Under the pieces are notes generated by a model, which was given only the letters and a program-made list of their open reading frames with translations, was not told where the DNA came from and ran no database searches. A program made the translations under genes and the position numbers. 64,000 nucleotides of DNA from Pseudonocardia sp. C8 (GTDB lineage: Bacteria > Actinomycetota > Actinomycetes > Mycobacteriales > Pseudonocardiaceae), in NCBI RefSeq assembly GCF_014267175.1, contig NZ_JACMTR010000002.1, forward strand, positions 4,241,501-4,305,500. The letters run 5' to 3'. Numbering within the stretch: the first letter of the stretch is position 1; each line of letters begins with the position of its first letter. Below are positions 1-64,000 of the stretch, piece by piece.

Positions 1-631
1 CCTCGGCCGCCCGGTCGGCGGCGTGCACCCGGACCGCGTCGTAGATCCGTTCGTGGTCCTGCAGGGTCTCCTGGACCGGTTCGTCGAAGGGCAGCAGGTC
101 GTGCGGACTGAACAGCTCGCCGCGCGAGGTCTGGATGGCGTCAGCGAGTCGCTCGCTGCGCGCCGCCCGGGCGAGGGCGAGATGGAACCGCGAGTCGGCC
201 TGGCGGAACGCGGTCCGGTCGTTCACACCGTGCAGCGCGTCGATGGCCACCCGCAGCGCCGCCAGGTCGGACGCGGACCGGCGGCGGGCCGCGAGCACGG
301 CGGTCTCGGTCTCCAGCGCGATACGGAAGTCCAGGATGTCGTCGATCTCGCCGACCTGGGCCCGCATCCGCGCCCGCCAGGCCTCGGCGGGGCGGCGGAG
401 CTCGGTGACGTAGGTTCCGCCGGATGCGCCCCGGCGCACCTCGACGTAGCCGTCGGCACGGAGCTGCTTGATCGCCTCACGGAGGCTGATCCGGGCCACC
501 CCGAGCTGCTCGGCCAGTTCCCGTTCCGCCGGCAGCCGCTCCCCGGGCGCCACCTCGCCGCGGTGGATGAGCTTGCGCAGGTGGTCGGCGACCGCCTGGG
601 CGAGAGTCGTCGACGTCACCACTCGTTGCAT
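1..631 (-). CDS. FadR-subfamily GntR transcriptional regulator (C-terminus beyond window)
   Basis: Reading leftward from the ATG at 631, residues about 8-75 form a winged helix-turn-helix of the GntR type (a LRKLIHRGEVAPGERLPAERE stretch, then a recognition helix with VARISLREAI), followed by an all-helical FCD ligand-binding region from about residue 95 to the window edge. About 210 codons are visible, so only the last few dozen residues are missing. FadR-type proteins bind a small carboxylate and release DNA. The gene is divergent from the sarcosine operon, and a candidate operator lies between them at 770-783, so it probably represses that operon and itself. The ligand is not deducible. 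Confidence 0.85.
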   Translation of the reverse strand, partial: MQRVVTSTTLAQAVADHLRKLIHRGEVAPGERLPAERELAEQLGVARISLREAIKQLRADGYVEVRRGASGGTYVTELRRPAEAWRARMRAQVGEIDDILDFRIALETETAVLAARRRSASDLAALRVAIDALHGVNDRTAFRQADSRFHLALARAARSERLADAIQTSRGELFSPHDLLPFDEPVQETLQDHERIYDAVRVHAADRAAE

Positions 632-973
632 GCCGCGGAGGGTACCCGGAACGGCCAGGGCCAGGCCCTCGCTCGGACGCCGGACGGCGCCGGCGCAGCG
701 CGCAAGCCCGCGGTGACCGGCCAGGTGTGACGGGGTTGACATCCGGGCCCGTGGCGTGTTGCCTCTCAATGGTCCTAAGACAACACCTTGCAATCGACCG
801 ACCGACCGACCGCTCCGCGTGGAGCGCCGGCCGATGCGGATGCGGAACGTCGGACGGGAGCCACCGGCGCCCGACGGCGACCGCTCGCCCCGGGCCGGCG
901 GGGTCGCGCGGACCGGGCCTCGACCGCCCGTGACGACGGGGCCGCGGAACCGAAGCGAGACAATGGAGTTGGC
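632..973. promoter_or_regulatory. Divergent control region between the FadR-type gene and the sarcosine operon
   Basis: These 342 bases hold no convincing gene. A good -35 hexamer TTGACA lies at 736-741 on the plus strand; no clean -10 follows at 17 bp. A candidate operator is at 770-783. A short GACC microrepeat is at about 795-811. The rest, to the ATG at 974, is GC-rich leader. I looked for glycine-riboswitch core motifs and did not find them. Confidence 0.5.
770..783. promoter_or_regulatory. Candidate FadR/GntR operator
   Basis: The sequence TGGTCCTAAGACAA has arms TGGTC and GACAA (4 of 5 positions complementary) around four bases, close to the GT-N-AC layout of FadR-type operators. It lies between a -35-like TTGACA and the sarcosine operon and is the only such repeat I see in this gap. 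Confidence 0.4.
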
Positions 974-2326
974 ATGGGTGATCCGCGCGAAGAGTTGAGG
1001 GAACGGGCCACGGCGGACGGCATCGAGTTCTTCCTCGCGATGTTCGTCGACCTGCACGGCAAGCCGTGCGCCAAGGCGATCCCGTTCTCCGCCTTCGACA
1101 TGCTGATGGACGGTGGCGCCGGGTTCGCCGGCTACGCCGCCGGCGACCTGGGCCAGTGCCCGTCCGATCCCGACATCTGCGCGGTGCCGGACCCGGCGTC
1201 GTACACGCCGCTGCCGTGGAAGCCGGGCGTTGCCGTCCTGCACTGCGACCCGCACGTCGACGGCTCGCCGTGGCCGTACTCGCCGCGGGTGATCCTCCGT
1301 CGGCAGCTCGAGGAGCTCGCCGAACAGCGCGGGTGGGTGTTCAAGACCGGGATCGAGCTCGAGTACTCGCTGCTGCGCCGGGGCGCAGACGGCCGGCTGG
1401 AGTTCGCCGACCCGCTGGACACCTCCACCAAGCCGTGTTACGAGGTCAAGGGGCTGACCCGCATGTGGGATCACCTCTCGACCGTGTCCCGGCATCTCAA
1501 CACCCTCGGCTGGGGCAACTACGCGAACGACCACGAGGACGGCACCGGACAGTTCGAGAACAACTGGCACTACGCCGACGCGCTCACCACCGCCGACCGG
1601 GCGATCTTCTTCCGGTACATGGTGCACATGCTCGCCCATGACGCCGGCATGGTCGCGACGTTCATGCCCAAGCCGTTCAGCAACGTGACCGGCAACGGCC
1701 TGCACCTGCACCAGAGTGTGTGGACCCGGGCCGGCGAGCCGGTGTTCGCCGGCGACGACGACCCGCACGGGTTGTCCGGGACGGCCCGCCACTTCCTCGC
1801 CGGCCTGCTCGAGCACGGCCGGTCGATGGCCGGGCTGATCTGCCCGACGGTCAACTCCTACAAGCGGATCGGCGTCGGTGCGCCGACGTCCGGGTCGACC
1901 TGGGCGCCGGCCTACGTCGCCTACGGCGGGAACAACCGCACGGTGATGCTCCGGATCCCGGAGGGCGGTCGGATCGAGCACCGGGGCGTCGACGGCTCGG
2001 CGAACCCCTACCTGGCGTCGGCGGCGTTGCTGGCGGCCGGGCTGGACGGTGTCGACCGCGAGCTCGACCCGGGCCCGCCGGTCGACGACAACCTCTTCAC
2101 CCTCGACACCGACCAGGTGCGCGAGCGCGGCATCCAGCACCTGCCCAAGACGCTCGACCGCGCGGTCGAGGAGCTCGTGCAGGACGACGTGCTGCGGACC
2201 GCACTGGGCAAGATCCCGGGCGGGGACTTCATCGACTACTTCGCGGCGGTCAAGCAGCAGGAGTTCGACGACTACCACGCCGCGGTCTCGGACTGGGAAC
2301 TCCAGCGGTACCTCACCCAGGCGTAG
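974..2326 (+). CDS. Glutamine-synthetase-family ligase (type III GlnT / gamma-glutamylmethylamide synthetase-like)
   Basis: A 450-residue protein with the glutamine synthetase fold: a short beta-grasp N-domain with FVDLHGKPCAKAIP, then the catalytic barrel with metal-binding glutamates in IELEY (E128, E130), the NxNGLHLHQS region and the KRIG(V)GAPTSGSTWAP ATP/glutamate loop. This subgroup is typically found beside sarcosine oxidase or methylamine genes, where members condense glutamate with ammonia or methylamine. The ATG at 974 has GGAG five bases upstream. It opens the sox operon, 65 bp before soxB. Substrate (ammonia, methylamine or another amine) is inferred from context. Confidence 0.8.
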   Translation: MGDPREELRERATADGIEFFLAMFVDLHGKPCAKAIPFSAFDMLMDGGAGFAGYAAGDLGQCPSDPDICAVPDPASYTPLPWKPGVAVLHCDPHVDGSPWPYSPRVILRRQLEELAEQRGWVFKTGIELEYSLLRRGADGRLEFADPLDTSTKPCYEVKGLTRMWDHLSTVSRHLNTLGWGNYANDHEDGTGQFENNWHYADALTTADRAIFFRYMVHMLAHDAGMVATFMPKPFSNVTGNGLHLHQSVWTRAGEPVFAGDDDPHGLSGTARHFLAGLLEHGRSMAGLICPTVNSYKRIGVGAPTSGSTWAPAYVAYGGNNRTVMLRIPEGGRIEHRGVDGSANPYLASAALLAAGLDGVDRELDPGPPVDDNLFTLDTDQVRERGIQHLPKTLDRAVEELVQDDVLRTALGKIPGGDFIDYFAAVKQQEFDDYHAAVSDWELQRYLTQA

Positions 2327-2391
2327 CCACCCGCCACGACCCGTGAACCCGGCCGTGCCCCGCGGCTCGGACGATCAGCAGGAGGAACGAC

Positions 2392-3699
2392 GTGGTCACC
2401 TCGACCAACGGCGCCCACGGACAGAACGGCAACGGTCACCGGCCGAGCCGGCTGCGGGACTACTCGGCGTGGACCCTGTTCCGCCGCGGACTCGACGGGT
2501 CGGACTGGCCTCGGGCGTGGCACGACCACGACCTGCGGTCCAGCTACGACGCCGTCATCATCGGCGGCGGGGTGCACGGCCTGGCCACCGCCTACTACCT
2601 CGCCAAGAACCACGGCATCCGCAACGTCGCCGTGCTGGAGAAGTCCTACATCGGCGGCGGTGGATCCGGGCGCAACACCGCGATCCTGCGCTCGAACTAC
2701 CTGACCCCCGAAGGTGTCCGGTTCTACGACCGCTCGGTCAAGCTCTACGAGCACCTCGCCGCGGACCTGAACTTCAACGTGATGTTCTCGCAGCGGGGCC
2801 ATCTCACCCTGGCGCACAACGACTCGTCGCTGCGGACGATGCACTGGCGCACGGAGGTGAACAAGCTCCAGGGCGTCGACTCGGAGGTCATCGGCCCGGA
2901 CAAGATCAAGGAGCTGGTGCCCTACCTGGACACCTCGGAGCGCACGCGCTACCCGATCCTCGGTGCGCTCTACCACCCGCCGGGCGGGATCATCCGACAC
3001 GACGCCGTGGTGTGGGGATACGCCCGCGGCGCCGACGCCCACGGGGTGCACATCCACCAGAAGACCGAGGTCACCGGGATCGACGTCGAACACGGCCGGG
3101 TCACCGGGGTGCAGACCACCCGCGGGCGGATCGCCACCCCCATCGTGCTCAACGCGACCGCGGGCTGGTCGACGCTGATCTCCAACATGGCCGGCGTCAA
3201 GATGCCGGTGCAGACCTTCCCCCTGCAGGCGGCGGTGACCGAACCGGTCAAGCCGTTCCTGGACACGGTCGTCGTGTCCGGCACGTTGCACGTCTACGTC
3301 AGCCAGAGCGACCGGGGCGAGCTGGTTTTCGGTGCGAGCGTCGACCCGTTCGCGTCGTACTCGATCCGCGGTTCGCTGGAGTTCACCGAGGGGATCGCCG
3401 GGCACGTTCTCGAGCTGATGCCCCCGCTGTCCAAGATGCGGTTGCTGCGCCAGTGGGCCGGCCTGTGCGACATGACCCCTGACTACTCGCCGATCATGGG
3501 ACCGACCGATGTGGAGGGTTTCTACGTCGACGTCGGCTGGGGCACGTACGGGTTCAAGGCGGGGCCGGTCGCCGGCGAGGCCATGGCCGCCTGCATCGCC
3601 GACCGGCGTCCACCGGAGATCATCTCGGCGTTCGGCCTCGACCGGTTCCTCGCCGGACGGCTCGTCGGGGAGAAGGGCGCGGCCGCCGTGGGCCACTGA
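2392..3699 (+). CDS. soxB: Sarcosine oxidase beta subunit
   Basis: A 435-residue flavoprotein of the DAO family. After a polar N-terminal tail the dinucleotide-binding motif IIGGGVHGLATAYYLA lies at about residues 55-70, followed by LEKSYIGGGGSGRNTAILRSNYL, typical of heterotetrameric sarcosine oxidase beta. This subunit carries covalent FMN and non-covalent FAD and oxidises N-methylglycine to glycine plus a methylene unit that is passed to tetrahydrofolate on the alpha subunit. The GTG at 2392 follows AGGAGGA. The order soxB-D-A-G with folate genes downstream supports the call. The stop codon overlaps the first copy of a 35-bp tandem repeat. Confidence 0.95.
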   Translation: MVTSTNGAHGQNGNGHRPSRLRDYSAWTLFRRGLDGSDWPRAWHDHDLRSSYDAVIIGGGVHGLATAYYLAKNHGIRNVAVLEKSYIGGGGSGRNTAILRSNYLTPEGVRFYDRSVKLYEHLAADLNFNVMFSQRGHLTLAHNDSSLRTMHWRTEVNKLQGVDSEVIGPDKIKELVPYLDTSERTRYPILGALYHPPGGIIRHDAVVWGYARGADAHGVHIHQKTEVTGIDVEHGRVTGVQTTRGRIATPIVLNATAGWSTLISNMAGVKMPVQTFPLQAAVTEPVKPFLDTVVVSGTLHVYVSQSDRGELVFGASVDPFASYSIRGSLEFTEGIAGHVLELMPPLSKMRLLRQWAGLCDMTPDYSPIMGPTDVEGFYVDVGWGTYGFKAGPVAGEAMAACIADRRPPEIISAFGLDRFLAGRLVGEKGAAAVGH

Positions 3700-3799
3700 G
3701 GCCGGGCGGCCGACGGCCGAAGCACCAGCACTGAGGCCGGGCGGCCGACGGCCGAAGCATCAGCACTGAGGCCGGGCGGCCGACGGCCGAAGCATCGGC
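3695..3799 (+). repeat. Three tandem copies of a 35-bp repeat between soxB and soxD
   Basis: Copies at 3695-3729, 3730-3764 and 3765-3799 each begin ACTGAGGCCGGGCGGCC (the third copy included) and differ only near the end (CACCAGC, CATCAGC, CATCGGC). The first copy starts inside the last soxB codons and contains its TGA. Each unit has several GGCC boxes (GGCCG..GGCCG..GGCCG) that could form short hairpins in the operon transcript. Confidence 0.95.
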
Positions 3800-3862
3800 A
3801 CCGAGCTACCCCGCCACCGCTGAAACCATCCGTACTCCTCCTCCAGAGAGTGACCGACAGAC

Positions 3863-4114
3863 ATGATGTTGCTGCCCTGCCCGTGGTGCGGACCGCGCAG
3901 CGCCGGCGAGTTCCGCTTCACCGGTGAGTCCGGTCCCCGCCCCGATCCCACCACGACCACGACCGACGAGTGGCGGAGCTACCTCTACCTGCAGGACAAC
4001 CCGTGCGGGTGGTCCCGCGAGGGCTGGTACCACGGTGCCGGCTGCCGACGGTTCTTCACCGTCGAACGGAACACGCTCAGCAACGAGGTCCGCGCGACGG
4101 GAGGCCCACGATGA
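3863..4114 (+). CDS. soxD: Sarcosine oxidase delta subunit
   Basis: An 83-residue protein with the SoxD hallmarks: an N-terminal CPWCG zinc-binding pair, a central block YLYLQDNPCGWSREGW, and the end YHGAGCRRFFTVERNT. It binds zinc and is a structural subunit of the tetrameric oxidase. Its stop overlaps the soxA start (ATGA, 4111-4114), so translation is coupled. The start ATG at 3863 has only a purine run (CAGAGAG) about 11 bases upstream, a weak ribosome site compared with its neighbours. Confidence 0.95.
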   Translation: MMLLPCPWCGPRSAGEFRFTGESGPRPDPTTTTTDEWRSYLYLQDNPCGWSREGWYHGAGCRRFFTVERNTLSNEVRATGGPR

Positions 4115-7002
4115 CGGTGAACCCGACCACCCGGTCCCGGGGCACGGCGACCACGGCGCCGACTCCGATGCGGATCGGCGCGCACGACGGGCAGGTGATC
4201 GACCGCAGTCGATCGGTGCGGTTCCGGTGGAACGGCAAACCGTACTCGGCGCACCCCGGCGACACGATCGTCTCGGCGCTCGCCGCGGCCGGGGAGCGGA
4301 TCTTCTCCCGGAGCTACAAGTACCACCGTCCCCGCGGCCTGCTCACCGCCGACTACCTCGACCCGGGCTGCATGGTCCAGGTCGGCGACGAGCCCAACGT
4401 GCGCGGTGCGCACCGGCTGGTCACCGAGGGGATGGACGTCCGCTCGCAGAACACCTGGCCGTCGCTCAAGTTCGACGTCAAGGCCGTCAACGGGCTGGCG
4501 GGCCGGTTCCTGGCCACCGGGTTCTACTACAAGACCTTCATCAAGCCGGAACGGCTCTGGCCCACCTACGAGAAGGTGCTGCGCCAGTTCGTGCACGCCG
4601 GCGAGGTCCCGCCGGACACCGAGCACGGCTACTTCGACAAGCGCTACGCCCACCCGGACGTCGTCGTCGCCGGCGGTGGTCCGGCCGGTATGGCCGCCGC
4701 CGTGGCCGCCGCCCGCGCCGGCGCCCGGGTGCTGCTGGTCGACGAGCAGCACGAGCTCGGCGGCCACCTGCGCTGGGGTGGGCCCGCCGACCAGGCGGTC
4801 CTGCGCGAGCTGCGGGCCCAGGTCGCCGCGGAGCCCGGGATCGAGGTGCTCACCGACTCGGTGGCGCTGGCCCGCTACGACGACAACTGGGTCCCGATCG
4901 TGCAGCGCAACGTCCCCGGGGTGCACGAACGCCTGATCAAGGCCCGGGCGAAGACGCTCGTGGCGGCGCCCGGGCTGATCGAGCGGCCGTACGTGTTCGC
5001 GGGCAACGACCTGCCCGGGGTGATGCTCTCCGGCGCGGCCCGGCGCCTGGTCAACCTGTACGGCGTGCGGCCCGGGCAGCGGGCCGTGGTCCTCACCGCG
5101 AACGAGCAGGGTGATGCGGCAGCCGAGGACCTCGCCCGTGCCGGGGTCGAGGTCGCCGCGGTGGTCGACGCCCGCCGCGGTGAACGCGTCGCCCGGGCGC
5201 ACGGCCGCTCCGGGCTCCAGGTCGTCGAGCTGGCCGACGGCCGGCGGATCGAGTCCGACCTGCTCGTGACCGCGGTCGGGTGGACGGCCCCGACGTCGCT
5301 GCTCAACCAGTCCGGTGACAACCCGGTCTACGACCCCGGGGCGGCACGCTTCCTCCCCGACCCGGCCCGGCTCCCGGACTCCGTGCTGCCGACCGGTGGC
5401 ATCGTCGGAGACGGTCCGGCCGGGGCGCTGGTCGAGCACGCCACCGCGGTCGGCCGCGAGGCCGCCCGCCGGGCCGCCCGCATCGCCCGGACCCGGTCGG
5501 AGGTCCCGACCGCGCCGTCCCCCGCCCCGGAGGCCGCTGCCGGTCCGGTGCCGATCCCCGACCTGCCGCCCGCCCGGCACCCGGAGCTGTTCTCCGCCGG
5601 AACCGGTGGGTTCGTGGACTTCTCCGAGGACGTCTCGGCGAAGGACCTGCACACCGCCGTCCGCGAGGGGTACGACTCGGTCGAGCTGGCCAAGCGCTAC
5701 ACGACGGTGACCATGGGCCCGGCCCAGGGCAAGCTGGAGACCGTCAACACGGTCGCCATCCTGGCGGAGGCCACCGGCCGGACGATCGCCGAGACCGGCA
5801 CGACGACCTGGCGGCCGATGTACGCGCCGGTCACGCTCGGGGCGCTGGCCGGCCGTCCGATGGAGCCGGTGCGGTACTCCCCGATGCAGAGCTGGCACGA
5901 GGACCGTGGCGCCACGCCGCTGGTGGCCGGGCAGTGGATCCGCCCGGAGCACTACGGCGACCCGGCCGCCGAGGTGCGGACCGTGCGGTCGGCGGTCGGG
6001 ATCATCGACGTGACACCGATCGGCAAGCTGGACCTCCGCGGGCCGGATGTGCCGAAGCTGCTCAACCTGCTCTACACGAACAAGTGGTCCAAGCTCGACA
6101 TCGGGAAGGTCCGCTACGGCGTGATGTGCGCCGAGGACGGCGTCGTCATGGACGACGGCGTGACCGGCCGGCTGGGCCCGGACCACTACCTGATGTCCAC
6201 GACCTCCTCCGGCGCGGCCACTGTCTGGGAGTGGGTCGAGAGCTGGCTGCAGACCGAACACCCGGACTGGCAGGTCCACGTCACCCCGGTCACCACCGCC
6301 TACGCGAGCATGAACATCGCCGGGCCGAAGTCGCGCGACCTGCTGGCGCGGCTCACCGACGTCGACCTCTCGCCGGAGGCGTTCGGCTACATGCAGGTCC
6401 GCACCGGCACCGTGGCCGGCGTCCCGAACTGCGTGCTGTGGCGGATCGGGTTCACCGGCGAGCTCTCCTACGAGGTCCACGTCCCGGCCGCCTACGGCCT
6501 GCACGTGTGGGAGCAGCTCATGGAGACCGGGGCCGACCTCGGCGTCGCCCCGTTCGGGGTGGAGGCCCAGCGCATCCTGCGCCTGGAGAAGGGCCACTTC
6601 ATCGTCGGCCAGGACACCGACGGTCTCACCCAGGGCTTCACCGCGGGCATCGACGGCCTGATCAAGCTGGACAAGGACGACTTCGTCGGCAAGCCCGAAC
6701 TCGCCGAGCAGGCCCGGCGGGGCGGCTACCCCCGGCTGGTCGGGCTGCAGCCCGTGGACGGTTCGATCGTCCCGGCCGAGGCCAGCCAGATCATCCGGTC
6801 CGACGGCCGGATCGCCGGCCGGATCACGTCCAGCCGGATGTCACCGACCCTCGGCCGCTCCATCTGCCTCGGCCAGGTCGACCCCGACCTCGCCGCGCCC
6901 GGCACCACGGTGACCGTGCGCATGCTCGACGGCAGCGACATCACGGCCACGGTCACCGCACACACCCACGTCGACCCCGAGGGGAAGCGTCAGCGTGTCT
7001 GA
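4111..7002 (+). CDS. soxA: Sarcosine oxidase alpha subunit
   Basis: A 963-residue protein with the expected three parts: an N-terminal 2Fe-2S-like fold (about residues 35-110, VRFRWNGKPYSAHPGDT), an NAD-binding two-dinucleotide-domain region starting at GGGPAG (residues 188-193), and a C-terminal aminomethyltransferase (GcvT-like) domain from about residue 605. The last domain binds tetrahydrofolate and captures the methyl carbon as 5,10-methylene-THF. Length matches the family. The ATG at 4111 overlaps the soxD stop, and the gene overlaps the GTG start of soxG by 8 bp. The extreme N-terminus (about 30 residues) is low-complexity and probably disordered. Confidence 0.96.
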   Translation: MTVNPTTRSRGTATTAPTPMRIGAHDGQVIDRSRSVRFRWNGKPYSAHPGDTIVSALAAAGERIFSRSYKYHRPRGLLTADYLDPGCMVQVGDEPNVRGAHRLVTEGMDVRSQNTWPSLKFDVKAVNGLAGRFLATGFYYKTFIKPERLWPTYEKVLRQFVHAGEVPPDTEHGYFDKRYAHPDVVVAGGGPAGMAAAVAAARAGARVLLVDEQHELGGHLRWGGPADQAVLRELRAQVAAEPGIEVLTDSVALARYDDNWVPIVQRNVPGVHERLIKARAKTLVAAPGLIERPYVFAGNDLPGVMLSGAARRLVNLYGVRPGQRAVVLTANEQGDAAAEDLARAGVEVAAVVDARRGERVARAHGRSGLQVVELADGRRIESDLLVTAVGWTAPTSLLNQSGDNPVYDPGAARFLPDPARLPDSVLPTGGIVGDGPAGALVEHATAVGREAARRAARIARTRSEVPTAPSPAPEAAAGPVPIPDLPPARHPELFSAGTGGFVDFSEDVSAKDLHTAVREGYDSVELAKRYTTVTMGPAQGKLETVNTVAILAEATGRTIAETGTTTWRPMYAPVTLGALAGRPMEPVRYSPMQSWHEDRGATPLVAGQWIRPEHYGDPAAEVRTVRSAVGIIDVTPIGKLDLRGPDVPKLLNLLYTNKWSKLDIGKVRYGVMCAEDGVVMDDGVTGRLGPDHYLMSTTSSGAATVWEWVESWLQTEHPDWQVHVTPVTTAYASMNIAGPKSRDLLARLTDVDLSPEAFGYMQVRTGTVAGVPNCVLWRIGFTGELSYEVHVPAAYGLHVWEQLMETGADLGVAPFGVEAQRILRLEKGHFIVGQDTDGLTQGFTAGIDGLIKLDKDDFVGKPELAEQARRGGYPRLVGLQPVDGSIVPAEASQIIRSDGRIAGRITSSRMSPTLGRSICLGQVDPDLAAPGTTVTVRMLDGSDITATVTAHTHVDPEGKRQRV

Positions 7003-7669
7003 GCAGAACTCCACCGGCGGCACGACCGTCGTCGCCCGCAGCCCGATCGCCCCGCCGGACCCGCACCTCCGCGACGGCTGGGAGGTCAGCGCCCGGGTCA
7101 GTACCGCCGCCCTGACCCTGAGCGACGAGACGCCGCTGGCCAAGGTGACCGTGCGGGCACCGTTCGGCGGCGCCACCGACACCGCGCTCGGCACCGGCTT
7201 CGGCCGCACCGCCCGGATCGACACCCCCACGGGCACCGTCCTCGTCGTCGGGTCCGGCCCCGGGGAGTGGCTCGTGCTGGGCGCCCCCGGCACCGGGGAC
7301 GCCCTGCGCGACCACCTCGAGGAGACCCTCGCGAGCTCCGGGGAGTTCGTCACCGTCCTCGACCTCACCCACGGCCGGGCGCTCGTCCGGATCCGTGGCC
7401 GGTCGGCTGCCGCGATGCTCGCCAAGGTGTGCGGGATCGACCTGAGCGAGCAGGTGACCCCGGACGGGGCCGCGCTGCGTACCTCGGTCGCCAAGGTGGT
7501 CACCGACGTCGTTCGTGACGACCGGGGCGGCGAGGTCTCCTACCTGCTGCACTGCGAGCGTTCCTCCGGCCGCTACCTGTGCGAGGCCCTGCTCGACGCC
7601 GGGGCCGAGTTCGGCATCGAGGTCACCGGGTTCGACGCCATGACCGTCCGGCAGGAGGTGGCCCGATGA
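6995..7669 (+). CDS. soxG: Sarcosine oxidase gamma subunit
   Basis: A 224-residue protein starting with GTG at 6995 (GAGGGGAAG upstream) and overlapping soxA by 8 bp. It shows the short GcvT-like fold of SoxG with a GPGEWLVLG segment and VLDLTHGRALVRIRG. The gamma subunit is needed for assembly of the tetramer. Its stop overlaps purU (ATGA, 7666-7669). Confidence 0.93.
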   Translation: MSEQNSTGGTTVVARSPIAPPDPHLRDGWEVSARVSTAALTLSDETPLAKVTVRAPFGGATDTALGTGFGRTARIDTPTGTVLVVGSGPGEWLVLGAPGTGDALRDHLEETLASSGEFVTVLDLTHGRALVRIRGRSAAAMLAKVCGIDLSEQVTPDGAALRTSVAKVVTDVVRDDRGGEVSYLLHCERSSGRYLCEALLDAGAEFGIEVTGFDAMTVRQEVAR

Positions 7670-8571
7670 GCGAGGGCACTCCGGTGCGCCCGGCCTCCTG
7701 GGACCAGGACGACTCGTCCAGGGACCACTGCCGGCTGCTGATGTCCTGCCAGGACGGCCCGGGCATCGTCGCGGCAGTGACCGCGTTCCTCCACGGACGG
7801 GGCGCGAACATCGTCCAGTCGGACCAGAACACGTCCGATCCGCTGGGCGGGCGGTTCTTCCAGCGGATCGTGTTCCGGATCGACGGGCTGGCGGAGCGGC
7901 TCCCGGTGCTGCGGCGGGAGTTCGCGGGCGAGGTCGCCGGGCGGTTCGACATGGCGTTCGAGATGCGCTCCGCCGAGGTGCCCAAGCGGGTCGCCCTGTT
8001 CGTGTCCAAGTTCGACCACTGCCTGCTCGACCTGCTCTGGCGGTGGCGGCGCGGCGAGCTTCCCGTCGACATCGTCCAGGTGGTGTCCAACCACCCGGAC
8101 CTGGAGAAGGACGTGGCCGGGTTCGACGTGCCGTTCGCGCACATCCCCGTCACCAAGGCGACGAAGGCGGCCGCCGAGCAGCAGCAGCTCGAGCTTCTCG
8201 ACGGCCGGGTCGACCTCGTCGTGCTGGCCCGGTACATGCAGGTGCTCAGCGGTGACATGCTGGAACGGCTCGGCGTGCCCGCGATCAACATCCACCACTC
8301 GTTCCTGCCGGCTTTCGCCGGGGCCGGCCCCTACGAGCGGGCGAAGGAACGGGGCGTCAAGCTCGTCGGGGCGACCGCCCACTACGTCACCGAGGACCTC
8401 GACGAGGGCCCGATCATCGAGCAGGACGTCGCCCGCGTCACGCACCGGGAGACGGTGCGGGAGATCAGGCGGCGCGGCGCGGACATCGAACGGCTCGTCC
8501 TGGCCCGTGCCGTCGCCTGGCACTGCGACGACCGCGTCCTGCTCGACGGCAACTCGACGATCGTGTTCTAG
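7666..8571 (+). CDS. purU: Formyltetrahydrofolate deformylase
   Basis: A 301-residue protein: an N-terminal ACT domain (about residues 16-95, LLMSCQDGPGIVAAVTAFLHG), then a formyltransferase-like domain with the catalytic stretch INIHHSFLPAFAGAGPY and the C-terminal EDLDEGPIIEQD. It hydrolyses 10-formyl-THF to formate and THF. Downstream of soxG with a 4-bp overlap, it provides the exit for one-carbon units made by sarcosine oxidase. The start used is the ATG in the overlap; a longer in-frame reading would run back into soxG. Confidence 0.95.
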   Translation: MSEGTPVRPASWDQDDSSRDHCRLLMSCQDGPGIVAAVTAFLHGRGANIVQSDQNTSDPLGGRFFQRIVFRIDGLAERLPVLRREFAGEVAGRFDMAFEMRSAEVPKRVALFVSKFDHCLLDLLWRWRRGELPVDIVQVVSNHPDLEKDVAGFDVPFAHIPVTKATKAAAEQQQLELLDGRVDLVVLARYMQVLSGDMLERLGVPAINIHHSFLPAFAGAGPYERAKERGVKLVGATAHYVTEDLDEGPIIEQDVARVTHRETVREIRRRGADIERLVLARAVAWHCDDRVLLDGNSTIVF

Positions 8572-8584
8572 GAGCGAATCCCCG

Positions 8585-9427
8585 ATGACCGCTGACATCA
8601 TCGACGGCAAGGCGGCCGCCGCCGAGGTCCGCGCCGAGGTCGAGCGGGGCGTCGCCGCGCTCGACACCCCACCCGGCCTGGCCACGCTGCTCGTCGGCGA
8701 CGACCCCGCATCCGCCATCTACGTGGCCAGCAAGCGCAAGCAATGCACCCGCCTGGGCATGCGCGACCTGCACCAACACCTACCCGCCGACATCGGCCAG
8801 GACGAGCTGACCACCGTGATCGACGACCTGGCCACCGACCCCACCGTCACCGGCATCCTGCTCCAACTACCCCTACCCCGCCACCTCGACCCCGCCCCAC
8901 TGATCGCCCGCATCCCCCCGACCAAGGACGTCGACGGGCTCACCGAACTCAGCGCCGGCCGGCTCACCCTCGGCCGCCCCGGCCTGCGGCCCTGCACCCC
9001 GGCAGGAGTCATGCACCTGCTCGCCCGCGCCGGGGTCAAGCTCGAGGGCGCCGACGCCGTCGTCATCGGACGCTCGGCCCTGGTCGGCAAACCCCAGGCC
9101 CAGCTACTGCTGGCCGAAAACGCGACCGTGACCACCTGCCACTCACGCACCCGCGACCTCACCGAAATCACCCGCCGGGCCGACATCCTCGTCGCCGCCG
9201 CCGGGATCCCCCGCATGATCGGACCGGACGCGATCAAACCCGGCGCCATCGTCATCGACGTCGGCATGCACCGCCTCGAGACAGGCCTGTGCGGCGACGT
9301 CGACACCGACGCCGTCATCGACATCGCCGGCATGATCACCCCCGTACCCGGAGGCGTCGGGCCGATGACCATCGCGATGCTGCTGCAGAACACCCTGCGC
9401 GCCGCGGAGCTCGCCGCCGGCTCGTGA
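8585..9427 (+). CDS. folD: Bifunctional methylene-THF dehydrogenase / methenyl-THF cyclohydrolase
   Basis: A 280-residue protein with the FolD signatures: YVASKRKQCTRLGM (catalytic Lys region), ILLQLPLPRHLD, PPTKDVDGL, RPCTPAGVM and the C-terminal ITPVPGGVGPMT. It converts 5,10-methylene-THF to 10-formyl-THF, feeding PurU, which sits 13 bp upstream. GGAGCG precedes the ATG at 8585. Within this operon it links the SoxA product to formate release. It is probably a second, pathway-specific copy; a housekeeping folD is not in this window. Confidence 0.96.
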   Translation: MTADIIDGKAAAAEVRAEVERGVAALDTPPGLATLLVGDDPASAIYVASKRKQCTRLGMRDLHQHLPADIGQDELTTVIDDLATDPTVTGILLQLPLPRHLDPAPLIARIPPTKDVDGLTELSAGRLTLGRPGLRPCTPAGVMHLLARAGVKLEGADAVVIGRSALVGKPQAQLLLAENATVTTCHSRTRDLTEITRRADILVAAAGIPRMIGPDAIKPGAIVIDVGMHRLETGLCGDVDTDAVIDIAGMITPVPGGVGPMTIAMLLQNTLRAAELAAGS

Positions 9428-9435
9428 GGAGGCCT

Positions 9436-9457
9436 CGGCACGGGCCCGGTCGTGCCG
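9436..9457. terminator. Hairpin at the convergent folD / dehydrogenase junction
   Basis: CGGCACG (9436-9442) pairs perfectly with CGTGCCG (9451-9457) across an 8-base loop, extended by GGCC/GGCC with one bulged T. It lies between two converging stop codons and has no U-run, so it would be a GC-rich hairpin terminator usable from both sides. Confidence 0.55.
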
Positions 9458-9459
9458 GC

Positions 9460-10428
9460 CTACGCTTGTCCTGCGGCGTCCTCGAGCCGCCGGACGAGCT
9501 CGTCCGACAGGACCACCCGGTCCACCGTTGCGTAGTAGCGGCCGAAGTCGATCCCGTACCCGGTCCGCAGCCGGCCGAGATGCTCCTCGACCCGCTGCAG
9601 GTAGCCGGCGTCGAAGGCCGCCGGGTCGAGAGCGAGCAGGAACATCCCGAGCCGCGGGGGCCGGTCCCCGGACGCGAAGTCCGGCGAGTCCACGGAGAAC
9701 AACCCGCCGGACAGGGCCGCCAGCAGCTCGATCGTGAGGGCGAGGTTGCTGCCCTTGACTCCCCCGAAGGGCAGCACGGGACCCTGCAGCGCGGCCCGGG
9801 CGTCCGTCGTGGGGTTGCCGTCGGCGTCGAGCGCCCAGTCGGCGGGGATCGGGCGGCCCTCCGCGGCGGCATCCCGGATCCGCACCCAGGCAACCGTGCT
9901 GGACGCCTGGTCGATCAATCGCACGGGGTTGCCGGGCAGCGCGAACGAGAACGGGTTCGTACCGGTCAGAGCGTCCCGCGCACCGAAAAGCGACATCAGA
10001 GCAGTGGAGTTCGCGCCGGCGAGGGCGATTAGCCCCTGCTCCGCGAGCGCGGCGGTGTAGTAGCCGAGCTCGCCGACCGGGTAGCTGTCGCTGATGCTGA
10101 GCACCGCGACCCCGCAGTCCCGGACGGCCTCGGTCAGCAGAGATCGCGCGGCCACGAACGCCACCTGGGCGACCCCGTCGTCCGCGGACACCGTGACGAC
10201 CGCCCGGCGCCGGTTGTGGACGACGGGCTCCGGTGTGCCGTTGAGCCGACCGGCCCGCAACGCGTCCAGGTAGTCGACGAGATGGGCCACTCCGACAGGC
10301 GAGTTCCCGCGCCGCTCGGCGGCGAGCACCGCGTCGGTCAACGCCGTCGCCGTGCGCTCGTCGCCGCCGGCACCACGCACGGCCGCCAGGCACAACGACC
10401 TGAGCTGCTCGAAACCGAGCTCGATCAC
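9460..10428 (-). CDS. Ldh-family NAD(P)-dependent 2-hydroxyacid dehydrogenase (malate/L-lactate/sulfolactate type)
   Basis: A 322-residue protein of the malate/L-lactate dehydrogenase (Ldh_2, non-Rossmann) family: N-terminal helices, then ISDSYPVGELGYYTAALAEQGLIAL, the substrate/cofactor loop GTNPFSFALPG and the late glycine-rich LPFGGVKGSNLALTIELLA. The chosen GTG at 10428 has AGGAGGAT just upstream; longer in-frame readings enter the next gene. It follows the GntR gene by 34 bp in the same direction and is probably co-transcribed with it. Substrate unknown; the neighbouring kinase and lyase genes suggest a sugar-acid-like compound. Confidence 0.75.
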   Translation of the reverse strand: MIELGFEQLRSLCLAAVRGAGGDERTATALTDAVLAAERRGNSPVGVAHLVDYLDALRAGRLNGTPEPVVHNRRRAVVTVSADDGVAQVAFVAARSLLTEAVRDCGVAVLSISDSYPVGELGYYTAALAEQGLIALAGANSTALMSLFGARDALTGTNPFSFALPGNPVRLIDQASSTVAWVRIRDAAAEGRPIPADWALDADGNPTTDARAALQGPVLPFGGVKGSNLALTIELLAALSGGLFSVDSPDFASGDRPPRLGMFLLALDPAAFDAGYLQRVEEHLGRLRTGYGIDFGRYYATVDRVVLSDELVRRLEDAAGQA

Positions 10429-10462
10429 CTGAAGATCCTCCTGAGATGTCGGCGCCGGCCGG

Positions 10463-11278
10463 TTACCGGACCGGCGGCCGTTCGGACACGGCACGAGCAC
10501 TCGCCGGACGTTGCCGGACGAGCCGGAACTCGAACGCGCTGGCGAGGTGGTACTCGATCGAGTACGAGACCGGGTGCTCCGCCGCGTCGTAGTCGACCTG
10601 CCGGATGACGCGGCACAGCTCGCTGGCGGCGACCCCGAAGACCGCCGCGTGGTCTCCGACGAACGCCGCTTCGAGGGTCGCAACGCCGAACGCGACGTCG
10701 ACACCGCAGACCGTCGAGAGGAACTCGTAGAGCGACGGGCCGACGGTGATCGGCCGGTCGGGCAGCAGTGAGGCTGCGAAGTAGTCGTGCGAGACCGTGA
10801 CCGGCGCGCCGTCCGCGGTGCGCACCCGCTTCAGGTGCACGACCGGGGCGCCGATCTCGATGCCCAGACGGTCCGCGACGTCCCGGTCCGCCCGTTCCTG
10901 ACGCCAGGACAGCTCGGCGACCCCCGCGACGCAACCGCCAGAGGTGATCAGCTCGTCGGAACCGACGTTGTGATGCAGGCTGCGCACGAGCGGGCGGACC
11001 GAGTTGACGTAGGTGCCCGACCCGTGGCGCCTGCTGACCAGTCCCTCGCTCTGCAGTTGAGCCAGGGCAGCACGCACACTCACCCGGCTGACGCCGAGTT
11101 GCCGGGCCAACGCAGGCTCGGACGGCAGCCGCTCACCTGCCGACCAGGCGTCGTCCGACAACCACTGCCGGAGCACCCGGGCGGCCCGTGCGGCCGCACC
11201 GCCACACGGGCGCGCCCGCACGGTCCCCCGTGGGCGGTCCCGCCCGGCGGAACATGGCACCGGCATGTCCCACAGCAT
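10463..11278 (-). CDS. GntR-family regulator with UTRA domain (HutC subfamily), copy 1
   Basis: A 271-residue protein: winged helix with LPSEPALARQLGVSRVSVRAALAQLQSEGLVSRRHGSGTYV, then a UTRA effector domain to about residue 250. It is clearly paralogous to the product of 18196-18990: both share the SGTYVNS, VGSDE/IGSDQ and VIRQVDYDA blocks. It is divergent from the kinase/lyase operon and likely controls it through the 11358-11374 palindrome. The ATG start is at 11278; a more internal start is possible because the first 25 residues are low-complexity. Confidence 0.9.
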   Translation of the reverse strand: MLWDMPVPCSAGRDRPRGTVRARPCGGAAARAARVLRQWLSDDAWSAGERLPSEPALARQLGVSRVSVRAALAQLQSEGLVSRRHGSGTYVNSVRPLVRSLHHNVGSDELITSGGCVAGVAELSWRQERADRDVADRLGIEIGAPVVHLKRVRTADGAPVTVSHDYFAASLLPDRPITVGPSLYEFLSTVCGVDVAFGVATLEAAFVGDHAAVFGVAASELCRVIRQVDYDAAEHPVSYSIEYHLASAFEFRLVRQRPASARAVSERPPVR

Positions 11279-11602
11279 ACATAGCTCAAGACAACTGAAG
11301 CGCCCGAAACCGGGGTATTGACACCTTCGTGCCGGTCACTCTACAGTCCTGCTCGCCAAGTTGTAGGACAACTTAGATCCGATGAGATCACTCGGACCAC
11401 TTGGCGGAAGCCCCGGGCAACGTCGCAGAGGGAGGCACGGTGGACGGACGAGACCTGCTCCGCAGCCGGACGCACCGTGATCGGAGGGCGTCTCCACCAT
11501 CCGGCCCCCACGGTCGCAGCGGTCGGACGACCGGCCGCTCCCGCTCCGGCGTCTCCTCGATCCACCCCAGCTGATTTCCGCAATCCGGAGAGTGACAACC
11601 CC
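11279..11602. promoter_or_regulatory. Divergent control region of the unassigned kinase/lyase operon
   Basis: A 324-base gap. On the plus strand a TTGACA -35 (11318-11323) and a TACAGT -10 (11342-11347) are 18 bp apart. A perfect palindrome follows at 11358-11374, about where transcription would begin. A second half-site ACAACT lies at 11291-11296, next to the start of the GntR gene. From 11380 to 11602 there is a long leader with no clear structure and no gene I can support. Confidence 0.7.
11358..11374. promoter_or_regulatory. Perfect 17-bp palindromic GntR operator
   Basis: AAGTTGTAGGACAACTT has perfect 7-base arms around AGG. It lies just downstream of the -10 element, where a bound repressor would block transcription. 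Its inner 11-mer GTAGGACAACT occurs exactly, in inverted orientation, at 18166-18176 in front of the paralogous GntR gene. Confidence 0.75.
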
Positions 11603-12295
11603 GTGACACCGAACATCATCGTGATGCTGACCCACCACGACGTGACCGTGGCCGACGCGCGTGACCGCTTCCGCGCCTGCGCCGACCTCCCTGTCCAGTA
11701 CTGGGGGTTCAAGGACGTCGGTCTCGAGCGCCGCGAGATGGAGCAGCTCGTCGCCGACTTCAGGGAGGCCGGCAAGACTCCTGTCCTGGAGGTCGTCCGC
11801 TTCGACGAGAAGGATCTGGCGGAGGCCGCGGCGCTGGCCGTCGACTGCGGTATCGAGTACTTCACCGGCGGCCGCTTCTCTCCCGCGGTCAGCGAGACCG
11901 CGCAGGCGGCGGGGATGCGCTACTTCCCGTTCTGCGGCCGGGTCGAGGGCTCGCCGATCGCGCTGACCGGGGCGCCGGCCGAGGTCGTCGAGGACGCCCG
12001 GCGGATCCGCGAGCTCGGCGCGGACGGCGTCGACCTCGTCGCGTTCCGCTACGCGGGTGCGGACCAGATCGGGCTCGCGAAACAGATCGTGCAGGAGCTC
12101 GGCGGCGAGAACGTCATCCTCGCCGGGAGTGTCAACTCGGTCGAGCGCATCGCACAGATGCACGAGATCGGCCCGTCGGGATACACGATGGGCGGCGCGC
12201 TGTTCGAGGGCGCCTTCCGTCCGGGTGGATCCTTCCGGGACAACCTCGAACACCTCATCAAGATCGATGCCGGAATCAGCGGAGGGAACCGATGA
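11603..12295 (+). CDS. Phosphate-binding TIM-barrel protein of unknown function
   Basis: A 230-residue protein whose strand pattern reads as an eight-stranded alpha/beta barrel: NIIVML, VQYWGFKDVG, PVLEVV, GIEYFTGG, MRYFPFCG, VDLVAFRY, NVILAGSVNS and GYTMGGALFEG. The last two glycine-rich loops resemble phosphate-binding loops of ribulose-phosphate-binding barrels (KDPG aldolase, HisA and similar), but I do not recognise the family. The GTG at 11603 is chosen because GGAGAG precedes it at about 10 bases. The stop overlaps the following kinase (ATGA), which fits a phosphorylated substrate. Aldolase, epimerase or decarboxylase activity are all possible. Confidence 0.6.
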   Translation: MTPNIIVMLTHHDVTVADARDRFRACADLPVQYWGFKDVGLERREMEQLVADFREAGKTPVLEVVRFDEKDLAEAAALAVDCGIEYFTGGRFSPAVSETAQAAGMRYFPFCGRVEGSPIALTGAPAEVVEDARRIRELGADGVDLVAFRYAGADQIGLAKQIVQELGGENVILAGSVNSVERIAQMHEIGPSGYTMGGALFEGAFRPGGSFRDNLEHLIKIDAGISGGNR

Positions 12296-13818
12296 CCTCG
12301 TACGTGCTGGGCGTGGACGTCGGCACCACAGCCATCAAGGCCGCCGTGTTCGACGACCTCGGAACGGAGATCTGCAGCCACACCGAGGAGTACTCCCTCC
12401 TCACCCCCAGGGCGGGCCACGTGGAGCTGGAACCGGGCACCTACACGACGACGTTCGCGCTCGCGGTGCGCCGGCTGCTGCAGGGCGGCGCCGTCCCCGT
12501 CGACGCGCTCTCGGCCCTCGGTCTCTCCGCGCAGGGCGAGACGCTGCTGTGCCTCGACGAGAACGACGAGCCGATCAGCCGGGCGATCGTCTGGATGGAC
12601 AACCGGGCCACCGCGGAGTCCGACGACATCGAGGCGCACTTCGGACGTTCCACGATCCACTCGACGACCGGGCAGGTCGCGATGGACCCGATCTATCCGG
12701 CGGCCAAGATCCTCTGGCTGAAGCGCAACGAGCCGGACCTGTTCGCCCGCACGGCGAAGTTCGTGCTGCTCAAGGACTATCTCGTCCACCAGCTGACCGG
12801 TCGCCTCGTCAGCGAGGACTCGCTGCTGTGCTCGACGATCCTCTGGGACATCAACACCCGCGGCTACTGGCCGGAGATGCTCGAGTTCCTCGGCATCACC
12901 GAGGACCAGCTGCCCGAGATCGCAGCCCAGGGCGAGATCGTCGGGAAGGTCGGCCCGGCCGCGGAGGCCGAGCTCGGGCTGCCGGCCGGGCTGCCCGTGT
13001 CGGTGGGTGCCCTCGATCAGGCGTGCGGCGCCCTCGGCATCGGCAACGCCGTCCCCGGCATCTTCTCCGAGAGCACCGGCTCGGCGCTCGCGAGTGTGAC
13101 CATCGTCGAGGAACTCTCGCTCGACCCCTCCGGTCGTGTGCCCTGCTTCGCCGCGGCGCTACCGGGCCAGTACATGCTGCACAACTTCTCCACCGGCGGC
13201 ATGGTCATGCGCTGGTACCGCGACCAGTTCTGTGCCAGCGAGGCCGACATCGAGCGGCTCTGCGGCATCAACGCCTACTACCTCATCGACCAGGAGGTCG
13301 CCGAGGTCGAGCCGGGCTGCGAGGGCCTCGTGGTCGTGCCGCACCTGCAGGGCTCGGGGCCGCCCGACCTGGACCCGAACGCCCGCGGCGTGATCTTCGG
13401 GCTCACCCTCGCCCACGGCAAGCAGCATCTCGCCCGAGCCATCATGGAGGGCGTCGCGATGGTGCTGCGGCGAATGATCGACTCCACCGCGGGCCTCGGA
13501 GTGGAGGTCAAGGAGATCATCTCGCTCAGCGGTGGTTCGAAGAGCGACGCCTGGTGCCAGATCAAGGCCGATGCCACCCAGCTGCCGGTGCGCACCCTCA
13601 GCGGTGCCGGCAGTGCGGCGTGCCGGGGGGCGGCGCTGATCGCGGGCGTCGGTGCGGGCGTCTGGGAGTCCGCCGTGCCCGTCGCGCGGTCCGCCGTCGA
13701 CTACGACCGCACGTTCGAGCCCCGGGCCGAGAACGCCGAGGCCTACGAGCAGCTGCTCACCCGGTTCACCACGCTGCAGGAGCTGCTGAAGCCGCTCCTG
13801 CGGCCGGCCGACAAGTAA
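12292..13818 (+). CDS. FGGY-family carbohydrate kinase (xylulokinase/gluconokinase-like)
   Basis: A 508-residue protein with both FGGY halves: N-terminal DVGTTAIKAAVFD phosphate-1 motif, IVWMDNRA substrate region, and the C-terminal ATP-binding LSGGSKSDAWCQIKAD. FGGY kinases phosphorylate sugars, sugar acids or polyols. Start ATG at 12292 overlaps the TIM-barrel stop. The second-domain serine/threonine loop (ESTGSALAS) and the YMLHNFSTGGMVMRWY block resemble xylulokinase-like members of unknown substrate. Its position suggests it activates the substrate taken up by the downstream MFS protein. Confidence 0.88.
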   Translation: MTSYVLGVDVGTTAIKAAVFDDLGTEICSHTEEYSLLTPRAGHVELEPGTYTTTFALAVRRLLQGGAVPVDALSALGLSAQGETLLCLDENDEPISRAIVWMDNRATAESDDIEAHFGRSTIHSTTGQVAMDPIYPAAKILWLKRNEPDLFARTAKFVLLKDYLVHQLTGRLVSEDSLLCSTILWDINTRGYWPEMLEFLGITEDQLPEIAAQGEIVGKVGPAAEAELGLPAGLPVSVGALDQACGALGIGNAVPGIFSESTGSALASVTIVEELSLDPSGRVPCFAAALPGQYMLHNFSTGGMVMRWYRDQFCASEADIERLCGINAYYLIDQEVAEVEPGCEGLVVVPHLQGSGPPDLDPNARGVIFGLTLAHGKQHLARAIMEGVAMVLRRMIDSTAGLGVEVKEIISLSGGSKSDAWCQIKADATQLPVRTLSGAGSAACRGAALIAGVGAGVWESAVPVARSAVDYDRTFEPRAENAEAYEQLLTRFTTLQELLKPLLRPADK

Positions 13819-13840
13819 CCCCACCCGTTAGGAGCGTCCG

Positions 13841-15202
13841 ATGAAGGATGCAGTGATCATCGGAGGCGGCCTCGCGGGTCTGTCCGCGGCATGGCGCCTT
13901 CGCCACTGGGACATCCAGGTCCTGGAGTCCGACCACCGGATCGGCGGCCGGATCATGTCCGAGAAGCGCGGCCCCTACGTCCTCAACTGGGGCGGCCACA
14001 TGTTCGCCGGAGAGGGCAGCTCCACCACCGCGCTGCTCGCGGAGACCGGCACCCGCTCGATCCGGATCCCCGGCTCGTTGCAGGGCATGGCCATGAACGG
14101 CAAGTTCATCACGACCGGCCCGGTCCAGACCTACCCGTTCCGGTTCCCGATGCCGTTGTCCTCGCGGCTGTCGATCCTCAAGACCGGCGCCAAGCTCGGA
14201 ATCGACGTGCTCCGCTACACCCGCGCGGTCAAGTCCCGTCCCGGTGAGACCGGCGAGGTCCGCCAGCAGCGCATCTACGACTTCGAGAACGACCGCACGT
14301 TCGCCGACTACATCGGACACCTCAACGAGGATCAGAAGAGCTTCTTCCTCCCGCCGGTCACCCGGTCCGCCGCCGACCCGGACCAGCTCTCCGCCGGTGC
14401 CGGGATCGGCTACTTCAGCCTGATCTGGAACATCGGTCAGGGGCTGGGCCGCAGCATTCTCGGTGGCGCCGCCACGCTCACGGAGGGCATCGCCCAGTCC
14501 GTGCGCGACCGCATCGATCTCGGCGCCGATGTCCACGAAGTCGTCCAGAACGCCGACCACGTCGTCGTCCGCTACTCCAAGGACGGTGTGTCGCACGAGG
14601 TCAAGGCGCGTACCGCCGTGCTCGCCACCCCGGCCCCCATCAGCCACAGGCTCGGGGTCAACCTGCCCGATGATCTCCGCGAGGCCCTGTCGAAGATCGT
14701 CTACGGCCCGCACGTCGCCGGGGCGTTCCTCACCGACGAGACCGGCCGGATGCCCTACGACAACACCTACGGCATCGCCGTCGCGAACAAGTCGTTCAGC
14801 GTCGCCCTCAACCAGGGCAACATCGTGCGCGGCCGGGAGGCGGTGCGCCAGCGGGGCGGCAGCATGATGACCTTCTCTCCCGCCAGCCTCGGCCGGCGCC
14901 TCTGGGACCAGGACAAGGACGCCATCGCCAAGACCTACATCGACGAGCTCGACGACATCTTCCCGGGCTTCGCCGACATCGTCACGGAGGCCCGCGTCGA
15001 GAAGTTCGAGTTCGGGTCGCCGTACTGCTTCCCGGGCCGCAGGCACCTGCAGCCGATCCTCACCCGGCCGTCGAAGCGGGTGTTCCTGGCCGGTGACTAC
15101 CTCGGAACGCTCTACACCGAGACCGCCATCAACTCCGGGTTCTCGGCGGCCCAGGAGGCACTGAGCCTGCTGTCCACGCAGCAGCAACGCCCCACGACCT
15201 GA
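13841..15202 (+). CDS. FAD-dependent amine oxidase / protoporphyrinogen-oxidase-like flavoprotein
   Basis: A 453-residue protein with an N-terminal FAD motif IIGGGLAGLSAAWRL, the LESDHRIGGRI loop typical of the flavin amine oxidase superfamily, and a C-terminal FLAGDYLGTLYTETAINSGFSAAQ flavin-contact motif. It may oxidise an amine or dehydrogenate a ring. TTAGGAGCG precedes the ATG at 13841; the gene follows the kinase by 22 bp. Its presence in a sugar-kinase operon is unusual and suggests an amino-sugar or aminated intermediate, but this is inference. Confidence 0.82.
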   Translation: MKDAVIIGGGLAGLSAAWRLRHWDIQVLESDHRIGGRIMSEKRGPYVLNWGGHMFAGEGSSTTALLAETGTRSIRIPGSLQGMAMNGKFITTGPVQTYPFRFPMPLSSRLSILKTGAKLGIDVLRYTRAVKSRPGETGEVRQQRIYDFENDRTFADYIGHLNEDQKSFFLPPVTRSAADPDQLSAGAGIGYFSLIWNIGQGLGRSILGGAATLTEGIAQSVRDRIDLGADVHEVVQNADHVVVRYSKDGVSHEVKARTAVLATPAPISHRLGVNLPDDLREALSKIVYGPHVAGAFLTDETGRMPYDNTYGIAVANKSFSVALNQGNIVRGREAVRQRGGSMMTFSPASLGRRLWDQDKDAIAKTYIDELDDIFPGFADIVTEARVEKFEFGSPYCFPGRRHLQPILTRPSKRVFLAGDYLGTLYTETAINSGFSAAQEALSLLSTQQQRPTT

Positions 15203-15246
15203 CACCTCGGCGACATCCCGTCCCGGAATCGGAAAGGACCCATTCC

Positions 15247-16131
15247 ATGACCGAGAGTTTCGGTGGCATCCTCACCGCACTCGCCACCCCGTTCGACGAG
15301 AGCGGCAAGGTCGACGACACCCTGCTGCGCCGGCTCGTCGACCGCTCCGTCGACGGTGGGGTGGACGCGCTGGTCGTCGGCGGCGGCACCGGCGAGTTCA
15401 CCACGCTGAGCGAGGAGGAGCGGCTGCACTTGTTCGACGTCGTCGTCGAGCACACCGCCGGGCGGGTTCCCGTGGTCGCCCAGACCGGTGCGATCACGAC
15501 CTCGGCCGCGATCCGTCTCTCCCGAGCCGCAGAACGGACCGGCGCGGACGTCCTGATGCTGTCCCTGCCGTACTACGAGCCGCTGAGCCCGGGCGAGGTC
15601 CGTCGCTACATCACCGAGGTCGCGGGGTCGGTCGAGCTCCCGATCATGCTCTACAACAACCCCTCCACGACCGGCGTGAACATGGATGCCGGGACGCTCG
15701 CGGCGTTCGGGCGCGAGATCGAGAACGTCCGCTACGTCAAGGACTCCAGCAAGGACTGGGAGCAGGCGCTGCGCCTGATCCATCACCACAGCGACGACAT
15801 CGGCCTGATCATGGGCTGGGACAGCTACAGCTTCAGTGCGCTCCTCGAAGGAGCCACCGGCGTGATGGTCGGCGCCGCGAACGTGGTACCCGAAGAGATC
15901 TCCGCCGTCGCCCGGGCGATCCGCGCCGGCGACGTCGCGACGGCTCGTGAGGAGTGGCGCCGGGTCTACCCGGTGATCGACGCGATGCTCGCGGTCCCGT
16001 TCGTCCAGGCCGTCAAGGCCGGCTTGCGGCTGCGTGGCGAGCCGGTCGGTGCACCGCGCGAACCACTCGAGGAGCTCGCGCCCGAGGACGTGGCCAGCCT
16101 CGAGGCCGCGCTGAACGCGCTCTACCGCTGA
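15247..16131 (+). CDS. DapA-family Schiff-base aldolase (dihydrodipicolinate synthase / NAL superfamily)
   Basis: A 294-residue class I aldolase. It has the GGGTGEFTTLS carboxylate-binding turn (family form is GTTGE or similar), the catalytic tyrosine in LPYYEP, and the Schiff-base lysine in VRYVKDSS, followed by GWDSYSF. Length equals the family norm. GGAAAGGA precedes the ATG at 15247. Members cleave or form 2-keto acids (dihydrodipicolinate, N-acetylneuraminate, keto-deoxy sugar acids). In this operon a catabolic keto-acid lyase is more likely than lysine biosynthesis. Confidence 0.88.
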   Translation: MTESFGGILTALATPFDESGKVDDTLLRRLVDRSVDGGVDALVVGGGTGEFTTLSEEERLHLFDVVVEHTAGRVPVVAQTGAITTSAAIRLSRAAERTGADVLMLSLPYYEPLSPGEVRRYITEVAGSVELPIMLYNNPSTTGVNMDAGTLAAFGREIENVRYVKDSSKDWEQALRLIHHHSDDIGLIMGWDSYSFSALLEGATGVMVGAANVVPEEISAVARAIRAGDVATAREEWRRVYPVIDAMLAVPFVQAVKAGLRLRGEPVGAPREPLEELAPEDVASLEAALNALYR

Positions 16132-16220
16132 ACGACCGCACCGCGTCGGGCCCCGGGCACCACCCGGCTCCGGGGTCCCGCGCGGTGTCCCTACCCCAAC
16201 ACGTGCGAGGAGGAAGAACC

Positions 16221-16574
16221 ATGAGCGAGTCCCCCACCGTCGTCGTGCGCAAGACCGACACGACGCCCTTCTACGAGGGCCCCGAGGAGTGCCGCGAGTA
16301 CTTCCGCAACGAGGACTTCTGGTTCGGCAGCTCGCTGGTCCACCCCGGCGACGTCGGGGCCGTCGACCCCGGCCACGTCGGCGCCTGGGAGGTCTTCTAC
16401 TGCGTCTCGGGCGAGGCCGTCATGGACGACGGCGAGAAGGAGTACACCGTTGCCGCCGGCGACACGGTCGCCTTCCCGCCGAGCGTGCCGCACCGGATCC
16501 ACAACCGGGGCACCGAGCCCGTCCTGATGGTCTGGGCGGGCGGCCCCGGACCGGGCGAGCCGCCCGCGAACTGA
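16221..16574 (+). CDS. Single-domain cupin protein
   Basis: A 117-residue protein with one RmlC-like cupin barrel: motif 1 region VGAWEVFYCVSGEAVMDDG and motif 2 GDTVAFPPSVPHRIHN. The canonical metal-binding HxH of motif 1 is replaced (GAWEV), leaving E and the motif 2 His, so metal binding is uncertain. AGGAGGAAG sits 4-5 bases before the ATG at 16221. It may be an isomerase or sensor for the operon substrate. Confidence 0.82.
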   Translation: MSESPTVVVRKTDTTPFYEGPEECREYFRNEDFWFGSSLVHPGDVGAVDPGHVGAWEVFYCVSGEAVMDDGEKEYTVAAGDTVAFPPSVPHRIHNRGTEPVLMVWAGGPGPGEPPAN

Positions 16575-16713
16575 CGGCGCATCCGCACCGTTTCATCTCG
16601 GCCGCCGATTCCGTCTCCCCGGCTACCGGGAGCCACACATGCACAAGCGACCTCGCCCGAGGCCGCGGACAGGGTAGTCCCATGTCACTGAACCGGACCG
16701 ACTGGAGCAACCA

Positions 16714-18051
16714 GTGTCAACCATAAAGAACACGCCCACCGGGCAGAGCGCGCTCACCCCGAGCCAGCGACGACGATTCCGGATCAGGCTGATCGTCGTC
16801 CTGCTGGGCGGCATGGTCCTCGACGGCTACATCCTCGGCATCGTCGGGCCCGTCTCGGACACGCTCTCCGACGATCTCCAGATCTCGGCGCTGACCGAGG
16901 GCCTTGTCGTCGCCGCCGCGCTGGTCGGCATCTTCGTCGGTGGACCGCTCGGCGGGTGGCTGGCGGACAGGGTCGGGCGCAAGCCGTTGTTCACCTTCGA
17001 CATCGCCCTGTTCACCGTCGCATCGTTCCTGCAGCTGTTCGCCGAGTCCGCGGTGCTGCTCATCGCGATCCGCCTGCTCATGGGCCTCGCGATCGGCATC
17101 GAGTACGCCGTCGGCTGGCCCCTGATGAGCGAGTTCGCCCCGGCGAAGCTGCGTGGTCGCCTGCTCGGCGCCATGTCGATCGGTTTCTACGGCGGATTCA
17201 TGATCGCCTTCACCATCGGTTACTTCCTCAGCGAGTACGTCCGACTGGATTGGCATCTCATCCTCGGAACCAGCACCGTGCTGTCGGTGGCGCTGCTCAT
17301 CGCCCGGATCGGGATGCCCGAGTCACCCCGTTGGCTGTGGAGCAAGGGCCGGCAGGACGAGGCGCGCGCCATCGCCCACCGATACCTCGACGACGACGCG
17401 CTCTTCGACATCGAACAGGAGCACGTGAAGAAGGGCAATTTCCGCGAGCTGTTCTCCCGTCGCTACTGGCGGGCGACGTTGTTCACGTCGATGTTCTGGT
17501 TCTGCGCCGTCACCCCGTACTTCGCGATCGCCACCTTTGCCGACAGCGTCCTGGCCCAGTACGGCCTGAGCGGTGGGCTCGCCGGTGGTGTGGGCCTCTC
17601 GGCGGTCGCCGTGGCGGGTGTCGTGGCCAGCGTCGTGCTCATCGACAAGGTCGGGCGGCGGGTGCTCACGGTGCCACCCCAGTGGATCGGCGCCGCCGTG
17701 CTCGCCGTCATCGCCCTCTGGGCGGGTGCGCCCCCGATCGCGATCCTGACGCTGTTCCTGGTCTTCTCCTTCGTCAACGCGCTGTACACCACGCTGACGG
17801 GTGTCTACCCGGGCGAGGTGCTGCCGACCGAGATCCGCGGTGCGGGAACCGGGTTCGCTGCCGCGATCAGCCGGATCGGGGCCGCGATCGGGACGTTCCT
17901 GCTACCGGTCTCGATGGAGACGCTCGGCGCCTCGGTCACGATGCTGTCCGCCGCGGGAGTCGCCGTACTCGGTGCCGCGTTGTCCCAGTGGCTGGCCCCG
18001 GAGACACGGGGCAAGAGCCTCACGGAGGCGGCGGAGAGCTTCGCGCACTGA
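16714..18051 (+). CDS. MFS transporter (sugar/metabolite porter type)
   Basis: A 445-residue membrane protein with twelve predicted hydrophobic segments. It has the MFS loop motif GGWLADRVGRKPL between helices 2 and 3, the PESPRWLWSKGR motif after helix 6, and PETRGKSL at the C-terminus, all typical of the sugar-porter/aromatic-acid branch. The start is GTG at 16714 with GGAG seven bases upstream. As last gene of the operon it probably imports the substrate. A strong terminator hairpin follows at 18091-18145. Confidence 0.9.
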   Translation: MSTIKNTPTGQSALTPSQRRRFRIRLIVVLLGGMVLDGYILGIVGPVSDTLSDDLQISALTEGLVVAAALVGIFVGGPLGGWLADRVGRKPLFTFDIALFTVASFLQLFAESAVLLIAIRLLMGLAIGIEYAVGWPLMSEFAPAKLRGRLLGAMSIGFYGGFMIAFTIGYFLSEYVRLDWHLILGTSTVLSVALLIARIGMPESPRWLWSKGRQDEARAIAHRYLDDDALFDIEQEHVKKGNFRELFSRRYWRATLFTSMFWFCAVTPYFAIATFADSVLAQYGLSGGLAGGVGLSAVAVAGVVASVVLIDKVGRRVLTVPPQWIGAAVLAVIALWAGAPPIAILTLFLVFSFVNALYTTLTGVYPGEVLPTEIRGAGTGFAAAISRIGAAIGTFLLPVSMETLGASVTMLSAAGVAVLGAALSQWLAPETRGKSLTEAAESFAH

Positions 18052-18090
18052 CGCCGGCCTCAGCCGTCTCACCAGCACCGATCCGGCTCC

Positions 18091-18145
18091 CGGAAGCGCT
18101 CCGAGTGGCCGTGGGGAATTCCCTACGGCCACTCGGAGCGTTCCG
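18091..18145. terminator. Very long near-perfect terminator hairpin
   Basis: CGCTCCGAGTGGCCGT pairs with ACGGCCACTCGGAGCG across a centre that is itself palindromic (GGGAATTCCC). With a one-base bulge the pairing extends to CGGAA/TTCCG, so 18091-18145 is almost one continuous hairpin, followed by GGTTTTG. It ends the MFS operon and insulates the next gene. Confidence 0.85.
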
Positions 18146-18156
18146 GTTTTGTCTGG

Positions 18157-18185
18157 TTGGAAGACAGTTGTCCTACTTCTAGGTA
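18157..18185 (+). promoter_or_regulatory. Promoter and operator of the second GntR gene
   Basis: A -35-like TTGGAA (18157-18162) and a -10-like TAGGTA (18180-18185) are 17 bp apart. The spacer holds GACAGTTGTCCTAC, whose AGTTGTCCTAC (18166-18176) is the exact reverse complement of the 11358-11374 operator core. A regulator bound here would block its own promoter. Predicted start of transcription is only a few bases before the ATG at 18196. Confidence 0.6.
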
Positions 18186-18195
18186 GCCTGGCTGC

Positions 18196-18990
18196 ATGTC
18201 CGAGAGTACCGAGGTCGGGGACCAGGTCGGCGGTCGAGCCGCGTCCCCGCGCCGGCAACGTCCCAGCGTCACCGCGTCCGTGGTCCACGTCCTGAAGCGA
18301 CGGATCGCCCAGGGCGACTGGGCTGCCGGCGACCGGATGCCGTCGGAGCCCTCGCTCGCCGACGAGCTCGGCGTCAGCCGGGTCACCGTGCGCGCGGCGC
18401 TCGCCCAGCTGGAGAACGACGGGATCGTCAACCGGCGGCACGGCTCCGGAACCTATGTCAACTCGATCCGACCCCTCGTGAGCAGCCTGCACCTCAACAT
18501 CGGCTCCGACCAGATGATCACCTCGAGCGGGCGGACCTCCGGGATCGCCGAGATGTCATGGCGCCAGGAGGCCGCCGGCCAGGACGTCGCCGACCGGCTC
18601 GCCGTCGAGGCCGGTACCCCGGTCGTCCACCTCTACCGCGTACGCACGGCCGACGGTGTCCCGGTCACGGTGTCCGACGACTACTTCCCGGCCGAGTTCC
18701 TCCCCTCGGAGTCGGTCACGCTCGGCCCGTCGCTGTACTCCTTCCTGTCCAAGGTCTGCGGCATCGACGTGGAGTTCGGCATCGCCACCCTCACGCCCGC
18801 GCAGGCGGGGCCGACCCTGGGCTCTGCACTGGGTGTCGGGGAGGACGAGCTGTGCATGGTGATCAGGCAGGTGGACTACGACGCGGACGAGCAACCCGTG
18901 TCGTACTCCGTCGAGCACCACCTGGCGAGCGCGCTCACGTTCCAGCTCGTCCGGCAGGGTCCTCACGGGGGGCGCACCCCCGGACGGTAG
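18196..18990 (+). CDS. GntR-family regulator with UTRA domain (HutC subfamily), copy 2
   Basis: A 264-residue protein: a polar N-tail, a winged helix with MPSEPSLADELGVSRVTVRA and HGSGTYVNS, then a UTRA effector domain ending in VIRQVDYDADEQPVSYSVE. It is a paralogue of the 10463-11278 product; the two bracket the unassigned operon, and both probably recognise GTAGGACAACT. The ATG lies about 10 bases after the predicted -10, implying a very short leader. Confidence 0.9.
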   Translation: MSESTEVGDQVGGRAASPRRQRPSVTASVVHVLKRRIAQGDWAAGDRMPSEPSLADELGVSRVTVRAALAQLENDGIVNRRHGSGTYVNSIRPLVSSLHLNIGSDQMITSSGRTSGIAEMSWRQEAAGQDVADRLAVEAGTPVVHLYRVRTADGVPVTVSDDYFPAEFLPSESVTLGPSLYSFLSKVCGIDVEFGIATLTPAQAGPTLGSALGVGEDELCMVIRQVDYDADEQPVSYSVEHHLASALTFQLVRQGPHGGRTPGR

Positions 18991-19013
18991 ATACGGCACC
19001 CTGTCGGCTACCC

Positions 19014-19041
19014 CGTCGTCGCGGCCCCGGTGGCGACGACG
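19014..19041. terminator. Bidirectional hairpin between convergent genes
   Basis: CGTCGTCGC (19014-19022) pairs perfectly with GCGACGACG (19033-19041) around a 10-base loop. It lies between the stop codons of the converging GntR and flavoprotein genes. Confidence 0.6.
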
Positions 19042-19067
19042 TCGCCCGCGCGGTCCAGGTACCGACG

Positions 19068-21098
19068 TCAGATGGCCCGGCACAACCGGGCGGCGTCGAG
19101 GATCGCCGCGTGGACGTTCCGGCTGCTCACGGCGTCACCGATCCGAAACAGCCGGAAGGAACCGTCCGGGTTGGACACCGCGGTCTGCTCCCGCAGCGCG
19201 AGGAGGTCGTCGGGGCGGACCTCGCCGCCGTTGCGGGAGTCCGCCCGCAGCTCGGTGTACAGCTCGTCGTGCGGCGTCGTCCCGCACTCGGCGACGACCA
19301 GATCGTAGGTGCGGACCTGGTACCAGTCACTGCCGTCGATGCCGAGTTGGACCGTGTAGCCGCCGCCCTCCCTCCTGGCAACGCCACGAAGCCTGCGCAG
19401 CACGGCGATGTCGATTCCCTGTTCGGCGAGCGCGGCGAAGTAGAAGGACGCGACGAGCCCACCGACATCGGGTGACACGGTTCGTTCCGGCGTCACCACC
19501 TCGACGGACGCGCCACGGCGAGCGAGTGCCTCGGCGACGTCGAGCGCCTGGTTACCGCCGTGGTCGTCGTACACCATGACCCGTCCCGAGACCGGGCGTT
19601 CCTCGGCCAGCACGTCCCAGGAGTCCAGGACCAGCTCGCCGCCCGGCACGTCCGGCTTCGCCGGGAGGCCACCGGTGGCGACGACGATGTCGTCGTAACC
19701 CGCCGCACGCAGGTCGTCCGCCTCGACGTAGGTGTTCAGCCGCACCTCGACGCCCAGCCGGGCGAGCTCCTGGCGGCGCCAGTCGATGACGCCGCGCAGG
19801 TCGCGCCGGCGCGGTGCCAGAGCCGCCATCCCGAGCTGCCCGCCGACCGCCGACCCCGCCTCGAACAGCGTGACCTCGTGCCCGCGTTCCCCGAGCACCC
19901 GGGCGGCCTCGAGGCCGGCCGGCCCGGCCCCGACGACGGCCACCCGGCGCACGGTCCCGGCACGCTCGACCGTGTGCGGCAGCTCCAGTTCCCGACCGGT
20001 GGACGGGTTGTGGATGCAGTGCGCCCGGCCGGTCTGGTAGATCGCGTCGATGCACATGCTGGCCCCGACACAGGGCCGGATCCGGTCGCTGTCGCCCCGC
20101 TCGAGCTTGCGCACCAGGTGCGGGTCCGCCATCAGGGCGCGCGTCATGCCGACCATGTCGAGCAGGCCGTCACGGACGGCATAGCGGGCGGTCTCCAGGT
20201 CGGCGATCCGGCTGGCGTGCATGACCGGGACGGTCAGCTTCTGCTTGATCGCGCCGGCGAACTCGAGGTGCGGGGCCGACGGGGTTCCCATCGGCGGGAT
20301 CAGCCGGGCGGACTCGGCGTCGGTGGCGATGGAGCCACGGACGACGCTGATGAAGTCGACACCGGCCGCGCACACCTCGTCGGCGATCGTCAGGGCCTCC
20401 TCGGTCCGCAGTCCCGGCTCCCGCTGCTCGTCGAAGCTCATCCGGGAGCCGATCAGGAAGTCCGGGCCGACCGCCTCGCGGATCGCGGTGATCACCTCGA
20501 GCGGGTAACGCATGCGGTTCGCGTGGCTGCCCCCGTACTCGTCGTCCCGGTGGTTCCAGTACGGCGTCCAGAACGAGTCGAGGAACTGGCCGTAGAGCAT
20601 CAGCTCGATGCCGTCCAGGCCGGCCTCCCGGCACCGCTGCGCGGCGGCGACGAAGTCGTCCCGGATCCGGTCGAGATCCCACTTCTCGGCCGCCTTCGCG
20701 AAGGCGCGGTGGGCCGGTTCCCGGGTACCACTCGCCGAGACGGCCGGCAGCCACTCGTCGGCGTAGTTGCTGGTCCGGTGCCCGAGATGGGTCAACTGGC
20801 ACATGACGGCGCACCCTTCGGCGTGGACCTCGTCGGAGAGCTGCCGCAGCCAGGCGACGCTCTCGTCCTTCCACAGCTTCAGGTTCCCGAACGCCGGAGC
20901 ACTGTCGCGGCTGACCAGCGCGCTCCCGCCGATCATGGTCAGGGCGGCACCGCCACGTGCCTTCTCGACGTGGTAGGCACGGTAGCGGTCCGTCGGCAAC
21001 CCGTCCTCGGCGTAGGCGGGCTCGTGCGAGGTGCTGACGATGCGGTTCCGGAGGGTGAGGCCCTTCATGGTGAACGGGCTCAGCAGCGGGTCGGCCAT
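19068..21098 (-). CDS. TMADH/old-yellow-enzyme-type NADH:flavin oxidoreductase (amine demethylase-like)
   Basis: A 676-residue two-part flavoprotein: an N-terminal OYE barrel (about residues 1-370) and a C-terminal FAD/NAD-type domain beginning VAVVGAGPAGLEAARVLG. Relatives include trimethylamine, dimethylamine and histamine dehydrogenases, 2,4-dienoyl-CoA reductase and the N-methylproline demethylase branch. The iron-sulfur segment reads CVGASMC then AHC: the residue expected to be the second cysteine is Ala, so three of four usual ligands are present. The ATG at 21098 is chosen because GGAGGG lies 4-5 bases upstream; a second ATG four codons earlier lacks a ribosome site. Confidence 0.85.
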   Translation of the reverse strand: MADPLLSPFTMKGLTLRNRIVSTSHEPAYAEDGLPTDRYRAYHVEKARGGAALTMIGGSALVSRDSAPAFGNLKLWKDESVAWLRQLSDEVHAEGCAVMCQLTHLGHRTSNYADEWLPAVSASGTREPAHRAFAKAAEKWDLDRIRDDFVAAAQRCREAGLDGIELMLYGQFLDSFWTPYWNHRDDEYGGSHANRMRYPLEVITAIREAVGPDFLIGSRMSFDEQREPGLRTEEALTIADEVCAAGVDFISVVRGSIATDAESARLIPPMGTPSAPHLEFAGAIKQKLTVPVMHASRIADLETARYAVRDGLLDMVGMTRALMADPHLVRKLERGDSDRIRPCVGASMCIDAIYQTGRAHCIHNPSTGRELELPHTVERAGTVRRVAVVGAGPAGLEAARVLGERGHEVTLFEAGSAVGGQLGMAALAPRRRDLRGVIDWRRQELARLGVEVRLNTYVEADDLRAAGYDDIVVATGGLPAKPDVPGGELVLDSWDVLAEERPVSGRVMVYDDHGGNQALDVAEALARRGASVEVVTPERTVSPDVGGLVASFYFAALAEQGIDIAVLRRLRGVARREGGGYTVQLGIDGSDWYQVRTYDLVVAECGTTPHDELYTELRADSRNGGEVRPDDLLALREQTAVSNPDGSFRLFRIGDAVSSRNVHAAILDAARLCRAI

Positions 21099-21303
21099 GA
21101 GGCCCTCCATGCGACACGGGTTCGGTGCGAGGGTCCGGGCGACGCCGGACCCGGGATGACGTGGTGGTTCGCCGGATCCCGTCGCTGCCCGCGTCGTCAC
21201 GGACCATGAGCTGAGACACTGCCAAGAGCGGGCCGTCGCGGTCTTCCTCCGCCTGTCTGAACTTGGCGGCGAGCGTCCGACAGCTGGTCGTTCGTCATCC
21301 CCG

Positions 21304-21693
21304 TTACTGCGCTCGGGCAGCGGACCCCGCACCGCCCGTACGCGGGTCGGTGTAAACGAGCAGGACGAGTCCGCCCTCCTCGCTCCAGGTCGCGTGGTCG
21401 GCCCCAGGCGGGCGGACCAGGTAGTCCCCGGCGCGGTAGGTGCCGGCGTCGTCGGAGAAGGATCCCTCGATGACGTAGATCTGTTCGATCTGCTCGTGCG
21501 AGTGGACGGCCGCGGACGCGCCGGGGTCCATCTGCATGAGGGTGGTGGTCTCGCCCGCGACCGGGTCCTGGAACAGGGTCCGGGTACGGAAGCCCGCCAC
21601 CTCGGACTCCTCCCAGTCACCGGCATCGCCCCGCACGACGACGGTCCGCTCGCGGCTCGCGTTCCCCGACGGCTGTCCGAAGATCTCCTGCAT
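21304..21693 (-). CDS. Cupin-domain protein
   Basis: A 129-residue single cupin with a complete motif 1 (AAVHSHEQIEQIYVIEGSF, HxH plus E) and motif 2 GDYLVRPPGADHATWS. These residues can bind one metal. AGCAGAGGAG precedes the ATG at 21693. It sits between the TMADH-like gene and the LLM gene, same strand. About 200 bases separate it from the downstream flavoprotein, and I see no gene there. Role unknown; dioxygenase or stress-type cupins are possible. Confidence 0.8.
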   Translation of the reverse strand: MQEIFGQPSGNASRERTVVVRGDAGDWEESEVAGFRTRTLFQDPVAGETTTLMQMDPGASAAVHSHEQIEQIYVIEGSFSDDAGTYRAGDYLVRPPGADHATWSEEGGLVLLVYTDPRTGGAGSAARAQ

Positions 21694-21762
21694 CCGATTC
21701 AGCTCCTCTGCTGCTGGAATGTTTCTGGCTCCCGGGTGCCGGCACCGGCCGTCCCGGGATGC

Positions 21763-22656
21763 TCAGCGGGCCCCGGCTCGGTGGCCGGGACAATGCCGGC
21801 CCAGGATCTCGTCCAGCATCGCCCGGGGGATGCCGGCCCCGTCCGTACGCGGCCAGGGCAGGCACACGTCGTCGACACCGGCCTCCTCGAGGCGCCCCAC
21901 GACGTCGTCGTAGCACTGCACCGACTGCAGGGGCGACCGGTTCGCCAGGCCCACGAGCACGGTCCGGCGGATCCGCCGACCGGGTGCGTGCTCGGCGGCG
22001 ACCGCACCGAAGCGCCGGACGTGCTCGCACACCGTGCCGAGCCACGACTCCAGGTCCTCCACCGGGCCGGGGGCACCGTTGGTGACCCACCGGTCGGCGT
22101 GCCGCGCCGCGATCCGCATCCCGGCCGGGCCGGTGGCGGCGACGGTCACGGGCACCCGCGGCCGCTGCACGCAGGCGGGGAGCAACCGCGCCGCGTGAGC
22201 CGAGTAGTAGCAGCCGTCGGCCGAGAAGCGATCCTCCTCCAGGGCACCGAGCAGCACGGTCGTCCACTCACCGAACCGGGCCGTGCGCTCCTTCCGGGAC
22301 CACGCCGGCTCGCCCAGCACGTACGAGTCGTCGCCCTCGGTACCGGCCCCGATTCCGAGCTCGAATCGCCCGTGTGACATCCGGTCGAGCGTCACGATCT
22401 CCTTGGCGAACGGCACCGGGTGCCGGAAGTTCGGGGTGGCGACGAGGGGCCCGAGCCGCACGGTCGTCGTCGAGACGAACGCAGCGGCGAGCATCGGCAC
22501 CATCGAGAACCAGTCCTGGTCGCGCTGGGGCGACCAGGCGAGGTGGTCGAACGTCCAGACCCGTTCGATGCCGTGGTCCTCGGCCTCCCGGATCCGCGTG
22601 ACGAACTCCGTACAGTCCACATCGGGCAGTACGACCGCCGACAGGTCCAGCGTCAC
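21763..22656 (-). CDS. LLM-class flavin-dependent oxidoreductase
   Basis: A 297-residue luciferase-like barrel: VWTFDHLAWS near residue 33, LGPLVATPNFRHP, LDRMSHGRFELGIGAG and VTVAATGPAGMRIAARHADRWVTNG, all landmarks of the bacterial luciferase/F420 group. The GTG at 22656 follows GAGGGAG and lies 26 bases after the stop of the GMC gene, so it is probably co-transcribed. Whether it uses FMN or F420 cannot be told. Confidence 0.85.
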   Translation of the reverse strand: MTLDLSAVVLPDVDCTEFVTRIREAEDHGIERVWTFDHLAWSPQRDQDWFSMVPMLAAAFVSTTTVRLGPLVATPNFRHPVPFAKEIVTLDRMSHGRFELGIGAGTEGDDSYVLGEPAWSRKERTARFGEWTTVLLGALEEDRFSADGCYYSAHAARLLPACVQRPRVPVTVAATGPAGMRIAARHADRWVTNGAPGPVEDLESWLGTVCEHVRRFGAVAAEHAPGRRIRRTVLVGLANRSPLQSVQCYDDVVGRLEEAGVDDVCLPWPRTDGAGIPRAMLDEILGRHCPGHRAGAR

Positions 22657-22681
22657 TGCTCGGTCTCCCTCGGGTCGGGGC

Positions 22682-24322
22682 TCACCGCTCGGGGCCACCG
22701 TAGAAGGTCGCGTCCCCCGGCGGGAGCGGGGTGATGCCGCGGATCCGGTCCGCGAGCTTCTCGGCCATCATCATCACGGGTGCGTTCAGGTTGGCGGTCA
22801 CGACCCTCGGCATGATCGACGCGTCTGCGACGCGGAGGCCCCCGATGGTGTTGACCCGCCCGTGCTGGTCGACCACGGCGTCGTCGTCGACACCCATCCG
22901 GCACGATCCCGAGCCGTGGTACGACGTGTTGCAGGCCGACCGGACGAACGCCTCGATCTCGCGGTCGGAGGTCACGTCGGGACCGGGATTGAGCTCGACC
23001 GGCCTGAACCGCTGCCAGGCCTGCTGCTTGACCAGTGTCTCGCGGGTCAGTTTGACACCGTCCACGATGTCCTCGAGGTCCTGGCGTGCCTGGAGGTGGT
23101 TGAACACGATCGACGGCGGATCCTGCGGGTTCGCCGAGCGGAGCGACACGGAGCCCCGGCTCTCCGGACGGGACAGGTCCATCCAGACCTGGAAGCCCGG
23201 CACCGGTACGAGCTTGCCCTTGACCAGTCGCCGGGTCAGCGGCAGGAACTCGTACTGCATGTTGGGGAACTCGACGTCGTCGCGAGTACGCAGGAACGCG
23301 CCCGACTCGAAGAAGTTGGTGGCGCCGAGGCCCCGACGGCGGAGGAGCCAGTCCACGCCGATCTTCGCGCGGCCGGCGAGCGACAGCTCCGCGGTCAGCG
23401 AGTCCTCCGAGGCGGTCCCGAACTGGACGTCGACACCGGGATGGTTCTGCAGGTTCCGGCCGACCTCGGCCCGGTCGGAGACGACCGGTATGCCGTGGCG
23501 CGCCAGCTCGTCGGCCGGACCGATCCCGGACAGGAGCAGCAGCTTCGGTGAGTTGAACGCCCCCGCAGCCAGGATCACCTCTCGCTCGCACGGGATCACC
23601 CGGGTGTCCGTTCCGACCCGCACCCGAATCCCCGTCGCCCGGCCGTCGTGGATCTCGATCCGCTCGACCGTGGCCCGCGCCAGCACGGTCAGGTTGGGGC
23701 GCCAGGCCGCAGGGCGGAGGTAGGCACGGCTCGCGCTCCAGCGCACACCCTGGTGGATGAACACCTGGGCGATGTGCATGCCCTCCTGCCGGTAACCGTT
23801 GTGGTCCGGGGTGACCGGGAACCCCGCCTGCTCGCCGGCACGCAGGAACGTGTCGTGGAACCGGTGCGCGGCAGGGGCCCGTCCCACATGGACCGGACCG
23901 TTCGCGCCGCGCCACTCGTCGGGTCCGTCGGAGAACGACTCGAACTTGCGGAAGTAGGGCAGGACGTGGGCGTAGTCCCAGTCGTCGAGGCCGTCCTTGG
24001 CCCAGCCCTCGTAGTCCAGCGGGTTGCCCCGGTTGAAGATCATCGCGTTGATCGACGAGCCACCGCCGATGATCCGGCCCGCCTTCTCGTCGATCGTCCT
24101 GCCGTCCAGGTACGGCTCCGGACCGGACCGGTAGCCCCACCCGATGCGGGTGTTCTGGTACACGAACGGCAGCGCCCCGGGCATGGTCAGCATCGGGTTG
24201 CGGTCGTGACCGCCGGCCTCGACCAGCAGGACCGTCGCCGACGGGTCCTCGCTGAGGCGGGAGGCCAGGATGCAACCGGCCGTACCGGCGCCGACCACGA
24301 TGTAGTCGTAGGACGCAGCCAT
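22682..24322 (-). CDS. GMC-family flavin oxidoreductase (choline dehydrogenase-like)
   Basis: A 546-residue protein with the GMC landmarks: VVGAGTAGCILASRLSE at the N-terminus, GRIIGGGSSINAMIFNRG (PROSITE-type GMC 1), AAGAFNSPKLLLLSGIGP (GMC 2) and the active-site histidine in TSYHGSGSCRMG, then VADASIMP. It oxidises an alcohol, as BetA does with choline. The ATG at 24322 is preceded by GAGGAG. A PucR-type element (24476-24492) lies in its promoter, so it is likely under the neighbouring regulator. Confidence 0.9.
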   Translation of the reverse strand: MAASYDYIVVGAGTAGCILASRLSEDPSATVLLVEAGGHDRNPMLTMPGALPFVYQNTRIGWGYRSGPEPYLDGRTIDEKAGRIIGGGSSINAMIFNRGNPLDYEGWAKDGLDDWDYAHVLPYFRKFESFSDGPDEWRGANGPVHVGRAPAAHRFHDTFLRAGEQAGFPVTPDHNGYRQEGMHIAQVFIHQGVRWSASRAYLRPAAWRPNLTVLARATVERIEIHDGRATGIRVRVGTDTRVIPCEREVILAAGAFNSPKLLLLSGIGPADELARHGIPVVSDRAEVGRNLQNHPGVDVQFGTASEDSLTAELSLAGRAKIGVDWLLRRRGLGATNFFESGAFLRTRDDVEFPNMQYEFLPLTRRLVKGKLVPVPGFQVWMDLSRPESRGSVSLRSANPQDPPSIVFNHLQARQDLEDIVDGVKLTRETLVKQQAWQRFRPVELNPGPDVTSDREIEAFVRSACNTSYHGSGSCRMGVDDDAVVDQHGRVNTIGGLRVADASIMPRVVTANLNAPVMMMAEKLADRIRGITPLPPGDATFYGGPER

Positions 24323-24475
24323 CTCGGGCTCCTCGGGGTCGTCGTGCGGCAGCCCGGGGATCGCGTCGCGGCGGCGTCGCCGTCGCCGCGGAACGGTCCG
24401 GGTCACGGTGCGCCGAGCCTAGGTTCGGCGACGCTCGGCTCTCTGCGACAGCGGCGAGGAACTCTCGCACAGCCG

Positions 24476-24492
24476 TTCCGACAGTTGTCGAA
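24476..24492. promoter_or_regulatory. Candidate operator in the GMC oxidoreductase promoter
   Basis: TTCCGACAGTTGTCGAA is a near-perfect palindrome (CGACA-GT-TGTCG core). Its GACAGTTGT core recurs at 25598-25606 (other strand) upstream of pucR/pruA and at 18163-18171 before the second GntR gene. Confidence 0.55.
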
Positions 24493-24527
24493 CGCGGGGC
24501 CCGGACCTCCGGCCGGCCGGACCGGGC

Positions 24528-25574
24528 TCACGCCCCCGCGGTGCCGCCGGCCTCCCGGTAGGCCGTCAACCAGAGGGCCAGCTGCAGGTCGGTCCGCCCG
24601 GCACCCTGGCGCAGGTCCACCCCGGTCAGCTCCTGGATCCGGTCGAGACGGTAGTAGAGCGTCGTCCGGTGGACATGGAGCTCGGTCGCCGCCGTGGTCA
24701 TGTCGCCTCCGAGGTCCAGGACGACCCGCGCTGTCGTCCGCAGCTCGAGCCGGGCCTGGTCGGAGAGGATCTCCGCACCCGGGTGCACGTCGGCAGCAGC
24801 CAGCGATGCAGGTGCATCGACGACCAACCGCCAGGCGCCCAGCGCGTCCCAGCTGGCCGGCTCGGGGCGGGCGCCGGCGGCGATTGCCCGCGCGGTCGCC
24901 CGGGCCCGGCGGACGGCCTCGGCCAGGTGCATCAGCGGTAACGGGGCCCCACTGGCCGCCATCCGGCGCGCGCGACCGGTCACGGGGTGCACGCTCAGGT
25001 CGTCGGCCAGGGCCCAGCCGCCCGGGCTCCGGGGGTGCTCGACCTGCACCTGAACGTCCAGCGGCAGCCGTTCCCACACGGCGAGTTCCCTCGCCGTCTC
25101 CGGGTCCGAGGTCTCCAGCAACCGTTCGACGAGCGCGTCTCGGCGGCGACGCATGTCCTCGACGGACCGGGTCCGCCGGGCGAGCACGGTCCCCGCCAGC
25201 TCGGCGCAGTCGACCAGCGGTCCGAGCTGATCCGGGGTGACCTTGCCGTCCGGGTCGAGCACCCACAGGTAGCCGTGCAGCCGCCCCTCATGGCGCACCG
25301 GTACGCACCACCGGGCCCACATCCCGCGCTCCGGCATGGCCGGGGTCCGCACGGGCTCGGTCGCGCGGTCGAGGCCGAAGCTGCCCACGACCTCCGCCGC
25401 TGCCGGCTCGACGTGGCGGCCGAGGATGGTCGTCGTCCGGGCATGATCGACCGGCCCCTTGGTGGACCACCAGATCGGGCGTTGCTGCCGGTCCTCGACG
25501 AGCACCGACAGCTGGAGGTCCGACGCGAGCTCGTCGACAGCGGACTGGACATCCGGCTCGCCTGCCATCGTCAC
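24528..25574 (-). CDS. PucR/CdaR-type transcriptional regulator
   Basis: A 348-residue protein whose C-terminal 60 residues form the PucR helix-turn-helix (TTAATELHVHRTTLYYRLDRIQELTGVDL). The N-terminal 280 residues contain a GAF-like sensor with a WCVPVRHEGRLHGYLWVLDPDG strand pattern. Relatives (PutR, PucR, AdeR) mostly activate amino-acid or purine catabolism. It is divergent from the P5C dehydrogenase gene, which fits a proline/glutamate theme. The start is GTG 25574 or ATG 25568, both in frame with weak ribosome sites. Confidence 0.85.
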   Translation of the reverse strand: MTMAGEPDVQSAVDELASDLQLSVLVEDRQQRPIWWSTKGPVDHARTTTILGRHVEPAAAEVVGSFGLDRATEPVRTPAMPERGMWARWCVPVRHEGRLHGYLWVLDPDGKVTPDQLGPLVDCAELAGTVLARRTRSVEDMRRRRDALVERLLETSDPETARELAVWERLPLDVQVQVEHPRSPGGWALADDLSVHPVTGRARRMAASGAPLPLMHLAEAVRRARATARAIAAGARPEPASWDALGAWRLVVDAPASLAAADVHPGAEILSDQARLELRTTARVVLDLGGDMTTAATELHVHRTTLYYRLDRIQELTGVDLRQGAGRTDLQLALWLTAYREAGGTAGA

Positions 25575-25594
25575 CTGACCTCTCGTGCGGTGAT

Positions 25595-25609
25595 CCTACA
25601 ACTGTCGAA
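25595..25609. promoter_or_regulatory. Candidate operator between pucR-like and pruA
   Basis: CCTACAACTGTCGAA has one perfect half (TGTCGAA) and one degenerate half of the 24476-24492 palindrome. It lies in the 136-bp divergent gap. Confidence 0.5.
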
Positions 25610-25710
25610 CTCGCGGCCGGGGTTTCCGGCGTCGCGCCGAAGCCGGTCGGGGACGGTCCTCCCTAACGTTCGGGGTCCCGCCCCGATCCGTCCGCCGAGG
25701 GAGATCCGAC

Positions 25711-27336
25711 ATGACGATTCCCGTAGACCGGGCCGCAGAACTCCTCACCGAGGCGACTCCGGCACGGTCCTACGCCGTCGGTACGCCCGAGCGGATCAGG
25801 CTGGAAGCCGCACTGACCGAGGTCTGCCGCCACGGCCACGACCTGCCGGTGGTCGTGGGTGGCAAGGAGATCCGAACCGGGCGGACCTTCCCGCTGCGGC
25901 TCCCGCACGACCACTCGACCGAGCTCGGCCGTGCCCACCGGGCCTCCTCGGAGGAGATCGAGTCGGCGATCGCGGCAGCGTCCGACACGGCGGGCGACTG
26001 GGGCCGCGCCCACTTGGCGCATCGCGTGGCCCCCTTCCAGAAGGCCGCCGACATGCTGGAGTCCGGCCCCTGGCGGGAACGGCTGGTCGCAGCCACCATG
26101 CTGGAGCTTTCGAAGACCGCGGCGCAGGCCGACGGTGACGTGGCAGAGGCCGTCGACTTCCTGCGGGCCAACATCGTCAACGCCGGCGCACTGGAGCAGG
26201 TCCAGCCGCACTCCCCGGCCGGCATCACCAACCACATGGAGTACCGACCGCTCGAGGGCTTCGTCTTCGCGATTTCCCCGTTCAACTTCACCGCGATGAA
26301 CAACCTGGCGTTCGCGCCGGCGCTGCTCGGCAACAGCGTGCTGTGGAAGCCCGCGGAGAGCGCGACCCTCGTCGCGCACCTGTCGCTGCGCCTGTTGCGC
26401 GAAGCCGGCCTGCCCGACGGTGTGATCAGTCTGCTGCCCGGCCGTGGGGGTGAGGTCGGCGATCCCGTCCTCCGTCACCGCGACCTCTCGGCGGTGCATT
26501 TCACCGGCTCGACGGCGACATTGCGCCACATCTGGCGGACCATCGGTTCGGGAATCGACCGGTACCGCGACTACCCGCGGATCGTCGGCGAGGCAGGCGG
26601 CAAGGACTTCGTGATCGCACACCCGTCGGCCGACGTCGAGGCACTTGCCGTCGCCTGCGTGCGTGCCGCCTACGACTACCAGGGCCAGAAGTGCGCGGCG
26701 GCCTCGCGCATCTACGTCCCCCGCAGCCTGTGGCCGGAGGTCCGGGACCGCATCGTCGCGCTCACCGAGGGACTGGCGGTCGGTGACCCGACGGTCCCGG
26801 GCGTCCACCTCGGGGCCGTCATCAACCGGAGCCAGTTCGAGAAGCACGAGGCTGCGCTGGCGCGGGCGCGCGACCAGCAGGTTGTGCTGGCCGGCGGGCA
26901 CACGGACGGGGCCTCGGGCTGGTTCGTCCGCCCGACCCTGCTCCAGGTCGACGACCCGCACTCGGAGTTCATGGAGGAGGAGCTCTTCGCGCCCGTCATG
27001 GCCGCCTACGTCTACGACGACCGGCGATGGCCGGAGACCCTCGAGCTCGTGGACGGCACCACCGGGTACGGGCTCACCGGCTCGGTGTTCGCGAACGATG
27101 AGGGAGCCGTCGCCCAGGCGGACCGGGTGCTGCGCTACTCGGCCGGGAACTACTACGTCAACGATCGCCCGACCGGCGCGACGGTGGGCCAGCAGCCCTT
27201 CGGCGGTGCCCGCGCCTCGGGCACGAACGACAAGGTCGGCACCGTCTGGAACTCGATCAGGTTCGTCAGCCCCCGGTCGGTGAAGCACACCCACGACCTC
27301 GACCGGGACGCCCGCTTCCCGGCGCTCGAGGGCTGA
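25711..27336 (+). CDS. pruA: L-glutamate gamma-semialdehyde (1-pyrroline-5-carboxylate) dehydrogenase
   Basis: A 541-residue aldehyde dehydrogenase of the P5CDH branch: ISPFNFTAMNNLAFAPALLGNSVLWKP, VHFTGSTATLRHIW, the general-base glutamate in GEAGGKDF (E294) and the catalytic cysteine in YQGQKCAAASR (C328). P5CDH converts glutamate semialdehyde to glutamate with NAD. Length matches the family. It is divergent from the PucR gene and followed by a DAO-type oxidase, so the final product of this module is likely glutamate from a proline-like or ornithine-like substrate. Confidence 0.93.
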   Translation: MTIPVDRAAELLTEATPARSYAVGTPERIRLEAALTEVCRHGHDLPVVVGGKEIRTGRTFPLRLPHDHSTELGRAHRASSEEIESAIAAASDTAGDWGRAHLAHRVAPFQKAADMLESGPWRERLVAATMLELSKTAAQADGDVAEAVDFLRANIVNAGALEQVQPHSPAGITNHMEYRPLEGFVFAISPFNFTAMNNLAFAPALLGNSVLWKPAESATLVAHLSLRLLREAGLPDGVISLLPGRGGEVGDPVLRHRDLSAVHFTGSTATLRHIWRTIGSGIDRYRDYPRIVGEAGGKDFVIAHPSADVEALAVACVRAAYDYQGQKCAAASRIYVPRSLWPEVRDRIVALTEGLAVGDPTVPGVHLGAVINRSQFEKHEAALARARDQQVVLAGGHTDGASGWFVRPTLLQVDDPHSEFMEEELFAPVMAAYVYDDRRWPETLELVDGTTGYGLTGSVFANDEGAVAQADRVLRYSAGNYYVNDRPTGATVGQQPFGGARASGTNDKVGTVWNSIRFVSPRSVKHTHDLDRDARFPALEG

Positions 27337-27381
27337 CCACCGATCCGTCGTGCCCGACCGCCCCACCGACGAGGGTCCATC

Positions 27382-28602
27382 GTGGACGCCGATACCCACC
27401 CGCACGATCCTGCCAGCGAGCCGAATGGAGCGCCGATCACCATGCCCGACGTCCTGATCATCGGAGGAGGCTGCATCGGCAGCGCCGCCGCCTTGCACCT
27501 GCTCAAGCGCAGCCCCGGCACGGCGGTCACCGTGCTCGAGCCGGATCCCACCTACACCGAGGCCGCGACGACCCATGCCACGGGCGGGGTACGGCAGCTG
27601 TTCACCCGGCCAGAGAACATCGAGCTCTCCCGCTACACCCTCGAGGTCATCGCGAACTGGCAGGACTACCTTGGGCTGGACGGCACCGCGCCGGACCTGG
27701 CATGGAAGGAGAACGGCTACCTCTTCGTCGCCCCACCCGAGCACACGGCGACGTTCGAGCGGAACTTCGCCACCCAGGTCGAGCTCGGTGTCGAAGCCGA
27801 GTGGCTCGATCCCGGTGAGCTGACGCAGCGGTATCCCTTCCTGCTGACCGACGACCTGGGGCCCGCGGTTCTGTCCCCGCGGGACGGCTGGCTGGACCCG
27901 CACTCGCTGCTGCACGGCCTGCGCCGCGCCGCACAGCGGCTGGGGGCCGAGTACCGCACCGACCGCGCCGTGGATCTCACCGTCCGCGGCGGCCGCGTCG
28001 AGGCGGTGCAGCTGGAGTCCGGGAGCACCATCGAGGCCGACTGGGTCATCAACGCCGCCGGCGTCCGGGCACCGCAGCTGGCCGAGCTCGCCGGCATGCC
28101 GGTGCCGGTCGACCCGATGCCGCGCCAGGAGCACTACGTCGAGGCTTCCGGCGACTACACGGCCATGCCGTTCATCAAGGACCCCTACGGCCTGGCCATC
28201 CGCTCGGAGGGCGAGGGACTGTCGGTCGGGCTGGTCGACTTCGACACGCCGGCCAGCAGGGAGCTGCCCCGCGACAACAGCCACTTCGAGGAACGGGTCT
28301 GGCCCGCGCTTGCCCACCGCATCCCCAGCCTCGACGCGCTGCGGCTCAAGTCGACCTGGGCCGGTCACTACGACCAGAACCGCCTCGACGGGAACATGAT
28401 CATCGGCAACCGTCCGGGGACGGTCGACAACTTCCTGACCGCCTGCGGCTTCTCCGGGCACGGGCTGATGCACGCCCCCGGGGTCGGCCGCGCCCTCGCC
28501 GAGCTGATCGTCGACGGTGACTACACCACCATCGACCTGACCCGGTTCGGCTACCAGCGCATCATCGACGAGGAGCCCTACCAGGAGCTCGGCGTGCGCT
28601 GA
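27382..28602 (+). CDS. FAD-dependent DAO-family oxidoreductase
   Basis: A 406-residue DAO-fold flavoprotein: VLIIGGGCIGSAAALHLL, THATGGVRQLFTRPENIELSR, and a C-terminal TACGFSGHGLMHAPGVGRALAELI that contacts FAD. Family members oxidise sarcosine, D-amino acids, proline-like imines or glycine. It follows pruA by 45 bp in the same direction and probably supplies its substrate. The start is GTG 27382 (GAGGG upstream) or ATG 27442; the ATG gives the usual short N-terminus before the Rossmann motif. Confidence 0.85.
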   Translation: MDADTHPHDPASEPNGAPITMPDVLIIGGGCIGSAAALHLLKRSPGTAVTVLEPDPTYTEAATTHATGGVRQLFTRPENIELSRYTLEVIANWQDYLGLDGTAPDLAWKENGYLFVAPPEHTATFERNFATQVELGVEAEWLDPGELTQRYPFLLTDDLGPAVLSPRDGWLDPHSLLHGLRRAAQRLGAEYRTDRAVDLTVRGGRVEAVQLESGSTIEADWVINAAGVRAPQLAELAGMPVPVDPMPRQEHYVEASGDYTAMPFIKDPYGLAIRSEGEGLSVGLVDFDTPASRELPRDNSHFEERVWPALAHRIPSLDALRLKSTWAGHYDQNRLDGNMIIGNRPGTVDNFLTACGFSGHGLMHAPGVGRALAELIVDGDYTTIDLTRFGYQRIIDEEPYQELGVR

Positions 28603-28617
28603 GCCGTCTCCCGGCGA

Positions 28618-28657
28618 CGCCGCACCCGCCCGGCACGGGGTTCGGGCGGGTGCGGCG
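28618..28657. terminator. Strong convergent terminator hairpin
   Basis: CGCCGCACCCGCCCG (28618-28632) pairs perfectly with CGGGCGGGTGCGGCG (28643-28657) over a 10-base loop. It is between the ends of the DAO gene and the TetR gene. Confidence 0.85.
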
Positions 28658-28689
28658 AGCCGGGTCGGTCGTGGCCTGCGGCTGCGAAC

Positions 28690-29274
28690 TCAGCGGGACG
28701 CCGCCCCGGCACTCCACCCGCGCAGGCTTCCGCAGAACGCGGCCACCAGCCTGCGGGTGGTCTCTGCTTGGCTCATGCCGACGGTGTCGAGCAGATCGAA
28801 GATCTCGCGCGGGTCGAACAGGATGTTCCAGAGGAACAGCCCTTCCTCCCCCGGTTCCGGGATGCCGAGCTCGGCCGCGGCCTCGGCGATCGGACGCTCC
28901 ATCGCCTCGGCCTGGACGCTGATGTGCCGAGCACCCGCGCGTAGCCGGGCGAGGTAGCCCTCGTCCGAGCGCGTGTGGACCATGGCCCGGCCGTGCTCGA
29001 CGACGAGGCGGACCCATTCCGCGCAGACGTCCTCGAGCAGCCGCAGGCCGTGGTGGTCCGACCGGCGGCTGTGCGTGAGCAGCCGGAGCCCGACGTCGAA
29101 CCGGTACACGGCGAGGATCTCGTCGACCGAGCCGAAATGCCGGTAGGCGGTGGCGGCGGCGACCTCGGCCCGCTCGGCCACCTCGGTCATCTTGACGGCG
29201 GTGCCGTGCCGTCCGGCGAGGTAGGCGGCTGCGTCGATCAGTCGCCGCCGGTTCCGCTCCGTGTCACTGCGCAC
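28690..29274 (-). CDS. TetR-family transcriptional regulator
   Basis: A 194-residue regulator: N-terminal helix-turn-helix (AAYLAGRHGTAVKMTEVAERAEVAAATAYRHFGSVDEIL) and an all-helical C-terminal ligand domain. The GTG at 29274 is used; upstream in-frame sequence is low-complexity. It lies 134 bp downstream of the aminotransferase gene and transcribes away from the DAO gene. Its target is not evident; the catabolic genes on either side are candidates. Confidence 0.85.
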   Translation of the reverse strand: MRSDTERNRRRLIDAAAYLAGRHGTAVKMTEVAERAEVAAATAYRHFGSVDEILAVYRFDVGLRLLTHSRRSDHHGLRLLEDVCAEWVRLVVEHGRAMVHTRSDEGYLARLRAGARHISVQAEAMERPIAEAAAELGIPEPGEEGLFLWNILFDPREIFDLLDTVGMSQAETTRRLVAAFCGSLRGWSAGAASR

Positions 29275-29408
29275 GGCCCGTCGAGCCCTCCGTTCACCCG
29301 TGAACGGCTGTCGGCGCCCGTCGTCCGGGCCACGCCGTCCTTCCGGCACAGGGTACCGACGGTGTGGCGACGGCTGCCGCGTCCCCGAGGTCCCGGGCCG
29401 GTCCGGTG

Positions 29409-30587
29409 TCACGGCACCAGGGTTCGGCGGAGTGTGTCGAGCCCCTCGGCCAGCCGCGCCACACCGGTCCGGATGGCGTCCTCGCTCGCGGCGTAGGACA
29501 GGCGCAGGTGGTGTTCTCCGTGCGCTCCGAACTCCGAGCCCGGGCGGACCGCGACACCGAGCTCGCGCAGCCGTGTCACGAGTTCGGCCGACGGGATGTC
29601 GAGGTCATAGTGCGGGAACTGGTAGAACGCGCCCTCCGGGGCGCTCGGGGTGAGCCCGTCGATCCCGGACAGGCCCTCGAACATGATCTCGGCCCGGCGG
29701 GCGTAGGCGGTCCGCATCGCCGCGACGTCGGCGTCCGCGGTGCGGACCGCGGCCAGCGCGGCGTCCTGCACGACGGTGTTCATCGACCCGTTGACCGTGT
29801 TGTGGATCCGTGCCGCCGACGCGATCAGCGGCTGCGGTCCCCAGATGTACCCGACCCGCCAGCCGGTCATCGCGTAGCTCTTCGAGAACGTCTGGCAGTA
29901 GATGGTCCGCTCGGGCAGGCCCTCGATCGACACCGTCGAGGTGAACGGTTCGCCGGTGTAGGTGAGGTCGGCGTAGGCCTCGTCCGACACGACGACCGTG
30001 GACGTGCCCTCCAGGAGCCCGGCGAGCGCGTCGAGCTCGGCCCGGGAGTGGACGATCCCGGTCGGGTTGCCCGGATTGCAGAACACGAACAGCTTCGCGC
30101 CGGGCAGTGCGTCGGCCAGCCGGTCGAGGTCCCAGTGCAGGTCGGCGCCCAGCGGCACCGGCACGGGGACGCCGCCGGCCATGCTGACCAGGTCGGCGTA
30201 GAGCGAGTAGGTGGGGTCGGGGAACACGACCCGGTCCCCCGGGTCGACGATCGAGAGGATCGAGGCGGCGAGCCCTGCGGTCCCGCCGTGGGTGATCAGC
30301 ACGTCGTCCGCCGACACCGGCCCGCCGGTGAGCCCGCCGATCCGCTCGGCCAGCGCAGCACGCAGGTCGGGTTCGCCGCGCAGCGGGGAGTAGTGCGTGC
30401 GTCCGGCCCGCAGGGACGCGACCGCCGCATCGACCACCTGTGCCGGGGTGTCGAAGTCCGGCTCGCCCATGGCCAGCGACACGAGGTCGTCGGAGGACTG
30501 CGGCTGCTGCACGCGGCGGGACGCCGCCGCGATCCGGGCGACGGCGGCCGCCGGGGCGAAGGCGGCCGGTGCGGTACTGGTCGACAT
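29409..30587 (-). CDS. Class I/II pyridoxal-phosphate aminotransferase
   Basis: A 392-residue fold-type I aminotransferase: MGEPDFDTP N-region, FVFCNPGNPTGIVHS (Asn/Pro loop), VVVSDEAYADL (Asp that contacts PLP nitrogen), the PLP lysine in QTFSKSYAMTGWRVGY, and a C-terminal LRLSYAAS arginine region. Substrate is not resolved (aspartate, aromatic or branched amino acids possible). The ATG at 30587 is 20 bp downstream of the SDR stop; the two are probably one transcript with the pxp genes. Confidence 0.9.
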   Translation of the reverse strand: MSTSTAPAAFAPAAAVARIAAASRRVQQPQSSDDLVSLAMGEPDFDTPAQVVDAAVASLRAGRTHYSPLRGEPDLRAALAERIGGLTGGPVSADDVLITHGGTAGLAASILSIVDPGDRVVFPDPTYSLYADLVSMAGGVPVPVPLGADLHWDLDRLADALPGAKLFVFCNPGNPTGIVHSRAELDALAGLLEGTSTVVVSDEAYADLTYTGEPFTSTVSIEGLPERTIYCQTFSKSYAMTGWRVGYIWGPQPLIASAARIHNTVNGSMNTVVQDAALAAVRTADADVAAMRTAYARRAEIMFEGLSGIDGLTPSAPEGAFYQFPHYDLDIPSAELVTRLRELGVAVRPGSEFGAHGEHHLRLSYAASEDAIRTGVARLAEGLDTLRRTLVP

Positions 30588-30606
30588 GCTCTGCTCCTGG
30601 GTGGGA

Positions 30607-31404
30607 TCAGGACCGGGTGGCCGGCCGGTGCGGGGCGCCGATGTGCCGGCTGATCTCGAGGTCGGTGGCGGTGTCGCGTTGCCGGGTCGGCGCGACGACG
30701 ATCTCCTGGAGGACGACCCGCTGGGGCAGGACGACCGCGAGCCGGATGGCCTCCGCGACGTCCTCGGGCTGCACCATGTGCGCACGCTCCTCGGCCGCGG
30801 GCGGGCGGGCGCGGTTGTCCAGGATCGGGGTGTCGGCCTCACCGGGCAGGACCGTGATCGCGCGCAGGCCCTGGTTCCGGAACGTGGTGTGCAGGAAGGT
30901 CATGAAGTTGCGGACGCCGGCCTTCGCCGCGCCGTACGCCGCCCCGCCCAGCAGGTTGGGGTTCACCGCGGCGAGCGAGGAGACCGTGACGATCGTCCCG
31001 GTGCCCGACTCGAGCATGTCTGGCAGGACCGCCTGGCAGAGCCGGAACACCGCGCTCAGGTTCACGTCGAGAACCTGGGCCCACTCCTCGTGCGGGAGGT
31101 ACTGCGGGTTGAGCACCGACGAGGCGCTGCCCGCGTTGTTCACCAGCACGTCGACCACGCCGAGTTCGGCCCGGACCCGCTCGAGCAGCCGTGTCACCTC
31201 GGCGGTGTCGGTGATGTCCGCGGCGATCGGCAACGCGACGCCGCCGCCGGCGCGGATGACCTCCGCGGCGGCGTCCAACGGCTCCTGGCGGCGCCCGACC
31301 AGCACCACTGCCGCGCCGTCACCGGCGAGCAGCCGGGCGGTCTCCCGCCCCATGCCGCTGCCGGCGCCGGTGACCAGCGCGGTCCGTCCTGCCAGGTTGT
31401 ACAC
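30607..31404 (-). CDS. Short-chain dehydrogenase/reductase
   Basis: A 265-residue classical SDR: TGAGSGMG cofactor motif, NNAGSAS, and catalytic Ser-Tyr-Lys in SSLAAVNPNLLGGAAYGAAKAG. The GTG at 31404 follows AGGTGATCC at a short distance. It is separated from pxpC by 50 bp that are unusually AT-rich for this window (31430-31460, CACTATATTCTCATTC) and may hold an internal promoter. Substrate unknown. Confidence 0.87.
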   Translation of the reverse strand: MYNLAGRTALVTGAGSGMGRETARLLAGDGAAVVLVGRRQEPLDAAAEVIRAGGGVALPIAADITDTAEVTRLLERVRAELGVVDVLVNNAGSASSVLNPQYLPHEEWAQVLDVNLSAVFRLCQAVLPDMLESGTGTIVTVSSLAAVNPNLLGGAAYGAAKAGVRNFMTFLHTTFRNQGLRAITVLPGEADTPILDNRARPPAAEERAHMVQPEDVAEAIRLAVVLPQRVVLQEIVVAPTRQRDTATDLEISRHIGAPHRPATRS

Positions 31405-31454
31405 GGATCACCTCTCCATGAACTGCGACGCTATTCGCAAATGACACTATATTC

Positions 31455-32456
31455 TCATTCGGTGGGGCGGCAAGGGCCCGGCAGCCCCAGGGCGGCGAAC
31501 GCGTCGGACGTCGCACTCTCCAGGGCGCGGAGTGCCGCTTCCTGCTCCGCCGACCGGCGCACCGCGGTCTCCCGGTCGACCCATCGGAAACGCAGCCGCC
31601 TGCCCGGCCCGGCCTGCCCGAGCACCGGCAGGCACGCCCTGGCCGCGACGCCGATGATCGGGTATCCGGCAGTGAGCGTGCGGTACCGGCCCAGCACGAT
31701 GAGCTCGTCCGCGTGCGGGATCTCCAGCGCCCCGATCGGCACGCCGTGCGAGACGATCTCGGTGTCGTCGTCGGGGTGCTTCACCGGGCCGTCGAGTCGC
31801 AGACCGACGTGGTCGGACCGGACGGTGACGGTGTAGAGCGAGTCCGCCACGAGCTCCCGGATGCCGGAGGCAGCACCGGCTCCGTGAGTCGGCACGACGT
31901 CGACCGGCCGGTCGAGCGCACCCGGCCGGAACCCCGGGAGCGGCAGGCGCAGCAGGGGCTGTCCGAAGTGGCCGTACGACCAGCCGCGCGACACCGTCCG
32001 CACCCGGACCTCGCTTCCGGGGCCGAGCACCTGGCCGAAGCCCATCCGGGGGTCCGGAGCCGCGCTGCCGAGGAACCGCGCCGCGTCGACCCGGCCGTGC
32101 ACGGCGAGGTAGCTGCGCACGCCGCGCCGCAGCTCGTGGACCCGCAGCTCGCATCCCTTCGGGACCAGCACCGGTGACCACGTGGGCACGGCGGCGCCAC
32201 CGACGGTCACCCGGCTGTCCGCCCCGGTCACGGCCACCAGCACGTCGGCGTCCGGGACGACCGCGAGCCCACCGCCGAGGCTCTCCAGCAGCGGGGCGCC
32301 CCGCGGGTTGCCGACGAGCAGGTTCGCGACGGCGGCGGAGTACTGGTCGGCGGCACCCCCGGTGGGCACGCCGAGACGCTCGGCGTCCTGCCGGCCGAGG
32401 TCCTGGTAGGTGGTGGACCAGCCTGCGCCGGTCACCGCGATCGCGACCGTGCTCAC
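31455..32456 (-). CDS. pxpC: 5-oxoprolinase subunit C (biotin-dependent carboxyltransferase family)
   Basis: A 333-residue protein of the KipA/PxpC family: GAGWSTTYQDLGRQDAERLGVPTGGAADQYSAAVAN at the N-terminus and a VLGRYRTLTAGYPIIGVA block near the C-terminus. With PxpA and PxpB it forms the bacterial ATP-dependent 5-oxoprolinase that opens pyroglutamate to glutamate. GTGA overlap with pxpB at 32453-32456. The last 50 residues (RRSAEQEAALRALE) are a charged extension. Confidence 0.92.
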   Translation of the reverse strand: MSTVAIAVTGAGWSTTYQDLGRQDAERLGVPTGGAADQYSAAVANLLVGNPRGAPLLESLGGGLAVVPDADVLVAVTGADSRVTVGGAAVPTWSPVLVPKGCELRVHELRRGVRSYLAVHGRVDAARFLGSAAPDPRMGFGQVLGPGSEVRVRTVSRGWSYGHFGQPLLRLPLPGFRPGALDRPVDVVPTHGAGAASGIRELVADSLYTVTVRSDHVGLRLDGPVKHPDDDTEIVSHGVPIGALEIPHADELIVLGRYRTLTAGYPIIGVAARACLPVLGQAGPGRRLRFRWVDRETAVRRSAEQEAALRALESATSDAFAALGLPGPCRPTE

Positions 32457-33205
32457 GGGGCAGCGCCCTCCGGGAGCAGGAAGCCACCGCGCAGCCGGGC
32501 GGCCCGCGCACGGTCGACCGGGACGAACCGGACGGTGTCACCGGGCGCGAACGACACCGGCTCGTCGCGCGTGATGTCGACGATCGTGTGCGGGGTCTCG
32601 CCGACCACGCGCCACCCGCTGGGACCGGGGAACGGCTGGATGATCGCGCTCGTCCCGGCGATCATGATCGCACCGGGCGGGACGTCGGTGCGTGGCTCGG
32701 CCCGCCGGCGGACCGGCCGGGGGACGGACAGCCCGTCCATCATCGGCGCCATGGCCGCCGCGAGCAGCGCGACCGTGAACGTCGATCCGGTGATCGCGGC
32801 GACGACGTCGGCCGGGGCGAGACCGAGCTCGGCACCGACCTCCGCGAGGTCGGGCCCGGTGACGTCGTCGAACACGACCGGGATCGTGAACCGGTGGGCC
32901 GGACGTCCCGGCGCGGCTGCGCCCGCTCCGACCTCGGCGAGCAGCTCGACCGCGTACGCGATGTGCTCGGGTGCGGTTCGCAGCGGGTCGAACTCGACGA
33001 GCAGCGACTCCATCCCGGAGACCACGTCCAGCACGCCGTGCGGCCGCCGGGCGAGCAGCCGGTCGCGGAGCCGCCGGATCGCCGCCCGGCGCACGCCCGG
33101 GCCGTCACCGGGAACGGTCACCATGACCGCCGAGTCCCCGAACGGCTCGACGATCACGGCAGCGAGCTCGGTCATGTCGGTATCTTCGTCGGCGTGCGGG
33201 TTCAC
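32453..33205 (-). CDS. pxpB: 5-oxoprolinase subunit B (KipI-like)
   Basis: A 250-residue protein with KipI/PxpB landmarks: the early PFGDSAVMVTV, the middle IPVVFDDVTGPDLAEVG, the FTVALLAAAMAPMMDGL segment and the C-terminal PSGWRVVGETPHTIVD. The GTG at 33205 overlaps the pxpA stop (GTGA) and is preferred for coupling; ATG 33175 is the alternative and lacks the charged lead. Acts with PxpA and PxpC in 5-oxoproline hydrolysis. Confidence 0.9.
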   Translation of the reverse strand: MNPHADEDTDMTELAAVIVEPFGDSAVMVTVPGDGPGVRRAAIRRLRDRLLARRPHGVLDVVSGMESLLVEFDPLRTAPEHIAYAVELLAEVGAGAAAPGRPAHRFTIPVVFDDVTGPDLAEVGAELGLAPADVVAAITGSTFTVALLAAAMAPMMDGLSVPRPVRRRAEPRTDVPPGAIMIAGTSAIIQPFPGPSGWRVVGETPHTIVDITRDEPVSFAPGDTVRFVPVDRARAARLRGGFLLPEGAAP

Positions 33206-34011
33206 CCCGCCAGCGCCGGCTGGTCCTTCCCGGCCAGGACCTCCTGCAGGCCGGCCGCCCGGATCCCGGCGGCCTCCAGGGCGGCACGCAGCGCCCGGCC
33301 GTTGTCCAGGACCGTCGGGTGGTCACCGTGCAGCAGCAGCACGTCGGCGTCGTGGCCGAGCGGGACGTCGTTGCCGTCCACCGAACGCACCGTGCCCTCC
33401 TGCACGACCTGCACGCACCGCCGGCCGATCAGCCCGGGGTCGTGGATCAGGCCGCCCGGGTGCGAGCGCGGAACCGGCATGCCGTCGTCGCCGTAGCCCC
33501 GGTCGGCCAGGAAGACGTACCCGACCCTCAGGTTGCGCTTACGGGCCTCCTCGGCGAGCAGGCCCCGCTGGCAGATGACGATGTAGTTCGGGTCGTACGC
33601 GGCGACGGCGTCGGTGATGGCGCGGGCGTGCACCGGGTCGGTCTGGGCGATCGACCCCATCCGGCCGTGCGGCGCGACGTGGCTGATCGTGCCGCCGTGC
33701 ACGCGGGCGAACGCGTCGAGCGCGCCGATCTGGTACAGCACGTCGGTGCGGATCTCGTTCTCGGTGGCCTCGATCAGCCGGCGCCCGAACCCCACGAGGT
33801 CCGGGTAGCCGGGGTGCGCGCCGAGCTCGATACCGCGTGCCACGCACTCGGCGACTGTCCGGTCGATGACCCGGGGGTCACCGCCGTGGAAGCCGCACGC
33901 GATGTTGGACGTGGTGACGAGGTCGAGCAGGGCGTCGTCGTCGCCGATGGTGTAGTTGCCGAAGCTCTCGCCGAGGTCGGCGACCACGGCGACGGTGCTG
34001 GATCCCATCAT
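33202..34011 (-). CDS. pxpA: 5-oxoprolinase subunit A (LamB/YcsF family)
   Basis: A 269-residue YcsF-fold protein: VADLGESFGNYTIGDDDALLD, TSNIACGFHGGDP, GAHPGYPD, VAPHGRMGS and the LLLHGDHP end, with conserved Asp/His residues expected in the hydrolase site. GGGAG precedes the ATG pair at 34011/34008. It is 19 bp downstream of the MFS gene, so the transporter, pxpA, pxpB and pxpC form an operon for a 5-oxoproline-like or cyclic amide substrate. Confidence 0.93.
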   Translation of the reverse strand: MMGSSTVAVVADLGESFGNYTIGDDDALLDLVTTSNIACGFHGGDPRVIDRTVAECVARGIELGAHPGYPDLVGFGRRLIEATENEIRTDVLYQIGALDAFARVHGGTISHVAPHGRMGSIAQTDPVHARAITDAVAAYDPNYIVICQRGLLAEEARKRNLRVGYVFLADRGYGDDGMPVPRSHPGGLIHDPGLIGRRCVQVVQEGTVRSVDGNDVPLGHDADVLLLHGDHPTVLDNGRALRAALEAAGIRAAGLQEVLAGKDQPALAG

Positions 34012-34030
34012 GTCTCCCGGATGTCGTGTG

Positions 34031-35365
34031 TCAGCTGTACTGCAGCGGACGTCCCTTGGTCTCCGCGACGAAGACCAGTGTGACCAGCGTGATGCCCGCG
34101 GACACGATGCACGCGAACGCCGGGATCATGTTGGACCCGGTCGCCTCCATCAGCGCCGTCATCACGAGCGGCGCGCTGCCGCCGAAGATGATCGTCGAGA
34201 CGCTGAACCCGATGCTGTAGGCCGAGTACCGCACGCTCGTCGGGAAGATCTCGGCCAGCACGGTGTGGATCGACGCGGCGTGGCCCGCGAACGCGATCGC
34301 GAGGATCGTCGTGCCGAGACACGCGAGAAGGAACTGCCCGGTCGCGATCAGCAGGAACGACGGGTAGGCGACCAGCGCGGACGCCACCGCGGACAGGGCC
34401 AGCACGGGCTTGCGGCCGATCCGGTCGGAGAGCCGTGCCATCAGCGGGATGGAGATGACGATGGCGACCAGGCTGATCGCGGTGACCACCAGTGCCTGCA
34501 GCATCGAGAAGTTGTTCTCGCCCAGGGACTTCTTCAGGTACGTCGGCATGTAGACGAACAGCAGGTAGTAGCCCGGCCCGTTCAGCGCGGGCAGCAAGAT
34601 CGTGATCGCGATCGCCCGCAGGTGCCGCTTCGAGGTGAACGCCACCCGCAGCGGGTTGCGCACCACCGCGTTCTGCCGGCGCGCCGCGGCGAAGACCGGC
34701 GTCTCCTCGAGCCGGCTGCGGATGTAGAAGCCGATGTAGCCGAGCGGAACGGCCAGCAGGAACGGGATCCGCCAGCCCCACGACGTCATCGTGTCGTCAC
34801 CGAGCACCGTGATGAGGAGCGCCGAGAACGCGCTGCCGAACATCAGCGCCACGAAGGAGCCGACGGCGACGAAGCACATCCGGTAGTTCCGCTCACCGTC
34901 CGGCGAGTACTCACCGACGAACGACATCGCCCCGGCGACCTCGCCGCCGGCCGAGAAGCCCTGCAGCACCCGCAGTGCCAGCAGGAGGACCGGCGCGGCG
35001 ACGCCGATCGTCGCGGTCGTGGGCAGGAGCCCGATCGCCGCGGTGGATGCCGAGATCAGCAGCAGCAGGGTCGCCAGCAACGAGCGCCGTCCCATGCGGT
35101 CACCCAGGTAACCGCAGATGACACCGCCGAACGGCCGTGCGATGAAGCTGACGAGGAAACCGATGTTGGCCAGCAGGAGGCTGCCCGCCTCCGCGCCGCC
35201 GGCCAGGTTGACCGCCAGGTAGGTGACCAGCAGGCCGTAGATGCCGTAGTCGTACCACTCGACGAAGGAGCCGATGGCACCCGCGACCGTGGCCTTGCGG
35301 ACGGTCTTCTCGTCGGGGACGACGACCTCGACCGGATCCGGCTCGAGGCGATCTGACGTTGTCAT
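34031..35365 (-). CDS. MFS transporter, metabolite:H+ symporter (MHS) type
   Basis: A 444-residue protein with twelve hydrophobic segments and MHS-family marks: ATVAGAIGSFVEWYDYGIYG at the start, CGYLGDRMGRR between helices 2 and 3, RSRLEETPVF after helix 6 and the LSDRIGRKPVL repeat. Members carry organic acids, proline/betaine and similar. The ATG at 35365 has AAGGTGA eight bases upstream; GTG 35374 is an alternative. It leads the pxp operon, so 5-oxoproline or a related lactam is the likely cargo. Confidence 0.9.
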   Translation of the reverse strand: MTTSDRLEPDPVEVVVPDEKTVRKATVAGAIGSFVEWYDYGIYGLLVTYLAVNLAGGAEAGSLLLANIGFLVSFIARPFGGVICGYLGDRMGRRSLLATLLLLISASTAAIGLLPTTATIGVAAPVLLLALRVLQGFSAGGEVAGAMSFVGEYSPDGERNYRMCFVAVGSFVALMFGSAFSALLITVLGDDTMTSWGWRIPFLLAVPLGYIGFYIRSRLEETPVFAAARRQNAVVRNPLRVAFTSKRHLRAIAITILLPALNGPGYYLLFVYMPTYLKKSLGENNFSMLQALVVTAISLVAIVISIPLMARLSDRIGRKPVLALSAVASALVAYPSFLLIATGQFLLACLGTTILAIAFAGHAASIHTVLAEIFPTSVRYSAYSIGFSVSTIIFGGSAPLVMTALMEATGSNMIPAFACIVSAGITLVTLVFVAETKGRPLQYS

Positions 35366-35719
35366 GGGGTTCACCTTCGGTGTCGCGGGGCCCGGCGTTG
35401 GACCCCTGGGAGCCGTGCTCTCACCGTGATCGCGGCCGGCGAGCAGTGCGAATCAGTTCTCATATGAGGTTATGGTCGCGTTTTACGATGGGTCAAGACC
35501 GGATGTCGCCGGGCCGGGTAACAACTTGGCCTCCGTCACCACGCCTGCACAGACCGTGTGCCGCGACGCACGGCGCCGCGACGAGGCCTTGCCTGGAGCC
35601 GCCGCTCCAGGCACTATCCTCGCATCAAAACGCGAACGTGTTCGCATTTCGGGCCAGGGCTGCGTCCGCCGGTCCAGCGGCGGAACCCGGGCGCACGACC
35701 GCATCGAGGAGAGACACCG
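35366..35719. promoter_or_regulatory. Divergent control region of the pxp and RraA/idn operons
   Basis: A 354-base gap with no gene. It holds a perfect palindrome CTCATATGAG (35459-35468), a stem GCCTGGAGC/GCTCCAGGC (35591-35612, loop CGCC), a -10-like TATCCT (35615-35620) and the palindrome GCGAACGTGTTCGC (35632-35645). The AT-rich 35440-35490 block is probably the pxp-side promoter. Confidence 0.6.
35632..35645. promoter_or_regulatory. Palindromic operator candidate before the RraA-like gene
   Basis: GCGAACGTGTTCGC has perfect 6-base arms around GT, flanked by AAA on the left and TTT one base out on the right. It lies just after a -10-like TATCCT. No regulator gene is adjacent, so the binding protein is unknown. 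Confidence 0.55.
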
Positions 35720-36355
35720 ATGGCACAGGACAACGTCCGGGTGGCGCCCGGCTGGGACCGGGTCGAGCCGAACGTACTCGATCGGCTCCGCACCCATTCG
35801 GCCGCGAACCTCGGCGACGCGCTCGACCGGCTCAACATCGTCGACGGCGGGATCGCCCCCATCTGGCCCGGGGCCCGCGCGGTCGGCACCGCACTGCCGG
35901 TCCTGACCGTCGCCGGGGACAACCGGGCCGTCATCGACGCCCTCGACCACATCCGCCCCGGCGACCTCGTCGTGATCAACGCACTCGGCTACGACGGCCG
36001 CGCGATCATCGGCGACAACCTCGCCCAGCGGTTCGCGGCCTTCGGCGCCACCGGCGCGGTCGTCGACGGCTACGTCCGCGACCGGGCGATCATCGAACGG
36101 CTCGGGGTACCGGTGTTCGCCCGGGGCCTCACCCCGGCCGGCCCGTTCAAGAACGGGCCGGGGACCATCGGCGAGCCGGTCGCGATCGGCGGCGTCGTGG
36201 TCCACCCCGGTGACGTCGTCGTCGCCGACGACGACGGGGTGATCGTCATCCCGCCGCACCGGATCGAGGAGGCCCTGACCGGGGTGGAGGACATCGTCGC
36301 CCGCGAGGCCGAGCTCGACGCCGAGGTGGCCGCCCTGCGCGAGCAGGTCGCCTGA
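35720..36355 (+). CDS. RraA-like / HMG-CHA aldolase family protein
   Basis: A 211-residue protein of the RraA fold: N-terminal ANLGDALDRLN, middle GDLVVINALGYDGRAIIGDNLA, and the key GAVVDGYVRD with the Arg-Asp pair used by the 4-hydroxy-4-methyl-2-oxoglutarate/oxaloacetate lyase members, then FARGLTPAGP. True RraA is shorter and lacks aldolase residues; here an aldolase or oxaloacetate-decarboxylase role is more likely. GAGGAGAG precedes the ATG at 35720. It overlaps the next gene by one base (TGATG). Confidence 0.85.
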   Translation: MAQDNVRVAPGWDRVEPNVLDRLRTHSAANLGDALDRLNIVDGGIAPIWPGARAVGTALPVLTVAGDNRAVIDALDHIRPGDLVVINALGYDGRAIIGDNLAQRFAAFGATGAVVDGYVRDRAIIERLGVPVFARGLTPAGPFKNGPGTIGEPVAIGGVVVHPGDVVVADDDGVIVIPPHRIEEALTGVEDIVAREAELDAEVAALREQVA

Positions 36356-37422
36356 TGACCGACGCGACGCGCCCGGACGGGCCGCTGCGGGTGGTGGCCG
36401 CCGCACCGCTGGCCGCGGCCGACCGCACCCGGATCACCGAACTCGAACCTCGGCTCGACCTCGTCGTGGACGACGAGCTGCTGCCCCCGATGCGCTGGCC
36501 GGCCGACTTCGTGGGCGACCCGGACTGGCATCGGACCCCGGCGCAGCAGCGGGCCTACGAGTCCCTGGTGGACTCGGCCGACGCCCTGTACGGGATTCCC
36601 GACGTCGACCCGGCCGCACTCGCCCGGACCGTGCGGGCCAACCCGCGGCTGCGCTGGGTGCACACCATGGCCGCCGGCGGCGGCAGCCAGGTGGCCGCGG
36701 CCGGCCTGACCGCCGACGAGCTCGACCGGGTCAGCTTCACCACGTCAGCCGGGGTGCACGGTGGCCCGCTCGCCGAGTTCGCGCTCCTGGGCGTTCTGGC
36801 CGGGGCGAAGAACCTGCCCCGGCTGACCCGCCTGCAACGCGACCGGGAGTGGAGCGGGCGCTGGCCGATGGGCCGCGTCGAGGGTTCCACCGTCCTCGTG
36901 CTCGGCCTCGGCGGGATCGGGCGGGTGGTGGCGACGAAGCTCGCTGCGCTCGGCGCCACCGTCGTCGGCACGCGCCGCAGCGGCGCCGCCGTTCCGGGAG
37001 TCGACCGGGTGGTGCACCCGGACCGGCTCGTCGAGGTGGCCGGCGAGGTCGACGCCGTGGTCAACACGCTTCCGGGCACGGCGGCCACCGAGAAGCTGCT
37101 CGGGGCCGACGTCCTCGGTGCCCTGCGGCCGGGGACGACGCTGGTCAACGTCGGCCGGGGCACCGTCGTCGACGAGGACGCGCTGCTCGAGGCGCTGGAC
37201 GCCGGGCGCGTCGGCTTCGCCGCCCTCGACGTCTTCGCGACCGAACCGCTTCCCGCCGACAGCCCGCTGTGGAACCACGACCGGGTCCTCGTCAGCCCGC
37301 ACACCGCGGCCCTGGATCCCGGCGAGGAGCGGCGCATCGCCGAGCTCTTCGCTGCCAACGCCACCCGCCTGCTCGACGGCCACGACCTGATCAACCGGGT
37401 CGACACCGTCGAGTTCTACTGA
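36355..37422 (+). CDS. D-isomer-specific 2-hydroxyacid dehydrogenase
   Basis: A 355-residue NAD(P)-dependent dehydrogenase: substrate domain, cofactor motif VLGLGGIGRVVATKLAALG (about residues 180-198), TTLVNVGRGTVVDEDALLEAL, the DVFATEPLPADSPLW glutamate region and the catalytic histidine in LVSPHTAAL. It likely interconverts a 2-keto and 2-hydroxy acid of the pathway encoded with the downstream idnO/idnD-like genes. It starts at the ATG fused to the preceding stop. Confidence 0.9.
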   Translation: MTDATRPDGPLRVVAAAPLAAADRTRITELEPRLDLVVDDELLPPMRWPADFVGDPDWHRTPAQQRAYESLVDSADALYGIPDVDPAALARTVRANPRLRWVHTMAAGGGSQVAAAGLTADELDRVSFTTSAGVHGGPLAEFALLGVLAGAKNLPRLTRLQRDREWSGRWPMGRVEGSTVLVLGLGGIGRVVATKLAALGATVVGTRRSGAAVPGVDRVVHPDRLVEVAGEVDAVVNTLPGTAATEKLLGADVLGALRPGTTLVNVGRGTVVDEDALLEALDAGRVGFAALDVFATEPLPADSPLWNHDRVLVSPHTAALDPGEERRIAELFAANATRLLDGHDLINRVDTVEFY

Positions 37423-37434
37423 GAGGGACCCGGA

Positions 37435-38205
37435 ATGACACCGGCATTCGACCTCCACGACCGGATCGCGCTGGTCACCGGATCCAGCCGCGGCATCGGG
37501 CTGGGCATCGCCGAGGGGCTCGCCGCCGCCGGCGCGACGGTCGTGCTCAACGGCGTGGACCCCGAGCGGCTCGAGGCGGCCCGCGTGGCGCTGGCGTCGC
37601 GCCACGGCACCGACCGGGTCCATGCCCGGGCCTTCGACATCCTCGACGAGCAGGCGGTCGCCACCGCCGTCGCCTCGATCGAGGACGAGGTGGGCCCGAT
37701 CGAGATCCTGGTCAACAACGCCGGCGTCCAACACCGCGAGCCGCTGCTCGAGGTGAGCCTGCACGACTGGCGCCGCGTCGTCGACATCGACCTCACCGGC
37801 GCGTTCGTCGTGGGGCGGGTTGTCGCCGCACGGATGGTCCCCCGCGGTCACGGCAAGATCGTCAACATCTGCTCGGTACAGACCGACCTCGCCCGCCCGA
37901 CCATCGGCCCCTACACCGCGGCCAAGGGCGGGCTGCGCAACCTGACCCGGGCCATGACCGCCGAGTGGGCGCGTCACGGCATCGGGATCAACGCGATCGC
38001 GCCGGGATACATCCACACCGAGATGACCCAGAAGCTCGTCGACGACCCGGCGTTCAACGACTGGGTCCTCGGCCGGACCCCGGCCGGACGTTGGGGATCG
38101 GTCGCCGACATCGTCGGCCCGACCGTGTGGCTGTCCTCCCCTGCATCGGACTTCGTCAACGGACAGGTCGTGTTCGTCGACGGCGGCATGACCGTCGTCG
38201 TCTGA
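37435..38205 (+). CDS. SDR oxidoreductase, gluconate 5-dehydrogenase-like
   Basis: A 256-residue classical SDR: VTGSSRGIGLGIAEGLA, NNAGVQHREPL and catalytic Ser-Tyr-Lys in ICSVQTDLARPTIGPYTAAKGG, ending with GQVVFVDGGMTVVV. The opening FDLHDRIALVTGSSRGIG and the NNAGVQHR block resemble IdnO/gluconate 5-dehydrogenase, which reduces 5-ketogluconate. GAGAGGGA precedes the ATG at 37435. It is paired with an idonate-dehydrogenase-like gene 12 bp downstream. Confidence 0.87.
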   Translation: MTPAFDLHDRIALVTGSSRGIGLGIAEGLAAAGATVVLNGVDPERLEAARVALASRHGTDRVHARAFDILDEQAVATAVASIEDEVGPIEILVNNAGVQHREPLLEVSLHDWRRVVDIDLTGAFVVGRVVAARMVPRGHGKIVNICSVQTDLARPTIGPYTAAKGGLRNLTRAMTAEWARHGIGINAIAPGYIHTEMTQKLVDDPAFNDWVLGRTPAGRWGSVADIVGPTVWLSSPASDFVNGQVVFVDGGMTVVV

Positions 38206-38217
38206 AACGGAGGAGAC

Positions 38218-39267
38218 ATGACCAGCACCCCCGCCACCCCGGCGGTCGTCGCACACGGTGTCGACGACGTCCGGGTCGACCACATCGCCGTCCGCGACCC
38301 CGCGCCCGACGAGGCCGTCGTCGAGGTCACCTACGGCGGGATCTGCGGATCCGACCTGCACTACTGGCGACACGGCGCCGTCGGCCAGTCGGTCCTGCGC
38401 GAACCGATGGTCCTCGGCCACGAGATCGTCGGCGTCGTCGCACGCGCGGCCACCGACGGCAGCGGCCCACCCCGCGGGGCCGCCGTCGCCGTCCACCCGG
38501 CCACCCACGAGCACACCGACGTGCGCTTCCCGCCCGACCGCCCCAACCTCTCCCCCGGTGTCCGCTACCTCGGCTCGGCGGCGCGCCTGCCGCACACCCA
38601 CGGCGGCTTCGCCCGCCGGGTCGTGCTGCTCACCCGGATGCTGCGCGCCCTGCCCGACGGGCTCGATCTCCGGACCGCAGCCCTCGCCGAACCCGCCGGA
38701 GTGGCCTGGCACGCCATCGCCCGGGCCGGCGACCTCACCGGTAAGCGGGTCCTGGTCGTCGGATGTGGGCCGATCGGATCGCTGGCCGTCGCGGTGGCCC
38801 GGCGGGCCGGTGCCACCGAGATCGTGGCCACCGACCTGCACGACACCCCCCTCGGGATCGCCCGCGCAGTCGGCGCGACCCGGACCCTGCGCGCCGGGGA
38901 CACGAACGCGATCGCCGCCGTAGACGCCGACGTGGTCGTCGAGTCGTCGGGCAACCACCGTGGGCTTACCTCCGCGATCGCCGGCGCAACCCGCGGGGGC
39001 ACGGTCGTCATGGTCGGGCTGCTGCCCGACGGCGAGCAGCCCGTCCCCATCGCCTCGGCCATCACCCGCGAGCTGCACCTCATCGGCTCGTTCCGGTTCA
39101 ACGACGAGATCGACGACGTCATCGCGGCCATGGCCGACGGGTCGCTTCACGTGGACCCGATCGTCACGCACACCTTCGGGCTGGACCGGACCCTGGACGC
39201 GTTCGCCGTCGCGGCCGACGCCGCGATCTCCGGCAAGGTGCTCCTGGACTTCACCGAGGCTCGCTAG
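38218..39267 (+). CDS. Zinc-type alcohol dehydrogenase, L-idonate 5-dehydrogenase-like
   Basis: A 349-residue MDR protein: GGICGSDLHYWRHGAVGQSVLREPMVLGHEIVG (catalytic zinc Cys and His-Glu), the Rossmann motif VVGCGPIGSLAVAV, and a C-terminal SGKVLLDF. The N-terminal block is close to IdnD, which oxidises L-idonate to 5-ketogluconate. Odd point: the structural-zinc lobe (normally four cysteines) has none here, between PATHEHTDVRF and YLGS. GGAGGAG precedes the ATG at 38218. Together with the SDR gene it suggests a hexonate route. Confidence 0.85.
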   Translation: MTSTPATPAVVAHGVDDVRVDHIAVRDPAPDEAVVEVTYGGICGSDLHYWRHGAVGQSVLREPMVLGHEIVGVVARAATDGSGPPRGAAVAVHPATHEHTDVRFPPDRPNLSPGVRYLGSAARLPHTHGGFARRVVLLTRMLRALPDGLDLRTAALAEPAGVAWHAIARAGDLTGKRVLVVGCGPIGSLAVAVARRAGATEIVATDLHDTPLGIARAVGATRTLRAGDTNAIAAVDADVVVESSGNHRGLTSAIAGATRGGTVVMVGLLPDGEQPVPIASAITRELHLIGSFRFNDEIDDVIAAMADGSLHVDPIVTHTFGLDRTLDAFAVAADAAISGKVLLDFTEAR

Positions 39268-39324
39268 CGGCCCTGGCGCGGGCTCGGGCCACACGCCGGA
39301 ATGCTGTCTTCAATCCATGCAAAG

Positions 39325-39347
39325 ATTTCGCACGGTCACGTCGAAAT
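39325..39347. promoter_or_regulatory. LysR-type box upstream of the oxygenase gene
   Basis: ATTTCG (39325-39330) and CGAAAT (39342-39347) are perfectly complementary arms around 11 bases, matching the T-N11-A layout of LysR sites. The surrounding 39310-39370 is AT-rich compared with the window. The nearest LysR gene begins at 40608. Confidence 0.5.
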
Positions 39348-39464
39348 TTGTGCGCTTTACTTGAGCTATGGGCTGCGCGACCATTTCTGTGTCGCCTTCG
39401 AAAGCCCGCCCCGGCGGTGACCGCGACACATCGGATCACCGAACAGGCCCATTGGAGTTGCCTC

Positions 39465-40469
39465 ATGTCCGACGCACCCGTCGTCAACCGGTTCGCCAGC
39501 AAGCAGACCGCCTTTCACGAGATTCCGGTCATCGACATCGCGCCCCTCATCGATGGAAGCGACCCTGAGGGCGTTGCACGTCAGATCGGCGAGTCCTGCG
39601 AGCAGGTCGGGTTCTTCTACGTGAAGAACCACGGGGTCCCCTCCGAACTGGTCAAGCGCATGTACGCGGACACCGAGAAGTTCTTCGCCCTTCCCGAGGA
39701 CGTCAAGGAGAAGATCCACGTCGCGAAGTCCGGCCCGACGGCGCGCGGGTACATTCCGGCGTCCGCCGAGAATGCGGACCGGAACAAGGCCACCGCCGAC
39801 CTCAAGGAGGCCTTCGACTACGGCGCGAAGCAGGGCACCGTCTCGCCTTTCTTCGGACCGAACCTGATGCCGGCCGAGTTCCCCGAGTTCGAGGCGACCT
39901 GCGACGAGTACTACGCGGCGATGCGCGCCCTGGCCCGCAAGCTGGTCAGTGCGTTCGCGATCAGCCTCGGCCTCGACCCCGAGTACTTCGAGCGCAAGCA
40001 GCGCAACCCGATCACCATCCAGCGTCTGCTGCACTACCCCCCGCAGACGGAGGACGACAACGCGATCGGCATCGGTGCCCACACCGACAAGGGCATCCTC
40101 ACCATCCTGTCCCAGGACAGCGTCGGCGGGCTGCAGGTGCAGAACAAGGACGGCGAGTGGATCAGCGCCCCGCCCGTCGAGGACGCGTTCGTCATCAACA
40201 TCGGTGACCTCGTCGCGAAGATGACGAACGGGAAGTACTCGTCGACGGTCCACCGCGTGGTCAACGAGAGCGGCGCCGAGCGTTACTCGGTCGCGTTCTT
40301 CATCGACCTCGATTTCGACGCGCTCGTCGAGACCGTGCCGACCTGCGTCGATGCCGACCACCCTGCCGACCCGAACCCGTTCACCTGCGGCGAGTACAAG
40401 ACCCAGTGGTTCACCACGGTCTACCCGCACCTGAACGACGATCCCTCGATCCTCGCCACGACCAAGTAG
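39465..40469 (+). CDS. Isopenicillin-N-synthase-like 2-oxoglutarate/Fe(II) oxygenase
   Basis: A 334-residue oxygenase. N-terminal DIOX_N region (IPVIDIAPLIDG, CEQVGFFYVKNHGVP), then the jelly-roll core with iron ligands H206 and D208 in AHTDKG, H263 in TVHRVV, and the R273-Y-S275 motif that binds the 2-oxoglutarate or substrate carboxylate. The closest named groups are plant-type and IPNS-family oxygenases of unknown substrate, found widely in actinobacteria. GGAG lies seven bases upstream of the ATG at 39465. The gene stands alone with its own promoter and a perfect terminator. No beta-lactam genes are nearby. Confidence 0.88.
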   Translation: MSDAPVVNRFASKQTAFHEIPVIDIAPLIDGSDPEGVARQIGESCEQVGFFYVKNHGVPSELVKRMYADTEKFFALPEDVKEKIHVAKSGPTARGYIPASAENADRNKATADLKEAFDYGAKQGTVSPFFGPNLMPAEFPEFEATCDEYYAAMRALARKLVSAFAISLGLDPEYFERKQRNPITIQRLLHYPPQTEDDNAIGIGAHTDKGILTILSQDSVGGLQVQNKDGEWISAPPVEDAFVINIGDLVAKMTNGKYSSTVHRVVNESGAERYSVAFFIDLDFDALVETVPTCVDADHPADPNPFTCGEYKTQWFTTVYPHLNDDPSILATTK

Positions 40470-40485
40470 GGTGTGACGGACGCTC

Positions 40486-40523
40486 GGCAGTGGGGCTTCG
40501 ACAACGGTCGAAGCCCCACTGCC
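40486..40523 (+). terminator. Perfect 17-bp-stem terminator
   Basis: GGCAGTGGGGCTTCGAC (40486-40502) pairs fully with GTCGAAGCCCCACTGCC (40507-40523) over the loop AACG. It follows the oxygenase gene by 17 bases and insulates it from the LysR gene. Confidence 0.9.
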
Positions 40524-40607
40524 GTCGCTCCACCGGAGGTCGTGGAACTCCCGCGACGGGGCACTACCGTTCCCACATGGAGGCGAGAGTCATGTCCGGA
40601 CGCCGTG

Positions 40608-41594
40608 GTGCTTGATCCGAGGCTCAAGGTCCTCCAGGCCGTGGACCACTACGGAACCGTCACGGCTGCGGCAAGTGCCCTGGCCTACACCCCGTCGGCG
40701 AGCTCCTATCAACTCCGTCAGCTGGCGGAGCTGCTCGGGGTCACGCTGATCGAGCCGTCCGGCCGCGGTGTCAAACTCACCCCGGCGGCACGCATCATCC
40801 TGCGCCACACAGCCATCATGCAGGCCCAGTGGGAGGCCGCACGCAGCGAGCTCGCGGCCGCCGCGGACGAACCCTCGGGGCAGTTCACCCTGTGCGGGTT
40901 CTCCACTGCGTCCACGCAGTTGTTGCCCCACGCCGCGGCGGCCCTCCGTGATCGCCACCCTCGTCTCGACGTCCGCCTGGTCCAGGCGGACCCTGCCGAG
41001 TGCTTCGAGCTCGTCGAGATGGGAACGGCCGATCTTGCGCTGGTCATGGTGACCACCGACTCGCCACCGTTGGGCGACCTCCGCTTCGATCAACAGCTGC
41101 TCGTGGACGATCCGCTGGACCTGGTGGTCCCCACGAGCCATCCGTTGGCCTCGCGCGAGCGCGTCACCCTCGCCGACGCCGCTGGGGAATCGTGGATCAT
41201 CAGCAGGCCGGAGAGCGCCTATCACCACCTCACCGTCGCCGCCTGTGTCGCTGCGGGTTTCACGCCGAACCTGGTGCATCAGGCGGACGAGTGGGAGACC
41301 GGCGCCGCGATGGTGTCGCAGGAGCTGGGCGTCACGCTGGTGCCGCGGCTGGGCCGGCTGAGCTCGGAATGGGCCGTCACCCGCCTCCGCTTGTCGGGTG
41401 AGCCCGTGCCGGCGCGCCGGATCGTCGCCGCCACACGGAAGGGCGCGTCGAGTCACCCGCTCGTCGCGGAGACCCTGGCGCTGATCCGATCCAGGTGCAC
41501 GAGCCTGTACTCGGACCCATCCGGCGGAATCAGCCCAGCCGGACCCCACACCACAGAAGATGGTGGAGACACTACGCGTGACGAGACTGCCTGA
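40608..41594 (+). CDS. LysR-family transcriptional regulator
   Basis: A 328-residue LysR: helix-turn-helix in VLQAVDHYGTVTAAASALAYTPSASSYQLRQLAELLG (residues about 8-45) and a periplasmic-binding-type effector domain with FTLCGFSTASTQLLPHAAAAL. The start is GTG 40608 or 40605; an upstream in-frame ATG at 40473 would run through the terminator and is rejected. LysR regulators are usually activators; the 39325-39347 box before the oxygenase gene is a plausible target. Confidence 0.88.
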   Translation: MLDPRLKVLQAVDHYGTVTAAASALAYTPSASSYQLRQLAELLGVTLIEPSGRGVKLTPAARIILRHTAIMQAQWEAARSELAAAADEPSGQFTLCGFSTASTQLLPHAAAALRDRHPRLDVRLVQADPAECFELVEMGTADLALVMVTTDSPPLGDLRFDQQLLVDDPLDLVVPTSHPLASRERVTLADAAGESWIISRPESAYHHLTVAACVAAGFTPNLVHQADEWETGAAMVSQELGVTLVPRLGRLSSEWAVTRLRLSGEPVPARRIVAATRKGASSHPLVAETLALIRSRCTSLYSDPSGGISPAGPHTTEDGGDTTRDETA

Positions 41595-41687
41595 ACTGCC
41601 GGCTCGCGGTGTGACGCGTCCGCGGCAGCGGGTCGGGTAGTGGACTCGGCTCCGTGATCATCTCGCGAGCGCAGTCGTGCGTGGTTT

Positions 41688-42263
41688 TCAGCCGCGACCC
41701 ATGCCGTAGAACTCCGGATTCGGCTTCATGTTCGTCACGTTGGCGATGCGGTTGGAGAGTCCGAAGAACGCCGAGATGGCGGCGATGTCCCAGACGTCCT
41801 CCTCGGTGAATCCGTGCGACGCCAAGGTGGCGAAGTCGTCCTCGGAAACCCTGTAGGCCTCCCCCGACACCTTGATCGCGAAATCGAGCATGGCCTTCTG
41901 CCGGTCGGTGATGTCGGCCTTGCGGTAGTTGGCCGCAACCTGGTCGGCGATCAGGGGGTCCTTGGCCCGGATCCGCAGGATCGCACCGTGGGCGACGACG
42001 CAGTACTGGCACTGGTTGGGGCTGGACGTCGCGACCACGATCATCTCGCGTTCGGCCTTGGTCAGGTTCCCCGGCTTGTCCATCAGGGCGTCGTGGTAGG
42101 CGAAGAACGCGCGGAACTCGTCCGGCCGGCGGGCGAGCACGAGGAAGACGTTGGGGATGAAACCGGACTTCTCCTGGACGGCAAGAATGCGGTCCCGCAC
42201 GTCCTCGGGCAGGTCGTCGAGCGCGGGGGTCGGGAAGCGGCTGACATCGGTCGAATCCGTCAT
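41688..42263 (-). CDS. Peroxidase-related / carboxymuconolactone-decarboxylase (AhpD-like) protein
   Basis: A 191-residue all-helical protein with the AhpD-type redox motif in SSPNQCQYCVVAHGAILR (CxxC plus His), the proton-relay residues of the CMD fold. The C-terminal DVWDIAAISAFFGLSNRIANVTNMKPNPEFY matches the uncharacterised peroxidase-related group. The ATG at 42263 lies 18 bases after the acuI stop, same strand, so it is probably the third gene of the acuR-acuI operon, where it may scavenge peroxide. Confidence 0.85.
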   Translation of the reverse strand: MTDSTDVSRFPTPALDDLPEDVRDRILAVQEKSGFIPNVFLVLARRPDEFRAFFAYHDALMDKPGNLTKAEREMIVVATSSPNQCQYCVVAHGAILRIRAKDPLIADQVAANYRKADITDRQKAMLDFAIKVSGEAYRVSEDDFATLASHGFTEEDVWDIAAISAFFGLSNRIANVTNMKPNPEFYGMGRG

Positions 42264-42280
42264 GGATCGGTGTCCTTCGG

Positions 42281-43276
42281 CTAGTCGTTGGAGATCGGGA
42301 CGATTACCCGGCCGCGCACCGCGCCGGCGATCAGCTCGTCGGCGACGGGAATGCACGCATCGAGCGCGACGCTCTGGGTCACCGGGCCGAGGATCGTAGG
42401 GTCGAGGTCGCGGGCGAGCCGCTGCCAGGCCTCCCGTCGCTCGTTCCGGGGGCACATGACGCTGTCGATCCCGGCGAGGGTGACACCGCGCAGGATGAAC
42501 GGGGCCACGGTTGCCGGGAGGTCCATGCCACCGGCCAGCCCACATGCGGCCACGACGCCGCGGTACTGCATGGAGGCGCACACGTTGGCCAGCACCTGGC
42601 CGCCGGCCACGTCGATCGCGCCGGCCCACTGCTCCTTGGCCAGCGGCCGGCCGGGCTCGCTGAAGTCCGAGCGGGGAAGAACCCGTCCGGCACCCAGGTT
42701 CACGAGATAGTCGGACTCGTCGATCCGCCCGGTGACGGCGGCGACCTGGTATCCGAGCCTGGCCAGCACCGCGGTGGCGATGCTGCCGACCCCGCCCGCA
42801 GCCCCGGTCACCAGCACCTCCCCGGAGTCGGGAGTGATCCCGTGGCGCTCCAGCGCCATGACGCACAGCATGGCGGTGTAACCGGCCGTGCCGATCGCCA
42901 TGGCCTGGTCGAAGGTGAAGGCCGGCTCGAGCGGGATCAGCCAGTCGCCCTTCACCCGGGCGTACTCGGCGAGCCCACCCCAGTGACGCTCCCCCACACC
43001 CCAGCCGTTCAGCACGACGCGGTCACCCGGCGTGAAATCCGGGTTCGTGGACTCCTCGACCGTGCCGGCGAGGTCGATACCGGGGACCATCGGGAAGCTC
43101 CGCACCACCGGGCTCTTCCGCGTGATGGCGAGCGCGTCCTTGTAGTTCAGGGTCGAACTGGCGACCCGAACCGTGACGTCTCCTTCGGGCAGTTGGTCGG
43201 TCGGGACGTCGGTTACGCGCACCGACTGCCCGCCGGTGCCGTTCTCGATCAGCACGGCGGTGAACCGGTCTCTCAC
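42281..43276 (-). CDS. acuI: Acrylyl-CoA reductase (NADPH), AcuI/YhdH family
   Basis: A 331-residue MDR enzyme of the YhdH/AcuI group: [34 protein letters not shown], the [13 protein letters not shown] segment, NADPH site [21 protein letters not shown] and [13 protein letters not shown]. AcuI reduces toxic acrylyl-CoA to propionyl-CoA, for example in dimethylsulfoniopropionate (DMSP) or acrylate use. The GTG at 43276 overlaps the TetR stop (GTGA). The acuR-acuI order is the one seen in DMSP/acrylate loci; a nearby dddL/dddP-type lyase is not present. Confidence 0.87.
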
Positions 43277-43938
43277 AGTGGTCCTTCCTGATTTCCCGCT
43301 CGGATCATCGCGAGGTATCCCTCCGCGAACGTGTCGAGCGCAGCGGGGTCTCGCTCGAGCTTGGCGCGCAGCACGGCGCCCTCCCAGCCGATCCAGAAGA
43401 ACTGCGCGAGCATCGCGCAGTCGACGTCCTCCGGGATCTCGCCTGCATCCTGTGCCGCGCGGAGGCAGCGCGCCGTCCGCTCCTCCCAGTCCCGAAGGAC
43501 CACGGCGAGGCGATCGCGAAACGGCTCCGGCAGGACACCCATCTCCTGCCCCAGGTTGCCCACCAGGCACCCTCGCCGGTAGTCGAAGCGCGCCATCCCG
43601 TCCCGTGCATCGGCGATGAAGTCACGCAGCCGGTCGAGCGGGCGCCGCTCCTCGTCGGTGAACCAGCGATCGAGCTTCTTCGCGAAGAAGTCGGCATACG
43701 CATCGATCAACGCGAGGCCGAAGGACTCCTTGGTGTCGAAGTAGTGGTAGAAGGACCCCTTCGGCACCCCGGCCGCGGCGAGGATCTCCTCGATCCCCAC
43801 GGCGCTGAACCCCTTCTCGGTCAGGATCGCGACGCCCTGACGCAGCAGCCGGGCCCGTGGCGCGTCCGGCTGGGTCTGGTCCTTGCGGGGACGGCCGCGC
43901 CGCCGCCGCGGCTCGGTAGATGCGGTGGCCCGGTGCAC
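43273..43938 (-). CDS. acuR: TetR-family regulator, AcuR-like
   Basis: A 221-residue TetR: after a charged lead ([12 protein letters not shown]-minor-groove arm) the helix-turn-helix reads [32 protein letters not shown], followed by a helical ligand domain. The GSFYHYF and long C-terminal layout match AcuR-like repressors that release DNA upon binding acrylate. It overlaps acuI by 4 bp and is the first gene of that operon. The predicted transcript start coincides with the GTG at 43938, so the mRNA may be leaderless. Confidence 0.82.
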
Positions 43939-43945
43939 GCGATTT

Positions 43946-43974
43946 TTTCTAGACCGATCGACTCGCAAAGTCAA
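43946..43974 (-). promoter_or_regulatory. Promoter of acuR-acuI
   Basis: On the minus strand TTGACT (43974-43969) and TAGAAA (43951-43946) are 17 bp apart. The -10 ends about seven bases before the GTG at 43938. AGTCGATCGGTCT in the spacer is an imperfect repeat that could be the repressor site. Confidence 0.6.
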
Positions 43975-43987
43975 CGCACATCGAGGC

Positions 43988-44017
43988 GGCGGTCGACACC
44001 ACTGGAGGCAGACCGCC
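43988..44017 (-). terminator. Hairpin that probably ended the mtoX-ferredoxin transcript before IS insertion
   Basis: GGCGGTC (43988-43994) pairs with GACCGCC (44011-44017) across 16 bases. It would lie immediately after the ferredoxin stop if the IS at 44022-45002 were removed. Confidence 0.5.
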
Positions 44018-44021
44018 CTCA

Positions 44022-45002
44022 GAGAGTGTTGTGAATCCGGGTGATCGCGTGGCGTGGGAGCCGTGGTATCGGCGTGGTTGTCGTGATCATCCGGTCGGTG
44101 TGCGTTTGTGTCTGCAAGCCTGCCTATGACTCGTCGCTGACCGATGCTCAGTGGGCGGTGATCGAGCCGCTTCTGCCGACGAGGAGCCCGGCGCTGGGCG
44201 GGCGCCCGCTGGTGCACTCGCGGCGGCTGGTGATCGACACGATCCTGTATGTGCTGGTCAGCGGGTGTGCGTGGCGGCTGGTGCCGCACGACCTGGCACC
44301 GTGGGGCACCGCCTACCGGTGGTTCGCCGCTTGGACCGCCGATGGCACCTGGGCGCGGGTGCATGACACGCTGCGCGACCGGGTCCGAGTCGCTGACGGC
44401 CGGGACCCGCAGCCCTCGGCCGCGGTGCCCGACTCCCAGTCGGCGCGCAGTTCCGAGGGCGGCGAGGCCATCGGCTACGACGCCGGTAAGCGGGTCCGGG
44501 CCGCAAGCGACACCTGCTCGTCTACACGTGCGGGCTGCTGCTGCGCACGATCGTGCACTCGGTTTCGGTGCAGGATCGGGCCGGCGCCAAGCTCGTGCTC
44601 GGTGATCTACGGACACTGTTCCCGCAGGTCGGGCTGGTCTGGGTGGACGGCGGTTACGTCCACTCGGTCGATGCCGGTCTCGTCCGGTGGGCGCACGAGC
44701 AGGAGAATCTCGAGATCGTGTGCGTTCCGCGGAACGCGGACGTGAAAGGCTTCCAGGTGCTGCCCCGTCGCTGGGTGGTGGAACGAACATTCGGCTGGAT
44801 CACGAGGTGCAGACGCTTGGCCCGCGACTACGAACGCAAGACCGCCCACGCCGAGGCCATGATCCAGGTCGCGATGATCCGGCTGATGGCCGTTCGGCTG
44901 GCCGGCGAGGAGATCGAGCCCCGCGGCCCGATCGAGACCGAGGCCTCCCGCCGCCTAGCAGAAGACCTCGCCGACTGATCAACCAGGATCCGAGACACTC
45001 TC
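44022..45002 (+). mobile_element. IS5-family insertion sequence (IS1031-like) with TCA target duplication
   Basis: The left end starts GAGAGTGTTGTG and the right end, read inward, GAGAGTGTCTCG; both continue to a shared ATCC.GG segment (inverted repeats of about 25 bases with mismatches). TCA flanks both sides (44019-44021 and 45003-45005), a TNA-type 3-bp duplication as in the IS1031 group. Length is 981 bp. It carries one interrupted DDE transposase. It inserted at the ferredoxin stop codon. Confidence 0.85.
44041..44978 (+). pseudogene. IS5-type DDE transposase, frame-disrupted
   Basis: Two frames are needed. The first (from about 44041) has LTDAQWAVIEPLLPTRSPALGGRP, ending in GYDAGKRVR near 44495. 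The second continues RKRHLLVYTCGLLL to about 44978, with the second Asp in VWVDGGYVHS and the catalytic Glu in WVVERTFGW. Reading one base back at the CGGG run near 44497 gives the conserved KRVRGRKRHLL. So either one G was lost or translation slips by -1 as in some IS5-family elements. The slip site is not a classic heptamer, so I favour inactivation. Confidence 0.75.
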
Positions 45003-45353
45003 TCAGAGCTCGGTGCACGACACCCCGCGGCGGCGGCCACCGTGGCGGAACGGGTTGACGTAGAGGTCGCGCCGGACCCCGACTTCGACCACGCAGTCCG
45101 ACCGCGGCCGGGCCACGCAGAGCAGGACGTACCCGTCGGCCTCCTGCTCCGGCCGGAGCGCGTACGAGCGGCCCTGCGACTGGTCGACCGTTCCCTCGAT
45201 GATCGTCGCCGCGCACGTCAGGCAGGCCCCGAACCGGCAGCCGTGCGGGAGGCGCAATCCGGCGGCCTCCAGCTCGTCGAGCAGGAACCGGTCGGCGTCG
45301 ACCCGGACCACCCGGCCGTCACGGTTCCGGACCGTGATGTCGTAGGCGGGCAC
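45003..45353 (-). CDS. Plant-type 2Fe-2S ferredoxin
   Basis: A 116-residue ferredoxin with the cluster ligands in GCRFGACLTCAATI and LLCVA (C-x4-C-x2-C then C about 35 residues on). It starts with GTG 45353, one base after the mtoX stop, so the two are tightly coupled. The stop codon is the TCA (reverse TGA) that the IS duplicated, so the C-terminus (SCTEL) appears intact. It could carry electrons for a sulfur-compound oxidation, which is not usual for methanethiol oxidase neighbourhoods. Confidence 0.88.
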   Translation of the reverse strand: MPAYDITVRNRDGRVVRVDADRFLLDELEAAGLRLPHGCRFGACLTCAATIIEGTVDQSQGRSYALRPEQEADGYVLLCVARPRSDCVVEVGVRRDLYVNPFRHGGRRRGVSCTEL

Positions 45354-45354
45354 C

Positions 45355-46713
45355 TCAGAGCCAGATGTCGGAGGTGCAGTCCCCGCCCGGGTAGCGCATC
45401 TCGTGCGCGCGGGCCGGGCCCGCCGGCTCCGCGCCGAAGTCGACCAGGAAGTTCGGGTCGATCTCCATCCCGCCGTTCTCCGGATCACAGTTGATCTTGT
45501 ACATGCGGGAACCCTGCTCGGCCATCGCCGGGTAGAACTGGTTGTCCCAGCTGCTGAACAGCGAGGTGGTGGTGTAGAGCCGCCTGCCGTCCAGCGAGAG
45601 CTGGATCATCTGGGCGGCACCGGCGACCGGCCGCCCGTTGACCTCGTCGGCCTTGCCCAGCAGACCGCCGATCCACACCTGCCCGGTCTGCCGCGGCCGG
45701 GACGGGTCGGTGATGTCGTACTGATTGACGCTGCCGTGCAGCCAGTTCACGAAGTAGAGGTACCGGTCGTCCATCGAGACGAGGATGTCGGTCATCAGGC
45801 CGGGCACCGGGAACGACCAGCCCTCGATCTCGACCGGCGGGACGTCGATGACCTTCTCGACCTCCCACTGCCCGTTCGGCTTATGCCAGTGGAACATGTT
45901 CGAGCTCAGCGCGGCCCCGACGAAGCCGTGCGTGCTGGCCGGGTCGTGGTGGAACCGGACCTCCAGCGGGATCATCCCCTCCTCGCCGAGGTCGACGCTC
46001 CGGGTGAGCGTGCGGTTCTCCCAGTCCCAGAAGTGCAGCCGGCGACCGTACTTGCCCGCCTCGACGTCGGCCAGGTCGAAGCCGCCCAGGTAGGTGTTCG
46101 GCGCCGCCCACTCGCTCGAGATCATCACGTCGTGCCGCGGCTGATACCAGAAGTCGTAGCCGAACTCCATGCCGGTCGCGTCGCGCTCCCACCGGCCCGC
46201 GATCTCGAAGTCGGAGTCGAGCAGCAGGAACCCGCCCGGCCCGTTCCCCTTCCCGTCACCCAGCATGCTGATCATGACGTGGCCGTCGGCCAGGCAGTGC
46301 ACGGTGTGCGGCGCGGTCAGGTCCGCCTTCTCGATCACCTCAGCCGGTTCGATCACCTTGTGCATCCTCGGCGCCCGGGGATCCGCGGTGTCGATCACAT
46401 GGATACGGCCCGAGCGCTGCCCACCGGCGATCAGGAACCGGCGCTCCCGGCTGGCGTCACCGTGACACGAGCTGCACGCGTTCCACCCGAAGTGGTGCAG
46501 CTCGTCACCGACGTTGGGCATCGGCAACCGGTGCACGACCTCCGAGTACGTCGGCGACTCCGGGTCGAGGTCGACTGTGGCCAGGTAGTCCGGCTCCACC
46601 ACATCGGTCCCGGTGTACAGCGCGATCGTGTAGCCGAGCTTCTCCGGCTCGGCGCGCGTGGCCTCCGCCGGTGTCGCGTACCCCGGGCCACAGCATGCCG
46701 ACGACTCACTCAC
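45355..46713 (-). CDS. mtoX: Selenium-binding protein family, methanethiol oxidase-like
   Basis: A 452-residue SBP56-family protein: SSACCGPGYATPAEA near the start, HHFGWNACSSCHGDASRERRFLI, HTVHCL, FGYDFWYQPRHDVMISSEWAAPNT and SLDGRRLYTTTSLFSSWDNQFYP, which are the conserved blocks of methanethiol oxidase. That enzyme converts methanethiol, O2 and water to formaldehyde, H2S and H2O2. The GTG at 46713 follows AAGGAGAG; longer starts lack a ribosome site. Neighbouring sulfide-oxidation genes support the oxidase role over a general selenium-binding role. Symbol given by family and context. Confidence 0.8.
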   Translation of the reverse strand: MSESSACCGPGYATPAEATRAEPEKLGYTIALYTGTDVVEPDYLATVDLDPESPTYSEVVHRLPMPNVGDELHHFGWNACSSCHGDASRERRFLIAGGQRSGRIHVIDTADPRAPRMHKVIEPAEVIEKADLTAPHTVHCLADGHVMISMLGDGKGNGPGGFLLLDSDFEIAGRWERDATGMEFGYDFWYQPRHDVMISSEWAAPNTYLGGFDLADVEAGKYGRRLHFWDWENRTLTRSVDLGEEGMIPLEVRFHHDPASTHGFVGAALSSNMFHWHKPNGQWEVEKVIDVPPVEIEGWSFPVPGLMTDILVSMDDRYLYFVNWLHGSVNQYDITDPSRPRQTGQVWIGGLLGKADEVNGRPVAGAAQMIQLSLDGRRLYTTTSLFSSWDNQFYPAMAEQGSRMYKINCDPENGGMEIDPNFLVDFGAEPAGPARAHEMRYPGGDCTSDIWL

Positions 46714-46756
46714 GACGCATCTCTCCTTGGAGACGGGTTGGTGCACCACAGCGATC

Positions 46757-46801
46757 GAATGTCCGCACATTCACGCTAGCCGTGTGATCTATGCCATGCA
46801 A
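46757..46801 (-). promoter_or_regulatory. mtoX promoter with overlapping inverted-repeat operator
   Basis: On the minus strand TTGCAT (46801-46796), 17 bp, TAGCGT (46778-46773). Directly downstream is GAATGTCCGCACATTC (46757-46772 on plus), perfect 6-base arms around CCGC. The same pattern appears before the sqr and persulfide-dioxygenase genes. Confidence 0.75.
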
Positions 46802-46874
46802 GGCTTGACCATGGGCCGGGCCTGCGACCACACACCGGACATTGTCTGTCTACGTGACCCAGATATGGGTACTC

Positions 46875-47714
46875 TTACGCGGCCGCGCCGAGCCCCAGCG
46901 CGCTCTCCACCCCGACGGCACCTCCGACGAGGAGCAGCAGCAGGGCGAAACCGCGGTGCAGCGACGCCGACGACAGGCGGTTCCCCGCCAGCTTGCCCGC
47001 CATGGCACCGAGCACCGCAACGGCGACGAACGGGCCGAGCACGCGCCAGTCCACCTCCAGGTCCCCCGCGCGCGCGGCCAGGGAGCTGACCGCGTTGAGG
47101 GTCAGGACCAGCAGTGACGTCCCGATGGCGGCGGGCATCGGCATCCCGAGGACGACCACCAGCGCGGGGACGACGAGGAACCCGCCGCCGACGCCCAGGA
47201 AGCCGGCCAGGAAGCCCACTACCGCTCCCGCGCTGCCCACCCGCAGGGCGCGCACGACCGCCGTCCGCCGCCGAGGCGGCGCGTCGGTCACGGTCCCGCT
47301 CCCGCCCGCACCGCCGGGACCCGGCGGGCCGGGCTCGGGACCGGGGCCGGTGGCGGACCGGCTCCGGAACAGCATCAGCACGGCAACGGCCACGGTGAGC
47401 ACCGAGAACGACAGCAGCAGCACCGACTGGGACACGTTCCGGTTCAGCAGGGTGCCGGCCCATGCCGTGGGGACGCCGGACGCGCCGAACGCGATCCCGG
47501 TCCGCCAGTCGATGGTCCGCTCCCGGAGCCGGGCGAGCACGCCGACCACCGAGATGATGCCGACGACGACGATGCTGCCGGTGGTCGCCGTCCGGCCGTC
47601 CTGACCGAGTGCGTAGACGAGCGCGGGAACGGCGAGCACTCCCCCACCGCCGCCCAGGGTGCCGATGACCAGTCCGACGACCAGTCCCAGCGCACCGGCC
47701 AGGGCACCGGTCAC
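46875..47714 (-). CDS. TauE/SafE-family sulfite/organosulfonate exporter
   Basis: A 279-residue membrane protein of the TSUP family with two repeats of glycine-rich helices (GLVIGTLGGGGGVLAVPALVYALG and AGFLGVGGGFLVVPALVVVLGM) separated by a proline/glycine cytoplasmic loop (GPGPEPGPPGPGGAGG). It probably exports sulfite made from sulfane sulfur. The GTG at 47714 overlaps the rhodanese stop (GTGA). Confidence 0.88.
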   Translation of the reverse strand: MTGALAGALGLVVGLVIGTLGGGGGVLAVPALVYALGQDGRTATTGSIVVVGIISVVGVLARLRERTIDWRTGIAFGASGVPTAWAGTLLNRNVSQSVLLLSFSVLTVAVAVLMLFRSRSATGPGPEPGPPGPGGAGGSGTVTDAPPRRRTAVVRALRVGSAGAVVGFLAGFLGVGGGFLVVPALVVVLGMPMPAAIGTSLLVLTLNAVSSLAARAGDLEVDWRVLGPFVAVAVLGAMAGKLAGNRLSSASLHRGFALLLLLVGGAVGVESALGLGAAA

Positions 47715-48052
47715 GCGACGGTCCCGGGCTCGCCGTCCTCGCCGGCGAACGGCAGGCCCGCGGCCGCCCAGGCCTTCATGCCCCCGGCCAGGTTGCGGGC
47801 GTCGACGCCGGCGCCGGCGAGCGCGGCGGCGGCCGTGGCGGAACGGTTCCCGGAGCGGCAGATGGCGACGACCGTCCGGTCTCGGTCGAACCGCGCCGGG
47901 TCGAGGTCGCCGAGCGGGGCGTGGAATGCGCCCTCGATGTGCCCGGCCCGCCACTCCTCGGGCTCGCGCACGTCGAGGAGCAGCGCACCCCGGGCGGCGA
48001 GCTCGCGGGCGCCCGCCGGATCGGTCTGCGGGATCTCGTCGGGTGCAGTCAT
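47711..48052 (-). CDS. Single-domain rhodanese
   Basis: A 113-residue rhodanese: LLLDVREPEEWRAGHIEGAFHAPL and the active-site loop CRSGNRSAT with its catalytic cysteine, ending in GGMKAWAAAGLP. It transfers sulfane sulfur, for example between persulfides and sulfite. Between sqr (25 bp upstream) and tauE (4-bp overlap) it forms a sulfide-detoxification operon. Confidence 0.93.
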   Translation of the reverse strand: MTAPDEIPQTDPAGARELAARGALLLDVREPEEWRAGHIEGAFHAPLGDLDPARFDRDRTVVAICRSGNRSATAAAALAGAGVDARNLAGGMKAWAAAGLPFAGEDGEPGTVA

Positions 48053-48077
48053 CGTCGGGTCCCTTCTGGACGGTCGA

Positions 48078-49274
48078 TCAGGCGAGCCCGCGCAGCATCG
48101 CGTTCCAGTACAGGGCCGGCAGCCCGTACCGCTTCAGGTACCACATGTCGCGGCGCTCCTTGATCGTGTCGATGTAGGGCAACGACGGCGTCGGCGTCAT
48201 CGAGTAGTCGAACTCGGCGAGCAGCATGTGCTTCCGCGACGTCGTGAGGGGGCAGGAGGCATAGCCCCCGTAGCGGGCACCGGGAGCACGGCCCGCCATC
48301 ACCGCGCGGAGGTTCTCCACGACGACCGGGGCCTGCTTGCGGATCGCGGCGCCGGTCTTCGAGTTCGGTGACGAGCCGGCGTCCCCGAGTGCGAAGACGT
48401 TCGGGTAGCGCGTGTGCTGCATCGTGTGCTTGTCGATCTCGACGTAGCCTGCGGGCGAGTTCGGGTCGGCCAGGGCCGTCTTCTTCACCCAGTCCGGGGC
48501 ACTCTGCGGGGGCACCGCGTGCAGCACGTCGTAGGACAGGGTCGTCGTGGCGTCGCCGGCGGCATGGTCGACGACGGCGATCTCCTTCTTGGCGGTGTCG
48601 ACCGAGGTCATCTCGCTCTGGAAGTGGACGTGGATGCCGTACCGGTTCGCGACCCGCTCCAGGACCGCCGCAAACTCGGGCACGCCGAACATGCCCGGGG
48701 TCGGCAGTACCAGGTGCACGTCGATGTCACGCAGCACCCCCTGCTGCCGCCAGTGGTCGGCCGCGAGGTAGGCGATCTTCTGCGGGGCTCCCGCGCACTT
48801 GATCGGACCGCTGGGCATCGTGAACACCGCGCTGCCCCGGCGGAGCTCGCGCACGAACGACCAGGTCGCGGGGGCGAGCTCGTAGCGGTAGTTGCTGGAC
48901 ACCCCGTCCCGCCCCAGCGCGTCGGACAGCCCGGTGACCTTGGCCCAGTCGAGCTGGATGCCCGGGCACATCACGAGGTAGGAGTACTCGACGCTCGTCC
49001 CGTCGACGAGGTCGACCGTACGGGCGTCCGGATCCACCGACACCGCGGCCTTCCGGATCCAGGTGACCCCCTTGGGCATCACCGACGCCTGCGGTCGCGC
49101 ACTCTCTTCCACCGGCGCCCGTCCGCCGCCGACCAGGGTCCATAGCGGTTGGTAGTAGTGCGTGACCGCGGGCTCGATCACCGCGACGTCGTGCTCGCCG
49201 GCCCGGCGCAGGCGCGCCGCGACGCTGATACCGGCACTGCCGCCGCCGACGATCAGGATCCGGTGTCCAGACAT
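48078..49274 (-). CDS. Sulfide:quinone oxidoreductase-like flavoprotein
   Basis: A 398-residue FAD disulfide-reductase-fold protein: ILIVGGGSAGISVAARL, HYYQPLWTLVGGG (SQR-type), the cysteine in PSGPIKCAGAPQKIAYLAADHW, ALGDAGSSPNSKTGAAIRKQAPVVVENL and a C-terminal YDGYASCPL-like segment (GGYASCPLTT). Type II SQR oxidises H2S to persulfide/polysulfide with electrons to quinone. GAGGAGG lies before the ATG at 49274. It is first in the sqr-rhodanese-tauE operon and divergent from the persulfide dioxygenase. Confidence 0.88.
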   Translation of the reverse strand: MSGHRILIVGGGSAGISVAARLRRAGEHDVAVIEPAVTHYYQPLWTLVGGGRAPVEESARPQASVMPKGVTWIRKAAVSVDPDARTVDLVDGTSVEYSYLVMCPGIQLDWAKVTGLSDALGRDGVSSNYRYELAPATWSFVRELRRGSAVFTMPSGPIKCAGAPQKIAYLAADHWRQQGVLRDIDVHLVLPTPGMFGVPEFAAVLERVANRYGIHVHFQSEMTSVDTAKKEIAVVDHAAGDATTTLSYDVLHAVPPQSAPDWVKKTALADPNSPAGYVEIDKHTMQHTRYPNVFALGDAGSSPNSKTGAAIRKQAPVVVENLRAVMAGRAPGARYGGYASCPLTTSRKHMLLAEFDYSMTPTPSLPYIDTIKERRDMWYLKRYGLPALYWNAMLRGLA

Positions 49275-49484
49275 GTGCCCGCCTCCTCTAAATGTACGGA
49301 CATCATAGCGTAGCGCCCTGTGCAACGCCCCCACAATCACCTGAAACGGACAGGGATGCCCGCAACATCGCGCTCTCAGGTGACATGGGCCATACTCACC
49401 GGTGGAATGTTCGCTCATTTACTGCCGTTGAGCAGGTGCCTTGTGGGCGTGTCGCGCCCGTCGATGAGAGGACCGGACCGAGCG
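49275..49484. promoter_or_regulatory. Divergent sqr / persulfide-dioxygenase control region with two operator copies
   Basis: Site 1 at 49290-49305, AAATGTACGGACATCA, overlaps a minus-strand -10 TATGAT (49307-49302). Site 2 at 49405-49420, GAATGTTCGCTCATTT, precedes the dioxygenase gene. Both fit the ATGT-NCGN-ACATT pattern of the mtoX operator (site 2 with one mismatch). Confidence 0.7.
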
Positions 49485-50849
49485 ATGATCACTGTTCTGA
49501 CCGTCGAGACACCCAGCCTGGGGGACCGCAGCTACCTCGCACACGACGGCGAGGTCGCGCTCGTGGTCGACCCCCAGCGCGATCACGACCGGATACGGGC
49601 GCTCGCCGCCGAGACCGGCGTCCGGATCACGCACGTCTTCGAGTCGCACATCCACAACGACTACGTCACCGGCGGGCACGCCCTCGCCCGCGCGACCGGC
49701 GCGCAGTACCTGGTCAACGCCGACGACCCGGTCTCCTTCGAGCGCGTCGGCCTGCACGACGGCGTCGTCGTCGCGGTCGGAAGCATGCGGATCCGGGCCC
49801 TGCACACCCCCGGGCACACCCACACGCACCTGTCGTTCATCCTGGCGGGCGCCGACGGCGAGCCGGTCGCGGTGTTCACCGGCGGTTCATTGCTCTACGG
49901 CTCCACCGGCCGCCCGGATCTGCTGGGGCCGGAGCACACCGCCGACCTCGCCCACGCGCAGTGGCACTCCGCCCGGCGGCTGGCCGCGGAACTCCCCGAC
50001 CGCACCGAGATCTACCCGACCCACGGGTTCGGCAGCTTCTGCTCGGCCACCCAGTCCGGGGGGACCGCCAGCACCATCGGCGCCGAGAAGCGGGCCAACC
50101 CGGCACTGAGCCAGGACGAGGCGACCTGGGTCGAGAACCTGATCGCAGGCCTGGAGGACTACCCCGCCTACTACGCGCACATGGAGCCGGCCAACCTCGC
50201 CGGCCCGACCGAGATCGACCTCTCCGCCCCGGCCGAGGCCGACCCGGCCGAGCTGCGCCGCCGGATCGGGGCCGGCGAGTGGGTCGTCGACCTGCGTACG
50301 CGTACCGCGTTCGCCGCCGGGCATCTCGCCGGCACCGTCAACCTCGGGCTGGACGGGCAGTTCGTCACCTACCTCGGCTGGCTCCTGCCGTGGGGCACGC
50401 CGGTCACGCTGCTCGGCGAGACCGCAGCCGAGGTCGCCGAGGCCCAGCGCGAGCTGGTCCGCATCGGCATCGACCGGCCCGCGGCCATCGCCACCGGCAA
50501 GCCCGAGGACTGGGCGGGCGACGCCTCGCTGCTGCGCGGATTCCCGCAGGCGACCTTCGCCGACCTCGCCGACCGCATCGGGCGTGGGGAGCCGCCGGCC
50601 GTGCTCGACGTCCGGCGGGCGGCGGAGCGCGCACCCGAGTACATCGAGGGGTCGGTCGGCATCCCGATCCACGAGGTCCTGCAGCGCCTCGACGAGGTTC
50701 CGCCCGGCCAGGTCTGGGTGCACTGCGCCGCGGGCTACCGCGCTGCGATCGTCGCGAGCCTGCTCGACGCCCGCGGGCACGACGTCGTCGCCGTGGACGA
50801 CGCGTTCGGCAACGCCCGGGCGGCCGGGTTGCCGATGGCCCACGGCTAG
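49485..50849 (+). CDS. Persulfide dioxygenase-rhodanese fusion (MBL fold plus two rhodanese domains)
   Basis: A 454-residue protein: a beta-lactamase-fold domain (residues about 1-245) with ESHIHNDYVTGG and HTPGHTHTHLSF metal-binding histidines, as in ETHE1/PDO; then a first rhodanese-like domain without the catalytic cysteine (WLLPWGTPVTLLGE) and a second with it (VWVHCAAGYRAA). It oxidises glutathione- or similar persulfide to sulfite and recycles sulfane sulfur. The low-molecular thiol in an actinobacterium would be mycothiol. ATG at 49485; no strong ribosome site seen. Confidence 0.92.
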   Translation: MITVLTVETPSLGDRSYLAHDGEVALVVDPQRDHDRIRALAAETGVRITHVFESHIHNDYVTGGHALARATGAQYLVNADDPVSFERVGLHDGVVVAVGSMRIRALHTPGHTHTHLSFILAGADGEPVAVFTGGSLLYGSTGRPDLLGPEHTADLAHAQWHSARRLAAELPDRTEIYPTHGFGSFCSATQSGGTASTIGAEKRANPALSQDEATWVENLIAGLEDYPAYYAHMEPANLAGPTEIDLSAPAEADPAELRRRIGAGEWVVDLRTRTAFAAGHLAGTVNLGLDGQFVTYLGWLLPWGTPVTLLGETAAEVAEAQRELVRIGIDRPAAIATGKPEDWAGDASLLRGFPQATFADLADRIGRGEPPAVLDVRRAAERAPEYIEGSVGIPIHEVLQRLDEVPPGQVWVHCAAGYRAAIVASLLDARGHDVVAVDDAFGNARAAGLPMAHG

Positions 50850-50862
50850 GCCGACGGCCCGC

Positions 50863-50882
50863 GCCCGGGGTCATCCCCGGGC
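50863..50882 (+). terminator. Hairpin after the persulfide dioxygenase gene
   Basis: GCCCGGGG and CCCCGGGC pair perfectly over TCAT, 13 bases after the stop codon. No U-run follows. Confidence 0.6.
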
Positions 50883-50951
50883 CGGGGTCGACGCGATCAG
50901 TGCGCGCGCCGGAACTCCCCGTATTCTCGCCCCGGAAGCAGGGAGGTCGGC

Positions 50952-51311
50952 GTGCCGGGACTGGGCGAGCTCGAGAGTCGGGTGATGGCCGCACTCTGGG
51001 ATGCGCACGGCCCGCAGACCGTCCGGGCGGTGCACACCGCCCTGTCCGGTGAGCGGTCGCTGGCCTACACGACCGTCATGACCGTGCTGGACAACCTGCA
51101 CGGCAAGGGCTGGGTGCATCGCTACCGGGAGGGCCGGGCCTGGGCCTACGTCCCGGCACGGGCCCGGGAGGAAGCCGGTGCCGAGATGCTCCGCGAGATC
51201 CTCGACTCGCTCGGCGATCCGCAGGGCGTGCTGTTGCACTTCGCTCGCGGCATGGACGAGCGCGAGTCCGAGTTCCTGCGCCGAGCCCTGTCGGAAGAGG
51301 AGGCCGAGTGA
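50952..51311 (+). CDS. blaI: BlaI/MecI/CopY-family repressor
   Basis: A 119-residue winged-helix protein: ELESRVMAALWDAHGPQTVRAVHTAL and YTTVMTVLDNLHGKGWVHRYREGRAWAYVPA, the standard BlaI DNA-binding domain, plus a short dimerisation tail. It starts with GTG 50952 and its stop overlaps the M56 gene (GTGA). A CTACTA/TAGTAG repeat at 52309-52326 before the DsbA operon is a likely operator. Confidence 0.92.
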   Translation: MPGLGELESRVMAALWDAHGPQTVRAVHTALSGERSLAYTTVMTVLDNLHGKGWVHRYREGRAWAYVPARAREEAGAEMLREILDSLGDPQGVLLHFARGMDERESEFLRRALSEEEAE

Positions 51312-52246
51312 CGATCGCGCTCGCGCTGCTGCTCGCCGCCGGCGCGCTGGGCGTGACCGGGCCGTGGTACCTGCGCCCGGCCGGAAATCCGCGGGTGCAT
51401 CCGGCACTCGCGCTGTCGGCCTGGGTGGTCACGCTGGTGACGGCGGCGTCGTCGGCCGTCACGGCCGCTGCGGTGCTCGTGCTGCCCGATCCCTCTGTGC
51501 CGGACGGCATGCTCGGGATCGCGGTGGTCTGCTGGCAAGCGGTGTCCCGAGGCGCCGAACTGCCGTGGCTGCTGTTCGCGCGGCTCGTCGCGGGGATCAC
51601 GCTGCTCGTGCTGCTGACCCGGGTCGCAGCGCTGTTCGGTCGCGCCCTGCGGACCGAGCGGCGGCACCGGATCGATCGCGTCGGGGCACTGCGCGCGGTT
51701 GCGGAGGTGCGCGACGGGGTCTGGTGGATCCCGTCCGACGACCCGGTGGCGTTCTCGGTCGGCGGTGGCCGCCGCGGGATCGTCGTCGCCTCGACCGGGC
51801 TGCGCCGGTTCGACGCCGACACGGTCGCGGCAGTGCTCGCTCACGAGCGGGCCCACGTACGGGGGCGGCACCACCTGGCCGTCGCGCTCGCCCACGCCGC
51901 GGCGGCGGCGTTACCGCACGTCCCGCTCTGCCGGCAGGCGCCGGGTGCGATCGGTGTGCTGTGCGAGCTCGCGGCCGATGCCGCCGCCGTGCGGCGGTGC
52001 GGGCCGGAGGCGGTGACCCGGGCGGTGCAGGTACTGGCGACCGGACCGGGCGCTCCGCGCGGCGCCGTCGGCTTCGACGCGTTCCCCGAGGCCCGGCGGT
52101 CCTGGCTGAGCTCCCGGCGCTCGGCCCTGCTGCGCGGCGCCGGTGCGGCCGCCCGGGTCACGACCGGCGGGATGGCGCTCGTGCCCGCCGCACTGCCCGC
52201 GGCCGGCGCGATCGCGCTGGTGCTCGCGGTCTGCGTGTCCGCCTGA
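51308..52246 (+). CDS. BlaR1/M56-family membrane metallopeptidase
   Basis: A 312-residue protein: three hydrophobic segments at the N-terminus, the zinc-peptidase motif HERAH (residues 179-183) within VLAHERAHVRGRHHLAVAL, and two more hydrophobic stretches. The M56 family cleaves the partner BlaI repressor upon signal. There is no C-terminal penicillin-binding sensor domain, as in most actinobacterial members, so the stimulus is unknown. Confidence 0.88.
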   Translation: MTIALALLLAAGALGVTGPWYLRPAGNPRVHPALALSAWVVTLVTAASSAVTAAAVLVLPDPSVPDGMLGIAVVCWQAVSRGAELPWLLFARLVAGITLLVLLTRVAALFGRALRTERRHRIDRVGALRAVAEVRDGVWWIPSDDPVAFSVGGGRRGIVVASTGLRRFDADTVAAVLAHERAHVRGRHHLAVALAHAAAAALPHVPLCRQAPGAIGVLCELAADAAAVRRCGPEAVTRAVQVLATGPGAPRGAVGFDAFPEARRSWLSSRRSALLRGAGAAARVTTGGMALVPAALPAAGAIALVLAVCVSA

Positions 52247-52308
52247 CCCTCACGCCGGGACCCAATTGACCGGACATTCACACGGCCTACTACCGTCCTC
52301 ACGGTAAC

Positions 52309-52326
52309 TACTATTTCGTTAGTAGA
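52309..52326. promoter_or_regulatory. BlaI-type operator before the DsbA operon
   Basis: CTACTA and TAGTAG are perfect 6-base arms around TTTCGT, ending 10 bases before the GTG of the DsbA-like gene. BlaI/MecI operators are of the TACTA/TAGTA type. A further CCTACTACC half lies at about 52288-52296. Confidence 0.7.
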
Positions 52327-52336
52327 AGGGGTCGGT

Positions 52337-53080
52337 GTGGGACGCACATCCGGAACACTCGAACGGCGGGGCCGGCGTCGGGACGTGGCGATCGTCGCCG
52401 TCCTGGTGGTCGTGGCCGTCGCCCTGATCGGGTACCTGGTCACCGGCGGGCCCGGCTCGGACCCGGCCGAGGACACGGAGGCCGCACCGGCTGCGCCGTC
52501 CGGGGCGAGCGCCGAGGTCGGGCCGCTGGGCGACATCGCCCGCCGGCAGGAGGGCGACCCGCTCGCGCTGGGCCGGGCCGACGCGCCAGTGGTTATGACG
52601 ATCTTCTCCGACTACCGCTGCCCGTTCTGCGCGAAGTTCAGCCGGGAGACCGAGCAGCAGCTGATCGACGAGTACGTCGACGACGGCCGGCTGCGGCTGG
52701 AGTGGCGGGACTATCCGATTTTCGGGCCGGAATCCACGGTCGCCGCGCACGCCGGTCGGGCGGCCGCGTTGCAGGGAATGTTCTGGGAGTACAACCGGGC
52801 GCTCTACGCCGACACACCCGAGCGCGCCAAGCCCGACCTGCCGGAAGACAAGCTGATCGCCTACGCCGAGCAGATCGGTGTCCCGGACATGGCGAGGTTC
52901 CGCGCCGACATGGACTCGCCCGAGGTGGCAGGGGCGGTGGACAGGGATCTCGACGAGGGCAGCGCGCTCGGCGTGCCGAGCACTCCGTCGTTCGTGGTGA
53001 ACGGGTACCCGATCATGGGCGCGCAGCCGGTCGAACGGTTCCGTGCGCAGATCGACCGGGCGCTGGCGGCCGCGTCGTGA
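52337..53080 (+). CDS. DsbA-family thioredoxin-fold oxidoreductase, membrane-anchored
   Basis: A 247-residue protein: an N-terminal transmembrane anchor (residues about 18-38), a flexible Ala/Pro linker, then a thioredoxin-4 domain with the active site C95-P-F-C98 in SDYRCPFCAKFS and the cis-proline loop GVPSTPSFVVNG. It forms or isomerises disulfides outside the membrane. The stop overlaps the CcdA-like gene (GTGA). Confidence 0.9.
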   Translation: MGRTSGTLERRGRRRDVAIVAVLVVVAVALIGYLVTGGPGSDPAEDTEAAPAAPSGASAEVGPLGDIARRQEGDPLALGRADAPVVMTIFSDYRCPFCAKFSRETEQQLIDEYVDDGRLRLEWRDYPIFGPESTVAAHAGRAAALQGMFWEYNRALYADTPERAKPDLPEDKLIAYAEQIGVPDMARFRADMDSPEVAGAVDRDLDEGSALGVPSTPSFVVNGYPIMGAQPVERFRAQIDRALAAAS

Positions 53081-53937
53081 CCGGCGTCGGTCTGCTGACG
53101 GCCTTCCTGGGCGGATTGCTGTCCTTGATCAGCCCGTGCGCGGCGCTGCTGTTGCCGTCGTTCTTCGCCTACGCCTTCGACCGGGTGGGAACGCTGGTCG
53201 GTCGTACGCTGACGTTCCTCGCCGGCCTGCTGACCGTGCTGGTACCGCTCGGCGCCGGCGTCGCGCTGGTCGGTGCGATGATCACCCAGTACCGGGGTGC
53301 CGTGACGGCCGCCGGTGGGCTCCTGCTGGTCGGATTCGGCGTGCTCAGCATCCTCGGGATCGGCTTCGGCAGCACTACCGCGGGCCGGCTCGCCGGGCGG
53401 ATCCGGATCTCCGGTCCGGTCTCGACCTTCACGCTGGGCACGGTCTACGGTCTCGCCGGCTTCTGCTCCGGTCCGCTGCTCGGCAGTGTCCTGACCGTCG
53501 CCGCGGTGGGGTCCGAACCCGGCTACGGCGCAGCGCTGCTGGCCGCGTACGCGGTCGGGATGGCTGCTCCGCTGTTCGTGCTCGCGTTGCTGTGGGACCG
53601 CTTCGGGCTGTCCGGCAAGCAGTGGCTGCGCGGCCGGGAGGTGCGTCTCGGACCGCTGCGCAGCCACTCGACGAGCCTGATCTCGGGCTTGCTGTTCGTC
53701 GGGATCGGTCTGCTCTTCCTGCTCACCGAGGGCACGGCCGGTCTCGTCGCGCCCACCACGGTCGACCAGCAGGCCGATCTCCAGAACACCGTCGGGGACC
53801 TGTTCGGCGGTGTGCCCGACGCGGCCGTCCTGCTGGGGATCGTCCTGGTCGCCCTGGCGATGATGGCGTTCCGGCTCCTGCGTCGCCACGGCTCACCGGC
53901 CGCGACCGACGAGCGGGAGCGGGAGGGGACACGATGA
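53077..53937 (+). CDS. CcdA/DsbD-type thiol-disulfide membrane transporter
   Basis: A 286-residue membrane protein with about six to seven helices and the paired cysteines of CcdA in LISPCAALLLPSF and LAGFCSGPLLGS. It passes reducing power through the membrane to exported thioredoxin-like partners. Start GTG 53077 overlaps the DsbA-like stop; its stop overlaps the next gene (ATGA). The first cysteine is in SPCAALLLPS rather than the usual SPCVLPLLP, so the pair is typical but not textbook. Confidence 0.88.
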   Translation: MTGVGLLTAFLGGLLSLISPCAALLLPSFFAYAFDRVGTLVGRTLTFLAGLLTVLVPLGAGVALVGAMITQYRGAVTAAGGLLLVGFGVLSILGIGFGSTTAGRLAGRIRISGPVSTFTLGTVYGLAGFCSGPLLGSVLTVAAVGSEPGYGAALLAAYAVGMAAPLFVLALLWDRFGLSGKQWLRGREVRLGPLRSHSTSLISGLLFVGIGLLFLLTEGTAGLVAPTTVDQQADLQNTVGDLFGGVPDAAVLLGIVLVALAMMAFRLLRRHGSPAATDEREREGTR

Positions 53938-54440
53938 AGACGCTCGCCGTGCTGAAGACCTGGACCGCCCGGCAGTGGACGGTCGCGGCCGTGGCCACGA
54001 TCGCGACAGCCGTGGTCGTCGCCGTCCCGACCGCGGTGCTGCCGACCCCGCTGTTCTGGCGGCAGATCCCCACCCCGGCCTGGGCCTACCCGGTACTCGG
54101 GCTGGTCGCGGTGCTGTCCGGTCTCGTCGCGGCCACCTACGTCCGCGCTCCGGGCGGGCCGGGCGGCCGCCGGGCGTCGGCCGGGGCGTTGCTCGGCTTC
54201 TTCGCCGTCGGATGCCCGGTCTGCAACAAGCTCGTGCTGCTCGTGCTCGGGTACACCGGCGCCATGGCCTGGTTCGAACCGGTGCAACCGATGCTGGCCG
54301 TGCTCGCCGTGATCGGGCTGGCCGCGGCGCTGCGGGTTCGGCTGCGCGGAGCCGCGAGCTGCCCGCGACCGGGGGCCGGGTCCGCGAGCTCCACACCCAC
54401 TCGCGATACCGGGCTCCCCTCCGCGAAGGAGACCTCGTGA
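53934..54440 (+). CDS. Small membrane protein with a CPVC motif, function unknown
   Basis: A 168-residue protein with about four hydrophobic segments and a thioredoxin-like CPVC within FAVGCPVCNKLVLLVLGYTGAM. It is coupled to the CcdA-like gene by a 4-bp overlap. The CxxC inside a membrane region suggests an electron-relay partner of the DsbA/CcdA pair. I do not recognise a named family. The last 30 residues are low-complexity. Confidence 0.75.
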   Translation: MKTLAVLKTWTARQWTVAAVATIATAVVVAVPTAVLPTPLFWRQIPTPAWAYPVLGLVAVLSGLVAATYVRAPGGPGGRRASAGALLGFFAVGCPVCNKLVLLVLGYTGAMAWFEPVQPMLAVLAVIGLAAALRVRLRGAASCPRPGAGSASSTPTRDTGLPSAKETS

Positions 54441-54483
54441 GAGCCACCGACCGCCCGTGGCGCCCGGCCATGGTTGCGGTCTG

Positions 54484-54630
54484 CCGATGCACCGGACGGG
54501 CCACGGCTCGATGCGCGCCGGCCTGATCTACCAGCGCGCGAGGAAGGCGCGGAATCGGGTCATCGCCGAGCAACTCGCCACGCTCGCCCAGGACGACGAG
54601 GACGCAGGCAAGTTGCACGTTAGTTCACGG
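54484..54630 (+). pseudogene. C-terminal remnant of a tyrosine recombinase (integrase)
   Basis: Reading from 54484 the peptide runs MHRTGHGSMRAGLIYQRA, then RKARNRVIAEQLATLA, closely matching the end of actinobacterial integrases (GH.S.RAALIYQHA, ERD..IA..L) including the nucleophile tyrosine. The rest of the integrase is missing upstream (the DsbA operon ends at 54440) and the downstream frame runs into tRNA antisense. It lies 64 bases from the 3' end of tRNA-Gly, the usual attachment site type, and is a scar of a lost element. Confidence 0.6.
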
Positions 54631-54693
54631 AACGCGAGCGGCACCCCTCCCATGATCGGGAGTGGGCGCCGTTTTCGCTGGTCGACCAGTGTG

Positions 54694-54764
54694 AGCGGGC
54701 GACGGGAATCGAACCCGCGTAGCCAGTTTGGAAGACTGGGGCTCTACCATTGAGCTACGCCCGC
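54694..54764 (-). tRNA. tRNA-Gly (TCC)
   Basis: On the minus strand GCGGGCG pairs with CGCCCGC, the anticodon stem CCAGT/ACTGG encloses TTCCAA with anticodon TCC, and GGTTCGATTCC forms the T loop; the discriminator base is T. No CCA is encoded. Length is 71 nt. Confidence 0.95.
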
Positions 54765-54861
54765 ATGCCCGGCTGCTACGACCGGACGTGCACGAGGGTA
54801 GCCCACGCCGCCGCGGTGACCATCCCCCGCCCCCTCGGATCACGCCGTACGGCAGCGGCGG

Positions 54862-55743
54862 TCAGTGTCCGGCCCCGAAGACGTCGCGCACCATCGCCTC
54901 CCAGGCGATCACCGCGCTCGCCGGTGGCAGGCCGAGCTGCCCGATCATCGCCAGGCAGCAGCCGTCCTCACCGGTCAGCAGCACCGTCGACACCGGGCCC
55001 TGCGGGCCGTGGGTGCGGACCACGCGGACCGCGTCGACGTCCCCGGACCCGAACGCGAACCGGGCGGGCCCGGAGGCGACCCCGACGACGTCGCCGGCCT
55101 CGACGTGATCCACCCACCCGACCGACGCCTGCAGGCAGCCCCGGTTCGCCACGGCGAACCCGGCCGGGACGGCGTGCTCGCACAGCAGCCCGAGCAGCTC
55201 CACGACCGACCGGAATCCGGTCACCGGGGACGCCGGCGGAGCGAACCGCTCGATCGGCTCGCCGGTGACGGCGGCGTCGAGCAGGCCGATCTGGTCGAGC
55301 TCGCCGGGCGGTGGGAGCCCCACACCGGCGGAGCCGGGCGGCTCGGCGCGCGGCGCCAGCGCCATCAGATCGACCACCGTCGGCGCCGGTTCGGAGACCA
55401 GGTGCGCACGGTGCACGGCCGCGCCGTCGGCGTCGAACATCCACAACCCAGCCGGCTCGCGGGCCTCGTCGTCGGGCGCGGTGGTGACCAGTTCGGCGAC
55501 CGCCGACCTGGACAGCCGCAGGTTGACCCGGTCGGTCCGGATCCCGAACGCCTCCCCGGTGAAGCTCGGCTCGGCGTAGGGGGCGAGGTCGCCGAGCAGC
55601 GCGCTGCCGTTCGCGGTGGTCGCGACCACCTCGTCGAGCAGCGGCAGGTGGCGGACGAGCGAGTCGGGGTCGAGATCGAGCCGGGTACCGACGCGGTGTG
55701 CGAGCAGCACGTCCAGCTCGGTGCGGGGCAGGGTCACGGGCAC
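54862..55743 (-). CDS. HmuS/HemS-family heme-binding or heme-degrading protein
   Basis: A 293-residue protein with two weak repeats. The first carries LWMFDADGAAVHRAHL, matching the FDA.G.AVHK.Y block of HemS/ChuS, the second GFAVANRGCLQASVGWVDHV, matching the VGNRGC.QIH.GPV block. HemS-type proteins traffic or degrade imported heme in the cytoplasm. An iron-box-like sequence lies 64 bases upstream of the GTG at 55743. The key HIQ-type heme histidine is not obvious here, so activity is uncertain. Confidence 0.72.
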   Translation of the reverse strand: MPVTLPRTELDVLLAHRVGTRLDLDPDSLVRHLPLLDEVVATTANGSALLGDLAPYAEPSFTGEAFGIRTDRVNLRLSRSAVAELVTTAPDDEAREPAGLWMFDADGAAVHRAHLVSEPAPTVVDLMALAPRAEPPGSAGVGLPPPGELDQIGLLDAAVTGEPIERFAPPASPVTGFRSVVELLGLLCEHAVPAGFAVANRGCLQASVGWVDHVEAGDVVGVASGPARFAFGSGDVDAVRVVRTHGPQGPVSTVLLTGEDGCCLAMIGQLGLPPASAVIAWEAMVRDVFGAGH

Positions 55744-55806
55744 TCCAGTGCTCGGTGGACGTCACGGAGGCAGCCGGGATTGGCGGAACTGCACTTCTCC
55801 GTCGAA

Positions 55807-55825
55807 TTAGGAGAGCCTTACCTTA
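55807..55825 (-). promoter_or_regulatory. DtxR/IdeR-type iron box
   Basis: TTAGGAGAGCCTTACCTTA matches about 14 of 19 positions of the iron-box consensus TTAGGTTAGGCTAACCTAA. It sits in an AT-rich patch upstream of the HmuS-type gene, so that gene is probably repressed by iron. Confidence 0.65.
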
Positions 55826-55942
55826 AAAATGGGGTCGGTCGTCGATCAACGAGCGGCCGCTGTCGCGCGGAACACACCGGGTGCTGGCCATGAACCGACG
55901 TCGCCGTGGGCCTGCAGTGAGGCGGGGCTAGACTGCGGGCGA

Positions 55943-56019
55943 CGGGGTGTGGCGCAGCTTGGTAGCGCACTCGCTTTGGGAGCGAGGGGCCGTGGGTTCA
56001 AATCCCGCCACCCCGACCA
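55943..56019 (+). tRNA. tRNA-Pro (TGG)
   Basis: CGGGGTG pairs with CACCCCG; the anticodon stem CTCGC/GCGAG encloses TTTGGGA with anticodon TGG; GGTTCAAATCC is the T loop. Discriminator A is followed by an encoded CCA (56017-56019). Confidence 0.95.
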
Positions 56020-56075
56020 GTGGGACATCACGTGAGCGCCAGCTCCCTGCCTCTCCAGGCTCTACGCTGCCGTCC

Positions 56076-56504
56076 GTGGAGCGTCGAGCCTGGATCATCA
56101 TGCTGCTGCTCGGCGCCGTCATGGGCGGACTGCTGGTTCGTCAGTCCGTCCTGATCGCCGTGATCGTGGCGACGGTCCTCTTCTCCGTCGCCTACTGGAT
56201 GGCGCCGTGGCGGGGCGGCCGATCGATCGGACACGACGAGCTGGACTCGCTGCCGGCCGAGCAGCGACGCGTGGTGATCTACTGGCGCCCCGGCTGCGCG
56301 GCGTGTTCGAGCCTCAGGCACGCCCTCGGCCGGCACCGTGCCAACGCCGTGTGGGTCAACATCTGGCAGGACGAGGGCGCTGCCGCCTTCGTCCGGAGCG
56401 TCAACGGCGGTGACGAGACCGTGCCGACGGTGGTCATCGACGACGAGCCGTACACCAACCCGCCCCATCGTCTGGTTCTCGAGCATGTCCGCGAGCCGGG
56501 CTGA
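56076..56504 (+). CDS. Membrane-anchored glutaredoxin-like protein
   Basis: A 142-residue protein: two short hydrophobic segments at residues about 6-40, then a glutaredoxin/mycoredoxin domain with VIYWRPGCAACSSLRHAL (CAAC) and DETVPTVVIDDEP (cis-Pro and glycine loop). Domain faces the cytoplasm if both helices span. The GTG at 56076 is used because upstream sequence is the tRNA-Pro gene. It probably reduces mixed disulfides in mycothiol or thioredoxin-dependent reactions. Confidence 0.82.
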   Translation: MERRAWIIMLLLGAVMGGLLVRQSVLIAVIVATVLFSVAYWMAPWRGGRSIGHDELDSLPAEQRRVVIYWRPGCAACSSLRHALGRHRANAVWVNIWQDEGAAAFVRSVNGGDETVPTVVIDDEPYTNPPHRLVLEHVREPG

Positions 56505-56619
56505 CCCCGCCGACGGCCGCCCGGGTGTGTTGCCGATGTCCTGCGCCATGGGCTCGTCGAGTTCAGGCAGCTGATCGCCGCGGGCACGGGCGGTTTTCGC
56601 CCCGGGCACCGGGCACGAG

Positions 56620-57345
56620 TCAGTGCCGGCCTCGCTCCGGTCCGGCGTCGGAGCCGAGGCCACGCGATCCGGGCCTGCGGGGGCGGCGACCGGACGGGCT
56701 GTCGGCAATGATCGTGGCGGCGTCGGCGGCCCCGACCTGTGTGTGCCAGCTGTCGCCTTCGACGACCAGTGGGCCGAGGTTGCAGGGGCCCAAGCATCCG
56801 CACGGTGTCACCTGTGTGGTGGTTCCCCGTGCGGCGGTCGCCAGGGTGCGGTGGGTGGCGCCGGCTCCGTACACCAGGCAGCGCGGCCCGCGGCAGACGA
56901 AGAGGTGGCGCCGTGGCACGTCGAGCACCGACCAGGCGGGGGCTGCGAACCCGGACGGGGACGCGGTAACGGGTTCTCCGTCGGTGGTCGCCAGTCTGGT
57001 GACGGCGTCGACGGTGACGTCGGTGCGACCGGAGGCGATCCTCACCTCGCACGGGGAGGCTGTGGCGGATCGCCAGTGCGCGACCGCCCGGCCGATCCAC
57101 GTCCGCAGGTAGCGGTCGGTGGGCAGGGCCAAGGGGACGCACAGGACGTCGGTGACCCCGGTGGCAGTGAGCTCGTCGAGGACCGCGGGGATCGACGGGT
57201 CCAGCTGGTCCAGGTGGGCGACCCGCACTGTGGCGCGCACCCGGCGGGCCACGTCGACGGCCAGCTGGTCCAGCGAGCGTTCGTCCACTCCGGAGGGTGT
57301 CGGCCGGGCGACGAGCACGAGGGCGCGGGTCGGCGGGTCGGTCAT
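56620..57345 (-). CDS. Degenerate CbiX-like domain fused to a thioredoxin-like 2Fe-2S ferredoxin
   Basis: A 241-residue protein. Residues about 5-110 follow the sirohydrochlorin/cobalt-chelatase (CbiX) pattern, LVLVARPTPSGVDERSLDQLAVDVARR and VLCVPLALPTDRYLRTWIGR, but the two metal-binding histidines of that family are absent (ARPT for GHGS; no His after VPL). Residues about 145-205 are a thioredoxin-like ferredoxin with HLFVCRGPRCLVYG and TPCGCLGPCNLGP. The ATG at 57345 has GGAG upstream. It is the last gene of the ABC operon, so a role in handling the imported metal or tetrapyrrole is likely. Confidence 0.72.
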   Translation of the reverse strand: MTDPPTRALVLVARPTPSGVDERSLDQLAVDVARRVRATVRVAHLDQLDPSIPAVLDELTATGVTDVLCVPLALPTDRYLRTWIGRAVAHWRSATASPCEVRIASGRTDVTVDAVTRLATTDGEPVTASPSGFAAPAWSVLDVPRRHLFVCRGPRCLVYGAGATHRTLATAARGTTTQVTPCGCLGPCNLGPLVVEGDSWHTQVGAADAATIIADSPSGRRPRRPGSRGLGSDAGPERGRH

Positions 57346-57394
57346 CCGGGTGCTCCCGTCCGCGAGGGGCAGCGCAGTACCCGGCACGCACGCA

Positions 57395-58207
57395 TCAGAT
57401 CGGGCGCGGTCGTGGGAGAACCAGCGGTGTCCCGGTGAGCGGGTCCGGAGTGATCAGGGCGTCCACTCCGAACACCCGCCGCACGGTGTCCTCGACGACG
57501 ACGTCGGCCGGCGGTCCGGCGGCCGCGACGCGCCCGTCCCGCATCGCGATCAGATGGTGGGCGTAGCGGGCGGCGAGCTCCAGGTCGTGCAGCACCAGCA
57601 CGATCGTGCGGCCCTGCTCGGCGTTCAGCCGGCGCAGCAGTTCCAGTACATCGAGCTGGTGGGCGAGGTCGAGGAAGGTGGTGGGCTCGTCCAGCAGCAT
57701 CGTCGCCGGGTCTTGGGCGAGGGCCAGCGCGATCCACACTCGCTGGCGCTGGCCGCCGGAGAGCTCGTCCACCCCGCGATCGGCCAGATCGGACAGCCCC
57801 GTCGCGGCGAGCGCCGACACGACGGCGTGCTCATCGTCGACCGACCACTGTCGGAACCAGCGCTGATGCGGGTGTCGGCCGCGGGCGACGAGGTCGGCGA
57901 CCGTGACCCCGTCCGGGGCGAGCGGCTGCTGGGGCAGCATCCCGAGCCGGGTCGCAAGGGCGGCCGGTGGTAACCGGGCGATGTCGGCGCCGTCGAGCAG
58001 GACGGTGCCCGACCGGGGGCGCAGCAGCCGAGCGAGCCCGCGCAGCAGTGTGGACTTACCGCACGCGTTGGGGCCGACGATCGCGGTGACGGCTCCCTGG
58101 GGCACCGCGACCGACAGGTCGTCGACGACGAGCTGTTCGGGTCCGTAACCGAGCGTGAGGCTGCGGGCTGCCAGGGCCGGCCGGTGAGGGGTGGAGGTCA
58201 TGGTCAT
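57395..58207 (-). CDS. FecE/BtuD-type ABC transporter ATPase
   Basis: A 270-residue ATPase: Walker [14 protein letters not shown] (Ala in place of the usual Gly), Q-loop MLPQQPLAP, signature [14 protein letters not shown], Walker B MLLDEPT and the [17 protein letters not shown]-loop. It energises the FecCD-type permeases upstream. The ATG at 58207 overlaps their stop (ATGA). Substrate: siderophore, heme or cobalamin. Confidence 0.93.
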
Positions 58208-59253
58208 CCGCTTGCTCCGATCTTGTTGGCCCGCACCAGAAGGGACACCAGCAGCGGGGCGCCCACCAGCGCGGTGAGCACGCCGGCCGGTAGCTCGTAG
58301 GGGCTGAACGCGGTCCGGGCGACCAGGTCGGCACCGTTGACGACCAGAGCCCCGACGGCGGCCGAGGGCAGCAATCCTGGCGGACGGCCGCAGAGGAGGC
58401 GCCGCACGATCAGTGGGGCGACCAGGGCGACGAATCCGATCGGCCCGGCCGACGCGGTGGCCAGCGCCGCGAGCCCGACCGCGGCGGCCAGCAACCCGAT
58501 CCGGGGTGGCTCCAGGCGCGGGGCCAACGACCGGGCCAGATCGTCGCCCAGCTCCAGCAGGCGCAGCATCCGTACCAGCCCGACCGCCACCGGGGCCAGA
58601 ACGGCGACCGCGACCCCGGCCGGCACGACATCCGGCCAGGTCCGACCGGCCAGGCTGCCGACCTGCCAGGCCGCGGCCCGGTAGGCGGCGTTGGTGTCGG
58701 CCCGGCTGAGCAGGAAGGTGGCGACCGCGGTCAGGATCGCCGCGACGCCGATCCCGACCAGCACCAGCCGGTAGCCGGTGAACCCGCCGCGGTGCGCGAT
58801 CAGGTACACCGCCAGCGCGGCCACCCCGGCGCCGACCAACGCGCCGGCCGTCACGCCGAACCCTGCGCCGCCGAACACCAGGATCACCAGGACCGCCCCG
58901 GCCGCAGCTCCCGCGTTGATCCCGATGACGTCCGGGCTGACCAGTGGATTTCGCGCGAGCCGTTGCAGGATCGCCCCGGAGATCCCGAACGCCGCCCCGA
59001 CCAGCACTCCGACCGTCGCGCGTGGGATGCGGTGCCGCACCACGACGTCGTAGGTGATCATGGTGCCGTTCCCGGCGATCGTGTCGAGCACGGTGTCCAG
59101 CGGCATCGGGTAGTCGCCGACGGCGATCCCGCACACCGCCACGCCCAGCGCCAGCAGCCACCCCGCCGTCGCGACGGTGATCGCGCGCACGTCGACCCGG
59201 GCCGAGAAGCCGCCGCGACGCAGCACCAGGGCCGGCCCGTGAGCGGCGGTCAC
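58204..59253 (-). CDS. FecCD/BtuC-type ABC permease, second copy
   Basis: A 349-residue permease with about ten hydrophobic segments and the FecCD blocks [47 protein letters not shown] and [17 protein letters not shown]. It pairs with the gene at 59250 as heterodimer. GTG 59253 overlaps that gene (GTGA). Confidence 0.93.
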
Positions 59254-60302
59254 AGCGCCGGGACCTTCCGGGTCCGGACCAGGTGCAGGAAGAACGGGCC
59301 GCCGACGAGAGCCGCGGTGATCCCCAGCTGGATCTCCTCCGGGGCGATCAGCACCCGGCCGGCGACGTCGGCCAGCAGCGCCACCGTGGCCGCGACCAGC
59401 CCGGACAGCGGCAGCACCCACCGATGGGCCGTCCCGGCCAGACCGCGGGCCACGTGCGGGGCGACCAACCCGACGAACGCGACCGGACCGGCCAGCGCGA
59501 CCGCCGTCCCGGCCAGCACCACCACCGCGACCAGCCCGGTGACCCGGACTACGGTCGGGCGGGCACCGAGGCTGCGAGCGGTGTCGTCACCGAGGGCGAG
59601 CGCGTCGAGCCGCCGGATCAGCACGACCGCGACAAGCAGACCGGCCGCCAGGAACGGTACGGCCTGCCCGACCGTCGCCAGGTCCGCGCGGGTCAGCGAG
59701 CCGATCGTCCAGAACCGGAACCGGGCGAACAGGTCGTGGTCGAGCAGGACCAGCGCGTTGACCATCGCCAGCAGCAGCGCCGACACCGCAGCGCCCGCCA
59801 TCGCCAGCTTCACGGGGCTCGCCCCGCCGCGGCCGGTGGCGCCGATGGCGTAGACCGCGAGCGCGGCGACCGCACCACCGGCGAACCCGGCCCACACGTA
59901 GGCACCGAGGTCCTCGGCACCGAAGGCGAGCATCACCGCCACGATCGCGAACGAGGCGCCGGCGTTCACACCGAGCGTGCCCGGGCCCGCGAGGGGATTG
60001 CGGGTCAGCCCCTGGGCCACGCAGCCCGCGACCCCGAGCGCGGCCCCGGCCGCCAGCCCGGCCAGCGTCCGTGGCAGCCGGACGTGCCGCACGACCAGAT
60101 CGGACTCGGTACCGGAGAACCGCACGAGCCCGTCGGCGAGCGCCCGCCAGGACACCGCGGCCCCACCGACCTTGAGCGACAGCACCGTGGCCGCGACCAG
60201 CACGACGACCGCGCAGGGCAACGCCATCGGCGCGGGCAGCACGCCGCGCCACCGCGCCGGGGCCCCGGCACGGGCGCCCGCCGGCCTCGCCGTGACCGTC
60301 AC
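59250..60302 (-). CDS. FecCD/BtuC-type ABC permease, first copy
   Basis: A 350-residue permease: [47 protein letters not shown] and [17 protein letters not shown]. The GTG at 60302 overlaps the binding-protein stop (GTGA). The N-terminal tail is longer and Ala/Arg-rich. Confidence 0.93.
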
Positions 60303-61333
60303 CGCGGATGCACGAGGTCGGCGACCGTCTCCACGGCGTGCGGCACGCGGACTCCCGCGGCACGATCGGCGAACAGGAACGGATGCACCCGCCCGTCCCG
60401 CACCGCGTTCACCTGAGCCAGCGCCGGGTTGTCGCGCAGCTTCTGCGCGTCCGGCTCGCCGTCTGCCCGGGTGTAGGTGCCGTCGCAGCAGGTGGAGGTG
60501 AGGATGACGTCCGGGTTGCGGGCGATGATCTCCTCGACCCCGACCGGGATGTTGCGCTTCGCCCTGAGGTCGGCGAACACGTTCCCGGCGCCGGCCATCT
60601 CCAGGATCCGGGTCACGAAGTCCTGGCCGCCGGCGACGCTGAACGTGCCGTCGTCCTTGGGACTGATCACCGCAACCCGCACGACCGGCATGTCCGCGGT
60701 CCGCGATCGCACGGAGTCCAGCCGCCGGCGCATCTCGGCGACCACCTGCTCGGCCCGCTCGGACACCCCGAACAGCCGCCCCAGCCCGCGCACGTCGGCG
60801 TAGACGTTGTCCATGGTCACCGCGCGGGGGTCGATGGCCTCGTCGGCCAACCCGTCCGCGGACGGGCACAGCGGGCCGAACACCCAGCTCTGGACCCCGA
60901 GCCGGGCTAGGTCGCCGCGGGTGCCGAGGGTCTCGGACCCGGAGGTGGCAAACACCCCGTTGTACCCGGACACCACGAAATCGGGCGTCGCGGCCAGCAA
61001 CGCCTCCCGGCTCGGCAGCTCCGGCAGGTAGTCCATCTCCGCCTGCGCCGGCGCGTAGTCGGGCAGCACCTGGGCGTCCAGGAACGCCGTGCCGACCACT
61101 CGGTCGGTCACCCCGAGCGCGTGCACCATCTCGATCGCCGGCTGGTACAGCGCGTAGATCCGCCGCGGTGGCTCCGGCACGGTCACCGGCAGACCGCAGT
61201 TCGTCTCCGTCACCGCTCCCGACGCCATCACGGCTCCGGGCCGGGGCGGTCCACCGCAGGCGGTCAGGACGAGCGCGGCGGCACAGCTCAGGGTGATGAT
61301 CAGCCGGCGGCGGTGACCGGACAGCGCGGGCAC
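60299..61333 (-). CDS. Lipoprotein substrate-binding protein, FepB/BtuF type
   Basis: A 344-residue periplasmic-binding-type lipoprotein: signal peptide with lipobox LTAC (C26), then RRIYALYQPAIEMVHALGVTDRVVG (the PBP2_8/III-cluster start) and ARNPDVILTSTC. GAGGAGG precedes the GTG at 61333. The cysteine-rich TSTCCDGTY loop and a GPLCPS loop are unusual for this fold and could matter for a metal-bearing ligand. Siderophore, heme, or cobalamin binding cannot be told apart. Confidence 0.88.
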   Translation of the reverse strand: MPALSGHRRRLIITLSCAAALVLTACGGPPRPGAVMASGAVTETNCGLPVTVPEPPRRIYALYQPAIEMVHALGVTDRVVGTAFLDAQVLPDYAPAQAEMDYLPELPSREALLAATPDFVVSGYNGVFATSGSETLGTRGDLARLGVQSWVFGPLCPSADGLADEAIDPRAVTMDNVYADVRGLGRLFGVSERAEQVVAEMRRRLDSVRSRTADMPVVRVAVISPKDDGTFSVAGGQDFVTRILEMAGAGNVFADLRAKRNIPVGVEEIIARNPDVILTSTCCDGTYTRADGEPDAQKLRDNPALAQVNAVRDGRVHPFLFADRAAGVRVPHAVETVADLVHPR

Positions 61334-61605
61334 GAGACCTCCTCGACACCAGTTCACCCGCGCAGTTTGCCACAATTGAAGAGCTGTTCACATGTCCCAT
61401 TCGGATAGGACACACCGCGCCCGGTCACGGGCACCGACCGCAGCGCGGCACGCAGGCATCGTCCCGCCCTGCTGGCAGATTCGTCCGCATCGGCCCGAGC
61501 CTGGACTGGCACGGCCTCGGTGCCGGCAGGCAGACCCAGACTGGCACCACATCCAACCGCGACCTCACCTCGGCTGCGGAATGCCGGCCCGTCCGAACGG
61601 GCGTT
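61334..61605 (-). promoter_or_regulatory. Leader region of the ABC operon with repeated TGCCAG elements
   Basis: 272 bases with no gene. The minus strand carries three related blocks that begin TGCCAG (near 61545, 61510 and 61476), a GGTGCCAGTCTGG stretch and an AATCTGCC end, which recall parts of a cobalamin riboswitch but do not match its core well. Toward the start, 61360-61400 is AT-rich and could hold the promoter. Confidence 0.35.
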
Positions 61606-61995
61606 TCACTTCATGGTGGCGAGTTGGATCAGATTGCCGCAGGTGTCGTCGAGGACAGCGACGACGACTGGGCCCAGGTCGGTCGCCTCCTGGGTGAACT
61701 CGACCCCCAGCCCCTTGAGCCGCTCGACCTCGACGTGCACGTCGTCCACGGCGAACTGGGTGAACGGGATGCCGTCGGACACCAGCGCCTTCTTGAACGG
61801 CCCCGCGGCCGGGTGACCGTCGGGCTCCAGGAGCAGCTCGACCCCGTCCGGGTCGGCGGGCGAGACGACGGTGAGCCAGCGGGCGTCACCGGCGGGCACG
61901 TCGGTCTTCTTGATGAAGCCGAGCTTCTCGGTGTAGAAGGCCAGTGCCTTGGCCTGGTCGTCGACGAGCACGCTGGTGACGTTGATGCGGATCAT
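61606..61995 (-). CDS. VOC-family (glyoxalase/bleomycin resistance) protein
   Basis: A 129-residue vicinal-oxygen-chelate protein with the paired beta-alpha-beta modules: VTSVLVDDQAKALAFYTEKLGF and QFAVDDVHVEVERLKGLGVEF, ending LDDTCGNLIQL. The classical metal His/Glu set is partly replaced, so enzymatic activity is unclear. The ATG at 61995 overlaps the ArsR stop (ATGA), a common pair. Confidence 0.9.
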   Translation of the reverse strand: MIRINVTSVLVDDQAKALAFYTEKLGFIKKTDVPAGDARWLTVVSPADPDGVELLLEPDGHPAAGPFKKALVSDGIPFTQFAVDDVHVEVERLKGLGVEFTQEATDLGPVVVAVLDDTCGNLIQLATMK

Positions 61996-62288
61996 GGGTT
62001 CGGCGCCTTTCGATCGAGGGGCCACCGCTCGACGATCGAGCGCAGCGGGCTCGTGTCGATGTGGTGGAACTTGTACCGGCCTTGCTTCCGTGCGTGCACC
62101 AGGCCGGCCTGTTCGAGCACGGCGAGATGCTGCGAGATGGCCTGGCGGGTGGAGGCCAGGCCGTGCTTCATGGCCAGGCGGCCGCAGATCTCGAACAGTG
62201 TCTGGCCGTCCTTGTCGATCAACTCGTCGAGGATGGTGCGTCGTGTCGCGTCACCGATCGCCTTGAAGAGCTCGGGGGCTGCGTCCAC
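61992..62288 (-). CDS. ArsR-family (HTH) regulator
   Basis: A 98-residue winged helix: FKAIGDATRRTILDELIDKDG and STRQAISQHLAVLEQAGLVHARKQGRYKFHHID. No metal-binding cysteine pair is present, so it is the metal-independent type often coupled to VOC or SRPBCC proteins. It starts with GTG 62288, ten bases from a perfect palindrome (62299-62318) that is almost certainly its operator. Confidence 0.92.
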   Translation of the reverse strand: MDAAPELFKAIGDATRRTILDELIDKDGQTLFEICGRLAMKHGLASTRQAISQHLAVLEQAGLVHARKQGRYKFHHIDTSPLRSIVERWPLDRKAPNP

Positions 62289-62298
62289 GACCCTTTAT

Positions 62299-62318
62299 AG
62301 GCAAGTACCTACTTGCCT
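62299..62318. promoter_or_regulatory. Perfect 20-bp palindromic operator of the ArsR-VOC operon
   Basis: AGGCAAGTACCTACTTGCCT has perfect 9-base arms around CC. It is centred about 20 bases upstream of the ArsR start, so autoregulation is expected. Confidence 0.85.
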
Positions 62319-62515
62319 GTCAAGGCTCCGCCCGCAGGCGGCGCCGGATCGTCCGAAGGACCGTCCCGACGCGGCGCCGGACTCGCTGCCCCCGCCCGGG
62401 GTTCGGCCCGGCCAGGTGCGCGACGACCGCCGTGGCCGCCGACCGGGCACCGCGGCCGGCGCGCGCTCACGCGATCCGCGCCCTACGGTGTCGACGGCGG
62501 CACGCGGAGGTTGTG

Positions 62516-63252
62516 ATGATCGACCGGCGGGAACAACGAACGCAGCTACGAGCCGCCGTGTACGGCGGCGACGGCACGGAGCTCGTCGCGCTCCTCCAGG
62601 CGAATCGCCTGCTCGACGACGGGCCGCTGCAGTTGATCGGGGATGGCCAGGTGGCCGCCCTGGCGAACCAGGTGGAGGGCGCGGCCGAGCTCGCCGCGAC
62701 CTGTGCCGAACGGCTGCGGGGACGCGGCTGGCTCGGGGACGACGAGCTCGCCGAACAGCTCGAGTCGCGGCTCGGCACCCGCCCACACCGATGCTCCGCC
62801 CGTTGCCCGTTGCCCGTCGACCTCGACGAGCTCGCGATGGTTCTCGAGGGTGATCCGCTGTCCGGGGGTGGGCGCATCGACCTGCAGAGTGGCGAGGTGT
62901 GGCCGCAGGCCGCGATCGAGTACGCCGTCGAGGTCGGCGAGGAGCCGGCGGACGAGGAACCCGTCCGGACCGGTGGCTGTACGTCGACTGCGAGGGCTCC
63001 CGGCAGGGGTACCGAGACATGGAGGCCTTCATCGACAGCCGCACCGACCCGGAGCGGGCGGAGCGCCTGAGCATCGCGATTCAGGGTCGCGGTGCCTTCC
63101 GCCGGTTCAAGGACGTCCTGTCCCGGTCACCGGGCGAGGTCGAGGAGTGGCACTCCTTCTCGGACGAGCGACAACGTGGCCGGACCCGAGCCTGGCTCGC
63201 GGACGAAGGTTACTGCGTGGCGCCGAGGTCGCCAGGACGGCTGGCGACCTGA
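62516..63252 (+). pseudogene. UPF0158-family gene with a one-base frameshift
   Basis: The first frame (ATG 62516, GGAGG upstream) runs to about residue 150 and holds DLDELAMVLEGD, the UPF0158 opening. From about 62965 the matching frame is one base back and gives DRWLYVDCEGSRQGYRDMEAFIDS, then GRGAFRRFKDVLSRSPGEVEEWHSFSDERQRGRTRAWLADEGY. Restoring one C in GTCCGG near 62970 joins them. Either a real mutation or a sequencing error in a GC run. Function of the family is unknown. Confidence 0.75.
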
Positions 63253-63386
63253 CGCCGGCTCGATCCGGAACGGCTGGTGCGGGAGCCGAGTCGGCTCCGC
63301 GGATCCGCCATGAGCACCGGACCCGCTCCGACCGCGGAGCGGCAATTCCGTTGCCGACCGCCGGCCCACCTGCTGTCCTCGCCCAC

Positions 63387-63710
63387 GTGCCCCGCATCCT
63401 CACCCTGCCCGCCGACGGCCCCGTGATCGCCGGGGAGTCCGACGCGACCGACCTGCTCGGCGACGCGTTCGCCCACGAGGCCGAGCTGGTCGCGATCCCG
63501 GTGGAGCGCCTCGACCCCGAGTTCTTCCGGCTGCGCAGCGGGCTGGCCGGCGCCGTGACGCAGAAGTTCGCGCAGTACGGCGTCCGGCTCGCGATCGTCG
63601 GGGACGTCTCGCGCTGGACCGCCGAACCCGGCCCGGTCGCGGACTGGGTGCGCGAGTCGAACGCGGGCCACCAGCTCCGGTTCGTCGCCGACGCCGCCGA
63701 CCTCGGCTGA
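63387..63710 (+). CDS. DUF4180-family protein
   Basis: A 107-residue protein with the pattern AELVAIPVERLDPEFFRLRSGLAGAVTQKFAQYGVRLAIVGDVS and a WVRESNAGHQLRFVAD end, recognisable as DUF4180. It folds as alpha/beta and has no known activity. GTG 63387 is the likely start. Preceding 63253-63386 holds nothing I can support. Confidence 0.78.
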   Translation: MPRILTLPADGPVIAGESDATDLLGDAFAHEAELVAIPVERLDPEFFRLRSGLAGAVTQKFAQYGVRLAIVGDVSRWTAEPGPVADWVRESNAGHQLRFVADAADLG

Positions 63711-63716
63711 GCCGGG

Positions 63717-64000
63717 TCAGGCGAGCTTCTTCGCGTGCGGCCCGGCCAGCAGCACCGGGCAGTGCGCCCGCTGGATCAGCGAGAGCCCGGTCGAGCCGAG
63801 CAGCAGCCCGGTGAACCCGCCCCGGCCGCGGGTCGCGACGACCACGAGCCGGGCCGCCTTGCTGTGCTCGGCCAGGGCACGCCCCGGCTCGGACCGCTCG
63901 ATGACCCGCTCGACGGCGACGTCCGGGTAGCGGTCGGACCAGCCGGCCAGCCGCTCGGCGAGCGCCCGCTCCTCGGCCTCGAGCAACCGGTCGAACGCCC
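63717..64000 (-). CDS. Universal stress protein (UspA family), 5' end beyond window
   Basis: The visible 94 residues are the C-terminal half of a UspA domain: AEERALAERLAGWSDRYPDVAVERVIERSEPGRALAEHSKAARLVVVATRGRGGFTGLLLGSTGLSLIQRAHCPVLL, with the ATP-type G-2x-G-9x-G(S/T) motif as GRGGFTGLLLGSTG. The frame stays open to the window edge, so the gene starts further right. Confidence 0.93.
   Translation of the reverse strand, partial: AFDRLLEAEERALAERLAGWSDRYPDVAVERVIERSEPGRALAEHSKAARLVVVATRGRGGFTGLLLGSTGLSLIQRAHCPVLLAGPHAKKLA

Follow-up and report, generated by a model that had tools for sequence, protein, structure and literature searches.

The sulfur gene cluster and its palindromes

The window, by which we mean the whole 64-kb stretch of DNA that was analysed, carries a cluster of predicted sulfur genes among which copies of an inverted repeat are set; start codons were assigned from the reading frame and Shine-Dalgarno sequence.

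45003-45353, minus strand: fdx, a [2Fe-2S] plant-type ferredoxin gene directly downstream of the SBP56 gene (Pfam Fer2, 8.8e-16)
45355-46713, minus strand: SBP56/SELENBP1-like methanethiol oxidase candidate ('mtoX'), GTG start at 46713 (PF05694, 704.5 bits, computed on the frame opening at 46770)
46757-46772, unstranded: candidate operator 1, mtoX-fdx promoter, a perfect palindrome (matrix 21.7 bits; exact place in the genome)
46875-47714, minus strand: TauE/SafE-type exporter gene (PF01925, 4e-45)
47711-48052, minus strand: single-domain rhodanese gene (PF00581, 5.7e-19)
48078-49274, minus strand: sqr, sulfide:quinone oxidoreductase (E 6e-101 to mitochondrial SQOR structures)
49290-49305, unstranded: candidate operator 2, sqr promoter/leader, abutting the Shine-Dalgarno sequence (matrix 27.1 bits)
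49405-49420, unstranded: candidate operator 3, pdo promoter, 115 bp from operator 2 (matrix 21.8 bits)
49485-50849, plus strand: pdo, a metallo-beta-lactamase (MBL)-rhodanese fusion, persulfide-dioxygenase-like (Pfam; PDB 3tp9 6.5e-57, 3r2u 1.2e-46)
50952-51311, plus strand: BlaI/MecI-type repressor gene, a neighbour (PF03965, 4.4e-25)
51308-52246, plus strand: M48/M56-type peptidase gene, a neighbour (PF01435, 1.8e-07; PF05569 below cut-off)
52264-52279, unstranded: candidate operator 4, dsbA-ccdA promoter region (matrix 23.3 bits)
52309-52324, unstranded: TACTA-TAGTA box between operator 4 and dsbA, which we take to be a probable BlaI site
52337-53080, plus strand: DsbA-like thioredoxin-fold gene (PF13462, 1e-28)
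53077-53937, plus strand: CcdA/DsbD transmembrane gene (PF02683, 1.5e-09)

Pfam and structure matches confirm the ferredoxin, SBP56, TauE, rhodanese, SQR and MBL-rhodanese genes listed in a preliminary description of this DNA; the three palindromes that it reported are present as operators 1 to 3, but their total is four, operator 4 having been missed. A near-identical counterpart of operator 4 lies at the same place in genome G026 (L362:5951, 21.7 bits). Operators 1, 2 and 3 lie 44 nt upstream of the mtoX start, 16 nt upstream of sqr and 65 nt upstream of pdo, respectively; the earlier placement of the first two at a -10 or start region could not be confirmed as to sigma-70 -35/-10 elements, since a consensus scan gave no promoter.

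SQOR-like flavoproteins use two redox cysteines, and both cysteine stretches are kept when the sqr product is aligned to SQOR structures; judged by its sequence it is a member of the sulfide:quinone oxidoreductase family, although its match to a single curated SQR model falls below that model's cut-off. In persulfide dioxygenases of the ETHE1/CstB type the MBL domain holds iron through His, His and Asp. The pdo product departs from this ligand set, with both histidines present and Gly at the expected third position; the same Gly is found in 23/23 homologs at 50% identity or more, whereas Asp is kept in 13 of 16 more distant ones. Going by gene families, the set probably converts methanethiol and sulfide to sulfite, in line with the route first suggested for it: SBP56 and ferredoxin would take methanethiol to sulfide, SQR would oxidize sulfide to persulfide, the MBL-rhodanese fusion and the rhodanese would take persulfide to sulfite, and TauE would export the sulfite.

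Strictly taken, the name 'mtoX' does not fit: against the curated MtoX equivalog NF052453 the protein scores 139.3 bits (cut-off 650 bits), making it a SELENBP1-like SBP56 outside the curated MtoX family as its sequence is classified. Sections of the human SELENBP1 study report that the copper-site residues HH, HxxH, D and E are needed (PMC10362175); the window protein combines PF05694 with these residues, and the corresponding H92, H93, H155, H158, D206 and E270 (numbered from the 471-aa ORF and matched to the human site by motif and spacing) are conserved in 81/81 sequences. The SBP56-ferredoxin gene pair recurs in 3/3 close relatives and at 57 of 79 distant loci; among the best 80 of 392 relatives, ferredoxin is the only shared neighbour, and at those outside the genus no sqr, pdo, tauE or gntR homolog above 70 bits was found nearby.

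We also weighed whether this is a general sulfide/persulfide regulon in which SBP56 is carried along as a passenger and has no activity on methanethiol in this organism. Close copies of the gene are rare in the genus (at least 3 other genomes among 149 searched), whereas the genes repeatedly seen next to the regulator described below are pdo, rhodanese and tauE, and the failed MtoX family test points the same way. Against this, in each of the four genomes that carry it the gene is part of a cluster of sulfur genes, and in two of them it has its own operator (the window's genome and G006); in G057 it follows sqr, and in G004 it has no operator at 15 bits or more. With the six residues matched to those required in human SELENBP1 (PMC10362175) also invariant, we consider a passenger role unlikely, if a serious contender.

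Distribution of the inverted repeat

The inverted repeat is real and stands far above chance. Allowing up to three mismatches, GAATGTNCGNACATTC occurs 5 times in the window, where 0.87 occurrences are expected; none of 100 shuffles reached five. A weight matrix trained solely on 34 sites from other genomes ranked the four operators as its top four matches in the window, the fifth scoring 12.1 bits, while 6.2 Mb of simulated sequence gave no match at 21.66 bits or above. The original idea of one shared operator is supported. Genome-wide counts come from pattern searches, the check that had been proposed at the outset: exact AATGTNCGNNCAT occurs at three places in the 6.24-Mb genome, all within the cluster, and WTGWNCGNWCAT at nine, four of them in the cluster, the reversed control giving three on each strand. 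This clustering has a binomial p of 6e-10 for a 9.1-kb region chosen afterwards, and the five places elsewhere score 12.6-18.0 bits, below all four cluster sites.

Across genomes, cluster loci totalling 319 kb contain 33 matches of at least 18 bits, training sites counted. Control loci totalling 560 kb contain a single such match, which precedes a pdo-like gene. Other exact sites within the genus, on 20 stretches, adjoin a pdo, tauE or dsbA homolog in only 8 (BLAST); of the others, L361 faces a rhodanese gene (Pfam), some face an MFS transporter or thiolase gene, and some have no identified gene.

A candidate regulator of the GntR/HutC family

Comparative genomics ties the palindrome to a gene for a GntR-UTRA protein. 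Of the 14 sqr-bearing genomes (sqr E 1e-90 or better) among 62 in the genus, 8 have such a gene no more than 5 kb from sqr; these counts are lower bounds from partly scored candidates. Against random placement of about two family members per genome, and treating genomes as unrelated, p is about 2e-17. One of the eight, G044, has a broken sqr. The order gntR-rhodanese-tauE was seen several times, often with the operator at gntR's own promoter: 8 of 13 clade-i regulators have it in front of themselves, six of them at -20/-21. The regulator genes of clade iii (G006, G057, G007, G005, G023 and one of two G027 copies) have no site of their own at up to 2 mismatches, and their neighbours may carry one.

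Over the 298 genomes of the order, the exact palindrome is found in 14 and the regulator in at least 27 (8 candidates scored per genome), 11 of the 14 having both (Fisher 1.2e-10, or 1.0e-9 without the window's genome, genomes treated as unrelated); G120, G215 and G330 have the palindrome and no regulator detected among the 8 candidates scored in each. The reversed control pattern occurs in more genomes than the palindrome (59/298, mainly one genus, with about one place each), so the order-level case rests on where the sites lie and not on their number: in the ten genomes other than the window's that have both, the matched stretch of gntR is 4-128 bp away from every one of the 11 exact sites. 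Outside the genus the tally was 18/25 loci. Of 21 plasmids carrying the regulator, 5 were fetched and all 5 have sites; the same circuit appears on Rhodococcus plasmids, with homologs of the regulator encoded on pRHL1 of R. jostii RHA1 and pREL1 of R. erythropolis PR4.

The regulator at L123:8317-9120 matches both PF00392 (35.5 bits, cut-off 27) and PF07702 (105.7 bits, cut-off 23.8), that is, a GntR and a UTRA domain. According to PMC4494728, four bases separate GT from AC in most HutC operators, whose consensus is NyGTMTAKACNy; the window operator agrees in GT/AC and spacing and has CG, not TA, at its centre. At the position of NagR Arg48, the residue that reads the G of GT, 64 of 65 regulators have Arg and one was not parsed, whereas the position of Arg38, which reads the preceding G, is Arg in 0/65, and the operator has T there. 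The operator-regulator link is thus strongly supported by these sequence comparisons, which also support the earlier proposal of a single regulator for all units; its suspected type, ArsR or CsoR, gave way to a regulator that is likely of the GntR/HutC type. As anticipated, no matching regulator gene lies in the window: the ortholog, the likely repressor here, is at C2:5204316-5205116 (C2 being a contig of this genome), about 0.9 Mb from the cluster and unlinked to it, with only a half-site (4 mismatches) in front.

It is improbable that a paralog, C2:6101955, controls the cluster in place of this clade-i ortholog. It belongs to the same subfamily, is 58% identical to the ortholog, likewise combines a non-Arg with an Arg residue at the two positions that read bases, and could bind the same sites. 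Its type, however, falls outside the 13-row clade i and supplies most of the regulators that lack a site (up to 2 mismatches, in the 200 bp before their own gene): these number 48 of 65, 5 in clade i and 43 others, of which 36 are of the paralog type. Moreover, no site reached 16 bits in the 295 kb that cover 35 loci of that type.

Binding by a persulfide sensor of the CsoR/CstR or ArsR type, as in the sulfide circuits of other bacteria, seems very improbable. The genome does encode two CsoR-family proteins and at least 25 matches to HTH_5, the ArsR-type profile (150 of 182 candidates scored); a CsoR-like protein controls the same enzyme set in Streptomyces coelicolor, as parts of PMC7533328 describe; and on plasmids L407 and L409 such clusters have a CsoR-type gene ('metal-sensitive transcriptional regulator') as a neighbour. 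Yet neither of these two fetched clusters, with the same enzyme kinds, has a matching operator, the palindrome tracks the GntR gene across genomes, both CsoR genes of this genome lie outside the window, and the window has neither the S. coelicolor box ATACCn6GGTAT nor an adjacent csoR. The BlaI/MecI-type neighbour, whose gene is directly downstream of pdo and has operator 4 in the next promoter, was rejected and can be given next to no weight; it is probably not the regulator of these operators, because there is a separate TACTA-TAGTA box, which we presume to fit BlaI binding, and the palindrome follows gntR elsewhere, at loci without a detected blaI homolog.

Proposed circuit and known counterparts

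The palindrome (A/G)AATGTNCGNACATT(T/C) is very probably the operator of a GntR/HutC repressor, likely C2:5204316-5205116, that would open all units in response to a sulfur metabolite. From the family and the position of the sites we infer repression, with repressor dimers at or near the mtoX-fdx, sqr(-rhodanese-tauE), pdo and dsbA-ccdA promoters blocking them. Sulfide or organosulfur compounds would raise the level of the metabolite, which would bind in the UTRA pocket and so open the units together. Our first guess at the ligand is a sulfur oxyanion, for example sulfite or thiosulfate, because the anion-binding arginine pair of the NagR pocket is kept in alignment. Cys182 is the only cysteine of the regulator in this genome. 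A reading in which the protein lacks a conserved cysteine pair and hence is no thiol sensor does not hold up across the regulators: a cysteine near 182 is widely kept and a second near 222 appears in many rows, so the regulator may sense thiols.

More tentatively, and in its entirety somewhat doubtful, the cluster could belong to a mobile actinobacterial reactive-sulfur regulon whose HutC/UTRA repressor senses a small sulfur metabolite, perhaps sulfite or thiosulfate, by its ligand pocket and not by cysteine-pair chemistry, connects the sqr operator with the pdo operator through a DNA loop in helical phase, and has taken the place of CsoR/CstR, to which it is not orthologous, over the same enzyme kinds. 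If true, such a ligand-binding sulfur sensor would differ from the known cysteine-based ones.

CstR, SqrR and FisR are sulfide/persulfide regulators that control sqr and persulfide-oxidizing genes; they belong to other protein families than the proposed regulator, with its lone Cys182 in this genome. The regulators of sulfide and persulfide handling that we found in the literature are likewise of other families, and a search of the open-licence literature gave no link between a GntR/HutC regulator, the kind that very likely acts here, and sqr or persulfide dioxygenase. The proposal would supply a specific regulator, an operator and a gene list for sulfide and persulfide handling in a large actinobacterial group.

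With NagR (YvoA), DasR and PhnF the candidate shares the PF00392 and PF07702 make-up, the GT-N4-AC operator core and the recognition Arg; it differs from them in the CG operator centre, the non-Arg residue at the Arg38 position and its sulfur-metabolism targets. A close counterpart, as set out in parts of PMC7533328, is the S. coelicolor CsoR-PDO-rhodanese-TauE circuit, in which one self-regulated repressor likewise acts over several promoters, and an MBL-rhodanese dioxygenase, a rhodanese and TauE are shared. There, however, the repressor is CsoR-like, responds by Cys37 persulfidation and binds ATACCn6GGTAT, in contrast to a presumed HutC protein with a ligand domain, the box AATGTNCGNACATT and the additional sqr, SBP56-ferredoxin and dsbA-ccdA genes here.

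The circuit may also explain why SQR, MBL-rhodanese and rhodanese proteins homologous to the window set were co-induced on an organic disulfide in the R. erythropolis MI2 proteome; the sections of that report bearing on this name no regulator (PMC5157978). The mtoX-SCO1/senC-mauG operon of Hyphomicrobium and Ruegeria, as covered in parts of PMC5739008, similarly has a candidate methanethiol oxidase of the SBP56 family; that MtoX is predicted to be periplasmic, with SCO1/MauG partners and, in Ruegeria, an IclR gene upstream, whereas the window SBP56 is SELENBP1-like and has a ferredoxin partner and a putative HutC operator.

A shared operator in the sulfur cluster and in front of dsbA

The inverted repeats that the preliminary description placed in three promoters, and the sulfur genes it listed, were all found in the window as described, together with one further site:

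45003-45353, ferredoxin gene (fdx)
45355-46713, SBP56 gene (described as mtoX)
46757-46772, operator 1, mtoX-fdx
49290-49305, operator 2, sqr
49405-49420, operator 3, pdo
49485-50849, MBL-rhodanese fusion gene (pdo)
52264-52279, operator 4, dsbA-ccdA

With up to three mismatches, GAATGTNCGNACATTC occurs at five places in the window versus 0.87 expected; with up to two it occurs at five places genome-wide, two of them inside the cluster, and its reversed control at none. The genome-wide motif search confined the exact core AATGTNCGNNCAT to three places in 6.24 Mb, each of them one of the originally described repeats. A symmetric weight matrix, trained on 34 sites from 17 loci of other genomes only, ranked 49290 (27.1 bits), 52264 (23.3), 49405 (21.8) and 46757 (21.7) highest in the window, with the fifth place at 12.1. 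All three proposed operators are among these top four, but their count was too low, a fourth site and unit at 52264-52279 having been overlooked; the original observation holds, and more strongly than was stated.

Operator 4 lies between an M56-type gene and dsbA, and has a counterpart at the equivalent place in another genome of the comparison, G026 (L362:5951; TATTGACCGGACATTC, 21.7 bits). The surrounding segment (50952-52324) is a BlaI-M56 peptidase-DsbA-CcdA neighbourhood in which a TACTA-TAGTA box adjoins operator 4; dsbA may therefore be subject to two repressors.

A probable GntR-UTRA regulator that accompanies the operator

Besides the window's genome, just three of the 149 searched gave close SBP56 orthologs (76-89% identity), while a second SBP56 type, of about 41-45% identity, occurred in at least 45 further ones. 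All three loci of the close orthologs (L093, L094 and L095) are sulfur clusters with a GntR-UTRA gene inside, its identity checked by Pfam at L093 and L095. The ortholog of the L093 regulator in the window's genome, 86% identical, is C2:5204316-5205116 on the same contig; a paralog at C2:6101955 is 56-58% identical. The ArsR- or CsoR-type regulator first suspected was misjudged in type, the palindrome going with a GntR-UTRA gene instead.

An sqr ortholog (E 1e-90 or better) was found in 14 of the 62 genus genomes, eight of which, including G044 with a broken sqr, have a regulator-family gene within 5 kb of it. The other six are the window's genome, G009, G059, G019, G006 and G032: the two genes are 18.6 kb apart in G019 and on separate contigs in G006 and G032, and in G059 a fragment is all that matches at the usual place. 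The gene order gntR-rhodanese-tauE was seen repeatedly among the loci.

Among 65 regulators compared, a 13-member clade that includes the window genome's copy (support 100/99) has a site within one mismatch before the regulator's own gene in 8 cases; among the remaining 52, 9 have a site at up to two mismatches. The regulators of the window's genome, G002 and G046 have a half-site only at the equivalent place. Outside the genus, 25 of 28 regulator matches had loci (about 1.5 kb on each side), with a site of at least 16 bits in 18 and tauE or pdo in 16. At the same threshold, the 265 kb of 17 control loci with the second SBP56 type gave a single match, preceding a pdo-like gene, and none came from 35 paralog loci (295 kb).

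A search of 298 genomes of the order found the exact palindrome AATGTNCGNACATT in 14. The regulator, found in at least 27 of the 298, was detected in 11 of these 14 and not in G120, G215 and G330; with the window's genome set aside, the other ten have 11 exact sites, every one of them 4-128 bp away from the matched gntR stretch. The reversed control pattern matched in 59 of the 298 genomes (hand count), mainly in one genus and at about one place each, so the operator-regulator link rests on where the sites lie. In genus g42 (family f15) most genomes have about one copy of this control, TTACANGCNTGTAA, which may there be a conserved site unrelated to this circuit. The wider pattern AATGWNCGNWCATT has 79 places in 44 of the 62 genus genomes, versus 9 for its reversed control (hand sums).

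Five of 21 plasmids with a regulator homolog were analysed at a 15-bit threshold: R. jostii RHA1 pRHL1, R. pyridinivorans p_4-4_B, an Embleya plasmid, M. adipatum pMYC1 and R. erythropolis PR4 pREL1. All five carry operators (18.7-30.9 bits) close to gntR, sqr, rhodanese or tauE; two CsoR-type clusters reached through their pdo (Streptomyces sp. NA03103 and a Pseudonocardia autotrophica plasmid) have no operator of at least 15 bits. Next to the regulator, dsbA-dsbD genes recur at L392, L395 and L398, all three from beyond the genus, and on pMYC1 a dsbA-like gene lies about 5 kb from it. A study of R. erythropolis MI2 reports that, on 4,4'-dithiodibutyrate versus succinate, the SQR (4.4- and 7.3-fold), MBL-rhodanese fusion (up to 12.7-fold) and rhodanese (11-fold) of one cluster rise jointly (PMC5157978). 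R. erythropolis PR4 has the same gene order, with a GntR gene between fusion and rhodanese; by analogy, we infer one at that place in MI2.

DNA reading, candidate inducer and operator spacing

The GT-NCGN-AC spacing of the palindrome is like that of most HutC operators, in which GT and AC are mostly four bases apart (PMC4494728). In NagR the G of GT is read by Arg48 and the preceding base by Arg38 (PMC4333415), which align to Arg55 and Leu45 of the window genome's regulator. Arg occupies the Arg48 position in 64 of 65 regulators (the other was not parsed); none has Arg at the Arg38 position and one has Lys there, which fits T in place of G in this operator. The anion-holding Arg133 and Arg135 of NagR align to Arg140 and Arg142; since bound sulfate imitates the ligand phosphate in NagR (PMC4333415), a sulfur oxyanion would be a sensible starting hypothesis for the inducer. 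With Cys182 as its only cysteine, the window genome's regulator might also work as a single-cysteine switch.

Across six divergent loci the sqr and pdo operators are 115, 125, 127, 146, 147 and 148 bp apart, each at most 1 bp off a whole number of 10.5-bp turns (a post hoc observation; at L306 and L344 just pieces of sqr were seen). The analysis yielded 20 site pairs, of which 13, spaced more closely at 12-56 bp, were set aside and one, at another promoter (81 bp), is off-phase; counting the latter, the chance value is 0.002, uncorrected for relatedness. Such phasing hints at a possible repression loop.

Enzymes, a possibly wider regulon and mobility

Judged by motif and spacing, six positions at which mutation strongly lowers the activity of human SELENBP1 (PMC10362175) have counterparts that are kept in 81 of 81 SBP56 sequences, but the window protein scores 139 bits against the curated MtoX family, whose cut-off is 650. 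The methanethiol oxidase reaction is thus likely, though unproven.

In 57 of 79 eligible loci, drawn from many phyla (L126-L205 set), SELENBP1-like SBP56 is followed on its own strand by a [2Fe-2S] ferredoxin gene no more than 700 bp downstream, and in 46 of those 57 the distance is within 60 bp; none of 17 genes of the other SBP56 type has one beside it. Two SBP56 papers that were consulted, PMC10362175 among them, do not use the word ferredoxin. Gene context suggests that the ferredoxin may be a redox partner of the SELENBP1-like class.

Asp is the third iron ligand of persulfide dioxygenases. The window's MBL-rhodanese protein, a candidate persulfide dioxygenase, has Gly at this position, as do all 23 homologs of at least 50% identity; the two CsoR-type clusters carry the Gly type and the five regulator-bearing plasmids the Asp type. 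ScPDO of S. coelicolor is described as an active enzyme in a similar circuit (PMC7533328). Both the enzymes and the operator-repressor logic belong to known kinds; in the literature searched we found no report of a HutC repressor paired with a persulfide/sulfite circuit.

Among 20 chosen stretches around further exact sites in the genus, BLAST finds a homolog of pdo, tauE or dsbA in eight (L347, L349, L353, L357, L358, L362, L363, L365); elsewhere the sites face a rhodanese (L361), PLP enzyme (L350), FAD protein (L346), MFS transporter (L348) or thiolase (L364) gene, and several remaining stretches are without gene identification. These mixed contexts point either to a regulon wider than sulfide handling or to a box common to related regulators. 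Operator-facing genes in relatives, which hint at a larger regulon, perhaps one involving mycothiol, include:

L362:2283-4627, PF03601 membrane protein
L271:6831-8048, CysS/MshC-like ligase
L350:3415-4545, PLP enzyme, cysteine-synthase-like
L361:3196-3810, rhodanese

Sulfite-dehydrogenase-like 4Fe-4S/NrfD genes lie beside the cluster in both G006 and G057 (L094:11218-12792; L095:10245-12737), joined at L095 only by a molybdopterin oxidoreductase gene, also sulfite-dehydrogenase-like; operator-like sites precede these genes at both loci.

Related clusters are plasmid-borne, and that of G036 is on a 110-kb contig. The sulfur cluster of G004 stands between two identical copies of a 1,049-bp insertion sequence (L093:2359-3407 and 12846-13894), an arrangement that looks like a composite transposon. 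Directly next to fdx, at 44041-44978 of the window, is an IS4/5-type transposase that occupies two overlapping frames.
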